The notes below the pieces were generated by a model that saw nothing but the letters and a program-made list of their open reading frames with translations, was not told the origin of the DNA and made no database searches. From Runella sp. CRIBMP (GTDB taxonomy: Bacteria > Bacteroidota > Bacteroidia > Cytophagales > Spirosomataceae), in the NCBI RefSeq assembly GCF_009905605.1, contig NZ_JAAAKZ010000012.1, positions 1-64,000 of the forward strand: DNA of 64,000 bases, in the 5' to 3' direction. How positions within the stretch are numbered: position 1 is the stretch's first letter; every line of letters starts with the position of its first letter. The translations under genes and the position numbers were made by a program. Positions 1 through 64,000 of the stretch are shown here, in pieces.

Positions 1-1904
1 ATTACAAGGTGACTGGGGTAATGAAGGACGTCCCCTTTTTTTCGCACATCAATTTCGAAGCGCTGGTATCGCTCTCGACCGCCGTGCAGCTCAATAAGAC
101 CAACAACAGCTTCGAAAAATGGACAAGCATGTCGTCGAACTATGTATACCTTCTGCTGCCCGAAAATGTCGACAGAGCTTCTATCCAGTCGCAGCTTGAC
201 GCCCTTGCAAAGGAAGAAAATCTCGCCGAAGAAAACACTGAAATCCAACTTGAGCTTCTTCCTTTATATGATATTGTGGTCGGAGAGAATCTCCGTCACT
301 CCGAGGGTGGGCCCGGTTCCGTAGGCCCTCACATGCCTCTGGTCATGCTGTGGATACTTGGCGGGCTTGCACTCATTGTGATATTGTCGGCATGTTTCAA
401 CTACACCAATCTTTCGATAGCACGTGCCATGCGCCGCTTTAAGGAAGTTGGGCTTCGCAAAGCTATCGGCGCTGGAAAGAGTCAGATATGGCAACAATTT
501 CTAGTGGAAGCAATTATGATTTCCCTAGCCGCCCTTTTTCTTTCATACTTCATCTTTCTCGTCATGCGCCCCCTGCTGATAAATCTAGCTCCAGAGATGC
601 AGCGCACGGTGAAGCTGGAGCTTACTCCGCTTATGGTCGCAGCCTTTATCGTCTTTTCGGTTACGGTAGGTGTGATATCAGGCCTTATGCCCGCACTATT
701 CTTTTCAAAAGTCAGCGCAATCAGTGCGCTCAGGAATGTATCTTCGGTAAAAGTGTTCAAACACGTCACCCTCCGACGCGCCCTGGTGGTGATTCAATAC
801 TCGCTCACTTTGATTTTTATAACCACAACCGCTATTGGCTACGTTCAGTATAAAAACATCCTTACCTTCGACCTGGGATACCGCACCAAAAACATCCTGA
901 ACATCAATATGCAGGGTAATAAACCCGATGCACTTCTCAAAGAACTAAGCGAGATACCAGAAGTAACGGCACTGTCGCGGTCGTTAATCATCACCAGCGT
1001 TGGAAATGCCTGGGGTGGATTTATGAAATACAAAGATTCGCGAGACTCCGTTTTGGTTATGACCAACCACGTCGACGAAAACTATTTGACGCTGCACGAA
1101 TACAAGCTCGTGGCGGGCGGAAATTTTATGGCACGACCCACTACAACCACCGCCGCTACAGAAGTAATCGTGAACCAACAAGTTTTAAAACGATTTAACA
1201 TTGGCAGCAACGACCCCCAGAAAGCAATCGGGGAAGAAATCACATTCAGTAGTTTCCACGGAACACGCAAGATGACCATTGTTGGCGTAATGAAAGACTT
1301 TCACTATGGAAAGGTCGACAACCTTGTGGGGCCAGTAGCCTTCATGTTCTGGACACCCGAAGATAGAGCAATCATTAATGCCAAAATACAAAGTAGGGAT
1401 ATTCCGACGACCATGGCTAAAATCGAATCGGCATGGAAGAAAATCGACCGTATCCATCCATTTCAGGCTGAATTTTATGACCAAGCAATAGAAGAGGCAT
1501 ACAGCGAATTCTCAACCATAATCAAAATCATTGGCTTCCTTTCATTCCTAGCCATTTCGATTGCATCAATGGGATTGTTCGGCATGGTGGCGTTTACGAC
1601 CGAAACCCGGCTGAAGGAAATCAGCATCCGCAAAGTGATGGGCGCAAGCTCTGTTACCCTTATTTACTTATTGAGCCGCAGTTTCCTCATACAGCTGTCG
1701 TTATCGACACTCATCGCGTTGCCCGTAACTTACTTTTTCTTCGAAAACGTTGTGCTCACCCATTTTCCGTATCACACACCCGTCCAAATCACGGAGCTGT
1801 TGGTGGGTTTGCTGGTGGTATTGCTGATTGCATTTATTATGATCGGTTCGCAGACGATGAAGGCAGCGAGGAGCAATCCAGTGGAGGTCCTCAAGAGCGA
1901 ATAA
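1..1904 (+). CDS. ABC transporter permease, MacB/FtsX type, 5'-truncated by window edge
   Basis: The reading frame is open from the first base (…YKVTGVMKDVP), so the gene begins outside the window and only about the last 633 residues are seen. Two FtsX-type blocks are visible: one around residues 105-230 with the NYTNLS…RxxEVGLRKAIGA signature, and one at the C-terminus with EISIRKVMGASS. A periplasmic MacB_PCD-like domain lies between them, after a membrane segment near residue 260. In Bacteroidota this duplicated-core architecture of about 800 residues belongs to MacB-like exporters that work with a separate ATPase and an outer-membrane channel. No ATPase gene is visible, since the upstream side is cut off. 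The family is clear; the substrate cannot be told from sequence. Confidence 0.93.
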   Translation, partial: YKVTGVMKDVPFFSHINFEALVSLSTAVQLNKTNNSFEKWTSMSSNYVYLLLPENVDRASIQSQLDALAKEENLAEENTEIQLELLPLYDIVVGENLRHSEGGPGSVGPHMPLVMLWILGGLALIVILSACFNYTNLSIARAMRRFKEVGLRKAIGAGKSQIWQQFLVEAIMISLAALFLSYFIFLVMRPLLINLAPEMQRTVKLELTPLMVAAFIVFSVTVGVISGLMPALFFSKVSAISALRNVSSVKVFKHVTLRRALVVIQYSLTLIFITTTAIGYVQYKNILTFDLGYRTKNILNINMQGNKPDALLKELSEIPEVTALSRSLIITSVGNAWGGFMKYKDSRDSVLVMTNHVDENYLTLHEYKLVAGGNFMARPTTTTAATEVIVNQQVLKRFNIGSNDPQKAIGEEITFSSFHGTRKMTIVGVMKDFHYGKVDNLVGPVAFMFWTPEDRAIINAKIQSRDIPTTMAKIESAWKKIDRIHPFQAEFYDQAIEEAYSEFSTIIKIIGFLSFLAISIASMGLFGMVAFTTETRLKEISIRKVMGASSVTLIYLLSRSFLIQLSLSTLIALPVTYFFFENVVLTHFPYHTPVQITELLVGLLVVLLIAFIMIGSQTMKAARSNPVEVLKSE

Positions 1905-2710
1905 GAGTTACCCATTTATCCTATCCAGCGCAATTGGCAAGCTAACGCCCACAAGGGCAAACACGTAGAAAAGCTCCAGTTACCTGAGTTTCGGAAACCA
2001 AGTGCAACTTAAGGTAGATGGAGGGTAGCTCGTAAGGGATGGTACGTAGCACCACACCCCATAGAAGACCGAACTGATTGTAGTCGATGACCATTAAAAC
2101 ATGTTTTATAAATTATGTTGCAGGTCTGAAAGACATGATTAATTAGGTTGAAGCTATTTTAGAGATAGCCATTCATCCTCCAGCACTCTACCTTCGCAAA
2201 TTTTTTGGTTATTATTCGCTTAGGTAGCTCCGTACGAATCAGATCCTAAAAAAGACAAGGCACAGTGTATATCACTGTGCCTGTACTACTATACTCAACG
2301 TTATGAAAAATTTTTATATCCGAAAAATGACTCTATGCTATCGAGGCATGAGGAATTTTGTTCGGAACTACTTAGGAAAGAATCGTCGTTTATTTACGGT
2401 AAGTCACCCTTTTTGTCGCTTTAACATCCCCTCTGTCCCTCCATCTCAGCGAAAAAAAACTACTTAATTATTTTGTTTTTGTTAAGTGAAACCGAGAATA
2501 TATGTATTAACAATTATTTTTAAGAATGTGTTTTAATTGACCATTTTTTTTTACAAATATATGTTAAAACTCATATTAATCTGTTCCTATATAATGAATC
2601 GTGTTTTTTTTTATATGAAAGCTATGAAAATTTGAATGGATGCCTGAAAATCAATAAAAGCTGTTTATTTTTGATGAGTGCCTTTTTTACTTAGAAAATT
2701 AACTTATCTA
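1905..2710. other. Long intergenic stretch, probably partly decayed sequence
   Basis: About 800 bases separate the permease from the first LytTR regulator. I find no full gene. It holds a perfect 10-bp inverted repeat (2258-2282), a 54-codon open frame at 2303-2467 (starts MKNFYIRKMTLCYRG) of unknown value, and on the minus strand a 50-codon frame around 1946-2098 (starts MVIDYNQFGLLWG). Neither resembles a family I recognise, and both could be relics of decayed genes. The last 250 bases are very AT-rich. At 2666-2673 lies TATTTTTG, a match to the Bacteroidota -7 element, which would place transcription start near 2680. Confidence 0.5.
2258..2282 (-). terminator. Perfect inverted repeat, terminator-like on the minus strand
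   Basis: AGGCACAGTG (2258-2267) pairs exactly with CACTGTGCCT (2273-2282) over a 5-base loop. Read on the minus strand it is followed shortly by CTTTTTT, as in an intrinsic terminator, but no clear minus-strand gene lies upstream of it, so it may be a leftover of a lost gene or an operator. Confidence 0.4.
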
Positions 2711-3430
2711 ATGAAGAATAAATTCGCTGCTCTTATTGTGGAGGATGACCCTGTTGCGGAGGCAGAATTGACTCTTTATTTAGGTAGAACAAATATGTTT
2801 GAGAAACCTACTGTTTTTACCTCAGTAATGGAATCCTACAGCTATCTCGTCGGTCAAACGGTAGACATCCTTTTTTTAGACCTTGAGCTACGCGATTTTT
2901 CAGGGTTAGAACTATTAAGGCTTATTGAAAGCCCACCACCCGTCATCATTACGTCTTCCCATGTCGAACTAGCCATTGATTGTTTTGAGTTTGACGTGGC
3001 TGATTTCCTAAGTAAACCTTACTCTTATACCAGATTGTTGCGGGGTATTCATCGTGCAATCCAAAAACAACCCTCCACCCATATCTCAGGAGAAGATGCG
3101 TCATTAAAAAAACATATTTTTTTACAGACAGGGCGTGCCTCGGAGCGGTTTGAGTTAAATGATATTTTATACATCGAAGCCTACGGCATTTATGTAAAAG
3201 TAATAACAAAATCGGGGGTTTCAGTTGTCAACCAAATAATGTCAAGTATAGAAAAGGACCTTCCGCCCACCTCTTTTTTGAGAGTTCACCGTTCTTTCTT
3301 AATTAATCTTGAACATCTCAATAGAATCGAATCCAATGACCTGTGGGTTGGTAGTTATCAAATTCCGATTGGCTTGTCACACAAAGATAAGGTACGTCAA
3401 ACACTAAAAAATAATGGGATACTTGATTGA
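2711..3430 (+). CDS. LytTR-family response regulator (paralogue 1)
   Basis: A 239-residue two-component response regulator. Residues 5-120 form a receiver domain: acidic pair in VEDDP (11-13), phosphoacceptor Asp57 in LFLDLEL, TSS at 81-83 and Lys102 in SKPYS. Residues about 134-235 form a LytTR DNA-binding domain (DILYIEAYGIYVKV, FLRVHRSFLINL). The open frame could begin at a GTG at 2678, but I prefer the ATG at 2711, because it gives MKNKFAALIVEDD, matching the paralogue at 5630, and because a TATTTTTG promoter element at 2666 would start the transcript near 2680. The gene is convergent with the sensor kinase and their 3' ends overlap by 34 bp. LytTR regulators usually control small sets of nearby genes; its targets here are unknown. 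Confidence 0.93.
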   Translation: MKNKFAALIVEDDPVAEAELTLYLGRTNMFEKPTVFTSVMESYSYLVGQTVDILFLDLELRDFSGLELLRLIESPPPVIITSSHVELAIDCFEFDVADFLSKPYSYTRLLRGIHRAIQKQPSTHISGEDASLKKHIFLQTGRASERFELNDILYIEAYGIYVKVITKSGVSVVNQIMSSIEKDLPPTSFLRVHRSFLINLEHLNRIESNDLWVGSYQIPIGLSHKDKVRQTLKNNGILD

Positions 3431-4737
3431 ATTTTTCGGCTAGGGACTGTAAAATAAAAGGTACTGCCTTCTCCTTCAAGGCTAGTTGCCCATAATTCTC
3501 CCCCGTTTTTACGAACAAATTCCTGGCTTATCCAAAGTCCCATTCCGTTACCTTTTTCTCCATTTGTACCGAGTATACTTGAACGGGAAGCGCCCGTTAG
3601 GACCCTTTCTAAATCCTCTGCCCCAATCCCAATACCCTTATCCTGAATCGAAATGACTGTTTTATCAGATTTTTCTTCCGCTTCAATGATAATTTTGCTC
3701 GCAGGGAAGGAAAACTTAACTGCATTACTCAATAAATTCCTCAAAATCAACTGCAAATGATTTTCATCACCCCATCCTAAGGTTCTGGTAGGCACTTTAT
3801 TGAGCACCTGCATCTGTTTAGCATTTATTTCCTCCTTTTGAAAAAGAATAGCTTCTTCCACCACTTCCCTGATGGGTATCTCAACAACAACACTTTTGTA
3901 TCCGCTCAGCTGCAAATTTGCCCAATTCAATAAATTACTCAGCAGCAGGCCTACATCTTTAGTTTTAAAATCTATTTCATTAATAATCTGCTTAGATTGC
4001 TCTACAGTGAGGTCACCTTCATTGAGCCGTCTAATGGTTGACTGCAAATGATACAGAGGAGCGCGAAGGTCATGACTGATTACGGCAAATAACTGGTCTT
4101 TGTACTGATTTATTTCCTGCAAATCAACCGTCTGCTGAGATAGTTGTTCATTTCTCTTGATTAACAACGCCTGAAATTGTCTAAAAATTGACTTATTAAA
4201 ATAGACGCAAACACAGATAAAAAAATAACAAACTATAAAATTCACAATTACTGAATAGTAATTACCTTAGGTCCAACCCAGAGATATATCTTTGATAACC
4301 AACACAATAACCCAATAAACCGCTACATTAAACACAATTGCCGCTGCTTGAAGATACCTATCAAAAAGTACCATGCCCATGGCGGATAGGCCAATAACTA
4401 CGATTTGCAAATCATCGATTTTGCCCAAATTCTGATTATAAACGGCAACTGATATTAAAATGAAGTGGGTAACCGCAAATATGTAAACAAAACTAACTCG
4501 GTAATGGTATGCTTTAAGCATTAAATAAAGTGGTAAATTTATAATGGCAAAAACAACCATTAAAATAACCGTAATGGTCCCATCTCCCCAAAAAAAATCC
4601 ATCAAAGAAAGAACAATCTGTAACACTAAACAGCAGATATTAAGCACATTACATAAAAGAATACGCTGTTCATCCAATGGCGATAAGCTAGGGTGTACCC
4701 CTGTAGTACATAGGTTTTTCCAAGACAAATTTTTCAT
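3397..4737 (-). pseudogene. Sensor histidine kinase split by one in-frame UAA codon
   Basis: Two pieces in the same frame make one ordinary 447-codon kinase. The upstream piece (4737-4267, starts MKNLSWKNLC) carries several membrane helices and ends …DISLGWT. A single TAA at 4267-4269 follows, and the frame then continues without break as GNYYSVIVNFIVC, another membrane helix, into a HisKA domain (phosphoacceptor His near position 222 in VISHDLRAP) and an intact ATPase domain (NLLSNAVKF, DKGIGIG, GNGMGLW). All catalytic boxes are present, so the damage is one codon, consistent with a recent nonsense mutation, a read error, or readthrough. The downstream part could also be initiated alone from GTG at 4245 as a soluble or single-helix kinase. 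It lies between two LytTR regulators on the opposite strand, which are its plausible partners. Confidence 0.8.
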
Positions 4738-5629
4738 AATTATACTCTTTTTCCGACGCCCAATGTAACCCATAGGGATATATACGTCAATAAATGTTCC
4801 ATTCGACGCATTATACTCAACGTAGTCATAAGATGAGGCCCTTAAAGAATGAAATTGTGCTATCTTCTTAAATTCACTGAAAAAGAAAAAACTTAAAAAA
4901 AAAGCACAAACAACCATCCCAAGATTCGTGTTAGGATGTTATGGATACGTTCATTTCACCAAAAATGAACGTACAAAAGCATAACTCAAAAACTTAGTTA
5001 AACTTTGGCAGAGAGAAAGGTTGACTAACAACCAAGTAGGGAAAAAGAAGAGGAGAAACGATGATTAAACAAATCACCAACAGGCATCCTACCAAAACAC
5101 GAACTAATCGCTCAAAAAGGTTCATTATATGAGGGTTACTAGAGATGTATTATGTTTTTTTGATAACAACCACTTATTAGACCTCTCCAAGGATTTTTCT
5201 AAATATGCCTTTTAACCGCATTTTCAGAATGGGATGCTACTTGCGTATATTTTCTCAATAAAATTTAGCCTCTAGTTAAAGATTATTATTCGAAAAACCA
5301 AAATATATCTTGGATTCATTAAACAATGCCGTAATTTATTTGGCACGTTTTGTTTTGAATTCACTAAGAAGTTTGATAATAATTTGAGGAAGTATAAGTA
5401 AGGTAAAGTGCTGGTACAAAAATACATTGGGTATTTTTACCATTCATAAAATACTAACGAACAAGACCTTTTTTTATGTAAAACCTACAATTAAATATAT
5501 AAATGAGTAAAATAAGGCAGGTTAAAGTTAAAAAGCTTTGCTATATTAACGCATCCATTCTTTTTTGAGATACTATTTTCTGATTATTTTTTAAGCATAC
5601 TATTAATATATACATATTTATTCAACGAT
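4738..5629. other. AT-rich intergenic region between kinase and second regulator
   Basis: About 890 bases between divergent genes. An open frame runs from 4917 into the kinase, but its first 60 residues look like translated noise. The region contains the inverted repeat at 4946-4973 (see separate entry). No gene, tRNA or clear promoter consensus is seen in 4980-5629; short open frames of about 20 codons there are not convincing. Confidence 0.6.
4946..4973. promoter_or_regulatory. Inverted pair of LytTR-like half sites
   Basis: TACGTTCATTT (4946-4956) is mirrored exactly by AAATGAACGTA (4963-4973). Each arm contains TACGTTCAT, which fits the published LytTR binding consensus [TA][AC][CA]GTTN[AG][TG] as I remember it. 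It lies about 210 bp upstream of the kinase start and 660 bp upstream of the second LytTR gene. Known LytTR operators are usually direct repeats, so an inverted pair is atypical; it could also be a plain hairpin. Confidence 0.4.
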
Positions 5630-6352
5630 ATGGAACATAAACTTGTCCCTTTAATTGTAGAAGATGACCCACTTGCTCAAAAAAGCCTAGTCTATCTCCT
5701 CACTAAAACCAATATGTTTGAAGACGCTGTTGTGTGTGGAACAGTTACCGAAGCATTTGAATATCTGAATAGAAAAACGGCCGATCTAATTTTTTTAGAC
5801 ATTGAACTTCCTGATCTGTCTGGGTTAGAGTTATTGAAACTATTTCCAGCACATGCGCCAGTCGTTGTTACTTCTTCACACGTAGAGTTAGCGGTGGATT
5901 GCTTTGATTTTGATGTTATTGACTTTCTTACAAAACCTTTTTCTTACACCCGTCTTTTAAAATCTATCCAACGTGCCACTAAAAAAATGCCAAGTCAACA
6001 AGTTATTGCGGAGAAAACACCCGTTAAAAACTATGTTTTCCTTCCAACAGGCCGCTCAACGGTTCGATTTAATTATAGCGACATCCTGTACATTGAAGCT
6101 TACGGCGTATACGTTAAAATTGTCACTCCAGAGGGTACAGTAGTGGTAAACCAGATGCTCTCAAACATTGAAGAGGTATTGCCTCAGGAGCCATTTATAC
6201 GAATCCATCGCTCGTTTATTGTAAACATGAATCATATCAATCGTATCTCTTCCAATGAGCTGAGAGTCAGCACCTACTTTCTTCCCATCGGGATGTCTTA
6301 CAAAGATAAAGTAACACAAAAACTAAAAAGCAGTGGGTTACTCAGTGAATAA
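5630..6352 (+). CDS. LytTR-family response regulator (paralogue 2)
   Basis: A 240-residue response regulator with the same plan as the one at 2711: receiver domain with VEDDP at 10-14, phosphoacceptor Asp57 in IFLDIEL, TSS at 81-83 and Lys102 in TKPFS, then a LytTR DNA-binding domain (DILYIEAYGVYVKI, FIRIHRSFIVNM) over about 134-236. Long identical stretches such as TSSHVELA and SYTRLL show that the two regulators are recent duplicates. The gene points away from the split kinase towards the secreted hydrolase at 6487, 134 bp downstream, which may be a target or part of the same transcript. Function is inferred from family membership; the signal is unknown. Confidence 0.93.
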   Translation: MEHKLVPLIVEDDPLAQKSLVYLLTKTNMFEDAVVCGTVTEAFEYLNRKTADLIFLDIELPDLSGLELLKLFPAHAPVVVTSSHVELAVDCFDFDVIDFLTKPFSYTRLLKSIQRATKKMPSQQVIAEKTPVKNYVFLPTGRSTVRFNYSDILYIEAYGVYVKIVTPEGTVVVNQMLSNIEEVLPQEPFIRIHRSFIVNMNHINRISSNELRVSTYFLPIGMSYKDKVTQKLKSSGLLSE

Positions 6353-6486
6353 AAACTTACTCTTTAGTTTGATTTTCACTTCTAACCCTTGTTTCTGACT
6401 ATCCATTAGCTCTATAATTCATCGGGGTCCAGTTCTTCATATCGTTTGTCCCTTAATTTATATTTTCCTTATCCAAATAACCTTTT

Positions 6487-7779
6487 ATGAAAAAAAAAAC
6501 CTTTTTACTCTCTCTATTGGTCTTTGCCCAGTGTTTTCTTGTTGATAGCACTTACGCCCAAACAAATTTTGTAAATGGTGATTTGCTTCCTGATGCCCCT
6601 GAACTCTCAGCGAGGGGCAAGTATAACATTGGGGTCCAAACCCTGAAATTGGTCAACAATAATCAGTTGGATGTACTCCATTCAAAAAACGGGAAGGACT
6701 CCCTCTATAATCGTCCTTTAACCGTAGAAATTTGGTATCCTGCCATCATTCCGTCAGATAAGCAACAACTCGTAGAATATGACCAGGTACTTGGCTCTAG
6801 TAATGATCCCAAAAGGCCATTAATCCCATTCAAATTTATGGGGCGGGCTTTACGCAATGCCCAAGCCGACAAGACCGAAGGGCCCTACCCTCTCTTAATT
6901 GTCTCTCACGGCTACTTAGGTTCTCGGTATTTACTTACTTACCTGACCGAAAACTTAGCTTCCAAAGGCTATATTGTCGTGGCCATTGACCATACAGAAT
7001 CTACCTTTAGTGATGCGGCAAGTTTTGCCAGCACATTACTCAACCGTTCGCTCGATGACTTGTTTGTTCTCAATGAAATGGCTCGATTGGGGAATAAAGA
7101 AAGTAAAACTTTTTTGTCTGGGTTGGTAAACGCTAACAATACGGCTTTGATTGGCTACTCAATGGGTGGTTATGGGGCACTCAATGCCGCTGGTGCGGGT
7201 TACAGTGCCCAAGCCGTAAAGTTTTTTGGCCAAATGACAGGCGGTAGCAAGGCCTTAGAAAAAAGGATGTCAGGAAATGCTGCCTTTTCGGCTTCCCTTG
7301 ACCCGAGAATCAAGGCAGTTGTCGCTTTTGCGCCTTGGGGAATGGAGCGGGGCGTTTGGGATGCTGAAGGACTAAAAGGGCTTACCGTCCCTACATTTTT
7401 TGTTGCAGGCAGTCAAGATGATATTTCAGGATATGAGAAGGGAATCAAGGCCATCTACGACGGAGCAATCAACGCCGACCGTTATATGCTAACCTACATT
7501 AATGCCCGTCATAATGTAGCTCCCAACCCTCCACCAACCGAATCTATCACGCCCGGCCTCCCCCTTGATGAATATTTGCGATATGCTGAACCTGCTTGGA
7601 ACGAACGTCGTATCAATAATATCAATCAGCATTTTGTAACGGCGTTTTTAGGCGTACAACTCAAAGGCTTAGACTATAAAAAGTATTTAGAGTTAAAAGA
7701 GAATTCTAATGAAGCAACATGGACTGGATTTAAACCTCGTACGTCAGTGGGCTTGGAATTAAGACATGCCAAACCTTAA
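6487..7779 (+). CDS. Secreted alpha/beta hydrolase (dienelactone hydrolase / PAF-acetylhydrolase-like)
   Basis: A 430-residue protein with a signal peptide (residues 1-25, ending STYAQ). The catalytic fold is seen from about residue 130: an oxyanion-hole segment SHGYLGS at 140-146, the nucleophile elbow GYSMGG with Ser225, a FAGSQD-type strand (VAGSQDDISG) expected to carry the acid, and a late His in NARHNVAPN. This arrangement is typical of dienelactone hydrolase-like esterases and the platelet-activating-factor acetylhydrolase group; export suggests action on an external ester. It follows the second LytTR regulator in the same direction and ends at a strong bidirectional terminator. The substrate is not known. 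Confidence 0.85.
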   Translation: MKKKTFLLSLLVFAQCFLVDSTYAQTNFVNGDLLPDAPELSARGKYNIGVQTLKLVNNNQLDVLHSKNGKDSLYNRPLTVEIWYPAIIPSDKQQLVEYDQVLGSSNDPKRPLIPFKFMGRALRNAQADKTEGPYPLLIVSHGYLGSRYLLTYLTENLASKGYIVVAIDHTESTFSDAASFASTLLNRSLDDLFVLNEMARLGNKESKTFLSGLVNANNTALIGYSMGGYGALNAAGAGYSAQAVKFFGQMTGGSKALEKRMSGNAAFSASLDPRIKAVVAFAPWGMERGVWDAEGLKGLTVPTFFVAGSQDDISGYEKGIKAIYDGAINADRYMLTYINARHNVAPNPPPTESITPGLPLDEYLRYAEPAWNERRINNINQHFVTAFLGVQLKGLDYKKYLELKENSNEATWTGFKPRTSVGLELRHAKP

Positions 7780-7841
7780 ACTGCCCGACTCATAAAAAAC
7801 AGGAGGTTTTATTTTTCTTTACAACAGAAACTCAACATTTA

Positions 7842-7880
7842 CAAAAAGGGTCATTTTGCAAAGCAAAATGACCCTTTTTG
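7842..7880. terminator. Bidirectional intrinsic terminator
   Basis: An 18-bp perfect stem (7842-7859 with 7863-7880), loop AAA, with A- and T-runs at its feet. It sits between the convergent hydrolase (+) and OmpA-family gene (-) and serves both. Confidence 0.93.
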
Positions 7881-7902
7881 TATCAATTATATTTTGAATT
7901 TC

Positions 7903-9468
7903 TTATCTCTGACGTTTTTCGCGGGCTGGCTTAGTTGCCTCTTGCTCTTTCTTTTTACCCGTACGGAAACCTGCAGGATAAGTTGAGCGCAAGTCGTTCA
8001 TCGGTAAAATTCTGATTTCTACGCGACGGTTACGGCTCATTCCTTCTACTGATTTGTTATCGGCAAGCGGCCGAAGCTCTCCGTAATATTCAAGCGTGAT
8101 ACGGCTTGGATCCTGCAAACCGTTACGAATCAAGTAACGTTTGGCGGCTTCTACCCGGCGTTTCGAAAGTTGTACGTTATAGTTATCAGAAGCGCGAGCG
8201 TCGGTATGGCCTACGATAATCGCCCGGCAATTTGGACGAAGATTGAGTAAGTCAATCACCTGGCGAAGAATCTGCTGCGAAGGATCTTTTACAATTGCCT
8301 TGTCGGTATCAAACTCAATGTTACCAAACATTGCTTCACATTCTTCTTTCGGCAAATTACGGGCAATAATATCTTTGATGTACTTATCAAGGTCCATTGC
8401 TACCCCACCACCTGATACAATGCTGTTGGCAGGAGTACTTGGTTCTTTGTCGAAAAGGTCAGCAACACCATCACCATCTGAGTCTGTAAATAAACGCGGA
8501 TCAACGGGCTTTGGCATATTGGCTTTGGCAATTGAGTCAGCTTCTTTCATCGTAGGATTATACGGTGGCGGAATCAATGACAAAGGGTTGGTATAACGCA
8601 AATGATAACGGCCTTTGGCAGGATCGTGCACCCAATTACCTTTGGCATCTTTCTTGGCCATTACTGCACTCTTGCCCATTTTGTAGGTAATTGCCAATCC
8701 GACACTCCCCCATTTATCCTGTTTTGAATCCCCTTTTCTAAACAACCAAATATCTTGTCTTGGGTATTGCTCAGCACCTCCACCACCATACGTAACGTCC
8801 AATTTTTCGGAATTGACATGGTTTAAGGTAAAGTCTAAGCCAATATCAATACGTGGAGAAACTTCAAAGTGAATCGCCGACCCAATAGGAACTACAATTT
8901 CACGCGTGTAGGTAGATCCATCTCTTTCCCATTCCCCCGCCGTTTTCGAGCTTCTATTCGTGTTACTGCTAATGAGGAGCGTGCCATTATTGGTTCCCAA
9001 GCGGTACACTTTGGAGTTGAACCACATGTATCCATAACCTACGTAGACATCCCATTTCCAACGTTTGAGTTTATCATACCCAAACAGAATAGGCTTGAGA
9101 TTGGCATGAGCGTTGATTGAAGTTTGCAAAAAACCTTTCGACTCAAAGTGAGCATTGTAAATTCGCTGTTTGGAGCCATTCAAGTTTCCAGTCCAGAAGT
9201 TAAGACTTGCGCCGAAAATAGGAGATACCTGTTTGTGTAACCCCAGGCCTAAACCACCCGTTAGATGTTCTTCTGGCCCCAGTTTAAAGTCGTGCTGACG
9301 TAAATCACCGTAAAATTGAGTCAGGGCGGGGGTGATGGTAAGTGCCCATGTATTCAATTTATTAGGACCTTCATAGCCTGCGCGTTTGGGTGCGGGGGCC
9401 TGAGCATTAATTTTCGTCAATGCAAACGATACAATTAATAGAGTGGACAGAAAGTTGACTTTTTTCAT
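7903..9468 (-). CDS. OmpA-family outer-membrane protein with TSP3 repeat
   Basis: About 521 residues. I start it at the second Met (9468), which gives MKKVNFLSTLL followed by a clean signal peptide ending KINAQ. The first 300 residues look like an outer-membrane beta-barrel (alternating aromatic strands, GDLRQHDF, GASLNFWTG). A short calcium-binding thrombospondin type 3 motif DSDGDGVADLFDKEP links it to a C-terminal OmpA-like peptidoglycan-binding domain (IEFDTDKAIV, VGHTDARAS, LSKRRVEAAKRYL, RNRRVEIRI). The basic tail KKKEQEATKPAREKRQR is unusual. It anchors the outer membrane to the wall. The gene lies just downstream of rnpB on the same strand. Confidence 0.92.
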   Translation of the reverse strand: MKKVNFLSTLLIVSFALTKINAQAPAPKRAGYEGPNKLNTWALTITPALTQFYGDLRQHDFKLGPEEHLTGGLGLGLHKQVSPIFGASLNFWTGNLNGSKQRIYNAHFESKGFLQTSINAHANLKPILFGYDKLKRWKWDVYVGYGYMWFNSKVYRLGTNNGTLLISSNTNRSSKTAGEWERDGSTYTREIVVPIGSAIHFEVSPRIDIGLDFTLNHVNSEKLDVTYGGGGAEQYPRQDIWLFRKGDSKQDKWGSVGLAITYKMGKSAVMAKKDAKGNWVHDPAKGRYHLRYTNPLSLIPPPYNPTMKEADSIAKANMPKPVDPRLFTDSDGDGVADLFDKEPSTPANSIVSGGGVAMDLDKYIKDIIARNLPKEECEAMFGNIEFDTDKAIVKDPSQQILRQVIDLLNLRPNCRAIIVGHTDARASDNYNVQLSKRRVEAAKRYLIRNGLQDPSRITLEYYGELRPLADNKSVEGMSRNRRVEIRILPMNDLRSTYPAGFRTGKKKEQEATKPAREKRQR

Positions 9469-9532
9469 GGGCAATGAATGATTGTTATTTACTACAAAAA
9501 GGTAATACTAACATTTTCTTAAATAATAGTGT

Positions 9533-9935
9533 ATCAAGTCTTATAAGCCGGATTCTGTTTCCCGATTTTCATCGGGACTCTTATCATTTATCTGGTTCTG
9601 ACGTCGCCGTCCGAATCTATCAACCTACCCATGCCGATACCCCTTGGAAGAGGATTGGAGCGAGTAACTCCAAAATCGGCACTTATTTGGTCTTTCAGCC
9701 CGTAAGGTTTACCATGCCTCGCTTGTCACCAACCGAGCGGTGGGCTCTTACCCCACCCTTTCGCCCTTACCCAATTTCGAACGAGTTCGAAACTTGGCGG
9801 TTTGCTTTCTGTTGCACTTGCTGTCAAGTCGCCGTCACCAACGACTTGCCTTCCTGTTAGGAAGTACGGTACTCTGCGCTGTCCGGACTTTCCTTCCCAA
9901 AATTAATTTGGAACGATAAGACGGACCTGATTCAC
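9533..9935 (-). ncRNA. rnpB: RNase P RNA (class A), catalytic RNA for tRNA 5' maturation
   Basis: Read on the minus strand the segment begins with the conserved 5' element GGAAAGTCCGGAC (9881-9893), continues with ACAGAAAGCAAACCGCC, GGGTAAGGGCGAAAGGGTG and AGAGCCCACCG, and ends with AACAGAATCCGGCTTATA (about 9541-9558): the P4 and 3' signatures of bacterial RNase P RNA. The terminal helix P1 is seen as GTCTTAT (9916-9922, minus) with ATAAGAC (9538-9544, minus), extended by AUCA/UGAU. Ends are therefore good to about 10 bases. A TAGATTTG promoter element lies at 9945-9952. A 128-codon open frame on the plus strand is only the shadow of this gene. Confidence 0.96.
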
Positions 9936-9944
9936 TATTGGGCA

Positions 9945-9952
9945 CAAATCTA
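9945..9952 (-). promoter_or_regulatory. Bacteroidota -7 promoter element for rnpB
   Basis: TAGATTTG on the minus strand matches TAnnTTTG exactly and puts transcription start near 9938, a few bases before helix P1 of RNase P RNA. The -33 element is weak (a TTTG lies at 9977-9980, spacing 24). Confidence 0.6.
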
Positions 9953-10030
9953 TGAAGAGTTGTGCTCTTTAAAAATCAAATAAACAGAAAAAAATCGTAA
10001 TAACCATAAACTGTCATTCAATTTTTTGAC

Positions 10031-11512
10031 TTACAGGAGCCCATCAATTTTAACTTCGATGCGCCCTTTTGCAACAACTAACGCTACTAAGGAGGTTGGG
10101 GTCAGATAAACTTGATCAGGAACCAAGGTGTCTAAACGCCCTCCCAAATCTACCCCTTTGGCTACTTTACGGTTAGTAAGTTGTTGACGAATAGCTTTTT
10201 GGGCTTCATCAATTTGGGTGCCTATTGGAAACACAAATTGTTGTTCGATTTGTTTTGCAAAACGCCCCTGCAACAGCCAATTGGCCGTTTGAACAAGTAC
10301 GTTTCGGGTACTTAAATCATAATCTACATTCTTCAAAGAAAGTAGGCGCGTGGTGGCATCATAATAGGGAACACCTTTGAGATATATAACCCCGTTTATA
10401 CTTCCCTTCAATCCTGCTTTAATGACAAGTTTATCGTTTTGACCATAAATATCAATCTCCGTCACTTCAATTTTGTATTTTCCGTCTTTAAAATCAAATG
10501 TTTTCCCAATAAATTGAGTCGCCGCCAATCGAGAGGCCTCCTCATAGGGCACCACCCCAATCAATCCGATTTGAAAGCCTTGAGGTATGTCATTGGTTAT
10601 AATCAGATTGGGTACATCAACGACGGGCTTCATGACTGGTTTTGCCCCAACTAGGGTTTGGGTAAATCCCCTGATTCCGATGGTTGCACTGATTTTGCCG
10701 TTTTTAATTTCGAAAGGTGAAGCCAAAATATCGGTCGGAGTCACCACAAGCCACGACCTATACTCTTCGGAGAGTAATCGCGGTTCACGAATTAAATTCC
10801 AGGCTTGGATGACGTAGGGTTTAATGATAAAATTTTTCCGTACGTTATCGTCAATGGATTTTGAAATCGTGCCTAGGTTTTCGGAAATTTTACGGCTTAC
10901 CAACCCTGTAATGGGTATATCTATTCCCGCTACTTTAATGCTCGGTTTGGTCACCCAATCAAAGCCCGCCGAAACGGTATTGGTACTCACTGTCCAGTCG
11001 GGATCTATACCGACACGGGTCATAAATTTCATATTTATCTGAAATTCAGTACTTTGACTACCCGAAATCTCAATACCCAACGGAGCTATTTTATAGGCCT
11101 TCTCAGCCCATATTTTCAGGGGTACGGTATAATAAAGCAATGAATCTCTGGCCTCCGCAACGATTGGCGCTCTTTTCCAAACTTTAATCTTAAAGTTATC
11201 TTGGTTGTCGTCGCTGAAACTGTTGTCTTCATAAATCAATCCCTGCACCTGTACATTCAGATGTTTTGTTACCTCAGCAATCGATAACTCGATGGGTACA
11301 TGAACAACCGATTTATGTTTCTCGCTTTGAATTTCCATGTTAGTGTGTTGATATGCCTCCGCAGGTGCTTTTGGCTGGGTAGTGGTTGGGGTTTTACAGC
11401 CCATGACCCATACAGAAAGAACAAAAACCGAAAGGTAAATTAACGAAGAGAAAGGGCAGGAAAAAGTATAACGCAAATCTAAAGGTTTAACACCAATTTT
11501 ATCTAAAAACAT
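10031..11512 (-). CDS. DUF4403 family lipoprotein
   Basis: 493 residues, with a lipoprotein signal: hydrophobic stretch 24-37 and a lipobox-like VMGC with Cys39. The rest is a beta-rich DUF4403 domain. The family is common in Bacteroidota and Proteobacteria and is thought to have tandem lipid-binding-like beta folds (BPI/SMP-like), but no activity is proven. Visible features include the repeated two-half layout (…GFDWVTKPSIKVAGIDIPITG… early, …KGVPYYDATTRLLSLKNVDYDL… late). It stands alone between the GH20 gene upstream (different transcript, same strand) and rnpB. The long 23-residue n-region before the hydrophobic core is odd, but no better start exists. Confidence 0.82.
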   Translation of the reverse strand: MFLDKIGVKPLDLRYTFSCPFSSLIYLSVFVLSVWVMGCKTPTTTQPKAPAEAYQHTNMEIQSEKHKSVVHVPIELSIAEVTKHLNVQVQGLIYEDNSFSDDNQDNFKIKVWKRAPIVAEARDSLLYYTVPLKIWAEKAYKIAPLGIEISGSQSTEFQINMKFMTRVGIDPDWTVSTNTVSAGFDWVTKPSIKVAGIDIPITGLVSRKISENLGTISKSIDDNVRKNFIIKPYVIQAWNLIREPRLLSEEYRSWLVVTPTDILASPFEIKNGKISATIGIRGFTQTLVGAKPVMKPVVDVPNLIITNDIPQGFQIGLIGVVPYEEASRLAATQFIGKTFDFKDGKYKIEVTEIDIYGQNDKLVIKAGLKGSINGVIYLKGVPYYDATTRLLSLKNVDYDLSTRNVLVQTANWLLQGRFAKQIEQQFVFPIGTQIDEAQKAIRQQLTNRKVAKGVDLGGRLDTLVPDQVYLTPTSLVALVVAKGRIEVKIDGLL

Positions 11513-11599
11513 GGGAATAAATCAAAGTAAATGAAGGACTCACAAAGTTATTAAAACAACCTTATAAGTCCTCTTATCAATCTTTAAAATACCCTATTT

Positions 11600-13255
11600 C
11601 TATTTTTTCAACGGCCACCGATAGGTAAATTTATGATTAATTGGTGCTTCGAAATAATTTACGTTTAAATGGTCAAGGCGCTTCTTATGAACATCTAAGC
11701 GTTTTTTAAAATCATCGATATTCTTGCCGTTTTTTGCCGTCCAACCTACTTCTGCCAATGCACACGCTCGCGGAAAAGTCATATATTCGACGTATTCAGA
11801 GGTGGGCATATATTCGGTCCAGACATTTCCCTGAACGCCAATAATGTGTTTAACTTCATCGGGAGTTAGGTTGGAGGGGGTAGGTTCGTACAAATACGAC
11901 TCTTCCAAGGGCGTAAACCCTCCGATAGCAATGGGTTGTGTTTTGGCATCGGCCTGATAATGATCTAAATAGCAAAAGTTCCCTGGCGTCATAATGGCAT
12001 CGTGGCGCTGTTTGGCAGCCGCCACTCCCCCTTCAATTCCCTGCCAGCTCATTACGGTAGCATTAGGCGAAAGCCCTCCCTCCAAAATCTCATCCCAGCC
12101 AATCATTTTACGCCCTTTGGAGGTAATGAATTTATCAATACGGCGGATAAAATAACTCTGTAATTCATGTTCATCTTTCAAGCCTTCTTTTTTAATCAAC
12201 TCCTGACAAAAACGACTTTCTGCCCACTGTTTTTTGGGGCACTCATCCCCGCCAATGTGAATGTACTGGCTGGGAAACAAGTCAAGCACTTCGGCCAGAA
12301 TGCCTTCCAGAAAGCGAAATGTCTCTTCTTTAGGGGCAAAAACATCTTCATGTACTCCCCATTTCGTGCCTACTTGGTAGATTTTGTCGGGGTTATTCCC
12401 ATATTCTGGATAGGCCGCCAGCGCTGCCAATGCGTGTCCGGGCATTTCAATTTCAGGAATAACGGTCACAAAACGCTCCTGTGCGTACTTCACTACCTCT
12501 CTGATTTCATCTTGGGTATAAAAACCACCATAGGGCTTACCATCGTATTTTTGGTCGCTGTAATGGCCCAACATGGTTTGTCGGCGTTGCGCGCCGATTT
12601 CGGTCAATTTGGGATATTTTTTGATTTCAATGCGCCACCCTTGATCATCCGTCAGGTGCCAATGAAAGGTGTTCATTTTGTGCAACGCAATCAAATCAAT
12701 GTATTTTTTTATAAACGAGACGGGATAAAAATAACGCGCAGCATCAAGCATCAATCCACGATAGGCGTACCGTGGTCGGTCTTCAATCAGGCAGCAGGGA
12801 ATACTCCATTTTATATTTTCAGCCCTTTCCACACCATAAATTTCAGCAGGCATCAACTGCAACAACGACTGAATTCCGTAAAAAAAACCTTTGGGTTGCT
12901 CGGCCGTAATGATAATCCGCTTGGGCGTTATTTCCAAAAAATATCCTTCGTCGCCGAGCTTATCATCTTTTGTGGTGACAAAATTGATACCATCCTTGAC
13001 CCGAAAATTACCAGCAAATACCTTCGTATCTTTGCCTGTGACACTCCCAATCTTGTTTGCCAGCGCTTCGGCTAGGCGGCGCAGTACGGGGTCGGTGCTT
13101 GCTACGGCAATTACTGGATTCGGGGGGAGAATAAACGTTCCTTCTTTTGGCACTAGTTGTAACGGCTTCGGAAGAATTGGGTAGGACGTTTGTGCCAAAA
13201 CTGGGTATAGTACCCAAAATGACAGCAAAATAAAAAGCTGAACGCTCTTTTTCAT
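11600..13255 (-). CDS. Beta-N-acetylhexosaminidase, glycoside hydrolase family 20
   Basis: I place the start at 13255 (MKKSVQLFILL), giving 551 residues and a signal peptide ending PVLAQ; the longer open frame adds 14 residues that would spoil it. Residues 23-160 are the N-terminal GH20b domain and 163-510 the catalytic barrel. Signatures are YRGLMLDAARYFYP, HWHLTDDQGWR and the catalytic pair Asp337-Glu338 in HIGGDECP, used in substrate-assisted hydrolysis of terminal GlcNAc/GalNAc. Family length is normal. An exported hexosaminidase plus the nagA gene at 27141 is consistent with use of chitin-like or glycan-derived amino sugars, although the two genes are 14 kb apart. Confidence 0.94.
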   Translation of the reverse strand: MKKSVQLFILLSFWVLYPVLAQTSYPILPKPLQLVPKEGTFILPPNPVIAVASTDPVLRRLAEALANKIGSVTGKDTKVFAGNFRVKDGINFVTTKDDKLGDEGYFLEITPKRIIITAEQPKGFFYGIQSLLQLMPAEIYGVERAENIKWSIPCCLIEDRPRYAYRGLMLDAARYFYPVSFIKKYIDLIALHKMNTFHWHLTDDQGWRIEIKKYPKLTEIGAQRRQTMLGHYSDQKYDGKPYGGFYTQDEIREVVKYAQERFVTVIPEIEMPGHALAALAAYPEYGNNPDKIYQVGTKWGVHEDVFAPKEETFRFLEGILAEVLDLFPSQYIHIGGDECPKKQWAESRFCQELIKKEGLKDEHELQSYFIRRIDKFITSKGRKMIGWDEILEGGLSPNATVMSWQGIEGGVAAAKQRHDAIMTPGNFCYLDHYQADAKTQPIAIGGFTPLEESYLYEPTPSNLTPDEVKHIIGVQGNVWTEYMPTSEYVEYMTFPRACALAEVGWTAKNGKNIDDFKKRLDVHKKRLDHLNVNYFEAPINHKFTYRWPLKK

Positions 13256-13890
13256 AAATTGGGATAACGGTTTGGGCATGAATAAATGACTGATCAATCA
13301 AACTTTTAGGTTAGACGGAGGCGTTGGGTACACTGCACGCAAGAGCAGGAATCAATTCCAAAATTGGTGGAGGAATTTGGATTAAGCATATAACTGAGTT
13401 AGTCGGTAAAGGAAAAACTCTACACTTCTTACCCTTCTGAACTGACTTCTAAACGCTTAGCATCAAAAGATTCGGCAGAAGCATTAGTATTTTAATTGTA
13501 CTGACACCTGTATCGACCGATTTTTTAAAAAAAAGCCGCGGCACCGTACAGTATGAATTCACTCGTCATTTGCGACTGCCCCCCCCCTTCCTTGACCTAC
13601 TACTGTCAAGTCTCTGTAAACTACTTTACCTGTTTGGGTACTGAGCCTTCGGCGGCGCTTAATGTAAAAAAAGACCTTATGTCCACGGATGCGGTCAATG
13701 GCAGTCAATTCGAAAGTTTTTGGGAACGCCTAGGCCAGAATGAACTTGGGCAGCGTAAACTGAATGATAGGTAGGAAACTTTCTAAAACAGATAGGTTTG
13801 ATGAAAACACAAACCTAAAAAAATACAACGCTCTCAACAAATTTTGTACTTGATCCCAATTTTTGGGTTTGCTCCATTTCATTCTACAAC
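13256..13890. other. Intergenic region without a recognisable gene
   Basis: About 630 bases between the GH20 start and the tRNA terminator. A 73-codon plus-strand frame at 13553-13774 shows no family resemblance and begins in a nine-C run (13579-13587), so I do not call it. The C-run is the longest G/C homopolymer I noticed in the window and is a likely spot for slippage or sequencing error. Confidence 0.5.
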
Positions 13891-13927
13891 AAAAAACCCT
13901 CAAAACAGCGTGTTTTGAGGGTTTTTT
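13891..13927. terminator. Intrinsic terminator downstream of tRNA-Lys
   Basis: Perfect 17-bp stem (13891-13907 with 13911-13927), GCG loop, flanked by A6 and T6 runs. It lies 10 bases beyond the 3' end of the minus-strand tRNA. Confidence 0.92.
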
Positions 13928-13937
13928 CATTTTTTTG

Positions 13938-14010
13938 TGATCCCGCTGGGATTCGAACCCAGGACCCATACATTAAAAGTGTATTGCTCTACCAGCTGAG
14001 CTACAGAATC
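13938..14010 (-). tRNA. tRNA-Lys (anticodon UUU)
   Basis: The minus strand folds into a complete 73-base tRNA: acceptor stem GATTCTG with CGGGATC (including G-U pairs), D-arm GCTCAGCTGGTAGAGC, anticodon stem ATACA/TGTAT with loop CTTTTAA (anticodon TTT), and T-arm CTGGG-TTCGAAT-CCCAG, discriminator A. No CCA is encoded. A TTG-N20-TACTTTTG promoter lies upstream and a strong terminator downstream, so it is a single-gene transcript. Confidence 0.97.
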
Positions 14011-14051
14011 TTTTTTTTACAATTCGGTGGTTGTTCCCGTGAATTGTGGTG

Positions 14052-14082
14052 CAAAAGTAGGCGAAACATGGATACGACGCAA
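14052..14082 (-). promoter_or_regulatory. Promoter of tRNA-Lys
   Basis: On the minus strand TACTTTTG (14052-14059) matches the Bacteroidota -7 consensus and TTG (14080-14082) stands 20 bases upstream as -33 element. Predicted start is near 14045, 35 bases before the mature tRNA. Confidence 0.65.
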
Positions 14083-14281
14083 GACCTCAACTAAAAAAAA
14101 AATAAAGAAAAATTGGAAGTTAACCTATATCAGCGAATTACGACTAAAAAAAAACTTTATTTTTTTTAATTCACTATTCTACTGCGTTAGAAATCGGTCT
14201 AAAACTGCTTATTTTGAAAGATGAATCTTTCAAACAATTGTTATTTCTCACAGAGATAGTTTTAAAACACCACCTAATTCC

Positions 14282-15136
14282 ATGAAACTTTTTCGTTTTG
14301 GCACTTTTGAACAGGAAAAACCGGGCGTAATTCTCCCCAATGGGCGTAAAATTGACGTTTCAGCCTTCGGTCAGGATTACAACGAAGCTTTTTTTGCAAG
14401 CAACGGTATTCATCGTTTGGCAGAATGGCTGACCGCAAACGCAGACACCTGTCCAGAAGTATCCGATAGCATTCGGCTCGGCTCCTGCGTAGCGCGTCCT
14501 TCCAAAATCGTGTGCATTGGGCTGAACTACGCCAAACATGCCGCTGAATCAGGCGCTCAGGTGCCCCCAGAGCCTGTTATTTTCTTTAAATCTACCACGG
14601 CGCTCTGCGGTCCTTTTGACAATGTCGTCATTCCCCGAAACTCCGTCAAGACCGACTGGGAAGTGGAACTAGCCTTTGTGATTGGCAAAAAAGCTAGCTA
14701 CGTCGATGAAGCCGAGGCTATGGATTACGTGGCGGGTTATATTTTACACAATGATTATTCAGAACGTGAGTTTCAACTTGAGCGCAGCGGTCAGTGGGTA
14801 AAGGGAAAAAGCAACGACACCTTTGCGCCTATGGGGCCGTTTATGGCAACCAAGGACGAAATCGCCGACCCGCACAAATTACGCCTTTGGCTGAAAGTAA
14901 ACGGCGAAATGTTGCAAGATTCCAATACCGACGACATGGTATTTAAAATCCCCAAGCTTGTTAGCTACCTTAGCCAATTTATGACGCTTCTGCCTGGTGA
15001 TGTGATTTCTACGGGTACTCCGTTTGGGGTGGGTCTTGGTTTCAAACCTCCTCGCTACCTCAAATCAGGCGACGTGGTAGAACTGGGCATCGACCACCTC
15101 GGCACCCAGCGTCAGGTAGCAGTGGCGTACCAATAA
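14282..15136 (+). CDS. Fumarylacetoacetate hydrolase (FAH) family protein
   Basis: 284 residues. Residues about 78-282 form the FAH catalytic domain: CIGLNYAKHAAE, EPVIFFK, DWEVELAFVIG with the acidic metal ligands, HNDYSERE, KSNDTFAPMGP and the late STGTPFGVGLG. The N-terminal 70 residues are the usual leader domain. Closest characterised relatives by layout are 2,4-diketo-3-deoxy-L-fuconate/rhamnonate hydrolases and ureidoglycolate-lyase-annotated proteins; the exact substrate cannot be set from sequence. A lactonase-like amidohydrolase (20651) of the type that acts earlier in L-fucose or L-rhamnose oxidation lies 5.5 kb away, which mildly favours a sugar-acid role. Ends at a terminator. 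Confidence 0.87.
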   Translation: MKLFRFGTFEQEKPGVILPNGRKIDVSAFGQDYNEAFFASNGIHRLAEWLTANADTCPEVSDSIRLGSCVARPSKIVCIGLNYAKHAAESGAQVPPEPVIFFKSTTALCGPFDNVVIPRNSVKTDWEVELAFVIGKKASYVDEAEAMDYVAGYILHNDYSEREFQLERSGQWVKGKSNDTFAPMGPFMATKDEIADPHKLRLWLKVNGEMLQDSNTDDMVFKIPKLVSYLSQFMTLLPGDVISTGTPFGVGLGFKPPRYLKSGDVVELGIDHLGTQRQVAVAYQ

Positions 15137-15165
15137 AATAGCCTTCAAGACACACCAAACATTTT

Positions 15166-15192
15166 GGCGGTTAGGGCCCGACTCTAACCGCC
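15166..15192 (+). terminator. Intrinsic terminator after the FAH gene
   Basis: GGCGGTTAG (15166-15174) pairs with CTAACCGCC (15184-15192); followed by TTTC and a T-rich stretch. It separates the FAH gene from the DUF5916 gene. Confidence 0.8.
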
Positions 15193-15221
15193 TTTCATTC
15201 TTTATTATTACATCTTTTCAA

Positions 15222-17390
15222 ATGCTACAAATGCGTCTGTTTCTGTGGTTTTTACTGTGTGGGGTAACGGTTTTTGCCCAAAAGAAAAATGAATCCTACC
15301 AGTACCACATTCGGGAAGCAGAGGCTCCTCTCAAAATCGACGGTCTGGAAAATGATGCCGCTTGGCAAACCACCGAAACCGCCAAAGACTTCTTTATGAT
15401 TACGCCGATGGACACCAGCTTGTCGCGCGCTAAAACGGAGGTTAAAATGTGTTATGATAAAAATAACCTCTATATCATTGCCATCAATTATAAGCCTGTA
15501 AAGGGCGCCCTAGTGGTAGAATCCCTGAAAAGAGACTTCAATTTTGGCAACAATGACAATTTTTTTATCGTTCTGGACACGTTTGAAGACTTAACCAACG
15601 GCTTTTCGTTTGGGGCCAGTGCCGCAGGTGCTTATTGGGACGGACAAGAGGCCGACGGGACATTCATCAACCTTAATTGGGATAATAAATGGCACGGAGC
15701 TACCAAAAACTACGATGACCGCTGGGTATGGGAAGCCGCCATTCCTTTTAAAAGCATACGCTACCGGCCAGACCAAACCCGATGGGGCATCAATTTTAGC
15801 CGTCTCGAACTAACCATCAACGAAAAATCGGCGTGGGCACCCGTTCCACGTCAATTTCAATCGGCCAATTTGGGCTATGCTGGCGTATTGGTGTGGGACA
15901 AGCCGCTGCCTCCTGCAGGAAAGAACATTTCACTGATTCCCTACGCACTCACGAATGTATCGAAAGACCAAGTTAAGAAGACTCCTGCCGACTGGAAGCC
16001 CGCCATTGGAGGAGATGCGAAAATTGCCCTTAACTCATCCCTTAACCTAGATTTGACCGTCAATCCAGACTTTTCGCAGGTGGAGGTGGATGTTCAACAA
16101 ACCAATTTAGACCGTTTTGAACTATTTTTTCCCGAACGACGGCAGTTCTTTTTAGAAAATGCCGACTTGTTTGCCAGTTTTGGTTTTTCGACCCTGCGCC
16201 CCTTCTTCTCACGACGTATTGGGTTGGGCGTTCCGATTTTATTCGGGGCAAGGCTCAGTGGTAAATTGGATAAAAACTGGCGTATCGGCGTTTTGGATAC
16301 CCAAACCCGTGAGCAGGGAGATTTGCCCGCCCAGAACTTTGCCGTCGTAGCCTTGCAACGCAAGGTGTTCGCCCGTTCCAACGTCGGGATCTTGATGGTC
16401 AACAAAGAATCATTGGGCTATGATGAGCAAATCCATAAAACAACGGGAAGATATAACCGTAACATAGGCGCCGAATTCAACTTGGCCTCCGCCAATAATA
16501 TCTGGACGGGCAAAGCGACCGTGCTCAAGTCGTTCAGTCCACACTTATCGGGCAACGATGTGGCCATTTCGAGCCTGCTCAACTTCAACAAAGCAAATCT
16601 CTTTTGGCAATGGCGATATGAATACGTCGGTGAGAACTACAACGCCGAAGTAGGCTATGTGCCTAACGCCGCCCGGCGCGGGTATCAAATGGCCGTCCCC
16701 AATGTAGGATATTTATTTTTTGTCAATTCGCAAAGCCTCATAAGCCACGGACCGCTTCTCCAAACGACCTTGTTTTGGAACAAATCAAATAAGTTGACCG
16801 ATAATGAAACGACGTTGACTTACACCTTTAACTTTCGAAATAGAGCCATTGGTGTTGTCGGCGTTGCTTCCAACTACGTGCAGCTCTTGGCTCCATTTGA
16901 CCCCACAAATACGGGGCGGGAGAAGTTAGCAGCTGGTACAAATCACAATTGGAAATCGGCAGGAATGGATTTTACCTCCAGCCCACGCGCACGCTTAACG
17001 TACGCTTTCAGCGCCCGCTACGGTGGCTTTTTTGCCAACGGAAGCCGCCTAAATTTAAAAACAACCCTCGGGTATCGTTTTCAACCTTATGTAGCCACCA
17101 AGTTTTCGGTAGATTATAACAACATTCAGGTTCCTTACCTGAAAACCCCCGTTGAGTTGTGGCTCGTAGGCCCTAGGGTAGACATTACATTTACCAACAG
17201 TCTGTTCTGGACTACTTTTGTGCAGTACAACAGCCAAGCAAAAAACATCAACCTGAACACTCGCCTTCAATGGCGCTATCAGCCTGCTTCTGACCTGTTT
17301 ATCGTATACACTGATAATTATTTACCCGAAAACCTAATGGTCAAGAACCGCGCCATTGTCTTAAAATTGACGTATTGGTGGAATGTTTAA
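15222..17390 (+). CDS. DUF5916 outer-membrane protein with CBM9-like N-terminal domain
   Basis: 722 residues with a signal peptide ending TVFAQ. Residues about 30-230 are a carbohydrate-binding family 9-like domain (APLKIDGLENDAAW, WVWEAAIPFKSIRY), and the remainder is the DUF5916 domain, whose alternating aromatic strands and C-terminal …KLTYWWNV suggest a large outer-membrane beta-barrel. A conserved FFPERRQFFLEN motif occurs near residue 305. This family is abundant in Bacteroidota; its role is unproven, with surface handling of carbohydrate or glycoconjugate suggested only by the CBM9-like part. Confidence 0.88.
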   Translation: MLQMRLFLWFLLCGVTVFAQKKNESYQYHIREAEAPLKIDGLENDAAWQTTETAKDFFMITPMDTSLSRAKTEVKMCYDKNNLYIIAINYKPVKGALVVESLKRDFNFGNNDNFFIVLDTFEDLTNGFSFGASAAGAYWDGQEADGTFINLNWDNKWHGATKNYDDRWVWEAAIPFKSIRYRPDQTRWGINFSRLELTINEKSAWAPVPRQFQSANLGYAGVLVWDKPLPPAGKNISLIPYALTNVSKDQVKKTPADWKPAIGGDAKIALNSSLNLDLTVNPDFSQVEVDVQQTNLDRFELFFPERRQFFLENADLFASFGFSTLRPFFSRRIGLGVPILFGARLSGKLDKNWRIGVLDTQTREQGDLPAQNFAVVALQRKVFARSNVGILMVNKESLGYDEQIHKTTGRYNRNIGAEFNLASANNIWTGKATVLKSFSPHLSGNDVAISSLLNFNKANLFWQWRYEYVGENYNAEVGYVPNAARRGYQMAVPNVGYLFFVNSQSLISHGPLLQTTLFWNKSNKLTDNETTLTYTFNFRNRAIGVVGVASNYVQLLAPFDPTNTGREKLAAGTNHNWKSAGMDFTSSPRARLTYAFSARYGGFFANGSRLNLKTTLGYRFQPYVATKFSVDYNNIQVPYLKTPVELWLVGPRVDITFTNSLFWTTFVQYNSQAKNINLNTRLQWRYQPASDLFIVYTDNYLPENLMVKNRAIVLKLTYWWNV

Positions 17391-17428
17391 AAATTGATTT
17401 TCAATGACCGCTAGTCATTAAAATAGAT

Positions 17429-18124
17429 ATGAGTATTAAAGTAATTGCGTTTGACGCCGACGATACCCTTTGGGTCAATGAGCCTTTTTTTCAGGAAACT
17501 GAGCGTAAATTTTGCGGTTTGCTCGAAGATTACCTTCCCCACCACAGCATTTCGGCGGAGTTGTACCAGACCCAAGTCCAAAATATTTCGTTGTACGGCT
17601 ACGGCGTAAAAAGCTTTATTTTAAGCATGGTCGAAACAGCCCTGCGCATTTCCGAAAATACCCTCGGCGTACCTGTCATCGAAAAAATCATTGAGTTGGG
17701 CAAAGAAATGCTCGAAAAACCCATTGAATTACTGGAAGATGTTGAACACGTCCTGCAATCACTTTCGGGACATTACAGGTTGGTGGTAGCGACCAAGGGG
17801 GATTTGCTCGACCAAGAACGAAAATTGCGTAAATCGGGCTTAGAGCATTATTTTCACCACATCGAAATCATGAGCGAAAAGAAGGAAGCCGATTATCAAA
17901 AGCTTATCAAACACCTTGACATTGAGACTGATGAATTTTTGATGATTGGCAATTCGCTCAAATCAGATGTCTTACCCGTATTGGCCATTGGCGGGCACGG
18001 TTTTCACATTCCATTCCATACCACTTGGGCGTATGAGCATGTTGAGCATCGAGTTGAACATGACCGTTTCAAAGATTTCAAAAACATAAGTGAAATTCTC
18101 CCTCATTTAATGGGTCAAGAGTAA
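17429..18124 (+). CDS. HAD-superfamily hydrolase (subclass IA phosphatase)
   Basis: 231 residues. Motif I FDADDTLW with nucleophile Asp9 and acid/base Asp11, motif II in VVATKGD near residue 132, Lys in the SEKKEADY region and motif IV in MIGNSLKSDVLP. An alpha-helical cap lies between motifs I and II. These are soluble magnesium-dependent phosphatases; the DADDTLW variant resembles pyrophosphatase/phosphoglycolate-type members, but the substrate is open. It starts 38 bp after the DUF5916 gene and may share its transcript. Confidence 0.9.
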   Translation: MSIKVIAFDADDTLWVNEPFFQETERKFCGLLEDYLPHHSISAELYQTQVQNISLYGYGVKSFILSMVETALRISENTLGVPVIEKIIELGKEMLEKPIELLEDVEHVLQSLSGHYRLVVATKGDLLDQERKLRKSGLEHYFHHIEIMSEKKEADYQKLIKHLDIETDEFLMIGNSLKSDVLPVLAIGGHGFHIPFHTTWAYEHVEHRVEHDRFKDFKNISEILPHLMGQE

Positions 18125-18231
18125 GTAACAGTGCAAAATAAACTTCCTCTTTCCAAGCTTGATTCGTTAAGTAGTTCATAATCAACAGCTTTAAACCGTG
18201 CGGTCGACCACTTGAAAAGTCTCCTTTCAAT

Positions 18232-18366
18232 ATGCCCGTTCACTTAAATTCCCTTTTAATTTTATTGATTGTTTCCACATTGCTTTACCAGAGGAGAATT
18301 ATTCAAGAACACGCTCATTACCAAAATGTTATTAAGCGGTTTGAGGATATGTATGATATGCTGTAA
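18232..18366 (+). CDS. Possible 44-residue single-pass membrane peptide
   Basis: A short frame in the 276-bp gap before the patatin gene encodes MPVHLNSLLILLIVST, a hydrophobic segment, then LLYQRRIIQEHAHYQ and a charged amphipathic tail to the stop. The pattern (short N-terminus, one membrane helix of about 15 residues, positive-inside RR, helical tail) is more gene-like than random, and the frame ends 34 bp before the patatin start on the same strand. No family is recognised and no ribosome binding site is evident. It could be a small membrane partner of the phospholipase, or chance. Confidence 0.35.
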   Translation: MPVHLNSLLILLIVSTLLYQRRIIQEHAHYQNVIKRFEDMYDML

Positions 18367-18400
18367 TTATGTCTTTCTGTTCTAAACACGGCATATTTGT

Positions 18401-20611
18401 ATGAAAAGCTCTTTACTATCACTTCAAAAGTGGCTTCACCGCTTTTTTGACTTACTGCGTGCATTTTACTTATTATTTCCTGCTTCTCTCTCCGCCATTG
18501 CCCTCTGGTACAGTACGTGGTACTTACCGCAGGGGCGCGACTTACTGATTTCCATTTTAGAGCATCCCGCTTCTCGCTGGTCAATGCTGTTGGCACTACT
18601 ATTTTGGGCTATGGTCACTTGGTACAGCGGGCGAATTTTGATTTATCGCGAAAAAAAATTTTTCACTACCCGAAGTCGATTTATCGGCTTTCACCTTCCC
18701 CGTTTTCTAGGTTTCACGGGCATTGGGTTGGTGGCAGCGGCTTACTTTCAACTTCCCATTACGGATGCTTACTACGGGTTTGATTGGGGAGGATTCCACT
18801 ACCAATTATGGCTCTGGCTGCTCATCGGTACGGGATGGTACGGCCTTTGGGCCTGGCTATTTACGTACCTAAGGGATGTGATTATCCCCGAAAACCGTTT
18901 TCGTTTGCTGCGCTATATCTGGTTGGGCGTTATGATTCTTCTATTGACCCCTTCGAGTATCGGCATGAGCGGAAATTTCATGGTATTTTCGGTCATTCTC
19001 CTTCAAATTTTATTCCTGTTTGGGGTCATTTTTCGACGCGGAAAACAACGGGACACCGATGATGCCGAGCGAATGCCTATTAGCTATTCCTCTATTCAAA
19101 TATGGGCGCAAAGCGAAGGAAAAGACCCCGTTTATTGGTATCATTATTTGCTTTATTATGCCAATATTCCTTTCTCAGAACGATGGTTTTTTTTATCATT
19201 CAATATCATCAGTGTCATTTGCCTCATTCTTTATACCATTACTATTTTCAGTGTTTCTTTTGCTGGTCAAACCATCGGCAGTTTCACGTTTGTTTTACTG
19301 GCATTCGGCGTTCTGGTAGGCGGGGCGGGGCTAATTTCGATTTTTTCAATTGCCAAACGAGTCAATTTTTACATCATTATCTTACTGTTAATGCTTGCCT
19401 TTGGCGGACTCCAAAAGAAAGACCCTCATGCCGTCAGAACACTCCCGCGACAATCAAGTCCAAAAGAAATCCGCCCCACTTTTGACGAGTACTTCAGGCA
19501 ATGGGTAAGCCGCCGAAAAGACTCCATTCAAAAGGATAGCATTTATCCCGTATATTTTCTTATGGCCGACGGAGGAGCTTCCCGGTCGGGGTACTGGGCG
19601 GCGTCGGTATGGGGGAAAATCCAAGATAAAACTTCTTTTTCTGAACATATTTTTTGTCTTGCAAGCGCTTCCGGTGGAAGTGTAGGCAATGGCACTTTCT
19701 TGGCGGCCTTAAAAAACGCGTCTTTACTGCCAGCCCATGACAGCACCTTTCAATCGGCCACCCAACAGTTGCTGAGTAGTAATTTTTTAACGTTTACCCT
19801 AGCTCGCATGCTAGGACCCGATATAATCAAATTAGCTGGAATCTCCGTGGGCCAAGACCGGGCAGTAGCCTTGGAAGAAGCCATGGAATATGCGGCAAAA
19901 GGGCTATACGCCCAACATGACGTTTTTTCCGAACCAATCACTCATTTTATCCCGACCACCCGTAATCTACTTCCCATTGTTTGTTTCAATACCACACGGA
20001 TGCAGGATGGAATGCCCGGGGTCATCAGCACTATTCAAGTTAACAGTTTCAGCAAAAGAATTGATGTACTGGACAGTACTCAGGATTTACGGTTAAGCAC
20101 GGCGATGGTCTTGAGCTCGCGTTTCCCTTACATCAGTCCTGCCGGGTTAATTGGCAATAGCTATTATGTTGACGGAGGTTATTTTGACAATTCAGGCGCG
20201 GGTGTGGTAAATGAGATGTTGCAAAAAATTAAAGAATTAAAATCTGACACGACCATTGATCCAGCGCTGTTTAATAAGCTTCGTTTCTACGTAATTCACG
20301 CCACCAATTCGCCCGTTGACATTTCTGAAATTGAGCTAGTACACCCACTCAAAAATGATTTGTTTGCGCCGATTGTTACCCTCGTGGGGGCTTATGGAAC
20401 TCAGACCACAGTCAATGACTTGAGATTGATCAATGCACTGAAAGAAATTGGCGGAGGCTACATTCCGATTCATCTTTACCGGCCAAACGATGCCGTAAAT
20501 TATCCCATGAACTGGGCAATCTCAAAATATTACCAAATGAAGATGAACCACCGGCTGAATAATCAGGATACTCTGTCAAAACTGATAACCCATATTAAAA
20601 GCCCTATTTAG
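18401..20611 (+). CDS. Membrane-anchored patatin-like phospholipase
   Basis: 736 residues. Residues 20-335 contain about eight hydrophobic helices (e.g. near 25-45, 62-80, 102-120, 135-157, 172-212, 262-312, 322-337). From about 380 the protein is a patatin-like lipid acyl hydrolase: oxyanion loop DGGASRSG (390-397), nucleophile Ser427 in SGGSVGNG, and the catalytic Asp in VDGGYFDNSG. Patatins use a Ser-Asp dyad to cleave acyl chains from lipids. A long polytopic N-terminal part is unusual for the family and implies that the enzyme works at the inner membrane. It follows the possible 44-residue membrane peptide and ends at a bidirectional terminator. Confidence 0.86.
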   Translation: MKSSLLSLQKWLHRFFDLLRAFYLLFPASLSAIALWYSTWYLPQGRDLLISILEHPASRWSMLLALLFWAMVTWYSGRILIYREKKFFTTRSRFIGFHLPRFLGFTGIGLVAAAYFQLPITDAYYGFDWGGFHYQLWLWLLIGTGWYGLWAWLFTYLRDVIIPENRFRLLRYIWLGVMILLLTPSSIGMSGNFMVFSVILLQILFLFGVIFRRGKQRDTDDAERMPISYSSIQIWAQSEGKDPVYWYHYLLYYANIPFSERWFFLSFNIISVICLILYTITIFSVSFAGQTIGSFTFVLLAFGVLVGGAGLISIFSIAKRVNFYIIILLLMLAFGGLQKKDPHAVRTLPRQSSPKEIRPTFDEYFRQWVSRRKDSIQKDSIYPVYFLMADGGASRSGYWAASVWGKIQDKTSFSEHIFCLASASGGSVGNGTFLAALKNASLLPAHDSTFQSATQQLLSSNFLTFTLARMLGPDIIKLAGISVGQDRAVALEEAMEYAAKGLYAQHDVFSEPITHFIPTTRNLLPIVCFNTTRMQDGMPGVISTIQVNSFSKRIDVLDSTQDLRLSTAMVLSSRFPYISPAGLIGNSYYVDGGYFDNSGAGVVNEMLQKIKELKSDTTIDPALFNKLRFYVIHATNSPVDISEIELVHPLKNDLFAPIVTLVGAYGTQTTVNDLRLINALKEIGGGYIPIHLYRPNDAVNYPMNWAISKYYQMKMNHRLNNQDTLSKLITHIKSPI

Positions 20612-20623
20612 TTGTACCGCCTT

Positions 20624-20652
20624 AAATGATGGCGAGGGTCTCGCCATCATTT
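20624..20652. terminator. Bidirectional intrinsic terminator
   Basis: AAATGATGGCGAG (20624-20636) pairs with CTCGCCATCATTT (20640-20652) over loop GGT. It closes the patatin gene and overlaps the stop of the convergent amidohydrolase. Confidence 0.88.
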
Positions 20653-21490
20653 ATTCTTCCAGTCGATAAAAACGCGTAGCGTTTTCTCCAAAAACCTTGG
20701 CTTGGTCGCTTATCGAGAAACCAACGTTTATCATGTAGTCACGGACTAGCCCGATAACTTGCTCATATTCAGCCGCTACAAGGCACACTGGCCAATCGGA
20801 GCCAAACATCAGTCGGTCAGGTCCAAATGCTTCAAATACGACGTCGAGATAGGGATAAAAATCTTTTTTCGTCCAGTTTTTCCAATCGGCTTCGGTTACC
20901 ATCCCCGACACTTTACAATGAACCTGCGGTTGCGCCGCCAATTGCCGCATATAATTGGACCATGTGTTTAATTTACCATCTTTGATGTAAGGCTTCGCAA
21001 TGTGGTCAACCACAAAATCTACCTGAGGCAGCTCCCGCACTAAGTGCAGCGCAGCTTTTAGCTGGGTAGGATAAATCAGAATATCATACGTAAAATCAAA
21101 AGCCGTTAATTGTCGAATGCCTTTGATGACTTCGGGGCGAGCCAGAAAATCGTCGGGTTCGGCCTGCGCCACGTGACGAAACCCTTTCAGGAGTTCGTAT
21201 TGTGAATAGTATTCGAGCTTTTCGTAGAGATTGGACGCTCGCAAATCCACCCATCCCACCACGCCTTTGACGAATCTGGAATATTTTTCGGCCAAAGCCA
21301 GCAAAAAGAGCGTTTCTGCTTCCGATTGGTCAGCCTGCACGGCTACGCAACCGTCAACGGCGTTGGCTTGTAAAACGGGCCATAAATCTTCAGGTAAAAA
21401 ATTGCGCTGAATACGCTTCATTTCGTCATTAATCCACGCATCGCGTACTGCGTCAAAAATCCAAAAATGTTGGTGAGAATCGATGGTCAT
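20651..21490 (-). CDS. Amidohydrolase, L-fuconolactonase-like (COG3618)
   Basis: 279 residues of the amidohydrolase_2 TIM-barrel family. The HxH motif is at residues 6-8 (DSHQHFW), VGWVDLRA near 115, FVVDHIAKP near 180, and LMFGSDWPVC near 228 carries the catalytic Asp. The DSHQHFW start, DHIAKP and GSDWP motifs are typical of the lactonase branch that opens L-fucono- or L-rhamnono-lactone. It stands on its own between convergent patatin and the Kelch gene 82 bp upstream on the same strand. Sugar-lactone hydrolysis is the best guess; other members hydrolyse dicarboxylate lactones. Confidence 0.85.
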   Translation of the reverse strand: MTIDSHQHFWIFDAVRDAWINDEMKRIQRNFLPEDLWPVLQANAVDGCVAVQADQSEAETLFLLALAEKYSRFVKGVVGWVDLRASNLYEKLEYYSQYELLKGFRHVAQAEPDDFLARPEVIKGIRQLTAFDFTYDILIYPTQLKAALHLVRELPQVDFVVDHIAKPYIKDGKLNTWSNYMRQLAAQPQVHCKVSGMVTEADWKNWTKKDFYPYLDVVFEAFGPDRLMFGSDWPVCLVAAEYEQVIGLVRDYMINVGFSISDQAKVFGENATRFYRLEE

Positions 21491-21571
21491 TTGTGAACCG
21501 AAAAATAGTAAACAGAAATGTGATAAACCAAAAAATAGTACACAAAGAAAGTAAATGGAATACAGGAAAGA

Positions 21572-22555
21572 CTATTTTAATACTTCCATTGTGGTAAGTT
21601 CGGGGCCGCCGCCTCGGTTGCCAGAGCCTGCCGCCACGTACACTTTCTTTTTGTAGACCGTGGCTCCTGTCCCGTGACGCCCCTTGTTGAGGTTGGGCAG
21701 TTTTTCCCACTTCATTTGTTTTGTATCAAAGGCTTCCACTTCGGCGTGAGCTTCGACTTGCGCGGCGCTTTCACCGCCCATAATGAGCAATTTATACCCA
21801 AACGGAACGGCCGTATTACCCGCTCGTTGGGTGGGCAAATTCAGGCTTTCGGGCAGGGTCGTCCACGTATTGGTCTTAAAATCAAACACATCCACGGCGG
21901 GTTCGGTCAGGTTTAGCACTTGATTGATGCGCGCCGTGGAGCGTCGCCCACCTGCTACGTAGAGTTTGTCATCAATGATAGCGACCGAAACGTGGTCGCG
22001 AACGTGCGGCGCATCGGGGAGTTTACGCCAGGTGTTGGTTTTGGGGGCGTATTCATCCAACCAACCCACGTGCCCGTCATAATGCCCATCCTGAATGCCG
22101 CAGACCAGATAAAGTTTATTTTTATACACCACCGAGCCCGCCGCACCGCGCAAACGGTCGGCAGGAATGGCAGGGCCCACGCGCCATTCATTTTTGGCGG
22201 GGTTAAAAATATAGATACTCGAAATGGGTTTTTCGTGCGGATACGCCCCCATAAAAGCCCCCATTACGTAGGCTTCATTTTTGTATTCAATGGCCTGAAA
22301 ATGATTCATTTCGATGGGAGGCGCGGCCAATTGCTTCCAGGTGTTGGTGGCGGGGTCGTACTCGTCTACGGGGCGCGTGCCGCGTCCTCCAATCAGGTAT
22401 AGCTTATCACCTACTTTGGTGAAGGCGTTTTCGTGCCGCGCGGTGCAGCTTGTGGTCGACTGAACGGTTTCCCAACTGCTTGCCGTTTGAGCCTGCGCAA
22501 ATGAAGCGCAAAGGCTACCAGCGACCATCAATATCGAGGTAAGTTTTCTTTGCAT
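21572..22555 (-). CDS. Secreted Kelch-repeat protein
   Basis: 327 residues with a signal peptide ending SFAQAQ, then about six Kelch blades, each with a double Gly followed by a D-Y/F…W pattern (LYLIGGRGTRPVDEYDPATN, LYLVCGIQDG, LYVAGGRRST, LLIMGGESA). These form a beta-propeller that covers almost the whole protein. Bacterial exported Kelch proteins include sialic acid mutarotases and galactose-oxidase-like proteins, but no catalytic residues can be assigned here. It may be cotranscribed with the downstream amidohydrolase. Confidence 0.88.
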   Translation of the reverse strand: MQRKLTSILMVAGSLCASFAQAQTASSWETVQSTTSCTARHENAFTKVGDKLYLIGGRGTRPVDEYDPATNTWKQLAAPPIEMNHFQAIEYKNEAYVMGAFMGAYPHEKPISSIYIFNPAKNEWRVGPAIPADRLRGAAGSVVYKNKLYLVCGIQDGHYDGHVGWLDEYAPKTNTWRKLPDAPHVRDHVSVAIIDDKLYVAGGRRSTARINQVLNLTEPAVDVFDFKTNTWTTLPESLNLPTQRAGNTAVPFGYKLLIMGGESAAQVEAHAEVEAFDTKQMKWEKLPNLNKGRHGTGATVYKKKVYVAAGSGNRGGGPELTTMEVLK

Positions 22556-22662
22556 GGTTATTTCAGGTTATCCTTAAAACTGAAATAATGCCTTTTTTTA
22601 CTTACTCAAAACAGTTTTATACGTTGATAAAAAGTAAAAACGCTCCTCTTTTTGGCCTAAAA

Positions 22663-22693
22663 AAATGGCAGCTGCTCATCGCCGCTGCCATTT
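22663..22693 (-). terminator. Intrinsic terminator downstream of the VOC gene
   Basis: AAATGGCAGC (22663-22672) pairs with GCTGCCATTT (22684-22693). On the minus strand the stem is followed by a run of seven T, so it ends transcription coming from the VOC gene before the Kelch gene. Confidence 0.82.
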
Positions 22694-22814
22694 CTGTTCA
22701 CTTTAACCTATCAGTTTTGGTGGGTTACACCATTGCTGAATCTTGATTTTCAACGACGCTCGGTGGGCATCATCTCAAAAATTTCTTATATAAAACCCTA
22801 GTTTTTATTATCGC

Positions 22815-23225
22815 TTACAGTATCTGATTATACTCCAAACGTTCGCCATCGGGCCCCTTGATATTGAAATATTTACAGCCATTTTTCCAAAAAGGCAAAA
22901 ACACGGGTGCCTCTTCCAAAATGGTAAAGCCTGCCGCTTTAAGTTGCTCAAACGCTTCGTCGATATTTTCGACATCGAAAGCAACATGATCTACGTGTCC
23001 GTCTTTTCTATTTTTGATTTCGGCCAATTCACTATCGGGCATCTGGTAGATTTCGATGATAATCTCCCCACTTTGCATCATAGCAACATTGCCTTGACCA
23101 CCGTTGAATTCAAACGAAGACGACATTACATTTTCAAAGCCCAATTGCTCATAAAAAGCAACGGAACGGGCCAAATCAGTAACTGGAATACCTATGTGCT
23201 GAATACGTTTTAATGTAAGATTCAT
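22815..23225 (-). CDS. VOC family (glyoxalase/dioxygenase fold) protein
   Basis: 136 residues forming one vicinal-oxygen-chelate module. The opening RIQHIGIPVTDLARSVAFYEQLGF holds the first metal-ligand His, with further candidates in DHVAFDV and the final DGERLEY Glu, matching the glyoxalase I-type pattern. Members act on small metabolites such as lactoylglutathione, methylmalonyl-CoA or antibiotics; which one applies here cannot be judged. Single-gene unit, divergent from the unrecognised protein at 23451. Confidence 0.88.
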   Translation of the reverse strand: MNLTLKRIQHIGIPVTDLARSVAFYEQLGFENVMSSSFEFNGGQGNVAMMQSGEIIIEIYQMPDSELAEIKNRKDGHVDHVAFDVENIDEAFEQLKAAGFTILEEAPVFLPFWKNGCKYFNIKGPDGERLEYNQIL

Positions 23226-23274
23226 TCGATTTCTAGAAATTTAGTTGGTAATAAATCATCCATTTTTAGAACAG

Positions 23275-23304
23275 AAGGTTGTCTTAAAAAGCAAAGACAA
23301 CCTT
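23275..23304. repeat. Hairpin in a divergent intergenic region
   Basis: AAGGTTGTCTT (23275-23285) pairs exactly with AAGACAACCTT (23294-23304). It lies between two divergently starting genes, where a terminator is not expected. No clear T-run follows. It may be an operator or a dispersed hairpin. Confidence 0.5.
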
Positions 23305-23450
23305 TCGTTATTCATTTATCATAGGTTAATTTATGACAAATGTATTTGACTTTAAACACATTTTTTTATCCTATTTATTCTATTATTAGTTAATTTATCA
23401 CAAAATTTTAAACTATTTTCGGAACAAAATGGAACACAATTGCCCTACCG

Positions 23451-24509
23451 ATGAACATCAATAAAAACTTGTGTGAACAACTTTATCTGGACGTTAAAAC
23501 CAAATTACAGGAGGAGTTCGTAAAACGCGGAATGACCTACCGAGGCTCCGAAACATTCATCTGGAAATTAACCAATCCCAAAACCAACGTCACTTACTTT
23601 CAATCCATTCTAGAAGAAGCCACCCATTTATCTTTTTCCTCTACCTTCAATACAATGTACCTCTGGCGCAAGCGCAACGAAGTACAAACTAGAGAACTGG
23701 TTAATTTTCAGGAGGATTACTTAAATTTATTTACAAAGTTTTTGGGATATGCCAATCCTCAGGCTTATATCAGCGAGTTTTCGTTGACGCTTCATCATTT
23801 TTTTGGCATCAAAAAAGAGGGCAAAATAGTGGTAATCCAACCCATTTTTGACGCCAACAAAGACGTTCCTCCTCCCGACATGATGGGAAAGTTTCCACTG
23901 GCCAATGAGCAAACCGTTGATTCGAGAGACACTGAATGTTTATTGGAATTGATTACCCTGTTTCATGATTACAATCAAACCCTTCCCAAAAGGATGTATG
24001 ACCAAGATTTGATTCAAGTTACGGATGGAAAACTAGATTTTAAGGAAACGAATTTAAACCTAAACAAAACAAATTGCATTTTTTCGATTGGGTTTTATTC
24101 TAACTACTTTTTCAGGTGGGTACTCAAAAAACAGGCTGCCAATTTTATAGAATATACCGATGGCCCCGTACGGTTCAGAGTAAAGTATGTTAATGCCCAA
24201 ACCCAGAAAGCGGCTTGGACCGATTACTACGAAAGCAACGAGCGATTTGACTGCGGATTTTTGTTGAAACTTCCCGTAACATTCTCTTCCGAAACCATTA
24301 ACTGCTACTTTTTTTGTGGAATCGAAAATAAGTCTACCCTCGCCATTACTACTTATTTATGTCAAAACTGGCGAATCATTCAGAAAAAGCAGGATTTTGA
24401 GCGCGATATTCCCCTCAACGACGCCCCGTTTTTGATGATTTTTAAGGTCAACAAAGACAACCTCAACGAGATGTATTGCGAAAAAGTAGTAGCACTGGAT
24501 TTTATTTAA
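23451..24509 (+). CDS. Unrecognised two-domain protein with possible adaptor-like N-terminus
   Basis: 352 residues, no signal peptide or membrane helix. I do not recognise a named family. The first 110 residues contain FSSTFNTMYLWRK followed by LNLFTKFLGYANPQAYI, which recalls the small helical domain of Bacteroidota proteins in which a ST(L)xRLW element precedes a LAxYLGYxxW element and which often precedes effector domains. The C-terminal part from about residue 205 (IFSIGFYSNYFFRWVL, later DCGFLLKLPVTF, FFCGIENKSTLAITTYL) looks like an alpha/beta sensor-type domain with a G-x-x-(x)-ST core. Both comparisons are from memory and weak. It is a single-gene unit without obvious partners. Confidence 0.6.
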   Translation: MNINKNLCEQLYLDVKTKLQEEFVKRGMTYRGSETFIWKLTNPKTNVTYFQSILEEATHLSFSSTFNTMYLWRKRNEVQTRELVNFQEDYLNLFTKFLGYANPQAYISEFSLTLHHFFGIKKEGKIVVIQPIFDANKDVPPPDMMGKFPLANEQTVDSRDTECLLELITLFHDYNQTLPKRMYDQDLIQVTDGKLDFKETNLNLNKTNCIFSIGFYSNYFFRWVLKKQAANFIEYTDGPVRFRVKYVNAQTQKAAWTDYYESNERFDCGFLLKLPVTFSSETINCYFFCGIENKSTLAITTYLCQNWRIIQKKQDFERDIPLNDAPFLMIFKVNKDNLNEMYCEKVVALDFI

Positions 24510-24510
24510 A

Positions 24511-26073
24511 CTACTTGCTCTTCACCTTAAAATCCAAATCGTGGAAGTCAAAGCTGAAGTCGGTCAAGGGAGAAATTGCCTTCATTTTGAAGCCTGAGGC
24601 TTTGCCTTCATTGTCCAACTCAAACATCACGTAGGCGTCGGCATCCATGCTGCGCTCAGTCCATTTGACGATAAAGGTATTGCCTTTATACGGCAACAAC
24701 TCTCCCGTTAGTTGAAAAGAACGTTTGGAATCAAACCATAGCTTCCCGTTTTTGATTGAAATCACCGCCTCGCCAAACCACGCGTCTTGATAAGTTCCCA
24801 AAAACAAGTTTGTCTCCGTTTGGGCCCCGTTGCTTTTTTGTTGACTCTCAATTGCCGACCAAATCTCAGCGGTTATTTTTTTGGCTTCGGCTTCATTGGC
24901 AAGTACTCGGTCGTGGTTTTCTTTCACGCGGTCTAAGCCTTTAATACCCAAATAACTGTCTTTAATGGTGTTGGTTACGGCCGTAAATGCTGCGCCCGAT
25001 TGCTGATTAGTAAAAACAATAATGCCGAGTTTCAGCTCGGGCAGCAACGTCACCTGCGTTACGATACCCGCCAATCCGCCCGTGTGAGTAGCCTGTTTGA
25101 ATCCTTTAACATCGCTCAAAAACCAGCCCAATCCGTAGCCCGAAAAATGCGTATTGTAGGAGTTAGTGCCTCTGACGGGAATGATGGTCTGGGGTGTCCA
25201 CATTTCATCGTGTACTCCCCTGCTGAAAAGTTGTTTATTGGTATCAAATTTACCATTCTCCATCTGCATGATTATCCACTTGCTCATGTCGGTCACGTTG
25301 CTATAGATTCCGCCCGCGGCATTGGCCACCTCACTCCAATCGCGACGAATTACTTTGACAACTCCTTCCACGGGCGCGTGCGGGTCAATCACGTTCGACT
25401 TGTCTTTCAGGCGTTTGTACGAAGCCGCCGTGGCATTCATGCCCAGTGGTTTGAGTATTCTGCTCTCAATAAAATCTTCCCAAGGCATTCCTGATACCCG
25501 CGCCACCACCTCGCCTGCTACGATGTAGAGCAGGTTGTCATAATCGTACTTGGTTCTAAATCCCGAAACAGGTTTGAGGTAGCGGAGGTTATGAATGATG
25601 TCTTTCAAGGTAAAATTGTTCTGGTCGGGCCAAAACATCAAATCCCCCGCGCCCAAGCCCAATCCGCTGCGGTGCGTAAGCAAATCGCGAATGGTAAACT
25701 CTTCGGTCACGAACGGGTTGTACATTTTAAACTCGGGAATAATGTCCGTCACTTTGGTATCCCAAGTCAGTTTTTTTTCATCCATCAGCATCCCGAGCGC
25801 CGCTGAAGTAAAGGCTTTGCTGTTGGAGGCAATACCAAAAAGCGTGTTTTCGGTTACTTTCGCTTTCGTATTGAGCGACCTCAGGCCGTAGCCTTTGGCA
25901 TGAATCACTTTACCGTCTTTAACCACCGCCACCGCAATTCCCGGCACGTCGAACGTCTTCAAGGTTTTTTCAACCAATGCATCAATCTCAGGGGAAGTAA
26001 TTACCTGAGCATTTAGTAGCAACGATTGGAGACCGAAAAAAAGTAAGACGGTAAAGTAAAGATGCTTTTTCAT
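24511..26073 (-). CDS. Secreted serine hydrolase, class C beta-lactamase/esterase family
   Basis: 520 residues from the Met at 26073, which begins a signal peptide (MKKHLYFTVLLF… ending LLNAQ); the longer frame adds 24 residues overlapping the preceding gene. The beta-lactamase-fold motifs are SxxK at Ser83-Lys86 (SNSK), YxN in YDYDN near residue 185 and HTGG near 330. The last about 100 residues are a DUF3471-like beta domain. Such proteins are mostly esterases or D-amino-acid peptidases rather than drug-resistance enzymes. It is the last gene of a minus-strand run with the SRPBCC, DUF5990 and nagA genes. Confidence 0.88.
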   Translation of the reverse strand: MKKHLYFTVLLFFGLQSLLLNAQVITSPEIDALVEKTLKTFDVPGIAVAVVKDGKVIHAKGYGLRSLNTKAKVTENTLFGIASNSKAFTSAALGMLMDEKKLTWDTKVTDIIPEFKMYNPFVTEEFTIRDLLTHRSGLGLGAGDLMFWPDQNNFTLKDIIHNLRYLKPVSGFRTKYDYDNLLYIVAGEVVARVSGMPWEDFIESRILKPLGMNATAASYKRLKDKSNVIDPHAPVEGVVKVIRRDWSEVANAAGGIYSNVTDMSKWIIMQMENGKFDTNKQLFSRGVHDEMWTPQTIIPVRGTNSYNTHFSGYGLGWFLSDVKGFKQATHTGGLAGIVTQVTLLPELKLGIIVFTNQQSGAAFTAVTNTIKDSYLGIKGLDRVKENHDRVLANEAEAKKITAEIWSAIESQQKSNGAQTETNLFLGTYQDAWFGEAVISIKNGKLWFDSKRSFQLTGELLPYKGNTFIVKWTERSMDADAYVMFELDNEGKASGFKMKAISPLTDFSFDFHDLDFKVKSK

Positions 26074-26129
26074 GTTTTTTTGTAGGTTTGGTTTTACGCG
26101 GTTGTGAAGGAATGTATTTTGCGACAAAA

Positions 26130-26585
26130 TCAGTGTTTTGTCCAAAGACTCCTCGCCAGATTGTCAAACAATTGGAGGTGCGCTTTTTTTAATACCGTGA
26201 TAAAATAAGCAATCAGCCAGCGATTTCCTTTAACTACTATGTGTTCTGCAAGTTCAACCTGATTGGTATTTTTATCGTACACAAAGTTAAAATCAATCAC
26301 CAACAAGATCCCTCCTTTGACATTACTGACGTATCGTACGTGTTTATCTTTCTCTATTTCCAGAACTTCTACATTGTATTCGGGGCGCATTTTCAGAAAG
26401 CCCAACAATAGTACTTCTTCATTCACTTTGTATGCCATGCCATTCATATCCGTTTTTTTTAGTTCATGGACATTGACCATGTACGGATGAAGTTGGCCAA
26501 ATTTCCTAAAATCCAGGATAGAATCGTAGACACGAGCCAAATCGCCAGTAAATGAATGGTTCAGGAGAAGGGTTTTGGTAGCCAT
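26130..26585 (-). CDS. SRPBCC (START-like) family protein
   Basis: 151 residues with a helix-grip-fold pattern: the opening NHSFTGDLARVYDSILDF, then HPYMVNVHELKK, strands through VLLLGFLKMRPEYNVEVLEI and a long C-terminal helix (IAYFITVLKKAHLQLFDNL). Proteins of this fold bind hydrophobic ligands in a deep cavity. No catalytic residue stands out. Located between the serine hydrolase and DUF5990 genes on the same strand. Confidence 0.7.
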   Translation of the reverse strand: MATKTLLLNHSFTGDLARVYDSILDFRKFGQLHPYMVNVHELKKTDMNGMAYKVNEEVLLLGFLKMRPEYNVEVLEIEKDKHVRYVSNVKGGILLVIDFNFVYDKNTNQVELAEHIVVKGNRWLIAYFITVLKKAHLQLFDNLARSLWTKH

Positions 26586-26659
26586 TGATACGTCGACATT
26601 GAGCAGTAAATGTTAACAAATGTAACATTTTTCTCCCCTGTTAACTCCCTCAATCATTT

Positions 26660-27091
26660 TCAGGCTTTTACCTTCCAGCCTTCGCCTCCTTTTACACTAC
26701 CGCATGTGGGTCCACCGTCTTTACCGATTCCTGGCACTGTGATTTCTAGCACCGCCGTTGTGTCAGTTTGTACTTGCCGAAGCATCTCCCACGTGATACT
26801 CTTCAAGGGTACTTTCAACCGACGGCTCCAAACAGTGCCCATTTGCCCAGCGGCAGTGCCGATGTCAATGTATACAAATCGCTCCTGCGGCGAACCTTGG
26901 GCCATGGCCCCTATAAAAATAGGAAACTCACCCGTTTGTGATTTTAGGGTCAGCAAAAAGTCAAAAACAAGGTCTTCTCCCGTTGAACGTTGTTTTTGGA
27001 GGGTCACATAATTTGACCCACTTCCTTGCTGAATGCCAAAATCAACTCCTGCGTTTGGTTTCTCCAACCGTATCTGAAACTTAACTTCCAT
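26660..27091 (-). CDS. DUF5990 family protein
   Basis: 143 residues, single beta-rich domain with no signal peptide. Characteristic elements are FQIRLEKPNAGVDFGIQQG at the start, GDLVFDF-type strand (EDLVFDFLLTL), and FVYIDIGTAAGQ. The family is of unknown function and typical of Bacteroidota. It follows nagA by 49 bp and is probably cotranscribed. Confidence 0.8.
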   Translation of the reverse strand: MEVKFQIRLEKPNAGVDFGIQQGSGSNYVTLQKQRSTGEDLVFDFLLTLKSQTGEFPIFIGAMAQGSPQERFVYIDIGTAAGQMGTVWSRRLKVPLKSITWEMLRQVQTDTTAVLEITVPGIGKDGGPTCGSVKGGEGWKVKA

Positions 27092-27140
27092 TCTACAAAA
27101 GTTGCGCCTCCGTCGAGGCTTTTTGAATGTTTACAATTCT

Positions 27141-28289
27141 TTATCCTACAATGGTTGCTCCTCCACTACGGCTGTCCGTTCCGAGGCTTTGTGGCATTTG
27201 AGTATTGTCCAACACTACCAAATCGGCGGAATACCCTGCTTTGATTCGACCGAATTTGTCGCCAAGGCCCAAGTGTTGGGCAGGATACATAGTGGCCATT
27301 CTGAAGGCTTCGTCTTTGGGGATTCCTACGTTGTGAATGCAGTTGCGCACCGCGTCGAGGAGCGTAATGGCTGAGCCTGCAAGCTTACCTTCATCGTTGA
27401 GTAAGCGGTGACCATCATAGTTGGCAATAAAATCTTCAAACTCAAAACGCATCGGTTCAATTTTGGCCAAAGTAGCATCTGAAATCAGAAAAAGGCGCTC
27501 CCGCATGAGCTGTTTGGCAATCCGCACCGTGGCATAGTCGCAATGATAACCATCGACAATGATGCTAGCGCTGACCGTAGGCGTATCCCAAATGGCCGTT
27601 ACTACGCCCGGTTCGCGGCTTTCAAAGGGGCGCATGGCGTTGTATAGGTGCGTTGCCAACTGAATCCCACTGTTAAAGTAGCCTTTGGCTTGTTCGTACG
27701 TTGCGTTGGTGTGCCCCAATGACAATATAATGTCACTTTCTTGTAAAAGTTGCAATAATTCTTCGGGCCAGATTTCGGGCGCAATCGTCATGATTGTGCG
27801 CAAACCTTCACAGTTGGCAATAATTTCGGCAATTTCTGCTTTGGTTGGTACACGTACGGCATGGGCACTGTGAGCACCGCGTTTGGTAAAATTAATAAAC
27901 GGCCCTTCGATATGCAGCCCCAGTACGCCCGTTTTACCCGCTCCAATGTACGATTTGGTTACTTCGATTGCTTTTAAAATCCTTTCGTGCGAGGTAGAAT
28001 AAAGCGTAGGAACCAAGCCAACTGTGCCATCCTGACGGTGCGTTTGGACCATATCCGTGAGCGATTCTTCCGATAAATCGCGTACGAAAAAGCCATTTTT
28101 TCCCCCATAAAGTTGCAAGTCAACCAAGCCAGGAAGGAGGTCAAACCCTTGTAAATCAAAGCAGAAAACATCCTTTGAAATATCTTCTTGTAGCACAACG
28201 TCCACAATGATTTCATTTTCAATCAAAACGGCGTAATTGGCCAAAACCTCTTCACCAGTATAAATAGTACAGTTTGTGAATGCGTGCAT
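27141..28289 (-). CDS. nagA: N-acetylglucosamine-6-phosphate deacetylase
   Basis: 383 residues from the Met at 28289 (MHAFTNCTIYTGEEVL), the normal family length; the longer open frame runs back through the divergent aminotransferase gene and is not credible. Signatures are LLPGLVDLQLYGG, LHIEGPFINFTKRGAH with the metal-binding Glu, SLGHTNATYEQA and THLYNAMRPF with metal-ligand His, and LISDATLA with the catalytic Asp. It removes acetate from GlcNAc-6-phosphate, feeding GlcN-6-phosphate to NagB (not in this window). It heads a run with DUF5990, SRPBCC and a serine hydrolase. The hairpin at 28311 lies in its short upstream region. Confidence 0.93.
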   Translation of the reverse strand: MHAFTNCTIYTGEEVLANYAVLIENEIIVDVVLQEDISKDVFCFDLQGFDLLPGLVDLQLYGGKNGFFVRDLSEESLTDMVQTHRQDGTVGLVPTLYSTSHERILKAIEVTKSYIGAGKTGVLGLHIEGPFINFTKRGAHSAHAVRVPTKAEIAEIIANCEGLRTIMTIAPEIWPEELLQLLQESDIILSLGHTNATYEQAKGYFNSGIQLATHLYNAMRPFESREPGVVTAIWDTPTVSASIIVDGYHCDYATVRIAKQLMRERLFLISDATLAKIEPMRFEFEDFIANYDGHRLLNDEGKLAGSAITLLDAVRNCIHNVGIPKDEAFRMATMYPAQHLGLGDKFGRIKAGYSADLVVLDNTQMPQSLGTDSRSGGATIVG

Positions 28290-28310
28290 TGATTGGTGGA
28301 TTTTTTTGGG

Positions 28311-28344
28311 AACTTCCCGAAAGATGTAGAACTTTCGGGAAGTT
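28311..28344. repeat. Dispersed hairpin, copy 1, in a divergent promoter gap
   Basis: AACTTCCCGAAAG (28311-28323) pairs with CTTTCGGGAAGTT (28332-28344). The same stem recurs at 54232-54264. Here it occupies half of the 67-bp gap between the start codons of nagA (-) and the aminotransferase (+), only 12 bp from the latter. Confidence 0.85.
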
Positions 28345-28356
28345 TTCCAACTAACA

Positions 28357-29484
28357 ATGAATAAAATTTGGCTTTCATCGCCGCATTTGAGCGGCCACGA
28401 ACAAAAATACGTACAGGAGGCTTTTGCCGCCAATTGGATTGCACCACTGGGCCCCAATGTCGATGGGTTTGAACAGGATTTGTGTACTTACGTGGGGGTG
28501 GGTCACGCTGCGGCCCTTTCATCGGGCACAGCCGCCCTGCATTTGGCACTCATCTTACTGGGTGTCGGACGGGGCGATGTGATTCTGTGTCAATCACTTA
28601 CCTTTGCCGCTTCGGCCAATCCCATTGCGTATCAGGGAGCCACGCCCGTTTTTGTTGATTCGGAACTTGACACATGGAATATAAACCCTGACGCCCTCGA
28701 AACGGCCATCAAAAGCGAAAAGGCAAAAGGGAAAAACGTGAAGGCGGTCATTGCAGTGCACCTCTACGGAATGCCCGCTCAAATGCGTGAAATTCAGGAA
28801 ATCTGCCAACTGCACGACATTCCGCTCATTGAAGATGCCGCCGAGGCCTTGGGGGCATCGTATCAAGGCAAAAAAATGGGAAATTTTGGGTTGCTGAATG
28901 TCCTTTCTTTCAACGGCAATAAAATCATCACCACGTCGGGAGGCGGGGCGTTACTTTCTGACAATGAAGCCTTTATTCAAAAAGCCCGTTTTCTAGCTAC
29001 CCAAGCCCGCGACAATGCGCCGCATTACCAACATTCCGAAATCGGTTACAACTACCGCCTGAGCAATATCTGCGCAGGCATCGGGCGCGGCCAAATGGAA
29101 GTGATTGACGAGCGCGTAGCCCAACGCCGTGCCAATTTTGCGTTTTATGAACGAGAATTATCCAGTATTGAAGGTATCACATTTCAGCCCGAAGCCGAAG
29201 GTAGTTTTTCCAATCGTTGGCTGAGCTGCATGGTTGTTAACCCCAAACTGACGGGCGGCATCACCCGCGAGAATATGCGGTTGGCGTTGGCTTCCGAAAA
29301 TATTGAGGCGCGTCCGTTGTGGAAACCGATGCATTTACAGCCCATTTTTCAAGACGCACCCTATTATGGCAAAAGTATTTCAGAGCGATTATTCGAAAAT
29401 GGACTTTGCCTTCCTTCAGGTTCCAACCTCACCCAAGAGGAATTGGGAAGAGTGACTACTGGAATTAAAAAGTGCTTTTCTTAA
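28357..29484 (+). CDS. DegT/DnrJ/EryC1/StrS family sugar aminotransferase
   Basis: 375 residues, full length. Fold-type I PLP enzyme with SSGTAALHLAL (phosphate-binding) at 55-65, IEDAAEALGA with the cofactor-stacking Asp at 158-167 and the Schiff-base Lys189 in FNGNKIITT followed by SGGGALL. These enzymes add an amino group to nucleotide-activated keto sugars for glycan or glycoprotein synthesis. The GPNVDGFEQDL and QARDNAPHYQHSEIGYNYRLSN segments are close to PglE/WecE-type members. It is the only surface-sugar gene seen here, and lies divergent from nagA. Confidence 0.92.
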   Translation: MNKIWLSSPHLSGHEQKYVQEAFAANWIAPLGPNVDGFEQDLCTYVGVGHAAALSSGTAALHLALILLGVGRGDVILCQSLTFAASANPIAYQGATPVFVDSELDTWNINPDALETAIKSEKAKGKNVKAVIAVHLYGMPAQMREIQEICQLHDIPLIEDAAEALGASYQGKKMGNFGLLNVLSFNGNKIITTSGGGALLSDNEAFIQKARFLATQARDNAPHYQHSEIGYNYRLSNICAGIGRGQMEVIDERVAQRRANFAFYERELSSIEGITFQPEAEGSFSNRWLSCMVVNPKLTGGITRENMRLALASENIEARPLWKPMHLQPIFQDAPYYGKSISERLFENGLCLPSGSNLTQEELGRVTTGIKKCFS

Positions 29485-29494
29485 CATCGGCAAT

Positions 29495-29539
29495 ACGTCG
29501 GCGAGGGCTAGGTGCCCCCGTTCGAAACCTCGCCGACGT
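29495..29539. terminator. Bidirectional terminator-like hairpin
   Basis: ACGTCGGCGAGG (29495-29506) pairs exactly with CCTCGCCGACGT (29528-29539) around a 21-base loop. It lies between the convergent aminotransferase and aldo/keto reductase genes. The GC-rich stem lacks a T-run, so termination is inferred from position. Confidence 0.65.
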
Positions 29540-29546
29540 TGGAAAA

Positions 29547-30359
29547 TCAATAATCCATCGGGTCGTCGGCAACGCGTGTATTGTCGTGCCAAGTATTCAT
29601 TTCGGCCATATCTTCGGCCGAAATTTGAAAGTTAAACACATCTATATTTGCCGCTAAGCGACTTTTACTCACCGATTTTGGTATCGTAATAGCACCCTGT
29701 TGCAACGACCAGCGAATTAATACCTGAAACGTACTTTTGCCGTATTTTTCAGCGATTTGGACCAGCCTAGCATCGTTTGCTTTCAGCCCCCGGACCAACG
29801 GCGCATAGCCTTCTACCTGAATACCCCGTTGACGACAGTATTGTATTTGTTCGGGCAAATAGCAATAAGGGCTCAATTCAAACTGATTGACGGCAGGAAT
29901 GATTTCTGCCTCTGGCCACAGTTCCTCAAAATGGGAGATATAATAATTGGAAACCCCGATGGCCCGGGCTTTTCCCTCCGTATAAATTTGCTCCAACGCT
30001 TTCCAAGTTTGGATACGATGCTCTTTTACGGGCCAATGAATCAAATACAAATCCACATAATCCGTGTGTAGCTGCCGAAGGCTTTCTTCAAAAGCGCGCA
30101 ACGTTGATGCGTAGCCTTGGTCTTCGTTCCTGACTTTGGTCGTAACAAATATTTCTTCACGAGCCAGTCCACTTTCGCGTATAGCTTGACCTACGTCACG
30201 CTCATTTTTGTAGGCCGCTGCCGTATCTACCAGTCGATAGCCCAATTCAAAAGCCCATAACACCGCCTGTTTGATGTCTTGGTCGGGTTGCGGGTCATAA
30301 ATACCCAATCCAAATTGGGGCATTGTAATGCCGTTATTGAGCGTAATAAGTGGAAGCAT
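29547..30359 (-). CDS. Aldo/keto reductase
   Basis: 270 residues, a single NADPH-dependent TIM barrel. The catalytic tetrad is visible: Asp45 and Tyr50 in DTAAAYKNE, Lys75 in VTTKVRNED and His108 in YLIHWPV. The C-terminal IPKSVSKSRLAANIDVF is the NADP-binding signature. Sequence layout resembles 2,5-diketo-D-gluconate reductase-like enzymes (AKR5), which reduce small aldehydes and ketoses. Single gene, divergent from the M48 peptidase. Confidence 0.93.
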   Translation of the reverse strand: MLPLITLNNGITMPQFGLGIYDPQPDQDIKQAVLWAFELGYRLVDTAAAYKNERDVGQAIRESGLAREEIFVTTKVRNEDQGYASTLRAFEESLRQLHTDYVDLYLIHWPVKEHRIQTWKALEQIYTEGKARAIGVSNYYISHFEELWPEAEIIPAVNQFELSPYCYLPEQIQYCRQRGIQVEGYAPLVRGLKANDARLVQIAEKYGKSTFQVLIRWSLQQGAITIPKSVSKSRLAANIDVFNFQISAEDMAEMNTWHDNTRVADDPMDY

Positions 30360-30389
30360 ATCAGTTAGTGTTTTTAAGCCAGGATGTCC

Positions 30390-30397
30390 TATCTTTG
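30390..30397 (+). promoter_or_regulatory. Candidate promoter element for the M48 peptidase
   Basis: TATCTTTG fits the Bacteroidota -7 consensus TAnnTTTG. A T-run about 20 bases upstream could serve as a weak -33 element. It would give a leader of roughly 155 bases before the ATG at 30561. Confidence 0.4.
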
Positions 30398-30560
30398 AGG
30401 AGATGTATTCAATTTTTCAAAAATAGAAGATTTTCATGGCTAACCCATATCCCTATTGTTAGCGATAAAACATTTTTTAAACTTGCAACCAAAAGTGACG
30501 TTCTTGCGCCTACTTCGTCCATCAGAAAATAAATCGTTGTTGATTTTACCACTTCTTATT

Positions 30561-32045
30561 ATGAGAACACTCTTTCGTTTCAATTGGATACCCTTTGTGA
30601 TGGGTTTAGTTGTATTGCAATCTTGTTCGCGCAATCCTGTGACAGGCAAAAGGGAAATCATCCTGATGTCGGCCGAACAGGAAATTGCGTTGGGCCAACA
30701 ATCTCACCCTTCCATTGTTGCTTCCATGGGCTTATATGAAGATAAAAGATTGCAAAGTTTTATCTCTGAAAAAGGGATGGCGATGGCTAAAATTTCGCAC
30801 CGTCCAGAGCTTCCTTACCAGTTCAACATCATTGATTCTCCAGTTGTCAATGCATTTGCCGTGCCTGGAGGCTATGTGTATTTTACCCGAGGCATTATGG
30901 CGCACTTCAACAATGAAGCTGAATTTGCGGGTGTTTTAGGCCATGAAATCGGCCACGTTACGGCGAGACACTCAGCCCGGCAACAGACCAGCCAAATTTT
31001 AGGCACTGTGGGACTGATTGCTGGCATGGTCATTTCGCCCAAACTAGCCCAATTTGGTGAACAAGCCATGCAGGGTCTACAAATGCTGATGCTCAGCTAC
31101 AGCCGTGCCCACGAATCCGAATCTGATAAAATTGGGGTGGAATATTCGAGCAAAGTAGGCTATGATGCACACCAAATGGCTAATTTCTTCGGCACTATTA
31201 AACGTATTTCGGATAACGCTGGCCAATCTATTCCCAACATAATGTCGACGCACCCTGATCCAGGCGACCGTTTCAACAATGTTCACGCAATGGCCAAAGA
31301 TTGGCAAGCCAAAAATGTTGGTAATTACGCCGTAAATCGTGAAAGTTATTTACAAATGATTAATGGTATTGTGTACGGTGAAGACCCCAAACAGGGCTTT
31401 GTTGAAAATAGCGTTTTTTATCATCCAGAGCTACGCTTTCAATTTCCTATACCGAACGGTTGGCAAACCCAAAACTCCCCTGTTCAATTTGTGATGGCGC
31501 CCAAAGATGGTAAAGCAGAGATGTTGCTCAATGTAGCACAGGGCGGTACGCTGGATTCGGCCGCTCAAAATATGGTCAGGCAGTACAATTTAAAAGTGTT
31601 GGAATCTGCTCGTAAGACCATTCACGGCAACCAAGCCATCGTCATGATTTCGCAGCAACAACCTCAGCAGCAGCAACAGGGGCAAACTCAACAACAACAA
31701 CCCCAAACGCCCGCCAACACGGTTCAGCTGGCCACGTGGCTCATTCAATATAACGGTTTGATTTACGCCATTCACGGAGTAACCACCGCCGATGTTTTTG
31801 GTAACTTGTACCCTACGTTTCGAAATACGGCCGAAAATTTTCGTTTATTGAACGACCCCGACAAACTGAATCGCAAGCCCGAACGCATATTTGTAAAAAA
31901 TGCCCCGCGCAACGGTACATTTAAGGAAATCATGACAGGGCTGGGAATGCCCGCCAACCGAATCGAAGAATTGGGCGTGGTCAATAGTATGAAAGCCGAC
32001 AGCCCAATTCAGAAGGGAATGTTGTTGAAAGTAATTGGAAAATAA
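30561..32045 (+). CDS. M48 family metalloprotease lipoprotein with glutamine-rich linker
   Basis: 494 residues from ATG 30561, chosen because it gives a lipoprotein signal (MRTLFRFNWIPFVMG… lipobox VLQSC, Cys22). The zinc-protease core holds HEIGH in LGHEIGHVTARH near residue 135, with the third ligand Glu in SRAHESESDKIG. A second domain follows, with a Gln-rich linker near residues 375-400 (runs such as QQQPQQQQQ) and a C-terminal segment, MKADSPIQKGMLLKVIG, like the end of a LysM-type or peptidase-associated domain. BepA/LoiP-like proteases of this class act in periplasmic quality control of outer-membrane proteins. The frame could extend 35 residues upstream, but without signal-peptide logic. 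Confidence 0.9.
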   Translation: MRTLFRFNWIPFVMGLVVLQSCSRNPVTGKREIILMSAEQEIALGQQSHPSIVASMGLYEDKRLQSFISEKGMAMAKISHRPELPYQFNIIDSPVVNAFAVPGGYVYFTRGIMAHFNNEAEFAGVLGHEIGHVTARHSARQQTSQILGTVGLIAGMVISPKLAQFGEQAMQGLQMLMLSYSRAHESESDKIGVEYSSKVGYDAHQMANFFGTIKRISDNAGQSIPNIMSTHPDPGDRFNNVHAMAKDWQAKNVGNYAVNRESYLQMINGIVYGEDPKQGFVENSVFYHPELRFQFPIPNGWQTQNSPVQFVMAPKDGKAEMLLNVAQGGTLDSAAQNMVRQYNLKVLESARKTIHGNQAIVMISQQQPQQQQQGQTQQQQPQTPANTVQLATWLIQYNGLIYAIHGVTTADVFGNLYPTFRNTAENFRLLNDPDKLNRKPERIFVKNAPRNGTFKEIMTGLGMPANRIEELGVVNSMKADSPIQKGMLLKVIGK

Positions 32046-32062
32046 GGAGTGAGAAATAATTA

Positions 32063-32104
32063 AGTAGTGAGGAGTCAATAGCAAAACTACTACTCCTCAC
32101 TACT
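32063..32104. terminator. Hairpin between convergent genes
   Basis: AGTAGTGAGGAGT (32063-32075) pairs exactly with ACTCCTCACTACT (32092-32104). It separates the M48 gene from dprA and probably terminates both, though no strong T-run is present. Confidence 0.65.
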
Positions 32105-32110
32105 AATAAC

Positions 32111-33199
32111 CTACCCCAAAGCATAGCGTTTACCGGGCAGCGAACGAATGTAGCCTTGCAATTCAAGATTGAGCAACAGCGTGGCCAATTTTCCCGTCGA
32201 GACCTGACTTTCCCAGGTGAGATTATCAATGTGCATTTCGCCTCTTTGACGCAATAACGCCACAATTTGGCTTTCCTCCTGGGTAAAATGGTCGGGCAAC
32301 GTGGCCTTTACGGATGCTTTGGAAGTGAGCCAACTTAATGATTCAAGTAAATTTTCTACGCCCGTAAAAATCTGGGCTTTATTGGCGCTAATTAGATTAT
32401 TGGGGCCAATAGAATAAGGGTTCGACAAATTGCCGGGCACGGCAAATACATCCCGGTTGTAATTATTGGCAAACTCTGCCGTAAGCAATCCCCCACCCTT
32501 CTTAGCCGATTCCACCACAATGACCGCGTCAGATAGCCCAGCAATGATGCGATTTCGGGCGGGGAAACGCATCGAATCAGGCTTGGTTCCTAAACAGTAT
32601 TCCGTCACAATTCCACCGTTGATTTCCATCTCTCTGGCTGTTTTGATATGCCCTTCAGGATAAATCACATCCACCCCCGTAGCCATCACACCAATCGTCG
32701 GAATTTGACTCCTTACGCTGGCCCGGTGCGCCGCAATATCAATACCATACGCCAATCCACTGACAATCGTTACGTCATGGTTAACAAGCCCTTCTACAAT
32801 CTGCTCAGTGATATTTCGGCCGTAATCGGTCGCTTTTCGGGTACCAACCAAAGACACATAACGGCCCTTGTTGAAATCAATGTTGCCTTTGGTGTACAGC
32901 AAAACGGGGGCATCATAAAGGGATTTGAGCCTCTGCGGGAAGTGGGCATCCGTATAAAAAACCATATTAGCGTTTAACTTCTCCAATTTTAGAAGTTCTA
33001 CTTCAGCTGCTCTCAAACCTTCTTTTTGCAGAACAGTCCGGGCAATTGCCTCTCCAACGCCTGTAACGCGAATCAACGTTTTATAGTTGGCTTCAAATAC
33101 CTTTTGGGCATCTCCAAAGTGAGCAATCAAATAACGAATCAATACCCCGCCCAATCCGGGGGTCAAGTGCAATCCTAATTGATAAAGACGTTGGTCCAT
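32111..33199 (-). CDS. dprA: DNA-processing protein A, RecA loader in natural transformation
   Basis: 362 residues. An N-terminal helix-hairpin-helix/SAM-like part (1-70) precedes the Rossmann-like DprA core: LVGTRKATDYG, IVSGLAYGIDIAAHR, GTGVDVIYP-type (ATGVDVIYPEG), FPARNRIIAGLSD, KGGGLLTA and FAVPGNLSNPYSIGPNNLI. The last 65 residues are the winged-helix DprA_WH domain. DprA binds incoming single-stranded DNA and hands it to RecA. It is the last gene of a compact operon (9-bp gap) behind an FMN-binding glutamate synthase-like gene, a common but unexplained neighbourhood. Confidence 0.95.
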   Translation of the reverse strand: MDQRLYQLGLHLTPGLGGVLIRYLIAHFGDAQKVFEANYKTLIRVTGVGEAIARTVLQKEGLRAAEVELLKLEKLNANMVFYTDAHFPQRLKSLYDAPVLLYTKGNIDFNKGRYVSLVGTRKATDYGRNITEQIVEGLVNHDVTIVSGLAYGIDIAAHRASVRSQIPTIGVMATGVDVIYPEGHIKTAREMEINGGIVTEYCLGTKPDSMRFPARNRIIAGLSDAVIVVESAKKGGGLLTAEFANNYNRDVFAVPGNLSNPYSIGPNNLISANKAQIFTGVENLLESLSWLTSKASVKATLPDHFTQEESQIVALLRQRGEMHIDNLTWESQVSTGKLATLLLNLELQGYIRSLPGKRYALG

Positions 33200-33208
33200 G
33201 AATGAATG

Positions 33209-34774
33209 TTAATGTTCTTTTTTAAGGCCACCTCCCAAGTATTGGCAATTGATAAGTGTATCAATGCCGTCGTAGGGTACAGGCGCTTTTTCGTAGTCAT
33301 AAACCACTCTTAATGAGCGGGTATGGTTATTGTCGCCCATGGCTACGTCTACATCTTCCATCGTAAACTGACAGGGATGTTCATAGCCGCAGGCAATGGC
33401 AATTTCGAGAATTTCTTTGGTCAATGTTTTTCCGTAATGGTAAAAACGTTCACTTTTAAGCGCTGGATCAAGGCCTGACTGCAACCATTTATTTTGCGTA
33501 GCTACCCCCGCAGGACAGCGGTTGGTATGGCATATCTGTGCCTGAATACACCCAATCGACATCATGGCTTCGCGGGCAACGTTGACAATATCGGCGCCCA
33601 TCGCAAACGCCATAATTGCCTGCGCGGGTAGACCTAGTTTCCCCGACCCAATGAACGTTATACGGTCGGTAAGTCCGTGTTTTTTAAAGATTTTATATAC
33701 ACTCGAAAACCCATACACCCACGGCAAAGACACATGGTCGGCAAACGACGGAGGGGCAGCACCCGTTCCTCCTTCCCCACCGTCGATAGTAATAAAGTCT
33801 GGCCCACGGCCCGTTTTCACCATTAGCTCCGCTAGTTGCTCCCACATGTCCAGTTTTCCTACGGCCGCTTTGATACCTACGGGTAGCCCCGTAGCCTCGG
33901 CCATAGCTTCGATCAAATTCAACATTTCGGGCAGGGTAGAAAAGGCACTGTGCGCTGCTGGAGAGATGACATCTTTCCCCATCGGCACGTGGCGGATTTC
34001 CGAAATCTCTTTCGTGATTTTGGCCGCTGGCAATACCCCTCCTTTACCAGGTTTTGCTCCTTGCGAGAGTTTCAATTCAAGCATCCGAATGGCGGGGTTT
34101 TTCTGCGTCAGTCGGACCAATTTTTCCATGATAAGATTTCCGTCGTCGTCACGAATACCGAAATACGCTGTGCCGATGTTGAGCACTACGTCGGCGCCTT
34201 TATCGTGGTACGGCGAAAACCCTCCTTCTCCTGTATTGTGGTAACAGCCAAACTTCGCCGCTCCTTCGTTGAGGGCGGTAATCGCCGATGCCGATAACGA
34301 CCCAAAACTCATTCCTGAAATATTAATGACCTGCTTCGGACGGTAGGGTTTGCGGCGATTATGGCTCAACCCAATCACTTTGGGCGCTGGCAAAACGTAC
34401 GGATTTTCGCGGTAAGGATGGTCTTTGGCCAATCGTTTGGTTACCAAAGCGGGTTTGATAAAGATAAAACCTGCACTGTTGACATCCTGGTCGGTCCCGA
34501 AACCCTGAAAATTATTTTCCCGTTTCGACGAAGCATAAATCCACGATCGCTGACGGCGATTGAACGGCAATTCCTCGCGGTTGTTGGCCACAATATATTG
34601 CCGAAACTCCGGTCCAATCGTTTCTAGCCAATACCGCAGGTGCCCAATGACTGGAAAGTTGTGCAAAACGGTGTGCTTTTTTTGAGTAATGTCCAAAATA
34701 GCAACAATTGCCAAAATGATGGGAAAGCATATCCACCACGGAATGAGCGCAAGCCAATTCAAAAGAGTATTCAT
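33209..34774 (-). CDS. FMN-binding glutamate synthase family protein, membrane-anchored
   Basis: 521 residues. A hydrophobic N-terminal helix (residues 5-27) precedes a stand-alone FMN-binding domain like the synthase part of GltB: ISGMSFGSLSASAI, HNTGEGGFSPYH, KLSQGAKPGKGG, DFITIDGGEGGTGAAP and the iron-sulfur cysteines of IGCIQAQICHTNRCPAG. The glutaminase and GXGXG parts of true GltB are missing, so it is unlikely to be a complete glutamate synthase; archaeal-type or unknown redox roles have been suggested for this family. It sits between a serine hydrolase (6-bp gap) and dprA. Confidence 0.9.
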   Translation of the reverse strand: MNTLLNWLALIPWWICFPIILAIVAILDITQKKHTVLHNFPVIGHLRYWLETIGPEFRQYIVANNREELPFNRRQRSWIYASSKRENNFQGFGTDQDVNSAGFIFIKPALVTKRLAKDHPYRENPYVLPAPKVIGLSHNRRKPYRPKQVINISGMSFGSLSASAITALNEGAAKFGCYHNTGEGGFSPYHDKGADVVLNIGTAYFGIRDDDGNLIMEKLVRLTQKNPAIRMLELKLSQGAKPGKGGVLPAAKITKEISEIRHVPMGKDVISPAAHSAFSTLPEMLNLIEAMAEATGLPVGIKAAVGKLDMWEQLAELMVKTGRGPDFITIDGGEGGTGAAPPSFADHVSLPWVYGFSSVYKIFKKHGLTDRITFIGSGKLGLPAQAIMAFAMGADIVNVAREAMMSIGCIQAQICHTNRCPAGVATQNKWLQSGLDPALKSERFYHYGKTLTKEILEIAIACGYEHPCQFTMEDVDVAMGDNNHTRSLRVVYDYEKAPVPYDGIDTLINCQYLGGGLKKEH

Positions 34775-34780
34775 TGGGGT

Positions 34781-35623
34781 TTAGTTTTTCTTGTTGAAAA
34801 TTTTAAAACAAATTTCACCGATTTCACCAATTATCTTTTCGGCGTCTTTTTCAGGAGTTCCTCTCACAAAAACTGAAATCACAAAGGGTGTGGCCGCAAA
34901 CACAATGCCCGCATCGCCGCGTACGTACGTGAGTCCGCCTGTTTTGTGCGCTATTTTGATGGTTTTGGGAATGAGCCTCGGCAACGTAACCGTGTCCCGA
35001 TTTTCAAACAAAAATTCCATCATTTGTTCACATAAAGCTGGCGTTGCTACTTTATGACTATAAATAAGACGCAATAATGCATTGATGTCACGGGCGGTTA
35101 CGTAATTATCAATTCCTCGCGCTACGGCCGCCGTGTCCATCATCACCCGATTCAACTGGAGGCTCGCCAAACCGAGGAGTTTCATTCGGTCGTTGATTTT
35201 TTCCCGCCCCAATGTTCGGATAAAAATATTAGTGGCTGTGTTATCGCTCGCAATCATCATCAAGCGGGCCACCTCTTTGAGCGACATCTGTTGGCCATCG
35301 GCGTACGAGGCCATCACTCCCGCGCCGCCCGTTTTGTCGGTAGCCACCAGCGTATAGGTTTTGTTGAGGTCCACTTTACCCGCTTTTACCTGTTCCATCA
35401 GCTCAACCAAAATCGGAATTTTGATAATGCTCGCCGATGGCACCGGCTCCGCAGGCCCTTTGCTGAAAAAGATTTCACCCTTTAGCGATTCTACCTGAAG
35501 GTTGACAATGGTAGTGGGTGAAAGTTGTGCAAGATAGGTTTCAAGAGAAGAAAAAGATGGGCGTTTTTGGGCAATACTCACGCATGGGAGCAGCATGAAG
35601 CATAAAAAAATAAGTTGTCGCAT
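34781..35623 (-). CDS. Secreted serine hydrolase, class A beta-lactamase-like
   Basis: 280 residues from the Met at 35623, which opens a signal peptide (MRQLIFLCFMLLPCVSIAQ). Penicillin-recognising motifs are complete: Ser65-Ile-Ile-Lys68, SDN in IASDNTATN and KTG in AHKTGGLTYVRGD. The omega-loop Glu-x-x-Leu-Asn of true class A beta-lactamases is not evident; instead it reads MMDTAAVARGIDNYVTARD, as in related serine hydrolases annotated as beta-lactamase-like. Drug resistance is therefore uncertain. First gene of a tight three-gene operon with the FMN protein and dprA. Confidence 0.88.
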   Translation of the reverse strand: MRQLIFLCFMLLPCVSIAQKRPSFSSLETYLAQLSPTTIVNLQVESLKGEIFFSKGPAEPVPSASIIKIPILVELMEQVKAGKVDLNKTYTLVATDKTGGAGVMASYADGQQMSLKEVARLMMIASDNTATNIFIRTLGREKINDRMKLLGLASLQLNRVMMDTAAVARGIDNYVTARDINALLRLIYSHKVATPALCEQMMEFLFENRDTVTLPRLIPKTIKIAHKTGGLTYVRGDAGIVFAATPFVISVFVRGTPEKDAEKIIGEIGEICFKIFNKKN

Positions 35624-35689
35624 CAGAAAAAGGGTTTCTGGCAACAACTTACGCACAGGAAGAATAAAAATCAAGGGATGTTACCTATC

Positions 35690-36127
35690 CTATCCTTGTG
35701 GTGGGGCGGGAACATGGATATGTTTTTCTAAATCTTTGCCCATAAAAAGTTTAAATTCGGTTTTTAACTTTCGGTAATTGTCGTGAAAAAAAGACATTTT
35801 CTCCCGTAAATAGGCCTGGCTTTCGCGGACCTCGTCGTTAAATTGGGTGGTTTCTTCCTTAATAATGTTCGCAATAATCCCCTCCTGATCACGAATATCG
35901 GCCTGAATGCTGTTAACGGTGCGTTTGAAATGGTCGAACTCATGCTCAAAATGGGTAAGGGTTTCGGCAAAATTAGACTCCATTTCCTCTACCGGCAAAA
36001 AGGCTCGCATTTCATGCACCAAATGTCCAAAAAAATCAACTTCTTGGTCCACAAAATTGACCTCGTTGAGCCAGAGTCTATGCTCAAAATGAAAGCGATG
36101 TAAATCAAATTTAGTGTTTCGTGCCAT
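35690..36127 (-). CDS. Hypothetical coiled-coil protein
   Basis: 145 residues, cytoplasmic, almost entirely helical and rich in His, Phe and Glu (e.g. DLHRFHFEHRLWLNEVNF). Heptad-like hydrophobic spacing from about 15 to 130 suggests a helical bundle or coiled coil, ending in a short proline tail (HVPAPPQG). I recognise no named family. It precedes the serine hydrolase operon by 66 bp and may be cotranscribed. Confidence 0.65.
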   Translation of the reverse strand: MARNTKFDLHRFHFEHRLWLNEVNFVDQEVDFFGHLVHEMRAFLPVEEMESNFAETLTHFEHEFDHFKRTVNSIQADIRDQEGIIANIIKEETTQFNDEVRESQAYLREKMSFFHDNYRKLKTEFKLFMGKDLEKHIHVPAPPQG

Positions 36128-36320
36128 GATTCGCGCGTGGTTAAATGAATGGTTCTAAATTCTGCTTTATTTTAAGCTTTGAGTATGAGGTGGGTCAGTA
36201 ACAAAACTGACTAGCGTCAGGTATTGAGAAATTAAAATGAAAGGAGCAGCCTCCCGCATAAAAATAGTTTGTAGCTTTACGTTACACAGCAAAGTTGATT
36301 CACTAACCCTCTTTTTGAAA

Positions 36321-37073
36321 ATGTTGAACGCTTATTTTTCCTTGTTAATTTTCGGTTTTTCCCTTACCGCTATTGCCCAACAAACGGATAGTCAATTAAC
36401 AAACACCGCCCGCGATTTGATTAATTTAAACGGGTTTAAAATCAACGCTAATAACGTCAATACGGGACTTTTTGGCATCAAAGGTCCCAAAGGCAACCTC
36501 ATAGGCGACCCGTATTTGGACTCAACCTGGCGAACGGGTTCCATCAAATTATACAAAAAAATAGGCCCTCCTGGGCGTGAAGGCGACAGCATAGCTAATG
36601 TACCTCTCCGTCTTGATTTATTCGTTAATGAACTGGAAATTCAAATCCCCAGCACCAACGACACGAGAGTCCTCGCTGGAGATTATATTCGTTTTTTCAC
36701 GCTTGAGGGGCTGGAGCGGCGTATTTTTCTTAACGTGAACCAATTCAGGTCAGAAGATAATATGAAAGGGTTTGTGGAATTAATCAAAGGAGGACGCTTG
36801 TCGCTGGTCGAGTTGACCAAGCTATCAATCATCAAACCCACTTACAACGATGCAATGGCGCTGGGCACCAAAGACACCAAAATCGTCAAAAACAGTCAAT
36901 ACTTCGTCGTCAAAGGAAACACCCTAATTTCCATTGGAACCTCAAAAAAGAAACTGTTGGATGCGATGGCCGACCGTGCTGATGATGTAGAAGAATTCAT
37001 AAAAACTAATAAACTCAGCCTTAAATCTCGGCCCGATATCACTAAGGTATTTGCGTATTATAACAGCTTATAA
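36321..37073 (+). CDS. Secreted protein of unknown function
   Basis: 250 residues from the ATG at 36321, which begins a clean signal peptide (MLNAYFSLLIFGFSLTAIAQ); the longer frame adds an implausible 28-residue leader. The mature part is mixed alpha/beta with segments such as GNLIGDPYLDSTWRTG and GDYIRFFTLEGLERRIFL, and no known motif. Its 3' end overlaps the convergent phosphodiesterase-like gene by 16 bp, so no terminator fits between them. Confidence 0.7.
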   Translation: MLNAYFSLLIFGFSLTAIAQQTDSQLTNTARDLINLNGFKINANNVNTGLFGIKGPKGNLIGDPYLDSTWRTGSIKLYKKIGPPGREGDSIANVPLRLDLFVNELEIQIPSTNDTRVLAGDYIRFFTLEGLERRIFLNVNQFRSEDNMKGFVELIKGGRLSLVELTKLSIIKPTYNDAMALGTKDTKIVKNSQYFVVKGNTLISIGTSKKKLLDAMADRADDVEEFIKTNKLSLKSRPDITKVFAYYNSL

Positions 37074-38152
37074 CGGGCAACAATCGGATAATGGTCTGAA
37101 TATTTAACATCTTTTCTTGTCTGAAAATCAATCACTTCCAGGCCTTTTTTATCATAAAACTGATTATCAATTCGGATAAACCCTGGAGCCTTCCTGTACG
37201 TAAACCCAAACCCTGAACCCGCTTCTTCAAAAGCATTCGACAAGCGTTTACGAACCTGTCCGTAGGCATAACTGTACGGAACTTCGTTAAAATCACCGCA
37301 TACCACCACAGGGTGCGGGCTTTTCTCAATCCAGTCTGTCAGAATTTTAGACTCCACTTCGTGATGTACAAAGCCACCTTTTAATTTTCTGAAGGTACTC
37401 GCCAATTCATAGCGTCCCAGTCCAAGATTTTTTTCTTTGACCGCCAATTTAATCCCTCCCACGCGCACAATCATCGAGCGTAAATGCACACTGATAAACC
37501 GAATCGTATCGCCCTTGATATTTATATCAGCGTAAATGATGCCATTTTGATTACTGAATTCCATTTGCTCCTGTTTAATAATCGGATATTTTGAGAAAAT
37601 CGCCAGCCCATTTGAGTAATCTTTCCCCTGATCTTGTATAGATTGCATAGATACGTAATAAGAATAGCCCTCTTTTTTCAACTGCGCAACTGTTTGCAAA
37701 TCCTTTCGGTCTCGGTGATTCAAAAACTCCTGAAAACATTTAACATCGGCATCCTCCTTCTTCACCCATTCAATCAGCTTATTGGTATTTTGGGGATTTT
37801 TATCAACTAAATAACTGTATGAATCAAACGACATAACGTTATAACTCAGCACCTTAATCTCAGTCTTAGAAGAGTCCGTTTCTTCCTCTGCTGGCCCTAG
37901 TCCGTACGTTCTTGCCCAAAAAGGGAAACTTAACAACAAGGCCAATCCCGAAAGCCATACTCTTTTGGGACTAAACACCAGCCAAAAACCAACCAATACA
38001 ATATGAATAACCAGCAGCAAAGGAAGGCTCATCATGATGAAGCCCGCGAGCCAATGCCCCGTAATGGCAGAATAGGTAAGCGTGTAACTGAGTAAGGTAA
38101 AGCAAAAAAATAATTGCTGAATACGCCAAAAAAGGGGAGTTTTGGATTTCAT
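37058..38152 (-). CDS. Membrane-anchored endonuclease/exonuclease/phosphatase family protein
   Basis: 364 residues from the Met at 38152. Three hydrophobic helices (about 10-30, 35-60, 65-85) are followed by an EEP-fold domain: LSYNVMSFD at about 105, CFQEF with the metal Glu, VHLRS, CGDFNEVPYSYAY with the catalytic Asp-Asn pair and SDHYPIVARY with the final Asp-His. EEP enzymes cleave phosphodiesters in DNA, inositol phosphates or sphingomyelin; being attached to the membrane and facing outside, this one more likely acts on a lipid or extracellular substrate. Divergent from the VCBS lipoprotein with start codons about 50 bp apart. Confidence 0.88.
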   Translation of the reverse strand: MKSKTPLFWRIQQLFFCFTLLSYTLTYSAITGHWLAGFIMMSLPLLLVIHIVLVGFWLVFSPKRVWLSGLALLLSFPFWARTYGLGPAEEETDSSKTEIKVLSYNVMSFDSYSYLVDKNPQNTNKLIEWVKKEDADVKCFQEFLNHRDRKDLQTVAQLKKEGYSYYVSMQSIQDQGKDYSNGLAIFSKYPIIKQEQMEFSNQNGIIYADINIKGDTIRFISVHLRSMIVRVGGIKLAVKEKNLGLGRYELASTFRKLKGGFVHHEVESKILTDWIEKSPHPVVVCGDFNEVPYSYAYGQVRKRLSNAFEEAGSGFGFTYRKAPGFIRIDNQFYDKKGLEVIDFQTRKDVKYSDHYPIVARYKLL

Positions 38153-38202
38153 TGCGTAGTTTTTCACTGGCACTGCGTTTTAATTGCAAAGTAAACAATT
38201 CC

Positions 38203-39711
38203 ATGACGAAAATTATTGCTATTGGTTTAGTATTATCAATTCTCATTGCCTGCAATACCTCCCAAGAATCGGAGGAGCAAAAATTAGCCCAGAGTTACTG
38301 TGGAGGCTGTCACCTCATGCCAACGCCCGATTTGCTCGACAAAAAAACGTGGAAAGAAAGTGTACTGCCCAAAATGGCACTGCGGTTGGGCGTCGTTCAG
38401 CAAAACATCGGCTTCTATCAGGACTTTTCTACCGAAGAGATTGTGGCGTTTACCCAAGCAAATGTTTTTCCCGAAACCCCCATCGTAACACCCGAACAAT
38501 GGGAAAGCATCGTGAATTATTACGTCAAAAATGCTCCCGATAAACTGCCAGACTCTTCCCGAAAAACCCTTATTTCTCCCACCCTCTCCCGATTTTTGCC
38601 CAAAGCCAATACTCCGCAGGTGGAGCCTTTTGTTTCGCTCCTCAAGTACGACTCCCTTAGCAAGAAGCTATTTGTGGGTAGTCGGCGAGGAATGGTGACG
38701 GTATTTGACCAACAATTCAAACGCATTGACTCCCTCAAAGTGAGCAGCCCCCCCTCTGACTTACGCGCCTACCCCGACGGGAGTTTGGATGTATTGCTGA
38801 TGGGAATCATGGACCCCAACGACCACAATCGAGGTACGCTAGAAAAAGCCCGCAAATCGGCCGATGGCAAAACATGGGCCTTAACTCCAGTACTCCAAAA
38901 ACTTCGCCGCCCCGTAAATCAATCTTTTATGGATGTAGATGGCGATGGGCTTGAAGACATCGTGATGTGCGAATACGGCAACAATGTAGGTCAATTGTCT
39001 TGGTTTAAACAGCAACAAGACCACACCTATCAGGTGTTTAAATTTGACCCCGCTCCCGGGGCGCGATTTGTTCAACCTTATGATTTTAACCGTGATGGCA
39101 AACTGGACTTTTTTGTAATGATGGCGCAGGGTGACGAACAGGTATCTGTCATTTATAATCGAGGCGGTGGAAAATACGAGAAACAAATCCTGTTGCGCTT
39201 CCCACCCGTATACGGCTCCAGCTACGCCGATTTGGCCGACGTCAACGGCGATGGTTGGGTTGACATTGTGTACACCAACGGCGACAATGCCGATTATTCC
39301 ATGATTCTGAAACCTTATCACGGCGTACGTATTTTCTTAAACGACGGTAAAAATCAGTTTCAAGAAAAATGGTTTTTCCCTTTGCACGGTGCCTCAAAAG
39401 CCCTCGCCGATGATTTTGACAATGACGGCGACATTGACATTGCGGCTATCTCTTACTTTCCTTCCAACCCACAAGAAGGATTTGTGTATTTTGAAAACCA
39501 AGGAGAGTTGAAATTTGCCGCTAAAACCTTCCCGAAGCCTCGGCAAGACAAATGGATGCTCCTCGAAAAAGCGGATTATGACCAAGACGGCGACAAAGAC
39601 CTGTTATTGGGCTATCTCGAACGCCCACCTTACAGATTTCCGTTGCCCGCGGGAATGACGGGCTTACAGATTCTTGAAAATAAAACATTAACAAAAAATA
39701 CAACTAACTAA
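38203..39711 (+). CDS. VCBS/FG-GAP repeat lipoprotein with one c-type haem site
   Basis: 502 residues from the ATG at 38203, giving a lipobox LIAC (Cys17). A single haem-binding CGGCH (Cys33-His37) with WKESVLPKMALRLG after it resembles a short cytochrome c domain. From about residue 110 the protein is an integrin-like beta-propeller with calcium-binding loops: DVDGDGLEDI, DFNRDGKLDF, DVNGDGWVDI, DFDNDGDIDI and DYDQDGDKDL. It is probably an outer-membrane or periplasm-facing electron-transfer lipoprotein. It precedes the DUF1080 gene by 140 bp on the same strand. Confidence 0.85.
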   Translation: MTKIIAIGLVLSILIACNTSQESEEQKLAQSYCGGCHLMPTPDLLDKKTWKESVLPKMALRLGVVQQNIGFYQDFSTEEIVAFTQANVFPETPIVTPEQWESIVNYYVKNAPDKLPDSSRKTLISPTLSRFLPKANTPQVEPFVSLLKYDSLSKKLFVGSRRGMVTVFDQQFKRIDSLKVSSPPSDLRAYPDGSLDVLLMGIMDPNDHNRGTLEKARKSADGKTWALTPVLQKLRRPVNQSFMDVDGDGLEDIVMCEYGNNVGQLSWFKQQQDHTYQVFKFDPAPGARFVQPYDFNRDGKLDFFVMMAQGDEQVSVIYNRGGGKYEKQILLRFPPVYGSSYADLADVNGDGWVDIVYTNGDNADYSMILKPYHGVRIFLNDGKNQFQEKWFFPLHGASKALADDFDNDGDIDIAAISYFPSNPQEGFVYFENQGELKFAAKTFPKPRQDKWMLLEKADYDQDGDKDLLLGYLERPPYRFPLPAGMTGLQILENKTLTKNTTN

Positions 39712-39851
39712 CAATCAGAATTTTACATAATTATCACAGATTCAAACAGTTGGGTAATGAAGCGTTGGCGTTGCATTTATTCGACTCAATTTCTCATTAG
39801 AAAACCGCAACTTCTTACTTATTCAATTTGATTTTAATCATCCATTTAAAA

Positions 39852-41285
39852 ATGAAAAAGACACTTTTTGCAATCATTACTTTACTGATTTCGCATTGTT
39901 TCGATGCGGTTCAGGCCCAAAAAGCGACTTGGACACCGCTTTTTGACGGCAAAACCCTGAAAGGCTGGAAACAGCTAAACGGCCAAGCTAAATATGAAGT
40001 GAAAGACGGCGTCATTGTCGGAACAGCCGTGGCCAATACCCCCAACTCCTTCTTAACCACCGAAAAAGACTACGGTGATTTTATTTTTGAATGCGAAGTA
40101 AACGTCGATGAAGGGCTTAATTCAGGCATTCAATTTCGGTCATTGTCAAAACCCGACTATAACAATGGCCGCGTACACGGTTATCAAATGGAAATTGACG
40201 CCACCGACCGCGATTTATCGGGCGGAATCTACGACGAGGCGCGCCGTGGATGGTTGTACGTTCCAGAGGTAAACCCTAAGTCAAGAGGCGTATTTTTGCG
40301 CAACAACCAGTGGAACAAATACCGCATCGAAGCCATCGGCACCAGCTTACGGACGTTTGTCAACGGCGTAGAAATCAGCCACGTAATCGACGATGTCACA
40401 TTGAGCGGATTCATTTGTTTACAGGTTCATTCCATCGGAAACCGCAAAGAAGATGAAGGCAAGCAGGTACGTTGGCGCAACGTGCGGATTCAAACCACTA
40501 ATCTGCAACCGACTCCCGCCAGCAACGTTCGCATCGAAAACTGGATTCCAAACACGGTTTCTGAACCAGAAAAAGCCTTGGGAATCCGTTTGTTGTGGGA
40601 TGGAAAAACCACCAACGGGTGGCGTGGTGCTTACAAAACAGAATTCCCGAAAGGGGGCTGGAGCATCAAAGACGGCGTGTTGAGCGTAGATAAAGGCAAC
40701 GGAGCTGAATCAACCAACGGCGGCGACATCCTGACCACCGAAAAATTCGGCGCTTTTGAACTTACATTCGATTTCAAACTCACCGAAGGAGCCAACTCTG
40801 GCGTAAAATATTTCGTCAATGAATTACTCCAATATACCCACGAATTTCAGCCAGGAGAGCCGATGACTGTGCCTGCTGATTACATCAAAAAAGGCTCGGC
40901 CATTGGTTTGGAGTTTCAGGTGTTGGACGATGCCAAACATCCCGACGCCAAAATGGGCGCTGGTGGCAACCGCACCATTGGCTCGCTTTACGATCTCATT
41001 CCTGCCGACAAAACGGGTTATCGCAGAGGCGCGGTCAAAAAAATCGGGGATTGGAATCAAGGACGCATCGTGGTCTATCCCAACAATCATGTAGAGCACT
41101 ACCTCAACGGATTCAAAGTGGTGGAATACAACCGCAACTCAGACTTTTATAAAGCCCTCGTACAGCGCAGCAAATACGCCGTTTGGGGCGACAAATTTGG
41201 TTCAGCCCCCAAAGGCCCCATTTTGTTGCAAGACCACGGTGACCTTGTCATGTACCGCAGTATCAAAATTCGGGAGTTGAAATAA
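39852..41285 (+). CDS. Secreted two-domain DUF1080 protein (3-keto-disaccharide hydrolase family)
   Basis: 477 residues from the ATG at 39852; signal peptide ends VQAQ. Two tandem DUF1080 domains are seen, at about 25-215 ([36 protein letters not shown]) and 240-475 ([37 protein letters not shown]). The repeated FDGK…GW and (N)SG(I/V)xF signatures show internal duplication. Pfam now calls this family 3-keto-disaccharide hydrolase, since members split glycosides that were oxidised at C3. A terminator follows, so the next gene is not simply cotranscribed. Confidence 0.92.
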
Positions 41286-41297
41286 TTAATTACCCAT

Positions 41298-41328
41298 AAA
41301 AAAGCCACCTGATGCGGTGGCTTTTTTT
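41298..41328 (+). terminator. Intrinsic terminator after the DUF1080 gene
   Basis: AAAAAAGCCACC (41298-41309) pairs with GGTGGCTTTTTT (41316-41327), loop TGATGC, followed by further T. Confidence 0.93.
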
Positions 41329-41461
41329 ATTCCCCCAAGGCGGTTTATTCTGGCAATCAGCAATGTGTGCGTTTTTGGCAGTTGCCGATTTGAGAAAAAA
41401 AACGGAGTTTTGGGGTATGGAAAAGAATTAAGTGCCTTTATATTAAAAACCTGTTTTTACA

Positions 41462-42793
41462 ATGCAACGCAGAGAATTTATACAAAAATCTATTTTAGCG
41501 AGTGCAGCGACCGCGATGTCGACCACGAGCTATTCTAAAATCATCGGAGCCAACGACCGCGTGCGCGTGGGTGTTGTGGGCTTTTCTGATCGTCACCGCG
41601 CTTCACACGTAGGCCCTTTCAAAGAATTGTCTAAAGGAATGAACTTTGAAATCACATCGCTTTCCGATATTTGGAATCGCCGTCGTGACGAAGGAAAAGC
41701 CTATTTGGACAAGCAGTTGGGAGGTAACGTAAAGGTTTTCCGCAATAACGAAGAAATGTACGATGCCAAAATGGTGGATGCTGTTTTTATGAGCACCGCC
41801 GACTTTCAGCACGCCCTTCATACCATTGAAGCCGTGCAGGCAGGCTGCGATGTATACGCCGAAAAACCCTTGGCCGAAACCATGGAAGACAACCGCGCCG
41901 TATTGAAGGCCGTAAAAGCTTCGGGAAAAATCGTACAAATAGGATCGCAACGCCGCAGCGGAGAAAACTACTGGGCCGCCGATGAATTTATCAAATCAGG
42001 CAAATTCGGTCCTATCGTCATGGTAGAATTGATGTGGAACGTCAATCAACCGGGCCGCTGGCGCAGACCAGAATTAACCAAAGATTTGAAAGAATCGGAT
42101 GTAGACTGGATACGCTACCAACTGAATCGCCCCAAAGTGGCTTTTGACCCCCGCAAATACCTTGAGTATCGTCTGTTTTGGCCGTATTCATCGGGTATCC
42201 CAGGCCAATGGATGAGTCACCAAATTGATACCGTACACTGGTTCAGCGGATTATCACATCCGCGTTCTGCCGTAGCCAACGGCGGGATTTATCAGTGGAA
42301 AGATGGTCGGACCAATCCAGATACCCTCACGGTAGTGTTTGATTATGGCCCAGCCAACGACCCTACTTCGGGCTTTCAGGTACAATTTACCAGCCGTTTC
42401 TCCAATTCTGCTGGCGAAACCAAAGAATTGTACTACTCAAACGGTGGTATGATTAACTTAGATACCAACGAAATCAGCTCAACGGGTGGTTTGCGCGAGC
42501 GCGAAGCCGCCGCCATGGGACTGAAAGCCAACTTAATTACGCCTACAAAACTCGAAGGTATAAAGGTAGCTACCGACGCCAACACTGGCGGTGACCCTTT
42601 GACGTTCAATCACATCAAAAACTGGATGGAATGCGTGCGCAGCCGCAAACAGCCCAACGCTCCGATTGAGGCTGGATACCAGCACTCCATTGCCACCATC
42701 ATGGCCAACGCCGCCTACCGTACTGGTCAGCGCGTGACATTTGATGAAAAAACGCAGGAAGTATTGGCCGGCGGAAAACCGTTTAAGTACTAA
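41462..42793 (+). CDS. Gfo/Idh/MocA family oxidoreductase with Tat-like signal
   Basis: 443 residues. The N-terminus MQRREFIQKSILASAATA resembles a twin-arginine signal (RREF), followed by a Rossmann domain (VGVVGFSDRHR) and the catalytic-region EKP motif in YAEKPLAETM near residue 137. A C-terminal alpha/beta domain follows, with HQIDTVHWFSG near 257 carrying candidate catalytic residues. Exported members of this family in Bacteroidota oxidise or hydrolyse glycosides using tightly bound NAD. Its position after the VCBS-haem lipoprotein and DUF1080 protein fits C3 oxidation of glycosides, but a terminator lies between it and DUF1080. Confidence 0.9.
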   Translation: MQRREFIQKSILASAATAMSTTSYSKIIGANDRVRVGVVGFSDRHRASHVGPFKELSKGMNFEITSLSDIWNRRRDEGKAYLDKQLGGNVKVFRNNEEMYDAKMVDAVFMSTADFQHALHTIEAVQAGCDVYAEKPLAETMEDNRAVLKAVKASGKIVQIGSQRRSGENYWAADEFIKSGKFGPIVMVELMWNVNQPGRWRRPELTKDLKESDVDWIRYQLNRPKVAFDPRKYLEYRLFWPYSSGIPGQWMSHQIDTVHWFSGLSHPRSAVANGGIYQWKDGRTNPDTLTVVFDYGPANDPTSGFQVQFTSRFSNSAGETKELYYSNGGMINLDTNEISSTGGLREREAAAMGLKANLITPTKLEGIKVATDANTGGDPLTFNHIKNWMECVRSRKQPNAPIEAGYQHSIATIMANAAYRTGQRVTFDEKTQEVLAGGKPFKY

Positions 42794-42830
42794 AAACAAC
42801 GTAATCTGTAAGCGAATAACATCGCATAAA

Positions 42831-42856
42831 GAGGCGGCACTGAACGGTGCCGCCTC
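42831..42856. terminator. Bidirectional intrinsic terminator
   Basis: GAGGCGGCAC (42831-42840) pairs with GTGCCGCCTC (42847-42856), loop TGAACG, with AAA before and TTATTTTT after. It ends the Gfo/Idh/MocA gene and the convergent nfeD-like gene. Confidence 0.9.
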
Positions 42857-42879
42857 TTATTTTTAAGCCATAAAATGCT

Positions 42880-43323
42880 TTATTCTGCAGTTTCTGGCTC
42901 CGAAACAATCAATTTGATGCCATCAAGTTGTTTAATAATAACCGACGAACCCATTGCGATAGGATGCCCTTTTTGGGTCAAAGCAATCCATTCTGTTCCA
43001 CGGTAAAAAACCCGTCCCTCTCCATCTGAGGGAATCGTTTGTACCACCGTAGCTTTGTCGCCCACGTACTCAGAGTATTCGAGCGACTTATTTTTGCGGC
43101 GCGAAAACTGGAGCAGTGGTTTTCGCAAAGCCAACAAGGAAAGCACCGAAACTACCGAAAAACAGAAAAGCTGGGAATTGACGGTTGGCGTAAGACCTGT
43201 CCATGATAAAATGGCGGTCACAAATGCCCCAACACTCAAAAACAAGAAAACAAACGTTACCGAAAGTAGCTCTGCTATCAGCATAGCGACTCCAACTATT
43301 ACCCAAATCTGTGTCGAATCCAT
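42880..43323 (-). CDS. NfeD family membrane protein
   Basis: 147 residues. Three hydrophobic helices (about 5-27, 30-45, 50-65) are followed by a small OB-fold NfeD domain (VGDKATVVQTIPSDGEGRVFYRGTEW … GSSVIIKQLDGIKLIV). It belongs to the short NfeD class without the protease domain (NfeD1b). Such proteins pair with SPFH/stomatin proteins; its neighbour 47 bp upstream is exactly that, and the two genes form an operon involved in membrane microdomain upkeep. Confidence 0.9.
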   Translation of the reverse strand: MDSTQIWVIVGVAMLIAELLSVTFVFLFLSVGAFVTAILSWTGLTPTVNSQLFCFSVVSVLSLLALRKPLLQFSRRKNKSLEYSEYVGDKATVVQTIPSDGEGRVFYRGTEWIALTQKGHPIAMGSSVIIKQLDGIKLIVSEPETAE

Positions 43324-43370
43324 CTGATTTATAGAAATTTATACACTGCGGGCTATTCTAGCCCAATTGA

Positions 43371-44276
43371 TTACTTCTGTTGTTTTACTACGCTCATGGC
43401 CGCCGCAATCATCGAGGCCATGTCTCCAAAATTGGCTGGCAAAATCATTGTATTGGTCGATTTAGCCAAGTTTCCGAACTGCTGTACCATTTGCTCCGCC
43501 ACTTTAAGTTGTACTGCATCCATTCCGCCTTTTTCTTGAATGGCGGCGGCCACGACCCGGATACTTTCGGCGGTAGCATCTGCTACCGACATAATGGCGG
43601 CAGCCTGTCCTTCTGCCTCATTAATCTGACGCGTTTTCAATGCTTCTGACTCCAATACCACCTTTTGCTTTTGGCCTTCGGCTACGTTGACGGCGGCCAT
43701 TTTTTCACCGTCTGATTGCAAAATCAATGCGCGGCGTTCACGTTCGGCCTGCATTTGCTTTTCCATGGCGTGCAATACGCTTTGCGGAGGGGTGATGTTT
43801 TTAATTTCATACCGTAACATTTTTACACCCCAGCCAATCGCCGCTTCGTCAATGGCATGAACCACGGCCTGATTGACCGTTGTCCGTTCTTCAAACGTTT
43901 TATCCAAATCAATCTTACCCATTTCCGAACGCATCGTGGTTTGGGCTAATTGCGTAACCCCAAAAATATAATCTCCGATTCCGTAAGAGGCACGTTGCGG
44001 GTCAATTACCTGCAAAAAAAGCACCCCGTCTACCCTTACCTGAACGTTGTCGCGAGTAATACAAATCTGCTCAGGAATATCAATAGCTTTTTCTTTCAAA
44101 CTGTGCTTATAGGCCGTACGGTCAAAAAAAGGAATAATAAAGTTGATGCCCGGCTGCAACACGGCATGAAATTTGCCGAGGCGTTCAACAACATAGGCCG
44201 TTTGTTGTGGTACAACTTTGACCGTCATTAACACAATAAGCAGGGCCAAAACGACAATAATGATAAATGCAATCAT
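43371..44276 (-). CDS. SPFH/stomatin family protein (QmcA/paraslipin-like)
   Basis: 301 residues. One N-terminal membrane helix (2-20) is followed by a prohibitin-homology domain (about 20-190: VPQQTAYVVERLGKF, QPGINFIIPFFD, QICITRDNVQVRVDG) and a long Ala/Glu-rich coiled coil (AEGQKQKVVLESEALKTRQINEAEGQAAA). These proteins form large ring assemblies in membranes. First gene of an operon with nfeD-like 42880, the standard pairing. Confidence 0.93.
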   Translation of the reverse strand: MIAFIIIVVLALLIVLMTVKVVPQQTAYVVERLGKFHAVLQPGINFIIPFFDRTAYKHSLKEKAIDIPEQICITRDNVQVRVDGVLFLQVIDPQRASYGIGDYIFGVTQLAQTTMRSEMGKIDLDKTFEERTTVNQAVVHAIDEAAIGWGVKMLRYEIKNITPPQSVLHAMEKQMQAERERRALILQSDGEKMAAVNVAEGQKQKVVLESEALKTRQINEAEGQAAAIMSVADATAESIRVVAAAIQEKGGMDAVQLKVAEQMVQQFGNLAKSTNTMILPANFGDMASMIAAAMSVVKQQK

Positions 44277-44509
44277 GAGGATAGTTAAGGTTTAAATTTT
44301 GAACGAAAATACCAGAATAAGCGACGTATTACAATGCTTTAAGGATGAAGATAATAAAACATTCCAAGAACGGTGTAAATGTTTATTAAGCGGCAAACTC
44401 ATCCGAAAAAGCGCCCTTCTTCAACCCTAAAAAGTTGATTTTAGTCCTTTTTTCTCAATATATTTATAATTTTTATTTTTATATTTAAGTAATCAGCTAT
44501 AATTACACT

Positions 44510-44517
44510 TATTTTTG
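44510..44517 (+). promoter_or_regulatory. Candidate promoter element for the DoxX gene
   Basis: TATTTTTG matches TAnnTTTG; transcription would begin near 44524, 33 bases before the ATG at 44557. The upstream 100 bases are very AT-rich. Confidence 0.45.
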
Positions 44518-44556
44518 CCTGCTTTATCCTTCTTTCACCCTAAACCTTATAAATGT

Positions 44557-44907
44557 ATGCTTTCAACGCTCGGCCGTCTGTTGCTGGCAATCCCAATGGC
44601 AATTTTCGGCGTGTTCCATCTTATGAATGCTAGCAATGTATCCGCAATGATTCCTGCTTACTTACCTGGAGGTATCGTTTGGGTTTACATCACGGGCGTT
44701 GCTTTACTGGCCGCGGCTTTGGCAATCATCCTGCAAAAATGGGCGAGAACCGCCGCGATTCTGCTCGGCATTATGCTTATCTCATTCGTAATTTTTGTGC
44801 ACTTACCCATTTTTTTGGGAGGGGATGAAAAGGCCATGGGAAGCCTTCTTAAAGACCTCGGCATTGCAGGAGGGGCCTTAATCTTGGCCAACACAGAGAA
44901 AGATTAA
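44557..44907 (+). CDS. DoxX-like small membrane protein
   Basis: 116 residues from the ATG at 44557, preferred over the longer frame because the promoter element at 44510 lies inside that extension. Four hydrophobic helices fill the protein (LLLAIPMAIFGVFHLM, GIVWVYITGVALLAAALAIIL, AAILLGIMLISFVIFVHLP, GIAGGALIL), the layout of DoxX/DUF4267-type proteins. Function is generally unknown; some are linked to thiol stress responses. Single gene before cinA. Confidence 0.82.
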   Translation: MLSTLGRLLLAIPMAIFGVFHLMNASNVSAMIPAYLPGGIVWVYITGVALLAAALAIILQKWARTAAILLGIMLISFVIFVHLPIFLGGDEKAMGSLLKDLGIAGGALILANTEKD

Positions 44908-45047
44908 GCGACCAAAAAGACAATATTAATACGGTTTGGAAACAAACACAGGCTGGTCAAGTGAAAAATACCTCCAAATCCATAATTGAGTTTGGAACAA
45001 TATGCGGTATAGGAAGGCCAACGTTCCTACCAAAACAGAATTTTGGC

Positions 45048-45055
45048 TAACTTTG
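45048..45055 (+). promoter_or_regulatory. Candidate promoter element for cinA
   Basis: TAACTTTG matches TAnnTTTG. Start of transcription would be near 45062, leaving a leader of only about 10 bases before the ATG at 45072. Confidence 0.45.
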
Positions 45056-45071
45056 ACAAAAAATTGAATTC

Positions 45072-46316
45072 ATGGTCAAAGCAGAAGTAATTACGATTGG
45101 CGACGAAATATTGTTTGGACAGATTACCGATACTAATACCCAGTGGATTAGCACCGAATTGACCAACATCGGGATTCGAACCATCCGAAAATCGTCGGTC
45201 GGAGACGATGAGCAGGCTATCTTAGAAATCCTTGCCGAAGCCGAAAGCCGGGCGGATGTCATTCTAATTACGGGTGGGCTCGGGCCTACCAAAGACGACA
45301 TTACAAAAAAAACACTCTGTACTTATTTCGATACCGAACTTTCCATCAACGAAGAAGCATTGGCCTTCATCACCGCTTTTTTTGAGAAAAGAGGACGTCC
45401 AATGACCGAACTGAATCGTTTACAGGCAGCAGTGCCCAACAATTGCACTTACATCCCCAATCGTTGGGGAACCGCCCCAGGCATGTGGTTTGAGCGCAAC
45501 GAGAAAGTGTTTATCTCTATGCCCGGCGTGCCGTTTGAAATGAAAAACCTCATGACGCACACGCTCCTGCCCAAATTGCAGGCCTTTTTTGAAACGCCGA
45601 TTATCTACCATAAAATGCTCCGCACCATCGGTATCGGAGAGTCTTTTTTGGCCGAGCGCATCGCCGATTGGGAAGATAACCTGCCACCTCACATCAAATT
45701 GGCGTATTTACCCAATTTTGGACAAGTCCGGCTTCGTCTCACCGCCACAGGCACCGACTTAGAGCAACTCAAAAAAGAGACACAAGCCGAAGTCGAAAAA
45801 GTATTGCCCTTGATTGACGTCAACGTTTTTGGGTACGATAACGACGAAATTGAAACCGTAGTGGGAAGAATCTTGAAAGAGCGCGGCCAAACCCTGTCTA
45901 CCGCCGAAAGCTGTACGGGCGGCTATGCGTCGCATTTGATAACAAAAGTACCTGGCTCGTCAGCGTATTTTGTAGGAGGCGTAATCACTTACAGCAACGA
46001 AGTCAAAATAGCAGAATTGGGCGTTAAACCTAGCACTTTGGCGGAGTTTGGAGCGGTAAGCGAGCAAACCGTCGTTGAAATGGCCGAAGGGGTACGCCAA
46101 CGGCTCCACACTACTTACGGCATCGCGGCCAGCGGAATTGCAGGCCCCGACGGCGGCACCGACGAAAAACCCGTGGGCACCATCTGGATTGCCAGCGCAG
46201 GCCCCAACGGCACCGTAACCCAAAAATTACAACTTGGAAAATTTCGCGAACAAAACATCCAATACACCGGCGTTTATTTACTGAACCTGTTGCGCAAACA
46301 ACTGCTTGGTCTTTAA
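45072..46316 (+). CDS. cinA: CinA: ADP-ribose pyrophosphatase / nicotinamide-nucleotide amidase
   Basis: 414 residues, full two-domain CinA. Residues 1-170 are a MoCF_BD-like (COG1058) domain (EVITIGDEILFGQI, LITGGLGPTKDD, GTAPGMWFE, MPGVPFEM), and residues about 255-412 the PncC amidase domain (TAESCTGGYASHLITKVPGSS, GVITYSNEVK, GIAGPDGGTDEKPVGTIWIA) with the nucleophilic Ser-Cys region. The enzyme recycles nicotinamide mononucleotide in the pyridine nucleotide cycle and in some bacteria is competence-induced. It precedes the E2 gene by 47 bp and may be cotranscribed. Confidence 0.95.
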   Translation: MVKAEVITIGDEILFGQITDTNTQWISTELTNIGIRTIRKSSVGDDEQAILEILAEAESRADVILITGGLGPTKDDITKKTLCTYFDTELSINEEALAFITAFFEKRGRPMTELNRLQAAVPNNCTYIPNRWGTAPGMWFERNEKVFISMPGVPFEMKNLMTHTLLPKLQAFFETPIIYHKMLRTIGIGESFLAERIADWEDNLPPHIKLAYLPNFGQVRLRLTATGTDLEQLKKETQAEVEKVLPLIDVNVFGYDNDEIETVVGRILKERGQTLSTAESCTGGYASHLITKVPGSSAYFVGGVITYSNEVKIAELGVKPSTLAEFGAVSEQTVVEMAEGVRQRLHTTYGIAASGIAGPDGGTDEKPVGTIWIASAGPNGTVTQKLQLGKFREQNIQYTGVYLLNLLRKQLLGL

Positions 46317-46363
46317 ATCATTGATTTTTTGAACGTTTGGAATAGGAATTAATAAGAAAACAA

Positions 46364-47725
46364 ATGGCAATTGTAGAAATGGTGATGCCCCGAATGGGAG
46401 AAAGCGTCATGGAGTGTACCATCATCAGCATCCTTAAAAAAGTAGGTGATGCTGTCGAGTCCGATGATTCTGTGATGGAAGTAGCTACCGACAAAGTAGA
46501 CACCGAAGTACCTAGCCCTTACAGCGGCATTATCAAAGAAATATTGGTGAAAGAGGGCGACGTCGTGGCCATCGGAAACATCGTAATGCGCATCGAAACA
46601 GAAGTCACTACGCCCCAAAACGGTTCTCCTACGCCCATTGCGGAGGTTCCCGAAGAAGCCCTTGCGTTGGAAACCCAATTCCAATCGTTGGTCACTTCCC
46701 CTATCCAATCCACGGCGGTGGTTCCTTCAAGTGGTCGTTTTTACTCTCCTTTGGTGCTCAACATTGCCCAAACCGAAGGCATTTCCCGTCAAGAACTTGA
46801 CCAAATCGCAGGAACGGGCACCGATAGCCGCGTGACCAAAAAAGATATTTTGGGGTATTTGGAAGAAAGGAAACACCAACCCGTAGGGGCAGGCCTTGCG
46901 TCTGTCCAAAATCTCACATCTAGCCAAAATCTTGCATCTGCCCAAAACAAAGCTGTTACCCAAGAAGCATCCCACGCCAGCAGTCCGCAATCGCCTGCCT
47001 CGATTCGCAAAACTGGCATTGAGGTTATTCCGATGGACCGCATGCGGCGCGTTATTATGGAGCGGATGCTGGAGTCACAGCGAATTTCGGCCCACGTCTC
47101 CTCGTTTGTAGAAACCGACATGACCAACGTTGTTCTTTGGCGGAATCAAATCAAGGATGAATTTAAGAAACAAACGGGCGAAGGCATCACCTTCACCCCC
47201 ATTCTGATAGAAGCTGTGGTGAAGGCCATCAAAGATTTTCCGTTGATTAATATTTCCGTAGAGGGAGAAAATATTATCAAAAAACGGGATATAAACGTCG
47301 GTATGGCGGTTGCATTGCCTAGCGGAAATCTCATTGTGCCCGTCATCCATAACGCTGACCAATATAGCCTGATTGGGTTAGCCAAAAAAGTGAACGAACT
47401 GGCCAATCGTGCCCGTCAAAATAAACTTACTCCCGACGACCTAGCGGGCGGTACCTACACGGTTTCGAATATCGGTAGTTTCGGAAACATCATGGGGACA
47501 CCCATTATTCTCCAGCCGCAGGTAGCTATTATGGCCTTTGGTGCTATTCAAAAACGCCCCGTGGTGATTGAAACACCCCAAGGTGACGTAATTGGTGTAC
47601 GGAGCATGATGTACATTTCGCATTCGTATGACCACCGCGTAGTAGACGGTGCACTGGGCGGAATGTTTGTGAAACGTGTTTCTGATTATTTAGAAAAATT
47701 TGACCTGAAACGCTCTCCTTTTTAG
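46364..47725 (+). CDS. 2-oxo acid dehydrogenase E2 (dihydrolipoamide acyltransferase)
   Basis: 453 residues. An N-terminal lipoyl domain (1-80) carries the lipoylated Lys44 in VATDKVDTEV; a peripheral subunit-binding domain follows at about 125-165 (YSPLVLNIAQTEGI … RVTKKDILGYL). A low-complexity linker with repeated …SVQN/SSQN/SAQN units (about 180-205) leads to the catalytic domain (215-453) ending with HSYDHRVVDGALGG, which holds the active-site His and Asp. The family moves acyl groups to CoA in pyruvate, branched-chain or oxoglutarate dehydrogenase complexes; which one is not clear, and no E1 or E3 is adjacent. Branched-chain/pyruvate-type is most likely from the EMVMPRMGESV start. Confidence 0.92.
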   Translation: MAIVEMVMPRMGESVMECTIISILKKVGDAVESDDSVMEVATDKVDTEVPSPYSGIIKEILVKEGDVVAIGNIVMRIETEVTTPQNGSPTPIAEVPEEALALETQFQSLVTSPIQSTAVVPSSGRFYSPLVLNIAQTEGISRQELDQIAGTGTDSRVTKKDILGYLEERKHQPVGAGLASVQNLTSSQNLASAQNKAVTQEASHASSPQSPASIRKTGIEVIPMDRMRRVIMERMLESQRISAHVSSFVETDMTNVVLWRNQIKDEFKKQTGEGITFTPILIEAVVKAIKDFPLINISVEGENIIKKRDINVGMAVALPSGNLIVPVIHNADQYSLIGLAKKVNELANRARQNKLTPDDLAGGTYTVSNIGSFGNIMGTPIILQPQVAIMAFGAIQKRPVVIETPQGDVIGVRSMMYISHSYDHRVVDGALGGMFVKRVSDYLEKFDLKRSPF

Positions 47726-47757
47726 GAAAAAAGCAGGGCATTTATTGATTCAGCCTC

Positions 47758-47792
47758 AAATCCCCAACTTTGACCAAGTTGGGGATTTTTTT
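47758..47792 (+). terminator. Intrinsic terminator after the E2 gene
   Basis: AAATCCCCAACTT (47758-47770) pairs exactly with AAGTTGGGGATTT (47776-47788) and is followed by T; loop TGACC. Confidence 0.94.
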
Positions 47793-47887
47793 GCCGAAAC
47801 CATGGGCGGCATACTTGTTTAACGGAAATAGAACTATTGTTTCAACCGCAGTTTGTGCCTACTGACTGCTATTAACTTCGTTCTATT

Positions 47888-48724
47888 ATGCCTAAAATAA
47901 CCACCGCACCCAATGTACAGCTCCACGTTGAAGACTGGGGTCAGGGACAACCCGTCGTATTTTTGCACGGTTGGCCGCTTAGCCACGAAATGTTTGAATA
48001 TCAAATCAATCAATTGGGCAACGATTATCGCTGCATCCTGATTGGCCGACGTGGCTTTGGCCAATCCGATAAACCTTGGGCGGGCTACGATTATGACACG
48101 CTCGCCGATGACTTACAGGTTGTTTTTGAAGAACTTGATTTACACAATGTTGTATTGGTGGGTTTTTCGATGGGAGGCGCCGAAGCCATTCGCTATATCA
48201 GCAGACACGGCAGCAATCGCATCGCAAAATTGGTTTTGCTCGGAGCCGCCGCTCCACGTTTACTAAAAACACCTGCCTTTGAAGACGGCGTTGAAAAATC
48301 GGTGTTTGACGGCATGATTGAAAACGCCATTGAAGACCGCGCTGCCTTCATGGAATCTTTTTCGAAAGACTTTTTTGGGGCTACAATCATCAGTTCTCCC
48401 CTGAGCAGCAAACTCATGGATTGGTTTCACGGGTTAACCATGAAATCATCGCCTCGGGCTTTCATCAACTGCATTCTGACGTTTAGTCAAGCCGATTTAA
48501 GCGAAGAATTGGCCTCAATTAATGTTCCTACGTTGATTATCCACGGCACGGGCGATAAAATCGTACCTTTTGATATTAGCGCCAAAATCTTGCACGCAGG
48601 CATTGCTGGTTCTCAGCTAATCCCGTACGAAGACGCCCCCCACGGCTTTTTCTATACCAACTGGCCCCAATTAAACCACGACTTGGCGGCGTTTATTCAG
48701 CAGCCGGTACCTGTTATGGAATAA
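47888..48724 (+). CDS. Alpha/beta hydrolase (arylesterase / non-haem chloroperoxidase-like)
   Basis: 278 residues, cytoplasmic. Motifs: FLHGWPLS oxyanion segment near residue 25, RRGFGQSDKP, nucleophile elbow VGFSMGG (Ser near 97), acid in IIHGTGDKIVPF (near 220) and His in DAPHGFF (near 248). The order and the HGWPLSHEMF start are those of the arylesterase/cofactor-free haloperoxidase group. A TTTG (47852) and TAACTTCG (47873) pair upstream may be its promoter. Convergent with the GNAT gene, only 6 bp between stops. Confidence 0.92.
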   Translation: MPKITTAPNVQLHVEDWGQGQPVVFLHGWPLSHEMFEYQINQLGNDYRCILIGRRGFGQSDKPWAGYDYDTLADDLQVVFEELDLHNVVLVGFSMGGAEAIRYISRHGSNRIAKLVLLGAAAPRLLKTPAFEDGVEKSVFDGMIENAIEDRAAFMESFSKDFFGATIISSPLSSKLMDWFHGLTMKSSPRAFINCILTFSQADLSEELASINVPTLIIHGTGDKIVPFDISAKILHAGIAGSQLIPYEDAPHGFFYTNWPQLNHDLAAFIQQPVPVME

Positions 48725-48730
48725 GTGGGA

Positions 48731-49243
48731 TTATTGTACAAAATTAGGGTTCAACCATCCCATCGGTACATCGGCAACGATGCGGCCGTCAGGGTCAAGG
48801 ACGCGCCCCACCGCGCGTCCTTCGACCCTGAAACCCAGCTTTTTATATAATTCGATGGCCGCAGCATTACTTTCGCGGGCGTGAAGCTCTACCCGCAAAA
48901 TATCTTTACGCTCCTGCTTGACATAGTCTAACAAGGCTGAAAATACTCTTCTCCCTAGGCCTTTTCCCTGATAATCAGGATGTACACAAATGGTAGTGTC
49001 GCCAAATAAATGTGTAAAACACTCTATTCCCAAAGAATACGTATGCACTTCGGCCACAACTTTTCCATTATCTTCGGCTACCATTGAGCAGCCATTGGCG
49101 AGACTTTTGGTCAAAAAGTTTAGAATATAGGCTTCTGAAATTTCGTGTTCTTTTCGTGCAATTCCACCCGAAATACGGGCTACATCTTTGTACAATTGCA
49201 GAATGGAAGGTAAGTCTTCCAGGGTAGATTTTCTGATAATCAT
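48731..49243 (-). CDS. GNAT family N-acetyltransferase
   Basis: 170 residues from the Met at 49243 (MIIRKSTLEDLPSILQLY), the usual GNAT start; the longer frame adds 28 unrelated residues. Acetyl-CoA-binding motif A is VHPDYQGKGLGRRVFSAL (near 95-112), preceded by beta4 (TTICV) and followed by motif B (ARESNAAAIELYKKLGF). One domain. The acceptor is not known. Upstream lie an SDR and a Crp-like gene on the same strand. Confidence 0.9.
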   Translation of the reverse strand: MIIRKSTLEDLPSILQLYKDVARISGGIARKEHEISEAYILNFLTKSLANGCSMVAEDNGKVVAEVHTYSLGIECFTHLFGDTTICVHPDYQGKGLGRRVFSALLDYVKQERKDILRVELHARESNAAAIELYKKLGFRVEGRAVGRVLDPDGRIVADVPMGWLNPNFVQ

Positions 49244-49359
49244 GAACAGTCGAGAGGTTGATTGGTATAACAACAAAAGTACTGCATTCACGTCGAATAA
49301 CGCTCTGGAAACTAAAACGTATCTCAATCTGTCTGCCCGGCAAGGGGTTATGAAAGTAT

Positions 49360-50151
49360 TTATTTCTTATTCACTTTCTTTCCCATCATCCCGCCTACTA
49401 TATTGATGACTGCTTTGCGGGGTAAAAACCGCGGCAACAACGATTGAAAGTAATTATCCATTCCCACTATTGTATAACTTTTCCCTTTTTGCAGCGCCGC
49501 TATCCCTTCTTTTGCCACGCGTTCGGGCGTATCGCTGCGCATTCCCCGGGTATCGGCATTGGCATAGGATTGAAATCCAGTGGCGGTATTGCCGGGACAC
49601 AGAGCGGTGACCGTAATGCCTTTTGAGCGATATTCTCCGTAAAGGGCTTCCGAAAAACTCAACACAAAAGCCTTAGAAGCACAATACACCGCGATGTACG
49701 GACAGGGCTGAAAGGATCCCGTGGAAGCAACGTTGATGATGCCGCCTTCTCCTTTTCGGAGCATTTCGGGCAATATAAGATACGTTAACTTCATCAAAGA
49801 AGTGATATTCAATTCGATCATTTCTTCATAATTTTCAACAGTTTCTTCCAGAAAACCCGCCCATTTTCCCACACCGGCATTATTGACCAGGAGGTCAACG
49901 GACCAATTTTCCGCTTTGATCTTATGAAAGAGTGATTCAGCGGCTCCTTTGGCAGCCAAATCTTCTGAAAGCACCAGAACGTTTACCGAATAAGTGCTTT
50001 TTATCCTTTGGGCTATGTCCTTTAACTTTTGCTCTGAGCGCGCCGTAATGATGACGTTGACGCCCAACTTAGCCAATTGGTACGCGAATGCTTCACCGAT
50101 CCCGGAAGAGGCACCCGTGATGAGCGCCGTTTTGTTGATCAAATTCTTCAT
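49360..50151 (-). CDS. Short-chain dehydrogenase/reductase
   Basis: 263 residues, classical SDR: cofactor motif TGASSGIG (13-20), NNAGVG near 90, catalytic Ser in NVASTGS near 142 and YCASK (Tyr/Lys) near 156-160. The basic Arg after beta2 (TARSEQKL) favours NADP. The C-terminal RFLPRKAVINIVGGMMGKK matches the DltE/YqjQ-like subgroup of uncharacterised reductases. It follows a Crp-type regulator by 68 bp and may be controlled by it. Confidence 0.93.
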   Translation of the reverse strand: MKNLINKTALITGASSGIGEAFAYQLAKLGVNVIITARSEQKLKDIAQRIKSTYSVNVLVLSEDLAAKGAAESLFHKIKAENWSVDLLVNNAGVGKWAGFLEETVENYEEMIELNITSLMKLTYLILPEMLRKGEGGIINVASTGSFQPCPYIAVYCASKAFVLSFSEALYGEYRSKGITVTALCPGNTATGFQSYANADTRGMRSDTPERVAKEGIAALQKGKSYTIVGMDNYFQSLLPRFLPRKAVINIVGGMMGKKVNKK

Positions 50152-50219
50152 GATTTCTTTTGTTGGATGATTTATGAAGCAAAACTAGGCGCCCCCAAAA
50201 CCAATCTGCTGAACAAAAG

Positions 50220-50801
50220 TTAAGAAATGATCTTTCGCCGAATTCGGCTCAATGTTTGGGGCTCAATGCCGATATACGAAGCAATGTATTGCAGCGGAAC
50301 GTTTTGAATAATGGCAGGCTCCTCCTGCATCAATTTCAGGTACCGCTCTTCGGCACTCAGTGTGATGAGATCTTTGCCGCGCTGATTATTAAAAACCAGG
50401 TACTTATCTGCCATCATAATACCCACCAGTGCCCAATGATGGCTTTTACGGTACAACCGATCCAGATTATCTTTGGTGATACGCAGAAGGTCGCATGGGG
50501 TAATGGTTTGGACGGTTTCGTCGGCGATGGTTTTCGCGGTAAAACTGTTGTAAGACGTAATAAATGTATTCGCTCCCGCCAAATGATTGGTGATTTCCAC
50601 CCCTTTTTCCAAATGGTAAGCCCGGACAAATCCCGAATTGACGAAATACATGTACTTGGCTACTTTGCCATATTCCACCAAAGGTTCATTTCGGCCGCAC
50701 ACCAGGGGTTCAAACATGGAATGAGCCAATTCCATATCCGCAGCCGTCACCGCTACCAATTGATTTAGCAATGCCCCTAACTTTGAATACGACATATTCA
50801 T
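50220..50801 (-). CDS. Crp/Fnr family transcription regulator
   Basis: 193 residues. A cyclic-nucleotide-binding-like beta-barrel (about 15-125: GRNEPLVEYGKVAKYMYFVNSGFVRAY) precedes a short C-terminal helix-turn-helix (VPLQYIASYIGIEPQTLSRIRR). The typical Arg-Ser cAMP pocket residues are not present, as in most small Bacteroidota Crp paralogues, so the ligand is unknown. It heads a possible SDR-GNAT transcript. Confidence 0.9.
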   Translation of the reverse strand: MNMSYSKLGALLNQLVAVTAADMELAHSMFEPLVCGRNEPLVEYGKVAKYMYFVNSGFVRAYHLEKGVEITNHLAGANTFITSYNSFTAKTIADETVQTITPCDLLRITKDNLDRLYRKSHHWALVGIMMADKYLVFNNQRGKDLITLSAEERYLKLMQEEPAIIQNVPLQYIASYIGIEPQTLSRIRRKIIS

Positions 50802-50905
50802 TCTGTTTTACTTACTATCTGATTATTTCAGCCAATTTCCCCTCTCTTTACACCTTGGTTAAAGAGCCGATATGTGGTCACCGGAGAAAATCCTGTCTCA
50901 TATCA

Positions 50906-50945
50906 TTAACCCTCTGCGTTACTCTGTCTCTCCGTGGTTAAAAAA
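50906..50945. repeat. Intergenic repeat-like sequence
   Basis: The stretch TTAACCCTCTGCGTTACTC and CTCTCCGTGGTTAAAAA closely resembles a degenerate 'CCTCTGCG…CTCTGTG…CTCCGTGGTTAA' sequence that I remember as scattered through intergenic regions of many bacteria. Its ends TTAACC/GGTTAA are complementary. Only one copy is in the window. Confidence 0.35.
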
Positions 50946-50982
50946 TTTCGGGTCGTTGAGGATACCTTCAGTACATTAGCGT

Positions 50983-52176
50983 TTACCTTACCTCAATCGC
51001 ATACTTCTCCTCAAACACGGTGATAAACAAAGGATAACGCTCATCCAGTTTATTATAGTCGGCCGACTTTTGGTCTAGGCGATTTTTGGTCACTTTGACC
51101 GCAAGTGTCAGTTTTTGTTTTTTTGTAGGTTTGTAAGCAAAGGCAAAAGTGCGCTCTTCTTTTGGGTTCAAATTATTGTCTTCCAACTTTTTAGCCGCTG
51201 GATACCACTCCCACTTCTCCCCTATCCTATCCGTTTTTTGAGCGATTGGTCTACCATTTTCATCCAATAACTCCATTGAAATACCGAAAAATCGTTCGGG
51301 GTCTCCCGAAGGGACTCGGTGACCCGCAAATTCGTTTTTCAGTTTGAGATGATAAACAATTTCTTGATTAACAGCATAAGATTTTTCCACCTTAGAGGGA
51401 TAAAAAGCCAAGCCGTTCAGCGCTTTGGTTTTTGCTCCTTTTACTTTAGGAATGCCCGAGCCCGCAAAATAATGCAAATGGCTCAATCGCTCGCCAAAGC
51501 CCGCCACAACCTCTCGCTTTGTGGGTTCCATGTGGCAGCTTATGCAGTTTTTTTGCCCATAATACGGTCCGGCTTTCCATTCATCGCCCGTTTCAAAAGA
51601 ACACACCAACGTAGACGTAACGACCGCATTGGCATTATGACACGAAATACACAGCTTTTCGGAAAGAAAAACGGGGTCTTTTCGGGTGGCATGGGGGGCT
51701 TTCGTGGTGCCAGTGGAGCCAATCACGACGTTGTCGCGTACGTGGCAGCTCGCGCAATTGATCCCTTCCTGCTGAAGTTTTTTATCAAAATGAGGATTTT
51801 TCTCTTTGACGGGCTGATAAATATCACCGTCAATCAGTCCCGTCACAATAAACTCCTGTTGATTTTGGAGCGGAATATGGCAATTGATGCATAAGTAAGG
51901 ACTAGACTCTTTTTTCAATTCGGCCTGAAACTGCAAGTCCGTCCACGCGTGCGAATGGGTAGAATGTTGCCATTCTTCGTAATGCTTTACGTGACACGCA
52001 CCACACTGCTCGGCACTCAACGACGCCAATCCCTGCGGAATTTGTTGGTGCGGTACAGCCTTTTCCCAGCTTTTGGTCAGGGGATGAATTTCTTTTTCGG
52101 TTGCTTTTAGGAATACTTGATAGGCTACGATACCTGCAAAAACAATCAGCGATAGGTAAACAATCTTTTTTTGCAT
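50983..52176 (-). CDS. Membrane-anchored pentahaem c-type cytochrome
   Basis: 397 residues. An N-terminal helix (5-22) anchors the protein, with the remainder outside the cytoplasm. Five CxxCH haem sites are present: Cys58 (CGACH), Cys96 (CINCH), Cys141 (CASCH), Cys176 (CISCH) and Cys211 (CISCH). Spacing and the AEQCGACHVKHYEEW start resemble the cytochrome c554/multihaem family (cytochrome_C554). From about 250 a haem-free beta domain follows (SKVEKSYAVNQEIVYHLKLKNEFAGHRVPSGDPER). It probably carries electrons in the periplasm; donor and acceptor are unknown. A hairpin separates it from the VWA gene upstream. Confidence 0.88.
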   Translation of the reverse strand: MQKKIVYLSLIVFAGIVAYQVFLKATEKEIHPLTKSWEKAVPHQQIPQGLASLSAEQCGACHVKHYEEWQHSTHSHAWTDLQFQAELKKESSPYLCINCHIPLQNQQEFIVTGLIDGDIYQPVKEKNPHFDKKLQQEGINCASCHVRDNVVIGSTGTTKAPHATRKDPVFLSEKLCISCHNANAVVTSTLVCSFETGDEWKAGPYYGQKNCISCHMEPTKREVVAGFGERLSHLHYFAGSGIPKVKGAKTKALNGLAFYPSKVEKSYAVNQEIVYHLKLKNEFAGHRVPSGDPERFFGISMELLDENGRPIAQKTDRIGEKWEWYPAAKKLEDNNLNPKEERTFAFAYKPTKKQKLTLAVKVTKNRLDQKSADYNKLDERYPLFITVFEEKYAIEVR

Positions 52177-52192
52177 TTTTTATCAAAAACAA

Positions 52193-52225
52193 AGCGTTGG
52201 AAAGTTCTGAAAACTTTCCAACGCT
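52193..52225. terminator. Hairpin between the VWA and cytochrome genes
   Basis: AGCGTTGGAAAGTT (52193-52206) pairs exactly with AACTTTCCAACGCT (52212-52225). On the minus strand it follows the VWA gene stop and could terminate it; the T-run is weak. Confidence 0.65.
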
Positions 52226-52233
52226 CACATCAA

Positions 52234-53337
52234 TTACTTCATATTTTTCCGACGATTGCGCTGGAAATCTTCCAGTACAAAACCGCCCAATCCCTGCAAA
52301 TTGCTATAATATGCGCGGCCATTGTTGACCCGCGTAAATTCCTGCACAAATTGTTTTAAATATGGGTCGGAAGCAATCATAAAGGTCGTAATTGGCACGT
52401 CCAAGCGACGGCATTGGGCCGCCAGCGTGAGGGTTTTGCTCACGATTTTTCGGTCGAGGCCAAAGCTATTTTTGTAGTACCGAAGGCCTTCTTTCAAGCA
52501 AGTCGGCTTGCCGTCGGTAATCATAAAAATCTGCTTGTTTTTGGTCTTGCGGCGGCGCAACAAATCCATTGCCAACTCCAAGCCAGCTACGGTATTGGTG
52601 TGATACGGACCCACTTCGAGGTATGGGAGGTCTTTCAACTGAATCTGCCACGCGTCGTTGCCAAACACGATGATGTCGAGCGTATCTTTGGGATATTTGG
52701 TTTTAATCAACTCCGCCATCGCCAAGGCCACTTTTTTGGCGGGAGTGATGCGGTCTTCGCCGTAAAGAATCATGGAATGGCTTACATCAATCATCAACAC
52801 CGTAGCGGTGAAGGTTTTTTGCTCTTTTTCCACCACTTCGAGGTCATTTTCTACCAGAAAAAATTCGCCGATTCCGTGGTTAATTTGGGCGTTTTTGATG
52901 GATTCGGTCATGGCAATTTGGTCGAGGGTATCACCAAACTGAAAATCACGTACATCGCTGCTCAGCTCATCGCCTGTGCCCGTATAAGGGGTGTGATGGT
53001 TGCCGCCCGCTTTGGAGCGTTTGAGCTTACCAAAAATTTCTTCCAGCGCACTCCGACGAATGCTCCGCTCGGTTTTGGGGGTCATAATGACCTTCCCTTC
53101 TTCGTTTTCCTCCGTAATGTAACCTTTGCGTTTGAGGTCTTCAAAGAAATCACCAATGCCGTATTCGTCGTTGGTGAGGTTATACTGACGGTCCAGTTGA
53201 CTCATCCAAGCCATGGCTTGGGTTACATCACCCGAATTCATCAGCAGAAGTTGCTGAAAGATGTTCAACAACTCGTCAAATTTATTTTTACCGGTTTGTT
53301 CCGTGGGCTTAAATTCCGAAAAACGATGACCAAGCAT
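52234..53337 (-). CDS. VWA domain protein
   Basis: 367 residues, cytoplasmic. Residues 1-170 are helical (DELLNIFQQLLLMNSGD, RRSALEEIFGKLKRSKAGG), and about 185-365 form a von Willebrand A domain with a complete metal site: DVSHS in MIDVSHSMI, Thr in TNTVAGLELAM and Asp in MITDGKPTC. The layout matches stand-alone VWA proteins that accompany MoxR or magnesium-chelatase AAA ATPases (COG4867-like), but no such ATPase is beside it here. A large plus-strand frame opposite it is a shadow. Confidence 0.85.
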   Translation of the reverse strand: MLGHRFSEFKPTEQTGKNKFDELLNIFQQLLLMNSGDVTQAMAWMSQLDRQYNLTNDEYGIGDFFEDLKRKGYITEENEEGKVIMTPKTERSIRRSALEEIFGKLKRSKAGGNHHTPYTGTGDELSSDVRDFQFGDTLDQIAMTESIKNAQINHGIGEFFLVENDLEVVEKEQKTFTATVLMIDVSHSMILYGEDRITPAKKVALAMAELIKTKYPKDTLDIIVFGNDAWQIQLKDLPYLEVGPYHTNTVAGLELAMDLLRRRKTKNKQIFMITDGKPTCLKEGLRYYKNSFGLDRKIVSKTLTLAAQCRRLDVPITTFMIASDPYLKQFVQEFTRVNNGRAYYSNLQGLGGFVLEDFQRNRRKNMK

Positions 53338-53490
53338 GAGAGATTGTCAAGTTAAGGATGAGAACTGTTCTACGTTATTTTAACACTCAAATCCCCCAGG
53401 AAGTTTAGGGACTTTTGGATAATCTACGGGGATTTCACGGCTTTTAATTAATTTTGGGGAAGATAAATCGTATTTGTTACCTTCTGAACT

Positions 53491-54225
53491 ATGCCAAACG
53501 CCCCGCTTTCCTCCTCGATACAAACTGTCTACGACCAACAATACGTTAATTCTGATGCCCAATGGCGTGAGATTGGCGCGCGTCAAAAAGCGGATGACAT
53601 TATAAAGTTATGCCAAAAATTTAACTTTAAAAAGGTACTAGACGTCGGGGCGGGCGACGGAGCTGTATTGAAAGAACTCGACAGCCGTGGGTTTACGGAA
53701 AACCTGCACGCGGTAGAAATCTCAGGCAGCGGCATTGAAAAAATCAATGAGCGTCAGTTGAAATCGTTGCGAGAAGTAAAACTGTTTGACGGTTATACGA
53801 TTCCATACGAAGATAAAGCGTTCCCGTTGGCTACCTGCTCGCATGTTATTGAGCACGTGGAGCATCCGAGATTGTTGCTGAGAGAGATTGCCCGCGTGTC
53901 GGAGTACCAATTTTTTGAGGTTCCGATTGATTTTAGCCTATTCGTAGACCGCAAAATAGACCATTTTCTTTCCTACGGACACATCAATATTTATACGCCC
54001 GCACTATTTAAGTTCTTACTAAAATCAGAAGGTTTTGAGGTCATTGACGAATTGTTTTTGTTCTTCAGCGACGAAGTCGTCTCCTACCTAATGAAAGACT
54101 GGAAGCAACGGCTGGTGTACAAAACAAAGGCATTTTTGCTCGAAAATTCCCCTTTGCGTCAGGTAAAACCCAATGCGTATGCAGTGTTGTGTAAACACAC
54201 AGGCGCAGGGGTAAAGATATTTTAA
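53491..54225 (+). CDS. SAM-dependent methyltransferase, class I
   Basis: 244 residues. Motif I VLDVGAGDGAVL near residue 52 binds S-adenosylmethionine; an acidic residue ends beta2 (HAVEIS), and motif IV is in CSHVIEHVEHPRLLLREI (near 115). It belongs to the Methyltransf_11/23 group acting on small molecules, lipids or quinones. The FVDRKIDHFLSYGHINIYTP segment recalls glycan or lipid O-methyltransferases. The target is unknown. Divergent from the VWA gene. Confidence 0.9.
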   Translation: MPNAPLSSSIQTVYDQQYVNSDAQWREIGARQKADDIIKLCQKFNFKKVLDVGAGDGAVLKELDSRGFTENLHAVEISGSGIEKINERQLKSLREVKLFDGYTIPYEDKAFPLATCSHVIEHVEHPRLLLREIARVSEYQFFEVPIDFSLFVDRKIDHFLSYGHINIYTPALFKFLLKSEGFEVIDELFLFFSDEVVSYLMKDWKQRLVYKTKAFLLENSPLRQVKPNAYAVLCKHTGAGVKIF

Positions 54226-54231
54226 AAACAA

Positions 54232-54264
54232 AACTTCCCGAAAGTATGAAACTTTCGGGAAGTT
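54232..54264. terminator. Dispersed hairpin, copy 2, between convergent genes
   Basis: AACTTCCCGAAAGT (54232-54245) pairs with ACTTTCGGGAAGTT (54251-54264). The stem is the same as at 28311-28344. Here the place between two convergent genes suits a terminator. Confidence 0.8.
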
Positions 54265-54295
54265 AGCTTCTGGCAGTAAAAGCAAAAAAATTAGC

Positions 54296-54724
54296 TTATG
54301 CTTTCTCTCCGCAGAACTCTTCAAATGCCATCACCAAATGTTCCGCAATCATTTTGGCATTGCGGCCTTCGATGTGGTGACGCTCAATAAAATGCACCAA
54401 TTCATCATCCTTAAAAATGGCAATGGAAGGAGATGAAGGAGGATATGGCAACAGATATTCACGCATTTTGGCGGTAGCTTCTTGGTCAACACCCGCAAAA
54501 ACCGTCACCAAATTGTCGGGTTTTAGGTCGCTAAACGCCAATGCTGCTTTTACACCTGGGCGGCAAGCACCCGCTGCGCATCCGCAGACCGAGTTTACCA
54601 CCACGAGCGATACTCCTTTGGCATTGGCCATGAAGTTATCAACATCGGCCGCGTCGGTGAGTTGTTGAAATCCTACGCTCGTCAGATCTTCTTTCATCGG
54701 AGCTACTAAGTGAGGAGGATACAT
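54296..54724 (-). CDS. Bacilliredoxin, BrxA/BrxB (YphP/YqiW) family
   Basis: 142 residues, thioredoxin-like fold with the family-specific CGC active site in NSVCGCAAGACRPG (near residue 54). The PPHLVAPMKEDL start is also typical. Bacilliredoxins remove bacillithiol from protein cysteines. It is the last gene after sufS, sufE and the DUF59 gene on the same strand, so it may protect Fe-S assembly proteins from oxidation. Confidence 0.93.
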   Translation of the reverse strand: MYPPHLVAPMKEDLTSVGFQQLTDAADVDNFMANAKGVSLVVVNSVCGCAAGACRPGVKAALAFSDLKPDNLVTVFAGVDQEATAKMREYLLPYPPSSPSIAIFKDDELVHFIERHHIEGRNAKMIAEHLVMAFEEFCGEKA

Positions 54725-54787
54725 AATCAGATTACAGTTTTAAGTTTATAGTTTTTTAATGGTATACATCCCTTCTCTGAGAAGGTT

Positions 54788-55099
54788 TTACAAAAATCCA
54801 AGTTCAAGTTTGGCTTCTTCACTCATCATATCCTGTGAGTAAGGGGGATCCCAAGTCAATTCTACACTTACATCATTGACGCCTTCTACTTCCCGAATTT
54901 TTTGTTCAATTTCGGCAGGAATCGTCCCTGCCGATGGACAAGACGGCGACGTGAGGGTCATTTCGACGTAGACATTGTTTACAGGAAATATTTTTAGGTC
55001 ATAAATCAGGCCTAATTCCCATACATCCACGGGGATTTCGGGGTCATAAACCGACTTTATGGCTTTGATAACTTCTTCTTTTAATTCTGATTCGGTCAT
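54788..55099 (-). CDS. DUF59/MIP18-family Fe-S assembly protein (SufT-like)
   Basis: 103 residues of the DUF59 family: VYDPEIPVDVWELGLIYDL at the start and TSPSCPSAG with the conserved Cys near residue 53, then ELTWDPPYSQDMMSEEAK. These small proteins help insert or transfer iron-sulfur clusters. The gene lies 42 bp after sufE in the suf operon. Confidence 0.93.
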   Translation of the reverse strand: MTESELKEEVIKAIKSVYDPEIPVDVWELGLIYDLKIFPVNNVYVEMTLTSPSCPSAGTIPAEIEQKIREVEGVNDVSVELTWDPPYSQDMMSEEAKLELGFL

Positions 55100-55141
55100 T
55101 TTTGTTAGGGTTAATCTTAATGAGCGCTGAATGCAATTGTA

Positions 55142-55570
55142 TTAACTAACTTTTTCGGCGGCACGTTGCGCAAACTCTTTCATTCGGGCAATCATCGAAG
55201 CCAAGCCACCCGCGCGCCGAGACGTAATGATGCTACTCATGCCTATTTTATCAATAAAGTACAAATCGGCATTGGCAACATCTTCGGGTTTTTCTTCCGA
55301 CAATATCTTAATCAAAAGGCTCACTAGACCTTTGCTGATTTGCGCCGTCGGTTCGCTGTCGGCTTCAAAATGCACCACATCACCGCGCATTTCGGAGTGC
55401 AGCCACACTTTCGACTGACACCCGCGAATCAGGTTTTCATCCGTTTTATATTCTTCCGCAATGGGCGAAAGTTTTTTACCCAAGTCAATAATATACTGTG
55501 TTTTGTCCAACTGGTCGTCGAACAATTCAAAATCTTCAATTAACTCGTCTTGTTTTTCGTTGATTGTCAT
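55142..55570 (-). CDS. sufE: SufE, sulfur acceptor for SufS
   Basis: 142 residues from the Met at 55570 (MTINEKQDELIEDF). The sulfur-accepting Cys51 lies in IRGCQSKVW, at the position known from E. coli SufE; the FDDQLDKTQYIIDLG and AGGLASMIARMK segments complete the family pattern. SufE takes persulfide from SufS and passes it on for cluster assembly. Placed directly after sufS, 61 bp from its stop. Confidence 0.94.
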   Translation of the reverse strand: MTINEKQDELIEDFELFDDQLDKTQYIIDLGKKLSPIAEEYKTDENLIRGCQSKVWLHSEMRGDVVHFEADSEPTAQISKGLVSLLIKILSEEKPEDVANADLYFIDKIGMSSIITSRRAGGLASMIARMKEFAQRAAEKVS

Positions 55571-55631
55571 ATTGCCTGTAAATCCTGTTTTCGATTTGAA
55601 TACCGAGTCGCTAAAACCCAAATCACGTTTC

Positions 55632-56849
55632 TTAACTCAACATCTTTTTAACTCTCTCCAAACCTACGACTAATTTATCAATTTCTTCTTTGGTATTATA
55701 AACCGCAAAGGAGGCTCTGGAAGTTCCGGGAATTCCGAGTCGCTGCATCAAAGGTTGGGTGCAATGATGCCCCGTCCGAACAGCAATGCCCTGTTGGTCG
55801 AGAATGACGCCCACATCCTGCGGGTGAATCCCATCCATCACAAAGGAAATGACGCTCACTTTCTCTTTGGCCGTCCCCACTAGTGTCAATCCTTCAATGT
55901 TTTGCAGGGCATCAGTACCATAAACGAGCAGCTCATGCTCATAGTCTGCAATCTGTTTTTTACCAAGCTTTTCTACATATTCAACGGCCGTATAGGCCGC
56001 TACCACATCGGCAATATTGGGTGTACCGGCTTCAAATTTATAGGGTAAATCGCTATAAGTAGTTTTGGCAAATGTTACTTCTTTAATCATTTCGCCACCA
56101 CCACGGTACGGCGGCATGGCGTTAAGAATGTCTTTTTTGCCATACAACGCACCCATGCCCGTAGGGCCATAAAGTTTGTGTAACGAAAATACGTAAAAAT
56201 CACAATCTAAGGACTGTACATCAATGTCAATGTGTGAACTGGCCTGGGCGCCGTCAATCAGCACTTTAGCCCCCACTGCGTGGGCTTTTTCAATGATTTC
56301 AGCAACGGGGTTGATGGTTCCGAGGGCATTGGAAACGTGGACAACCGAAACGAATTTTGTTTTCTCAGAAAGCATCTTTTCGTATTCGTCCATTAGCAAT
56401 TCACCCTCGTCATTGATGGGAATCACGCGAAGCACACAGCCCTTTTCTTCGCACAACATCTGCCAAGGCACAATGTTGGAATGGTGCTCCATGGTGCTGA
56501 TGATGATTTCGTCGCCTGCTTTCAAAAAGGTTCGTCCGTAGCTTTGAGCAACCAAGTTGATACCGTCGGTGGTGCCGTAGGTAAAAATGATTTCTTCCAC
56601 GTGGCGGGCGTTCAAAAAAGTCTGAATTTTATGGCGCGATGCCTCAAAGGCGGACGTGGCTTTTTCAGCTAAATGGTGGATTCCTCGGTGAATGTTGGCG
56701 TTGAAATGCTCATAATAACGCGTCAGGGCATTCAAAACGGGTAGTGGCTTCTGAGTAGTAGCGGCATTGTCAAAGTAGACCAACGGTTTTCCGTTGATTA
56801 CTTCGCTTAAAATGGGAAAGTCCTGCCGAATTTTTTGGATATCAAGCAC
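55632..56849 (-). CDS. sufS: Cysteine desulfurase SufS
   Basis: 405 residues from a GTG at 56849 (V/MLDIQKIRQDFPIL). The open frame extends to an ATG at 56945, but a TAATTTTG promoter element lies at 56943-56950, so that ATG would not be transcribed; the GTG also gives the normal family length. PLP enzyme: YFDNAATTQKPLP, EHHSNIVPW (123-129), SDAQ-type IDGAQ, Schiff-base Lys225 in SLHKLYGPTG and the active Cys in RTGHHCTQPLM, near 363. It takes sulfur from cysteine for Fe-S clusters and heads the suf operon here; sufBCD is not in the window. Confidence 0.93.
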   Translation of the reverse strand: MLDIQKIRQDFPILSEVINGKPLVYFDNAATTQKPLPVLNALTRYYEHFNANIHRGIHHLAEKATSAFEASRHKIQTFLNARHVEEIIFTYGTTDGINLVAQSYGRTFLKAGDEIIISTMEHHSNIVPWQMLCEEKGCVLRVIPINDEGELLMDEYEKMLSEKTKFVSVVHVSNALGTINPVAEIIEKAHAVGAKVLIDGAQASSHIDIDVQSLDCDFYVFSLHKLYGPTGMGALYGKKDILNAMPPYRGGGEMIKEVTFAKTTYSDLPYKFEAGTPNIADVVAAYTAVEYVEKLGKKQIADYEHELLVYGTDALQNIEGLTLVGTAKEKVSVISFVMDGIHPQDVGVILDQQGIAVRTGHHCTQPLMQRLGIPGTSRASFAVYNTKEEIDKLVVGLERVKKMLS

Positions 56850-56942
56850 TTTATGGAAAATTAGTGGTGAGTAATTCCCGTTAATAGTCAACAAAATAGT
56901 AAAGTAGCCGACATTAACGTTGTTGTATAGAAATAAAACACA

Positions 56943-56950
56943 CAAAATTA
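56943..56950 (-). promoter_or_regulatory. Promoter element of the suf operon
   Basis: On the minus strand TAATTTTG matches TAnnTTTG, with TTTAG about 19 bases upstream as an imperfect -33 element. Predicted start near 56936, leader of about 87 bases to the GTG of sufS. Confidence 0.55.
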
Positions 56951-57064
56951 GAGTTGAGTTTTATAAAGTCTAAATAAAAAGCCAACCGTTGGTGTAAAAA
57001 TCATTTTTTGCGTCATCTAATCGTGCTATATTGTTTATGTTTTTAAACTAAAACCACAAATACC

Positions 57065-57373
57065 ATGGTCAATGCCAAACACTTAGCTACGTTTATTCTG
57101 GGAGCCGCTGCCGGGGTAGCGTTACACAAATATTTAAAAACAGACGAAGGCGAAAAAATGGTCGAAGACCTTAAATCCAAGGCGGGCGACCTGAAAACGG
57201 AGGCCGAAGACTCCCTTGAAAAGATTCCGGAGTATTTCGAGCAGCTCAAAAACCAGGGCTCTGATACCCTCAAAAAATATTCCCCAGAAGTCGAGAAAAT
57301 TCTTCAGGATTTGCTCGACAATATCCGAGGCAAAGGCGGCTCTGCCCCAACCACAACGCCTCCTACCCCTTAG
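57065..57373 (+). CDS. YtxH domain protein
   Basis: 102 residues. A short Gly/Ala-rich hydrophobic segment (LATFILGAAAGVALHKYL) is followed by an amphipathic, charged helix region of the YtxH type (DEGEKMVEDLKSKAGDLKTEAEDSLEKI) and a Pro/Thr tail. Such proteins are small membrane-associated stress proteins of unknown mechanism. Divergent from sufS, convergent with the ribosomal operon. Confidence 0.85.
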   Translation: MVNAKHLATFILGAAAGVALHKYLKTDEGEKMVEDLKSKAGDLKTEAEDSLEKIPEYFEQLKNQGSDTLKKYSPEVEKILQDLLDNIRGKGGSAPTTTPPTP

Positions 57374-57383
57374 GGCAGGGCAC

Positions 57384-57422
57384 AAAAAAAGTGGCGCACC
57401 TTTCGGTAGCGCCACTTTTTTT
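57384..57422. terminator. Bidirectional intrinsic terminator
   Basis: A7 + GTGGCGC (57384-57397) pairs with GCGCCAC + T7 (57409-57422). It ends both the YtxH gene and the rpsF-rpsR-rplI operon. Confidence 0.95.
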
Positions 57423-57436
57423 ATATTGAGCGTAGA

Positions 57437-57880
57437 TTACGCTTCAGCTACTACATTTACCGTTACGGCATGTTTCACTTCTTTGTGAAGGTCAAGCGTA
57501 GCTTTGTAGGTACCGATGGTTTTTACGTCTTCAACCGTGATTTTCTTACGATCAACGTCAAATCCTTTGGCTTTGAGGGCTTCCGAAATTTGGATGCTCG
57601 TTACACGACCAAAGATTTTGCCGCTGTCACCCGCTTTAGCGGCGATTTCAACGGTCATTTCACCGATGGCTGCGGCCAAATCTTCGGCGTCTTTTTTGAT
57701 TTTTTCGGCCTTGTGAGCAGCTTGCTTCAAGTTTTCGGCCAATTGCTTCTTGTTGGACTCGGTCGCCATTACCGCAAATCCCTGCGGAATAAGATAGTTG
57801 CGACCATAACCGGCTTTCACCTCTAAGATATCATTCTTATATCCTAGTCCGGCAATATCAGTTCTTAAAATAACTTGCAT
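57437..57880 (-). CDS. rplI: Ribosomal protein bL9
   Basis: 147 residues with the typical two-domain layout: N-terminal MQVILRTDIAGLGYKNDILEVKAGYGRNYLIPQG, a long central helix and a C-terminal domain (GKIFGRVTSIQISEAL). Binds 23S rRNA near L1. Last gene of the rpsF-rpsR-rplI operon, the conserved order. Confidence 0.98.
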   Translation of the reverse strand: MQVILRTDIAGLGYKNDILEVKAGYGRNYLIPQGFAVMATESNKKQLAENLKQAAHKAEKIKKDAEDLAAAIGEMTVEIAAKAGDSGKIFGRVTSIQISEALKAKGFDVDRKKITVEDVKTIGTYKATLDLHKEVKHAVTVNVVAEA

Positions 57881-57902
57881 CGTCAGTTTTCTCCTTCCGT
57901 TT

Positions 57903-58154
57903 TTACTTTAATTGATCAGCTACGTATGGCAATAATCCCAAGTGACGCGCACGCTTGATGGCTTGCGACACCTTACGTTGGTACTTCAAAGAGGTACCTG
58001 TCAGGCGGCGAGGTAAAATTTTACCTTGCTCGTTGATCAACTTCAAAAGGAAGTTAGGATCTTTGTAATCGATGAATTTGATACCAGCTTTCTTAAAGCG
58101 GCAATACTTTTTGCGATTTTGATTACGCTCGATTGGTTCGTTTACTAGTGTCAT
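57903..58154 (-). CDS. rpsR: Ribosomal protein bS18
   Basis: 83 residues; [20 protein letters not shown] and the basic C-terminus [29 protein letters not shown] identify S18, which pairs with S6 in the 30S platform. Its start overlaps the rpsF stop by one base (58154), as in translational coupling. Confidence 0.98.
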
Positions 58155-58528
58155 TATGCGTCGCCCTCCTTAGCTGTTTCGGTTTGTTTTCTTCCAACTA
58201 ATCCACTGCGTTTGCGCTCGGCATACGTTACGTGGTGTTTTTCCATAGCTACCGTCAAATAGCGCATTACGCGCTCATCGCGACGGAATTCAGTCTCAAC
58301 GACTTGAATCAAAGAAGGCGCAGACTTGAACTCAATGAGGTGATAAAAACCTGTGTTCTTGTTCTGAATTGGATAAGCCAATTTTTTTAGGCCCCAATTT
58401 TCTTCGTGTACGAGCTCCGCACCGTTGTCGGTAAGGATTTTGCGGAACTTCTCAATGGTGTCCTTCATCTGTTGATCAGATAAAACGGGAGTTAAAATGA
58501 ACACCATCTCATACTGTTTTGTAAACAT
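58154..58528 (-). CDS. rpsF: Ribosomal protein bS6
   Basis: 124 residues; [42 protein letters not shown] and [12 protein letters not shown] mark S6, with a charged C-terminal tail. First gene of the operon, preceded by a textbook Bacteroidota promoter. The mRNA begins with a small CTCATT/AATGAG hairpin (58561-58575); the known S6:S18 leader motif (CCG loop) was not evident. Confidence 0.97.
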
Positions 58529-58579
58529 ACTGAGAATTGTTAAATGGTTATACTAATGAACTCATTGTAAATGAGGGCG

Positions 58580-58610
58580 CAAAGGTAGCTTTTTTTGAGA
58601 AAAGCACAAA
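58580..58610 (-). promoter_or_regulatory. Consensus promoter of the rpsF operon
   Basis: On the minus strand TTTG (58607-58610), exactly 19 bases, then TACCTTTG (58580-58587): a full match to the primary Bacteroidota promoter. Start near 58573, leader about 45 bases. Confidence 0.85.
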
Positions 58611-58857
58611 AAATAGTGTAAAAAACCCAGCAAAATATGAGCCGTAAAACAAAAATCATAAAGTTTTTCAGAGTAACCCTTGGAATTTTCAGGCAATTTT
58701 ATCCATATTTGCAATGGAATTAAATCGCTAGACGTTAAAGAGAATAAACAAACTCGGTCTAATCGTACACTTTAGCTGGAACTAAATATTAAATTAGTCT
58801 TTATTTTAGTATACTATATATATATATTAAATAAATTTTTACCTAAGTCTGATTTTG
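58611..58857. other. AT-rich intergenic stretch
   Basis: No gene or clear structure between the divergent rpsF promoter and the promoter element at 58858. The part around 58815-58835 is an alternating TA run. Confidence 0.5.
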
Positions 58858-58865
58858 TAGTTTTG
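58858..58865 (+). promoter_or_regulatory. Promoter element of the structured RNA upstream of metY
   Basis: TAGTTTTG matches TAnnTTTG; the -33 region is weak. It would start a transcript near 58872, just before the first helix of the structured RNA. Confidence 0.5.
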
Positions 58866-58871
58866 TTGTTA

Positions 58872-58980
58872 AAGGTTTTCAGTTAGATGTCAATTTGGCG
58901 GCCAATGCGGCACATGACGCTGCCAAATACTGAAAATGCGGGGATACCGTCGCGCAAATTTGCGCGACGGTACTTTTACA
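58872..58980 (+). ncRNA. Candidate structured leader RNA or small RNA upstream of metY
   Basis: After a TAGTTTTG promoter, the sequence folds into nested helices: P1 TTTTCAGT (58876-58883) with ACTGAAAA (58929-58936), and P2 TTTGGCGGC (58894-58902) with GCTGCCAAA (58919-58927), 9 pairs including one G-U. GTCA (58889-58892) in the P1-P2 joint can pair with TGAC (58915-58918) in the P2 loop, as a pseudoknot. Then comes the perfect 28-bp palindrome at 58945-58972 and CTTTT, a terminator. This is the layout of an aptamer followed by an expression platform, or of a 105-base small RNA. It is 320 bp upstream of metY, for which I see no other promoter. I match it to no known riboswitch class. Confidence 0.5.
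58945..58972 (+). terminator. Zero-loop perfect palindrome, terminator-like
   Basis: TACCGTCGCGCAAA is followed at once by its exact complement TTTGCGCGACGGTA, then CTTTTACA. A GC-rich stem plus T-run suits intrinsic termination of the structured RNA. Confidence 0.7.
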
Positions 58981-60583
<1,603 letters not shown>

Positions 60584-60610
60584 GTGTAAACTTTTTAATT
60601 ATAGGTGGGT

Positions 60611-60653
60611 TAATTTAAAAGCTCCAAATCGCTGATTTGGAGCTTTTAAATTA
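60611..60653. terminator. Hairpin between metY and DUF1684 genes
   Basis: A perfect 20-bp stem (60611-60630 with 60634-60653), loop GCT, containing CTCCAAATC/GATTTGGAG and A/T runs at the foot. Serves both convergent genes. Confidence 0.93.
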
Positions 60654-60721
60654 GACATACACACTCGAATTACCTCTTTCTTGTCACATGTGTACCAGAG
60701 CTAAGTTTCGTAGGTACGGTT

Positions 60722-61618
60722 TTAATGATTTCCATAGTTTTTCTCTCCCGCCGTCACCGCAATAGATAAGCGATTTTGTTTGGGTGGCAACGGACAGGTT
60801 GCAAAAGTCGTAAATGCACAAGGCGGATTGATAGATTTATTAAAATCCAGAACGGTGATTCCGCGTTCGTTTGGCTTTTCGGCGTACAAAAAACGCCCTG
60901 CTCCGTAGGTTTCTTTGCCACTGGTTTGATCGGCAAAAAGAATAAATAATTGCTCTTCACTTTCTACGGCATCCAAACGGTGTTCTTTTCCATCAACAGT
61001 AAAAACCAACGTACCGGGAGACGCTTGCAGCGATGTTTGGCCCGTTACATCCGTAATCGCGATTTTTTTATCAGTTGTCGCTGGTTCTAGTTTGGCTTCT
61101 ATGCGCCATTTGGGGTCAATTGAGTAGGTTTTTACCCCTGCAAAATGCCGTAATTCTGGACTCTCTAAATCCCGAAGACGTATCCCAAATTTAGTCCCAC
61201 GCTTAATCACAAACCACCGCAAAGACCCGCTTTCGAGTACGATATTAGTTTCAGAAGGAAAAATTTTAAGCGAGGTAACAGGTTTTTTATTGACCGATAC
61301 CTTCGCATGGGGTTCAATATCAACCCAAACTTCACCGTTTTTGAGGGTAAAATAGCCCAGCAAAGGAGCACTCTTTCCAGTTGGAAAGACCACTTTATTT
61401 TTAGCATCGGCTCCGAAACTGTTCTTGCCTTCTTCCAACCAAAACAGGCCCGCTAGATTTAACCAACCATTCTCGGCTTTGAGGCCTTCAATGCGTTTTT
61501 GATGCCATGTTTTAAGGTCATTTACGTAGGTATTATCGTCAGAAATCCGCTGAAACCCCGTCAAAATCAAGATTGAGAACAGGCAAAAAATAAGTTTAAA
61601 TTCTAAAGAAACTTTCAT
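60722..61618 (-). CDS. Secreted DUF1684 family protein
   Basis: 298 residues with an N-terminal hydrophobic signal (about 8-22). DUF1684 signatures: DLKTWHQKRIEGLKAENGWLNLAGLFWLEEG at the start and the conserved Cys-containing end NPPCAFTTFATCPLPPKQNRLSIAVTAGEKNY. The family is widespread in Bacteroidota and Actinobacteria; function unknown. Signal could be a lipoprotein-like or cleaved type; no lipobox Cys is near. Single gene. Confidence 0.88.
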   Translation of the reverse strand: MKVSLEFKLIFCLFSILILTGFQRISDDNTYVNDLKTWHQKRIEGLKAENGWLNLAGLFWLEEGKNSFGADAKNKVVFPTGKSAPLLGYFTLKNGEVWVDIEPHAKVSVNKKPVTSLKIFPSETNIVLESGSLRWFVIKRGTKFGIRLRDLESPELRHFAGVKTYSIDPKWRIEAKLEPATTDKKIAITDVTGQTSLQASPGTLVFTVDGKEHRLDAVESEEQLFILFADQTSGKETYGAGRFLYAEKPNERGITVLDFNKSINPPCAFTTFATCPLPPKQNRLSIAVTAGEKNYGNH

Positions 61619-61738
61619 TTCTGATTAGGTTTAAAAATTGCGCTTGTAAAAGAGTATTCTGACGTACAAAATGCAAAAATTGCGTGTCAATAAAAAAAGA
61701 ACAGTTACTCAATTTAAGTATTACTCGATTAGTCTTAT

Positions 61739-62347
61739 TTACCCAAATAATCGTGCAATTTTAACGGCCTTTTCAATTTCTTTATCGGATACAACATACT
61801 CAAAATCAGGGTCAACGTAGTTGTACACAATGCGACGGTCGGCGTTGACCACAAACGTGGCCGCAAAAGGCACATCTTCTGAGATACCCGCAATTCGGTC
61901 CCAGACGGGCTCGTATTTAGAATAAACGCCCAACGCTTCGCTGATTCTGTTTTCATAATCCTGTACTATATTAAACCCAAGGTCATGTTCTTGAATCGTG
62001 TGGACGATGTTTTTAAAGTACTCCGTAGTCAGCACGAGCAAATTTCCACCGAGCGCGCGGATACGCGGATAAATACCGTTGAGGAGTTTTAAGTGGCGCT
62101 CTCCGTACTCATTCCAGTCGGGACTGTAAGTACTAATCACCAACGGCCCATCCTGCAACAACTGATGAAGATACATCGTACCAGCGGTCTGCAAGCTCGA
62201 CGGGAGATATTGCCAAACACCTAATTCTAAATTGATGCGAACCAGAGGAAGGGTGTCTCGGTTTTTTAAGGGTTGAATTTTTTGATACGACTTTGGCAGA
62301 GAAGATATAATGTAGTCTTCACCGACGATTTTGATGATTGATTTCAT
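61739..62347 (-). CDS. Peroxiredoxin-like thioredoxin-fold protein without cysteine
   Basis: 202 residues. The order of elements matches AhpC/TSA-type proteins: GPLVISTYSPDWNEYGERHLKLL stands where active members read (V)xxFYRGxWCPYC…L, then LGGNLLVLTTE, DYENRISEALGVYSKYEPVWD and FAATFVVNADRRIVYNYVDPDFEYV. The protein contains no Cys at all, so it cannot act as a peroxidase by the usual mechanism. It may be a regulatory or binding derivative. Start Met gives a plausible length for the family. Single gene. Confidence 0.75.
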   Translation of the reverse strand: MKSIIKIVGEDYIISSLPKSYQKIQPLKNRDTLPLVRINLELGVWQYLPSSLQTAGTMYLHQLLQDGPLVISTYSPDWNEYGERHLKLLNGIYPRIRALGGNLLVLTTEYFKNIVHTIQEHDLGFNIVQDYENRISEALGVYSKYEPVWDRIAGISEDVPFAATFVVNADRRIVYNYVDPDFEYVVSDKEIEKAVKIARLFG

Positions 62348-62482
62348 TTTTTATACTTTTTACGGATTCTTAAATTATAAATGAGGTCAACATTTGCCTA
62401 CTTTTTCTATATATTAAACATTTTTATTAACAACAATGAATGACAAAGAGATAAGAAAAGCAAAATGTTGATTTATAAGGCT

Positions 62483-63241
62483 TTAGTGCACTTTTTTATT
62501 CTTACGTATGTCTAAATTCTGAAAATAAAACAGCCTGATTGTATGCGAATTTTGGTAGCGATTACCAACTCCTAACTGTTGATAAACATTCATGTATCCC
62601 AATTGAAGGTTAGAATGAGCACTGGTTTGGTAGGCTAATCCCGCAAAAAACCGATTTTGGTCGAATGTATTATACACTACTTTTCGGCTAAGATTAACAA
62701 ATATTTCGTCGTTAATTGCCACAAAAAATGTATTCGAAACAATCCCTTTTTTACTCAACGGAATATTAAGCATGTAATTGAATCGCAGGCGGGTGTCAAA
62801 ACGGTAACCAGCGGCTAGCTCGTTATCATTCTTAATGTTTCGTCGCCAACGCTCTTCCAAGCGCAGCCATTGCATGGTACGTACTTTGCCGTATTTGGTA
62901 TGGAGCTGAAGCTGCTGCCATATTCTGTGTTCGGGCATAGATACGTTGGCATGACCTTCTTCGGGAAAATGATTGGTAAAATTGTAACCGTTGGTCAGCT
63001 TAAAATCGTCGGTTAAATAGTACATCAATCCAGTCCGAAATAAAAATTTGGACGGCTCCCCCACAAAACCATCAGTAGTACGAAAATGCACATCAGTCCA
63101 CAGGCCCCACTTATCACTCAATCGAGTTTGATTAAAATAACCCAGCCAAATCTGCTCACTGCTTTTAACCTGTTTGGTAATCTGACCGTACCCAGACAAA
63201 GCTAAAGCACTTATTATCAATGCCAAATATATTTTTTTCAC
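62483..63241 (-). CDS. DUF2490 family outer-membrane protein
   Basis: 252 residues with signal peptide (MKKIYLALIISALALSGYGQ). SEQIWLGYFNQTRLSDKWGLWTDVHFRTTDGF and the many alternating aromatic strands ending in IRLFYFQNLDIRKNKKVH define DUF2490, expected to be a small outer-membrane beta-barrel. Function unknown. Single gene. Confidence 0.88.
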   Translation of the reverse strand: MKKIYLALIISALALSGYGQITKQVKSSEQIWLGYFNQTRLSDKWGLWTDVHFRTTDGFVGEPSKFLFRTGLMYYLTDDFKLTNGYNFTNHFPEEGHANVSMPEHRIWQQLQLHTKYGKVRTMQWLRLEERWRRNIKNDNELAAGYRFDTRLRFNYMLNIPLSKKGIVSNTFFVAINDEIFVNLSRKVVYNTFDQNRFFAGLAYQTSAHSNLQLGYMNVYQQLGVGNRYQNSHTIRLFYFQNLDIRKNKKVH

Positions 63242-63302
63242 AATATAAACTTTAAAATGCAGTCACAATATTCAGAATATGCGAGGCAATAATTTTAGTT
63301 TT

Positions 63303-63557
63303 TTACACAATTGGTTTGACTTTCACCAATCCCGTAATGGCTTTCAAGCGCACAAGTAGGCTGTCCAAGCGCTCGTTATTGTCAAGTATGATACTTAATG
63401 AGCCTTCAGAACGAACGCCATCTGCTTCAAATTTGGCACTTATGATGTGTCCGTAATCGGCAATAAAACGAGTAACTTCTTCGACAAAACCTACCCGGTC
63501 AAAACCTAATATTTCCAAATGGGTGAGGCGGGTATGATGATGTGTTTGTGTTTGCAT
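63303..63557 (-). CDS. Small ACT-domain-like protein
   Basis: 84 residues. A single beta-alpha-beta-beta-alpha-beta fold of the ACT type: HLEILGFDRVGFVEEVTRFIADYGHII and GSLSIILDNNERLDSLLVRLKAITGLVKVKPIV. A start with QTQTHHHT is odd. ACT domains bind amino acids; free-standing members regulate partners. Between the receptor and DUF2490 genes; a related ligand is unknown. Confidence 0.82.
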   Translation of the reverse strand: MQTQTHHHTRLTHLEILGFDRVGFVEEVTRFIADYGHIISAKFEADGVRSEGSLSIILDNNERLDSLLVRLKAITGLVKVKPIV

Positions 63558-63616
63558 TGTCTTGGCTGTTTAAAAGGTTAAATTCTCATAACGCTCGAAA
63601 GCTGCTTTTTGATAGG

Positions 63617-63657
63617 TGTCAGGCAGTTTCAACCATTATTAATAAAACTACCTGACA
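63617..63657 (-). terminator. Imperfect hairpin after the receptor gene
   Basis: TGTCAGG (63617-63623) pairs with CCTGACA (63651-63657), continuing with a mismatch into AGTTT/AAACT. It could end the receptor transcript on the minus strand. Confidence 0.5.
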
Positions 63658-63674
63658 ATCAATTGGTTATTTAA

Positions 63675-64000
63675 TCAAAAAGTGTATCTCAAAGTAACTC
63701 CATAGGTACGTGGATCTCCTAAAATCCCCCCAATTTGGCCCGCACTACCTGGAGCAACCAAAAGCTGCTCGTAATAATCCTGGTTGCCCAAGTTTCTACC
63801 CCAGACAAAAAACGAAATACCATTGGAAGCTCTGAAACCCACTCTACTATTTACTAATGCATAACCTTCAATGTCTAAAAATTGTGACGGAGATGGGCTT
63901 GAAGAAAACGTAGAACGATAGTAGACATCAAGCCCGCCGAAGAAGTTACCTTTTAGGCCCAATAAATTCCCTCTTCCCGTTAGCTCAGTACCAAACGAAC
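63675..64000 (-). CDS. TonB-dependent receptor, C-terminal end only
   Basis: The frame is open from the stop at 63675 to the window edge (about 108 residues seen; no start). The visible part has barrel strands (FGTELTGRGNLLGLKGNFFGGLDVYYRS; VNSRVGFRASNGISFFVWGRNLGNQDYYEQ) and ends GVTLRYTF, with the aromatic C-terminal residue needed for outer-membrane insertion. The GRNLGNQDYYEQ motif is that of the last strands of TonB-dependent receptors. Substrate unknown; the remainder lies beyond the window. Confidence 0.9.
   Translation of the reverse strand, partial: SFGTELTGRGNLLGLKGNFFGGLDVYYRSTFSSSPSPSQFLDIEGYALVNSRVGFRASNGISFFVWGRNLGNQDYYEQLLVAPGSAGQIGGILGDPRTYGVTLRYTF

Follow-up and report, generated by a model that had tools for sequence, protein, structure and literature searches.

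Among described systems, two come closest to the locus considered here. In sensor kinases of the HisKA/HATPase_c type (PF00512, PF02518), both catalytic domains follow a multi-helix membrane part, an arrangement that the Runella kinase shares. The ICDS and recent pseudogenes reported from bacteria (PMC1852416, PMC11078800) combine a conserved gene, a single in-frame stop and intact counterparts in relatives; an appreciable fraction of such interruptions nevertheless prove to be errors, as did 28 of the 73 interrupted genes resequenced in M. smegmatis (PMC1852416). Compared with the latter group, nothing essential differs in Runella, except that its kinase has also lost the native stop codon. 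Compared with the former, its membrane part belongs to no Pfam family, was found in four Runella genomes only and, in the source genome, is cut off from the kinase. By its appearance, the locus is an ordinary gene loss, recent on the evolutionary scale, rather than a novel form of sensor control. We consider it likely, with a probability of roughly 0.7, that a sensor histidine kinase with six helices, restricted to the genus, was put out of action by a recent nonsense mutation in this species or strain of Runella.

The gene lies on the minus strand of the window, i.e. the whole 64,000-nucleotide stretch that was analysed, which belongs to contig 4 of the source genome (G000, a Runella draft of 7.13 Mb in 55 contigs). 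Positions 3397-4737 translate as 447 codons from an ATG at 4737, a start conserved in three relatives, with a TAA at 4267-4269 (codon 157) as the single internal stop; the residues KDISLGWT precede it and GNYYSVIVNF follow. Both the phospho-acceptor and the ATPase domain are recognised by Pfam above cut-off and both are encoded 3' of the TAA (HisKA, PF00512, 27.3 bits versus a cut-off of 26.9; HATPase_c, PF02518, 84.7 versus 26.4), whereas Pfam has no match for the membrane part. Hydropathy of the ortholog of Runella aurantiaca predicts six hydrophobic segments and puts codon 157 into the loop that joins the fifth to the sixth, such that the stop does fall inside the membrane domain, as the first-pass annotation had proposed. 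What remains in front of it (4270-4737, minus strand) is an N-terminal fragment of 156 residues with five predicted membrane helices and no Pfam match. A structure prediction of the intact ortholog, built from three sequences, reached a mean pLDDT of 37 and was not taken as evidence. On either side of the kinase gene lie two plus-strand genes for LytTR-type response regulators: RR1 (2678-3430, its conserved start probably being the ATG at 2711), which is convergent with the kinase gene and overlaps its end with its own 3' end, and its paralog RR2 (5630-6352), which is 97-98% identical in three relatives.

Does this frame represent one interrupted gene or two that happen to be adjacent? Orthologs of the kinase were found in three of the 12 other Runella genomes, namely R. 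aurantiaca YX9 (G001), Runella sp. C1_MAG_00075 (G010) and G004, and in each of them the gene is a single open frame of 436 codons, situated in the same neighbourhood and flanked by the same two LytTR regulator genes; the other matches at E <= 1e-30 in the 12 genomes are paralogs with 29-36% identity. Because the full interrupted frame aligns without gaps to these single ORFs (85-87% protein identity, about 88% at the DNA level), its two halves are one gene and not chance neighbours, which together with the translation bears out the earlier proposal of one histidine kinase frame running from 4737 to 3397 and cut by a single in-frame TAA. Sensor and kinase thus form one polypeptide in the three relatives, but are parted in the source genome, and homologues that consistently encode the two parts as separate genes, the case that would have spoken against an interruption, were looked for and not found among these orthologs. 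Where a Lys, Gln or Glu codon had been anticipated at 4267-4269, all three orthologs have Tyr, one substitution away from the TAA of the source genome; with the frame unbroken in all of them, the TAA is therefore a private single-base change.

The stop at codon 157 is accompanied by another change at the opposite end of the gene. In the three orthologs the kinase terminates at a stop codon falling at window positions 3429-3427 (minus strand), at which the source genome has a Gln codon, and its frame consequently runs on for 10 residues into the antiparallel end of RR1. Of the gene span originally assigned, 3397-4737, the end at 3397 is itself a product of alteration. The base changed in the native kinase stop also sits in the stop codon of RR1, which is TGA in the source genome and TAA in the relatives and so remains a stop. 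Taken alone, the loss of the native kinase stop is mild; however, it brings the private stop-codon changes in the kinase to two in the source genome, with none seen in the other three. At 3427-3430 the convergent genes have overlapping stops, with one base serving those of both kinase and regulator in the relatives.

How dispensable is such a sensor? Its membrane part was detected in four of 200 genomes of the family, every one of them Runella, and the stop in one of those four; in a further genome (G005), both LytTR regulators are separated by about 0.7 kb that contains no kinase ORF. From this distribution, together with the kinase-less locus, it follows that the sensor appears to be young or often lost, and dispensable. 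Beyond RR1, that same locus (L078, G005:C4:4488000-4500000) contains, by eye, ORFs resembling a restriction-modification subunit and a helix-turn-helix regulator, and its surroundings are perhaps a mobile region. A plasmid search returned nothing. When genes interrupted relative to two of the relatives were counted, the kinase was the sole case among the eight matched ORFs in each comparison, a baseline (8 of 62 ORFs in one relative and 8 of 63 in the other matching the window) too small for a genome-wide rate; so few match because gene order breaks further along.

Selection was assessed with a codon model (own script) fitted to the kinase and three neighbouring genes from the four Runella genomes. 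Over the whole kinase, dN/dS on the source branch was 0.161 (95% CI 0.103-0.251) versus 0.134 elsewhere (P = 0.55), and a simple two-rate mixture for the whole gene allows at most about 14% of that branch to have been unconstrained. Split at the stop, the downstream part gave 0.095 on the source branch (CI 0.049-0.187) versus 0.118 elsewhere, and the upstream part 0.308 (CI 0.139-0.713) versus 0.160, a rise that is not significant (P = 0.18). The picture was unchanged under all three tree shapes. Among the neighbours, overall dN/dS was 0.04 for RR2, 0.06 for the gene at 6487 and 0.16 for RR1, the last reaching 0.24 on the source branch, again without being significantly raised (P = 0.19). Taken over the whole gene, dN/dS on the source branch is not raised, and an event too young to have left its mark would give the same result. 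Since dN/dS on the branch is still low, the interruption is a recent one, unless the kinase part continues to be used.

Nonsense loss is favoured because all three orthologs in the same neighbourhood are intact and have Tyr at codon 157, because both stop-codon changes are private to the source genome, because the gene appears dispensable (four of 200 genomes, and G005 lacking it), and because the genome has many other histidine kinase matches (52 at E <= 0.001, the interrupted kinase counted among them); a late event fits the limit of about 14% on the unconstrained share of the branch. A single substitution sets the TAA at codon 157 apart from the Tyr codon of the orthologs, and a second one has removed the native stop. 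According to this scenario, translation from the ATG at 4737 would end past the fifth membrane helix, yielding a 156-residue fragment devoid of the catalytic domains, and the kinase would be lost. The two neighbouring LytTR regulators would either be left without this input or receive signals from one of the genome's many other kinases. Of the three options raised by the first-pass annotation (a very recent loss, a sensor controlled by readthrough, an assembly error), loss is therefore the best supported, given the intact orthologs, the single substitution and a branch dN/dS well below 1. What speaks against it is that the gene shows no decay past the two stop changes, i.e. no frameshift, catalytic domains that are still recognisable and a dN/dS of 0.095 for the kinase part; a kinase part that is still used, or a wrong base in the assembly, would look alike. 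The reading is based on one isolate of the species. If correct, it provides a clean case of sensor kinase loss inside a genus, the two neighbouring regulators having been kept, and its main use is as an annotation note: a probable pseudogene.

Could the stop simply be a one-base sequencing or assembly error in an intact gene? That a single base is affected, in a draft of 55 contigs, and that constraint on the kinase is otherwise normal would agree with this, as would the M. smegmatis precedent mentioned above. Nevertheless, the other private stop-codon change, at the far end of the kinase gene, suggests a real change, and, without amounting to proof, the genome has an estimated completeness of 99.99% and contamination of 0.02%, the stretch around 4267-4269 is not a homopolymer, and the front part of the kinase occurs just once in the genome. 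We regard such an error as improbable. Readthrough of the UAA, whether programmed or regulated, which would supply a small amount of full-length sensor, could draw on the frame being open on either side of the stop and on both parts being constrained over the branch as a whole. However, none of the three orthologs has the stop, TAA is the stop used most often in the window (ending 30 of 40 long open stretches), and none of 39 tRNA matches carries a TTA anticodon, in a set that stems from scoring 150 of 383 candidates and lacks tRNAs that must exist, such as Leu-UAA. In addition, the RNA flanking the stop is no more stable than its shuffles (z +0.99), and Rfam gave no match in window positions 2000-7000. 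The earlier suggestion of a readthrough-controlled sensor accordingly found no support, and we give it hardly any credence.

It is also conceivable, if unlikely, that the gene is split and yet useful, with ribosomes initiating at a GTG at 4245, in frame and eight codons past the stop, either after terminating at the TAA or de novo. The resulting ORF (3397-4245, minus strand) would comprise HisKA, HATPase_c and, in front of them, the sixth helix without its first residues, and would thereby release a helix-anchored kinase from its sensor. In line with this, the dN/dS values in front of and behind the stop follow the pattern expected if the kinase alone were selected, and the codon at 4245 is GTG in all four genomes, within codons 152-173 (window 4219-4284), the longest run of the gene without synonymous change among them, which spans both the stop and the GTG (21 counted codons; permutation and simulation put P at about 0.01, for a coincidence noticed after the fact). 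We read this frozen run as no more than a hint of a free kinase. Against it, the rise in the front part falls short of significance, as given above, and a control OmpA-like gene has an even longer unchanged run (27 of 501 counted codons). Nor was a Shine-Dalgarno-like stretch seen by eye at the usual distance from the GTG, and the Bacteroidota-type promoter was not matched in full within the first 800 bases of the kinase gene or roughly 260 bases upstream in any of the four genomes. Moreover, the GTG is a Val codon in the intact relatives, and so did not arise for an internal start. A more elaborate variant, with two working products (a five-helix membrane protein plus the kinase from GTG 4245), codons 152-173 as a start or control element and a kinase-only form predating the split, strikes us as very unlikely. 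Were a kinase-only form nonetheless true, it would show a split-off, constitutive kinase arising from one base change. An overlapping gene in another frame was considered as the cause of the frozen codons and rejected, there being no long open frame (the longest has 43-44 codons). Just past the stop, at 4246-4263, a perfect 7-base inverted repeat with a 4-base loop is visible by eye in all four genomes.

The two parts of the kinase gene also differ in their tree signal: the part after the stop groups the source genome with G010 by about 34 log units, the part before it slightly with R. aurantiaca, by about 3 log units, a disagreement that suggests recombination within the gene. Finally, window positions 2001-6000 are A+T-rich, with 34-37% GC in 2-kb blocks versus roughly 40-48% elsewhere in the window; this stretch holds RR1 and the kinase, both of which vary more between species than the flanking genes do.

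Follow-up and report, generated by a model that had tools for sequence, protein, structure and literature searches.

A structured RNA element upstream of metY in Runella derives from the 3' end of a lost yceI gene and probably persists as a noncoding small RNA

What is the compact RNA element that precedes metY in Runella sp. CRIBMP, and does it control the gene? metY is a usual SAM-I-linked gene, and a preliminary description of the locus had read two nested helices and a downstream palindrome as an aptamer-plus-terminator layout (a new riboswitch class, an attenuator or a small RNA). Here, we revisit this locus by comparison with related genomes. The window is the whole analysed stretch of 64,000 nucleotides (contig NZ_JAAAKZ010000012.1, positions 1 to 64,000; genome G000 below), and all features given in its coordinates lie on the forward (+) strand.

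Structure and origin of the element

The nested helices stand as originally described: P1 (58876-58883 with 58929-58936, 8 bp) encloses P2 (58893-58902 with 58919-58928, 9-10 bp), and together they span 58876-58936, with a conserved, single-stranded loop at 58884-58892. The perfect 28-base palindrome is likewise present (58945-58972), and forms a terminator-like hairpin with the T-run that follows it (58945-58977); the T-run itself (58974-58977) is real but short, having just four T, which is why a pattern scan for terminators does not call the hairpin. Folding of 58872-58980 yielded -46.4 kcal/mol (z = -5.3, 0 of 200 shuffles equally stable). P1+P2 folded alone are less extreme (z = -2.5 for the window sequence, and -2.3, -0.7 and -3.1 for those of three relatives, the weak fold of -0.7 being that of the G002 copy), and thus much of the excess in stability stems from the palindrome. 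Two further proposals did not survive comparison: the one pseudoknot that can be written (AUGU/ACAU) is broken in G010, and the promoter placed at 58858 (TAGTTTTG) is not conserved (it reads TCATTTTG in G010 and TCGTTTAG in G002, and is absent in G003). Downstream, metY (O-acetylhomoserine sulfhydrylase, 59297-60583; TIGR01326 at 652 bits, PF01053) does start 319 bp beyond the element. The core, as had been suspected, matches neither SAM, SAH nor any other Rfam family at the locus: nothing was recovered there at gathering score and nothing at the core for E up to 10, the weak matches at that threshold being far under gathering and situated elsewhere or on the opposite strand.

A DNA search recovered the element from 5 of the 13 genomes of the genus. 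In four species (G000, G010, G002 and G003) it lies upstream of metY, so that both the structured RNA with its terminator-like hairpin and its link to this gene proved to be conserved. The fifth copy (G006) lies at another site, overlapping an intact yceI gene at its 3' end; the protein of this gene carries PF04264 (1.3e-25). The window and the G006 yceI 3' end share 79% identity (92 of 117 columns) over a segment that spans codons, stop and hairpin; read in the yceI frame, the window letters from TTT CAG TTA to AAA TAC TGA give FQLDVNLAANAAHDAAKY and a stop, and the same tail in G006 translates as FRLDVNLVANAAHEAAKTGK and a stop. This continuous homology identifies the supposed aptamer as a yceI tail and the palindrome as the terminator-like hairpin of yceI. 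Hence, judged by its alignment, the structured element is a remnant yceI 3' end together with the hairpin inherited from that gene, and not a riboswitch aptamer. The remnant holds the final ~23 codons and the stop (58865-58933, aligned to G006 yceI), lacks a start codon, and now makes up the core of what would be a noncoding RNA. It corresponds to the C-terminal coding end of a member of the YceI-like family (PF04264), from which it differs in its missing start codon, its length of about 23 codons and a constraint that acts on nucleotides rather than on protein. No intact frame of this yceI was found in G000, as the locus offers no start codon and the rest of the genome holds only a paralogue at ~49% and weaker ones.

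Close matches were confined to these five genomes of a single genus. A covariance model built from the five copies gave weak matches in another genus, four of which (G235, G238, G124 and G193) are yceI 3' ends, located independently with the protein; beyond the genus, this search returned nothing but yceI 3' ends and chance hairpin-like matches. One further weak match in another genus (L138:1501-1590) is a near-perfect inverted repeat of ~80 nt (GTTTTCAGTATT...AATACTGAAAAC), which may be a small mobile repeat. Scanning the GTDB genome collection for the exact pattern produced two Runella records only (L104 and L105), and the position of the L104 match agrees with the known G002 copy.

The ancestral operon and its loss

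The former context of the tail can be read from related genomes. In G123 (another genus) a SAM-I riboswitch (60 bits), yceI, a nifS-like cysteine desulfurase gene and metY stand in a row at one locus, and in G006 yceI and the nifS-like gene follow a SAM-I riboswitch (RF00162, 56.3 bits, 2.5e-10). The order in G004 is yceI, a hypothetical gene, nifS-like gene and metY, which G001 and G011 match by coordinates. The four species with the tail upstream of metY (G000, G010, G002 and G003) lack a close orthologue of either yceI or the nifS-like gene and carry just paralogues at ~50% or weaker, and G012, the closest relative of the window genome (99% identical MetY protein), lacks the whole relic segment. 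As judged from G006 and G123, SAM-I headed the ancestral operon at this locus; unlike in those genomes, a search with E up to 10 recovers no RF00162 match at the window locus, where the riboswitch was lost together with the yceI body. The early hunch of riboswitch control was therefore sound for the ancestral operon, which carried SAM-I, but not for this locus in the window lineage. At another place in the window genome one SAM-I riboswitch is still present, ahead of a metX-like gene (named by eye).

Upstream of the tail, parts of the operon's front are still recognisable. The block at 58680-58712, composed of TTGG (58680-58683), a 21-nt spacer and CATATTTGC (58704-58712), is conserved in G010, G002 and G003, and the same block precedes SAM-I and yceI in G006. 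It is close to the Bacteroidota promoter pattern (TTTG / TAnnTTTG; PMC7366714), from which we infer that it may act as a promoter, with a start near 58718. The adjoining 58713-58745 (GGAATTAAATC...AAAGAGAAT) would be the retained start of the former 5'UTR by homology to the G006 leader: promoter region included, the window and G006 leaders are 69-72% identical over 68-71 nt. The G006 block before SAM-I (TTGGAA...TTTGCACTGGAATTAAGTCAGTAGA) is thus still discernible at 58680-58745 and is conserved among the four relics, and the SAM-I that follows it in G006 is missing after 58745. An AT-rich block (58803-58838), kept in the four species, possibly represents what once immediately preceded the start codon of the lost yceI, although its low complexity makes homology there weak evidence. 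The simplest history compatible with these alignments is that of a SAM-I operon in which the promoter region, the yceI tail, the hairpin and metY were kept, while its riboswitch, the nifS-like gene and the body of yceI were lost.

Several observations bear on the wider setting of these genes. SAM-I riboswitches at L069:3954-4047 and L166:852-944 stand before yceI and a nifS-like cysteine desulfurase gene, an arrangement that suggests a role of YceI and the nifS-like desulfurase in SAM-responsive sulfur metabolism. In G001, G004, G007, G008 and G011 a SAM-I riboswitch lies directly upstream of a metY copy, whereas metY of the window lineage is without one. Near the G006 yceI there is an IS110-like transposase frame (L069:7302-7727, named by eye), and the sister genome G009 has no close orthologue of this yceI; the gene may have been acquired horizontally. 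In G003, a FAD-dependent oxidoreductase-like gene (L068:1228-2673, named by eye) is situated between rpsF and the relic promoter, which marks this intergenic region as a rearrangement spot.

Conservation and selection

A tail left behind by deletion could be a plain decaying remnant, functionless beyond perhaps insulating metY from upstream transcription. Such decay would fit the clear gene-relic origin, the disappearance of the segment from G012, the weak fold in G002 and the short T-run; we nonetheless regard it as rather unlikely, given how the locus has diverged. Over the 61 nt of the core (TTTTCAG...CTGAAAA), G010 departs from the window at 3 positions, G002 at 8 and G003 at 4 (87-95% identity), against differences of 33%, 38% and 54%, respectively, at metY 4-fold degenerate sites (binomial P of about 1.5e-7, 1.9e-5 and 2e-15; G006 was excluded from the rate calibration because its yceI may be horizontally acquired). 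G000, G010 and G003 show no difference at all over its leading 38 nt. When whole-metY divergence is taken as the yardstick, the excess conservation is clear for G003 only (P = 0.01 for the core and 0.0006 for its first 38 nt). Moreover, the conservation stops sharply near the P1 edge, with diverged flanks, which is again not what decay would leave.

Along the locus, conserved islands (promoter block, AT-rich block, core with hairpin, and metY leader) alternate with diverged spacers, a pattern that argues against recent transfer. Exchange by local recombination among the species might give a false impression of conservation, though the flanks are diverged. A recent mobile element was considered too and set aside (one strong copy per genome, at a common locus in four species).

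The helices differ in how they have changed. In the hairpin, 3 of 12 pairs were changed on both sides and 98% of the cells are paired, compensatory changes that also speak against mere decay. The covariation check on the nested helices came out unevenly: P2 shows mostly one-sided G-U exchanges and one double change, and no pair of P1 was changed on both sides, so that the core fold itself is left unproven by covariation. Nucleotide constraint on the core is well supported and constraint on the hairpin strongly so, while the P1/P2 fold is moderately supported.

Could this constraint be that of a protein? Variable core sites fall on yceI codon positions 1, 2 and 3 in the proportion 2/5/3, which is not coding-like and, along with the absence of an in-frame start, makes protein selection unlikely. 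A new small protein read in the +1 frame from an ATG at 58888 (MSIWRPMRHM...) might be invoked instead, as direct reading finds this ATG in all four relics; the peptide downstream of it is unconserved and runs into the hairpin, however, and in G006 the +1 frame meets a stop after four codons. Both this protein and a recoded YceI tail, for which the yceI frame supplies neither a start codon nor coding-like variation, appear highly improbable. Taken as a whole, the comparative data are probably best explained by a relic held under strong purifying selection.

The relation to metY

The position of the relic, on the same strand as metY and in conserved synteny with it, is what a cis-acting leader would show: transcripts from the old promoter would pass the hairpin (followed by merely four T) into metY, and the structured segment would tune expression as an attenuator or a new riboswitch. 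We consider this decidedly unlikely. By origin, the core is old yceI coding sequence and not a metY leader. A search of nascent-RNA folds for a conserved antiterminator or alternative pairing found none, P1/P2 staying the best fold throughout (the absence of an antiterminator rests on these nascent folds). The hairpin arm is altered in G010 while the first 38 nt of the core are unchanged, and G012 keeps a conserved metY leader of its own without the element. The riboswitch or attenuator first envisaged for metY is therefore not supported, its 'aptamer' being a yceI 3' end without Rfam match, antiterminator or the conserved promoter that had been placed at 58858. Specifically, an attenuator or expression-platform riboswitch was rejected as P1/P2 and the hairpin fold independently, and are not mutually exclusive, in four species, and a new riboswitch class was rejected as P1/P2 are nearly free of covariation and close matches occur in five genomes of a single genus.

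One possible contact with metY deserves mention. The conserved, mostly unpaired GUUAGAUGU (58882-58890; the fold leaves 58884-58890 unpaired) finds a match in ACATCTAAT at 59274-59282, which lies 14 nt ahead of the metY start; the pairing (-9.6 kcal/mol) is perfect in G003 and mismatched in G010. It could serve a cis-acting leader, yet 7.8% of random 65-nt windows pair equally well and it comes 5th among 56 starts; it hence is not significant and serves as a lead only. Trans complements of the loop, extended, were sought in four genomes: the exact match is at the locus alone, and the few sites with 2 mismatches are not shared between species.

The leader of metY itself (59160-59296), present also in G012, is strongly conserved in five genomes and has a possible hairpin, ACGAAACACT...AGTGCTTCGT, enclosing AAAGGCA...TGTCTTT (about 59178-59233). 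It is a better place than the relic to seek cis control of metY.

A putative 3'-end-derived small RNA

Among the three options raised at the outset, the small RNA is the one that has survived best, and we favour as the likeliest account of the locus that a relic of a SAM-I operon survives as a noncoding, 3'-end-derived small RNA. An ancestor of this Runella lineage had a SAM-I-controlled sulfur operon (SAM-I, yceI, nifS-like cysteine desulfurase gene, metY), of which only the promoter region, the tail of ~23 codons with its hairpin, and metY were kept; the riboswitch and the nifS-like gene disappeared, and so did yceI almost entirely. The tail is no longer translatable as YceI. Sequence comparison shows this origin, the ancestry of the operon, the losses, the conservation and the hairpin covariation, while transcription, its start and end, and regulatory action are predictions. 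Transcription would begin from the old promoter, near 58718 (TTGG, 21 nt, CATATTTG), and end at the inherited hairpin (58945-58977), near 58977; processing may occur near the P1 edge, where the conservation starts, so that the noncoding product would measure about 260 nt as a primary transcript and about 105 nt once processed. As the hairpin is followed by 4 T in the window, against 7 in G006, leaky read-through into metY may occur. An RNA of this kind would have outlasted the gene from whose 3' end it derives, with a presumed regulatory action. The narrower proposal, of a functional small RNA from the yceI 3' end that was kept after the deletions, is driven by the operon promoter and possibly acts on metY, we advance tentatively.

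Small RNAs derived from 3'UTRs are known in general from the full-text literature, in which (within its limited coverage, and thus as weak evidence of novelty) we found no described case of this RNA and no report from Runella. In Vibrio cholerae, OppZ and CarZ are freed from the 3' ends of operons whose own cistrons they act on (PMC7398697), and 3'UTR-derived and intra-operonic small RNAs occur in Bacteroides thetaiotaomicron (PMC7366714). The putative RNA resembles them in lying at the 3' end of an operon gene and closing in that gene's terminator-like hairpin, which is common to parent and relic while the core is conserved, and the yceI-tail RNA could act on metY much as OppZ does on a cistron of its own operon. 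Unlike in those cases, its parent frame is deleted and the tail alone is left.

The locus also carries a caution: what looks like a neat 'aptamer plus terminator' ahead of a methionine gene can be the last part of a gene that has disappeared. Small RNAs derived from the 3' ends of genes are known, but how such RNAs turn into genes in their own right is difficult to observe. Several stages of such a path appear to be represented among related species: a full operon (G123), an intact yceI with the same tail (G006), a constrained tail-only relic (G000, G010 and G003), a copy of lower stability (G002) and the loss of the whole element (G012).
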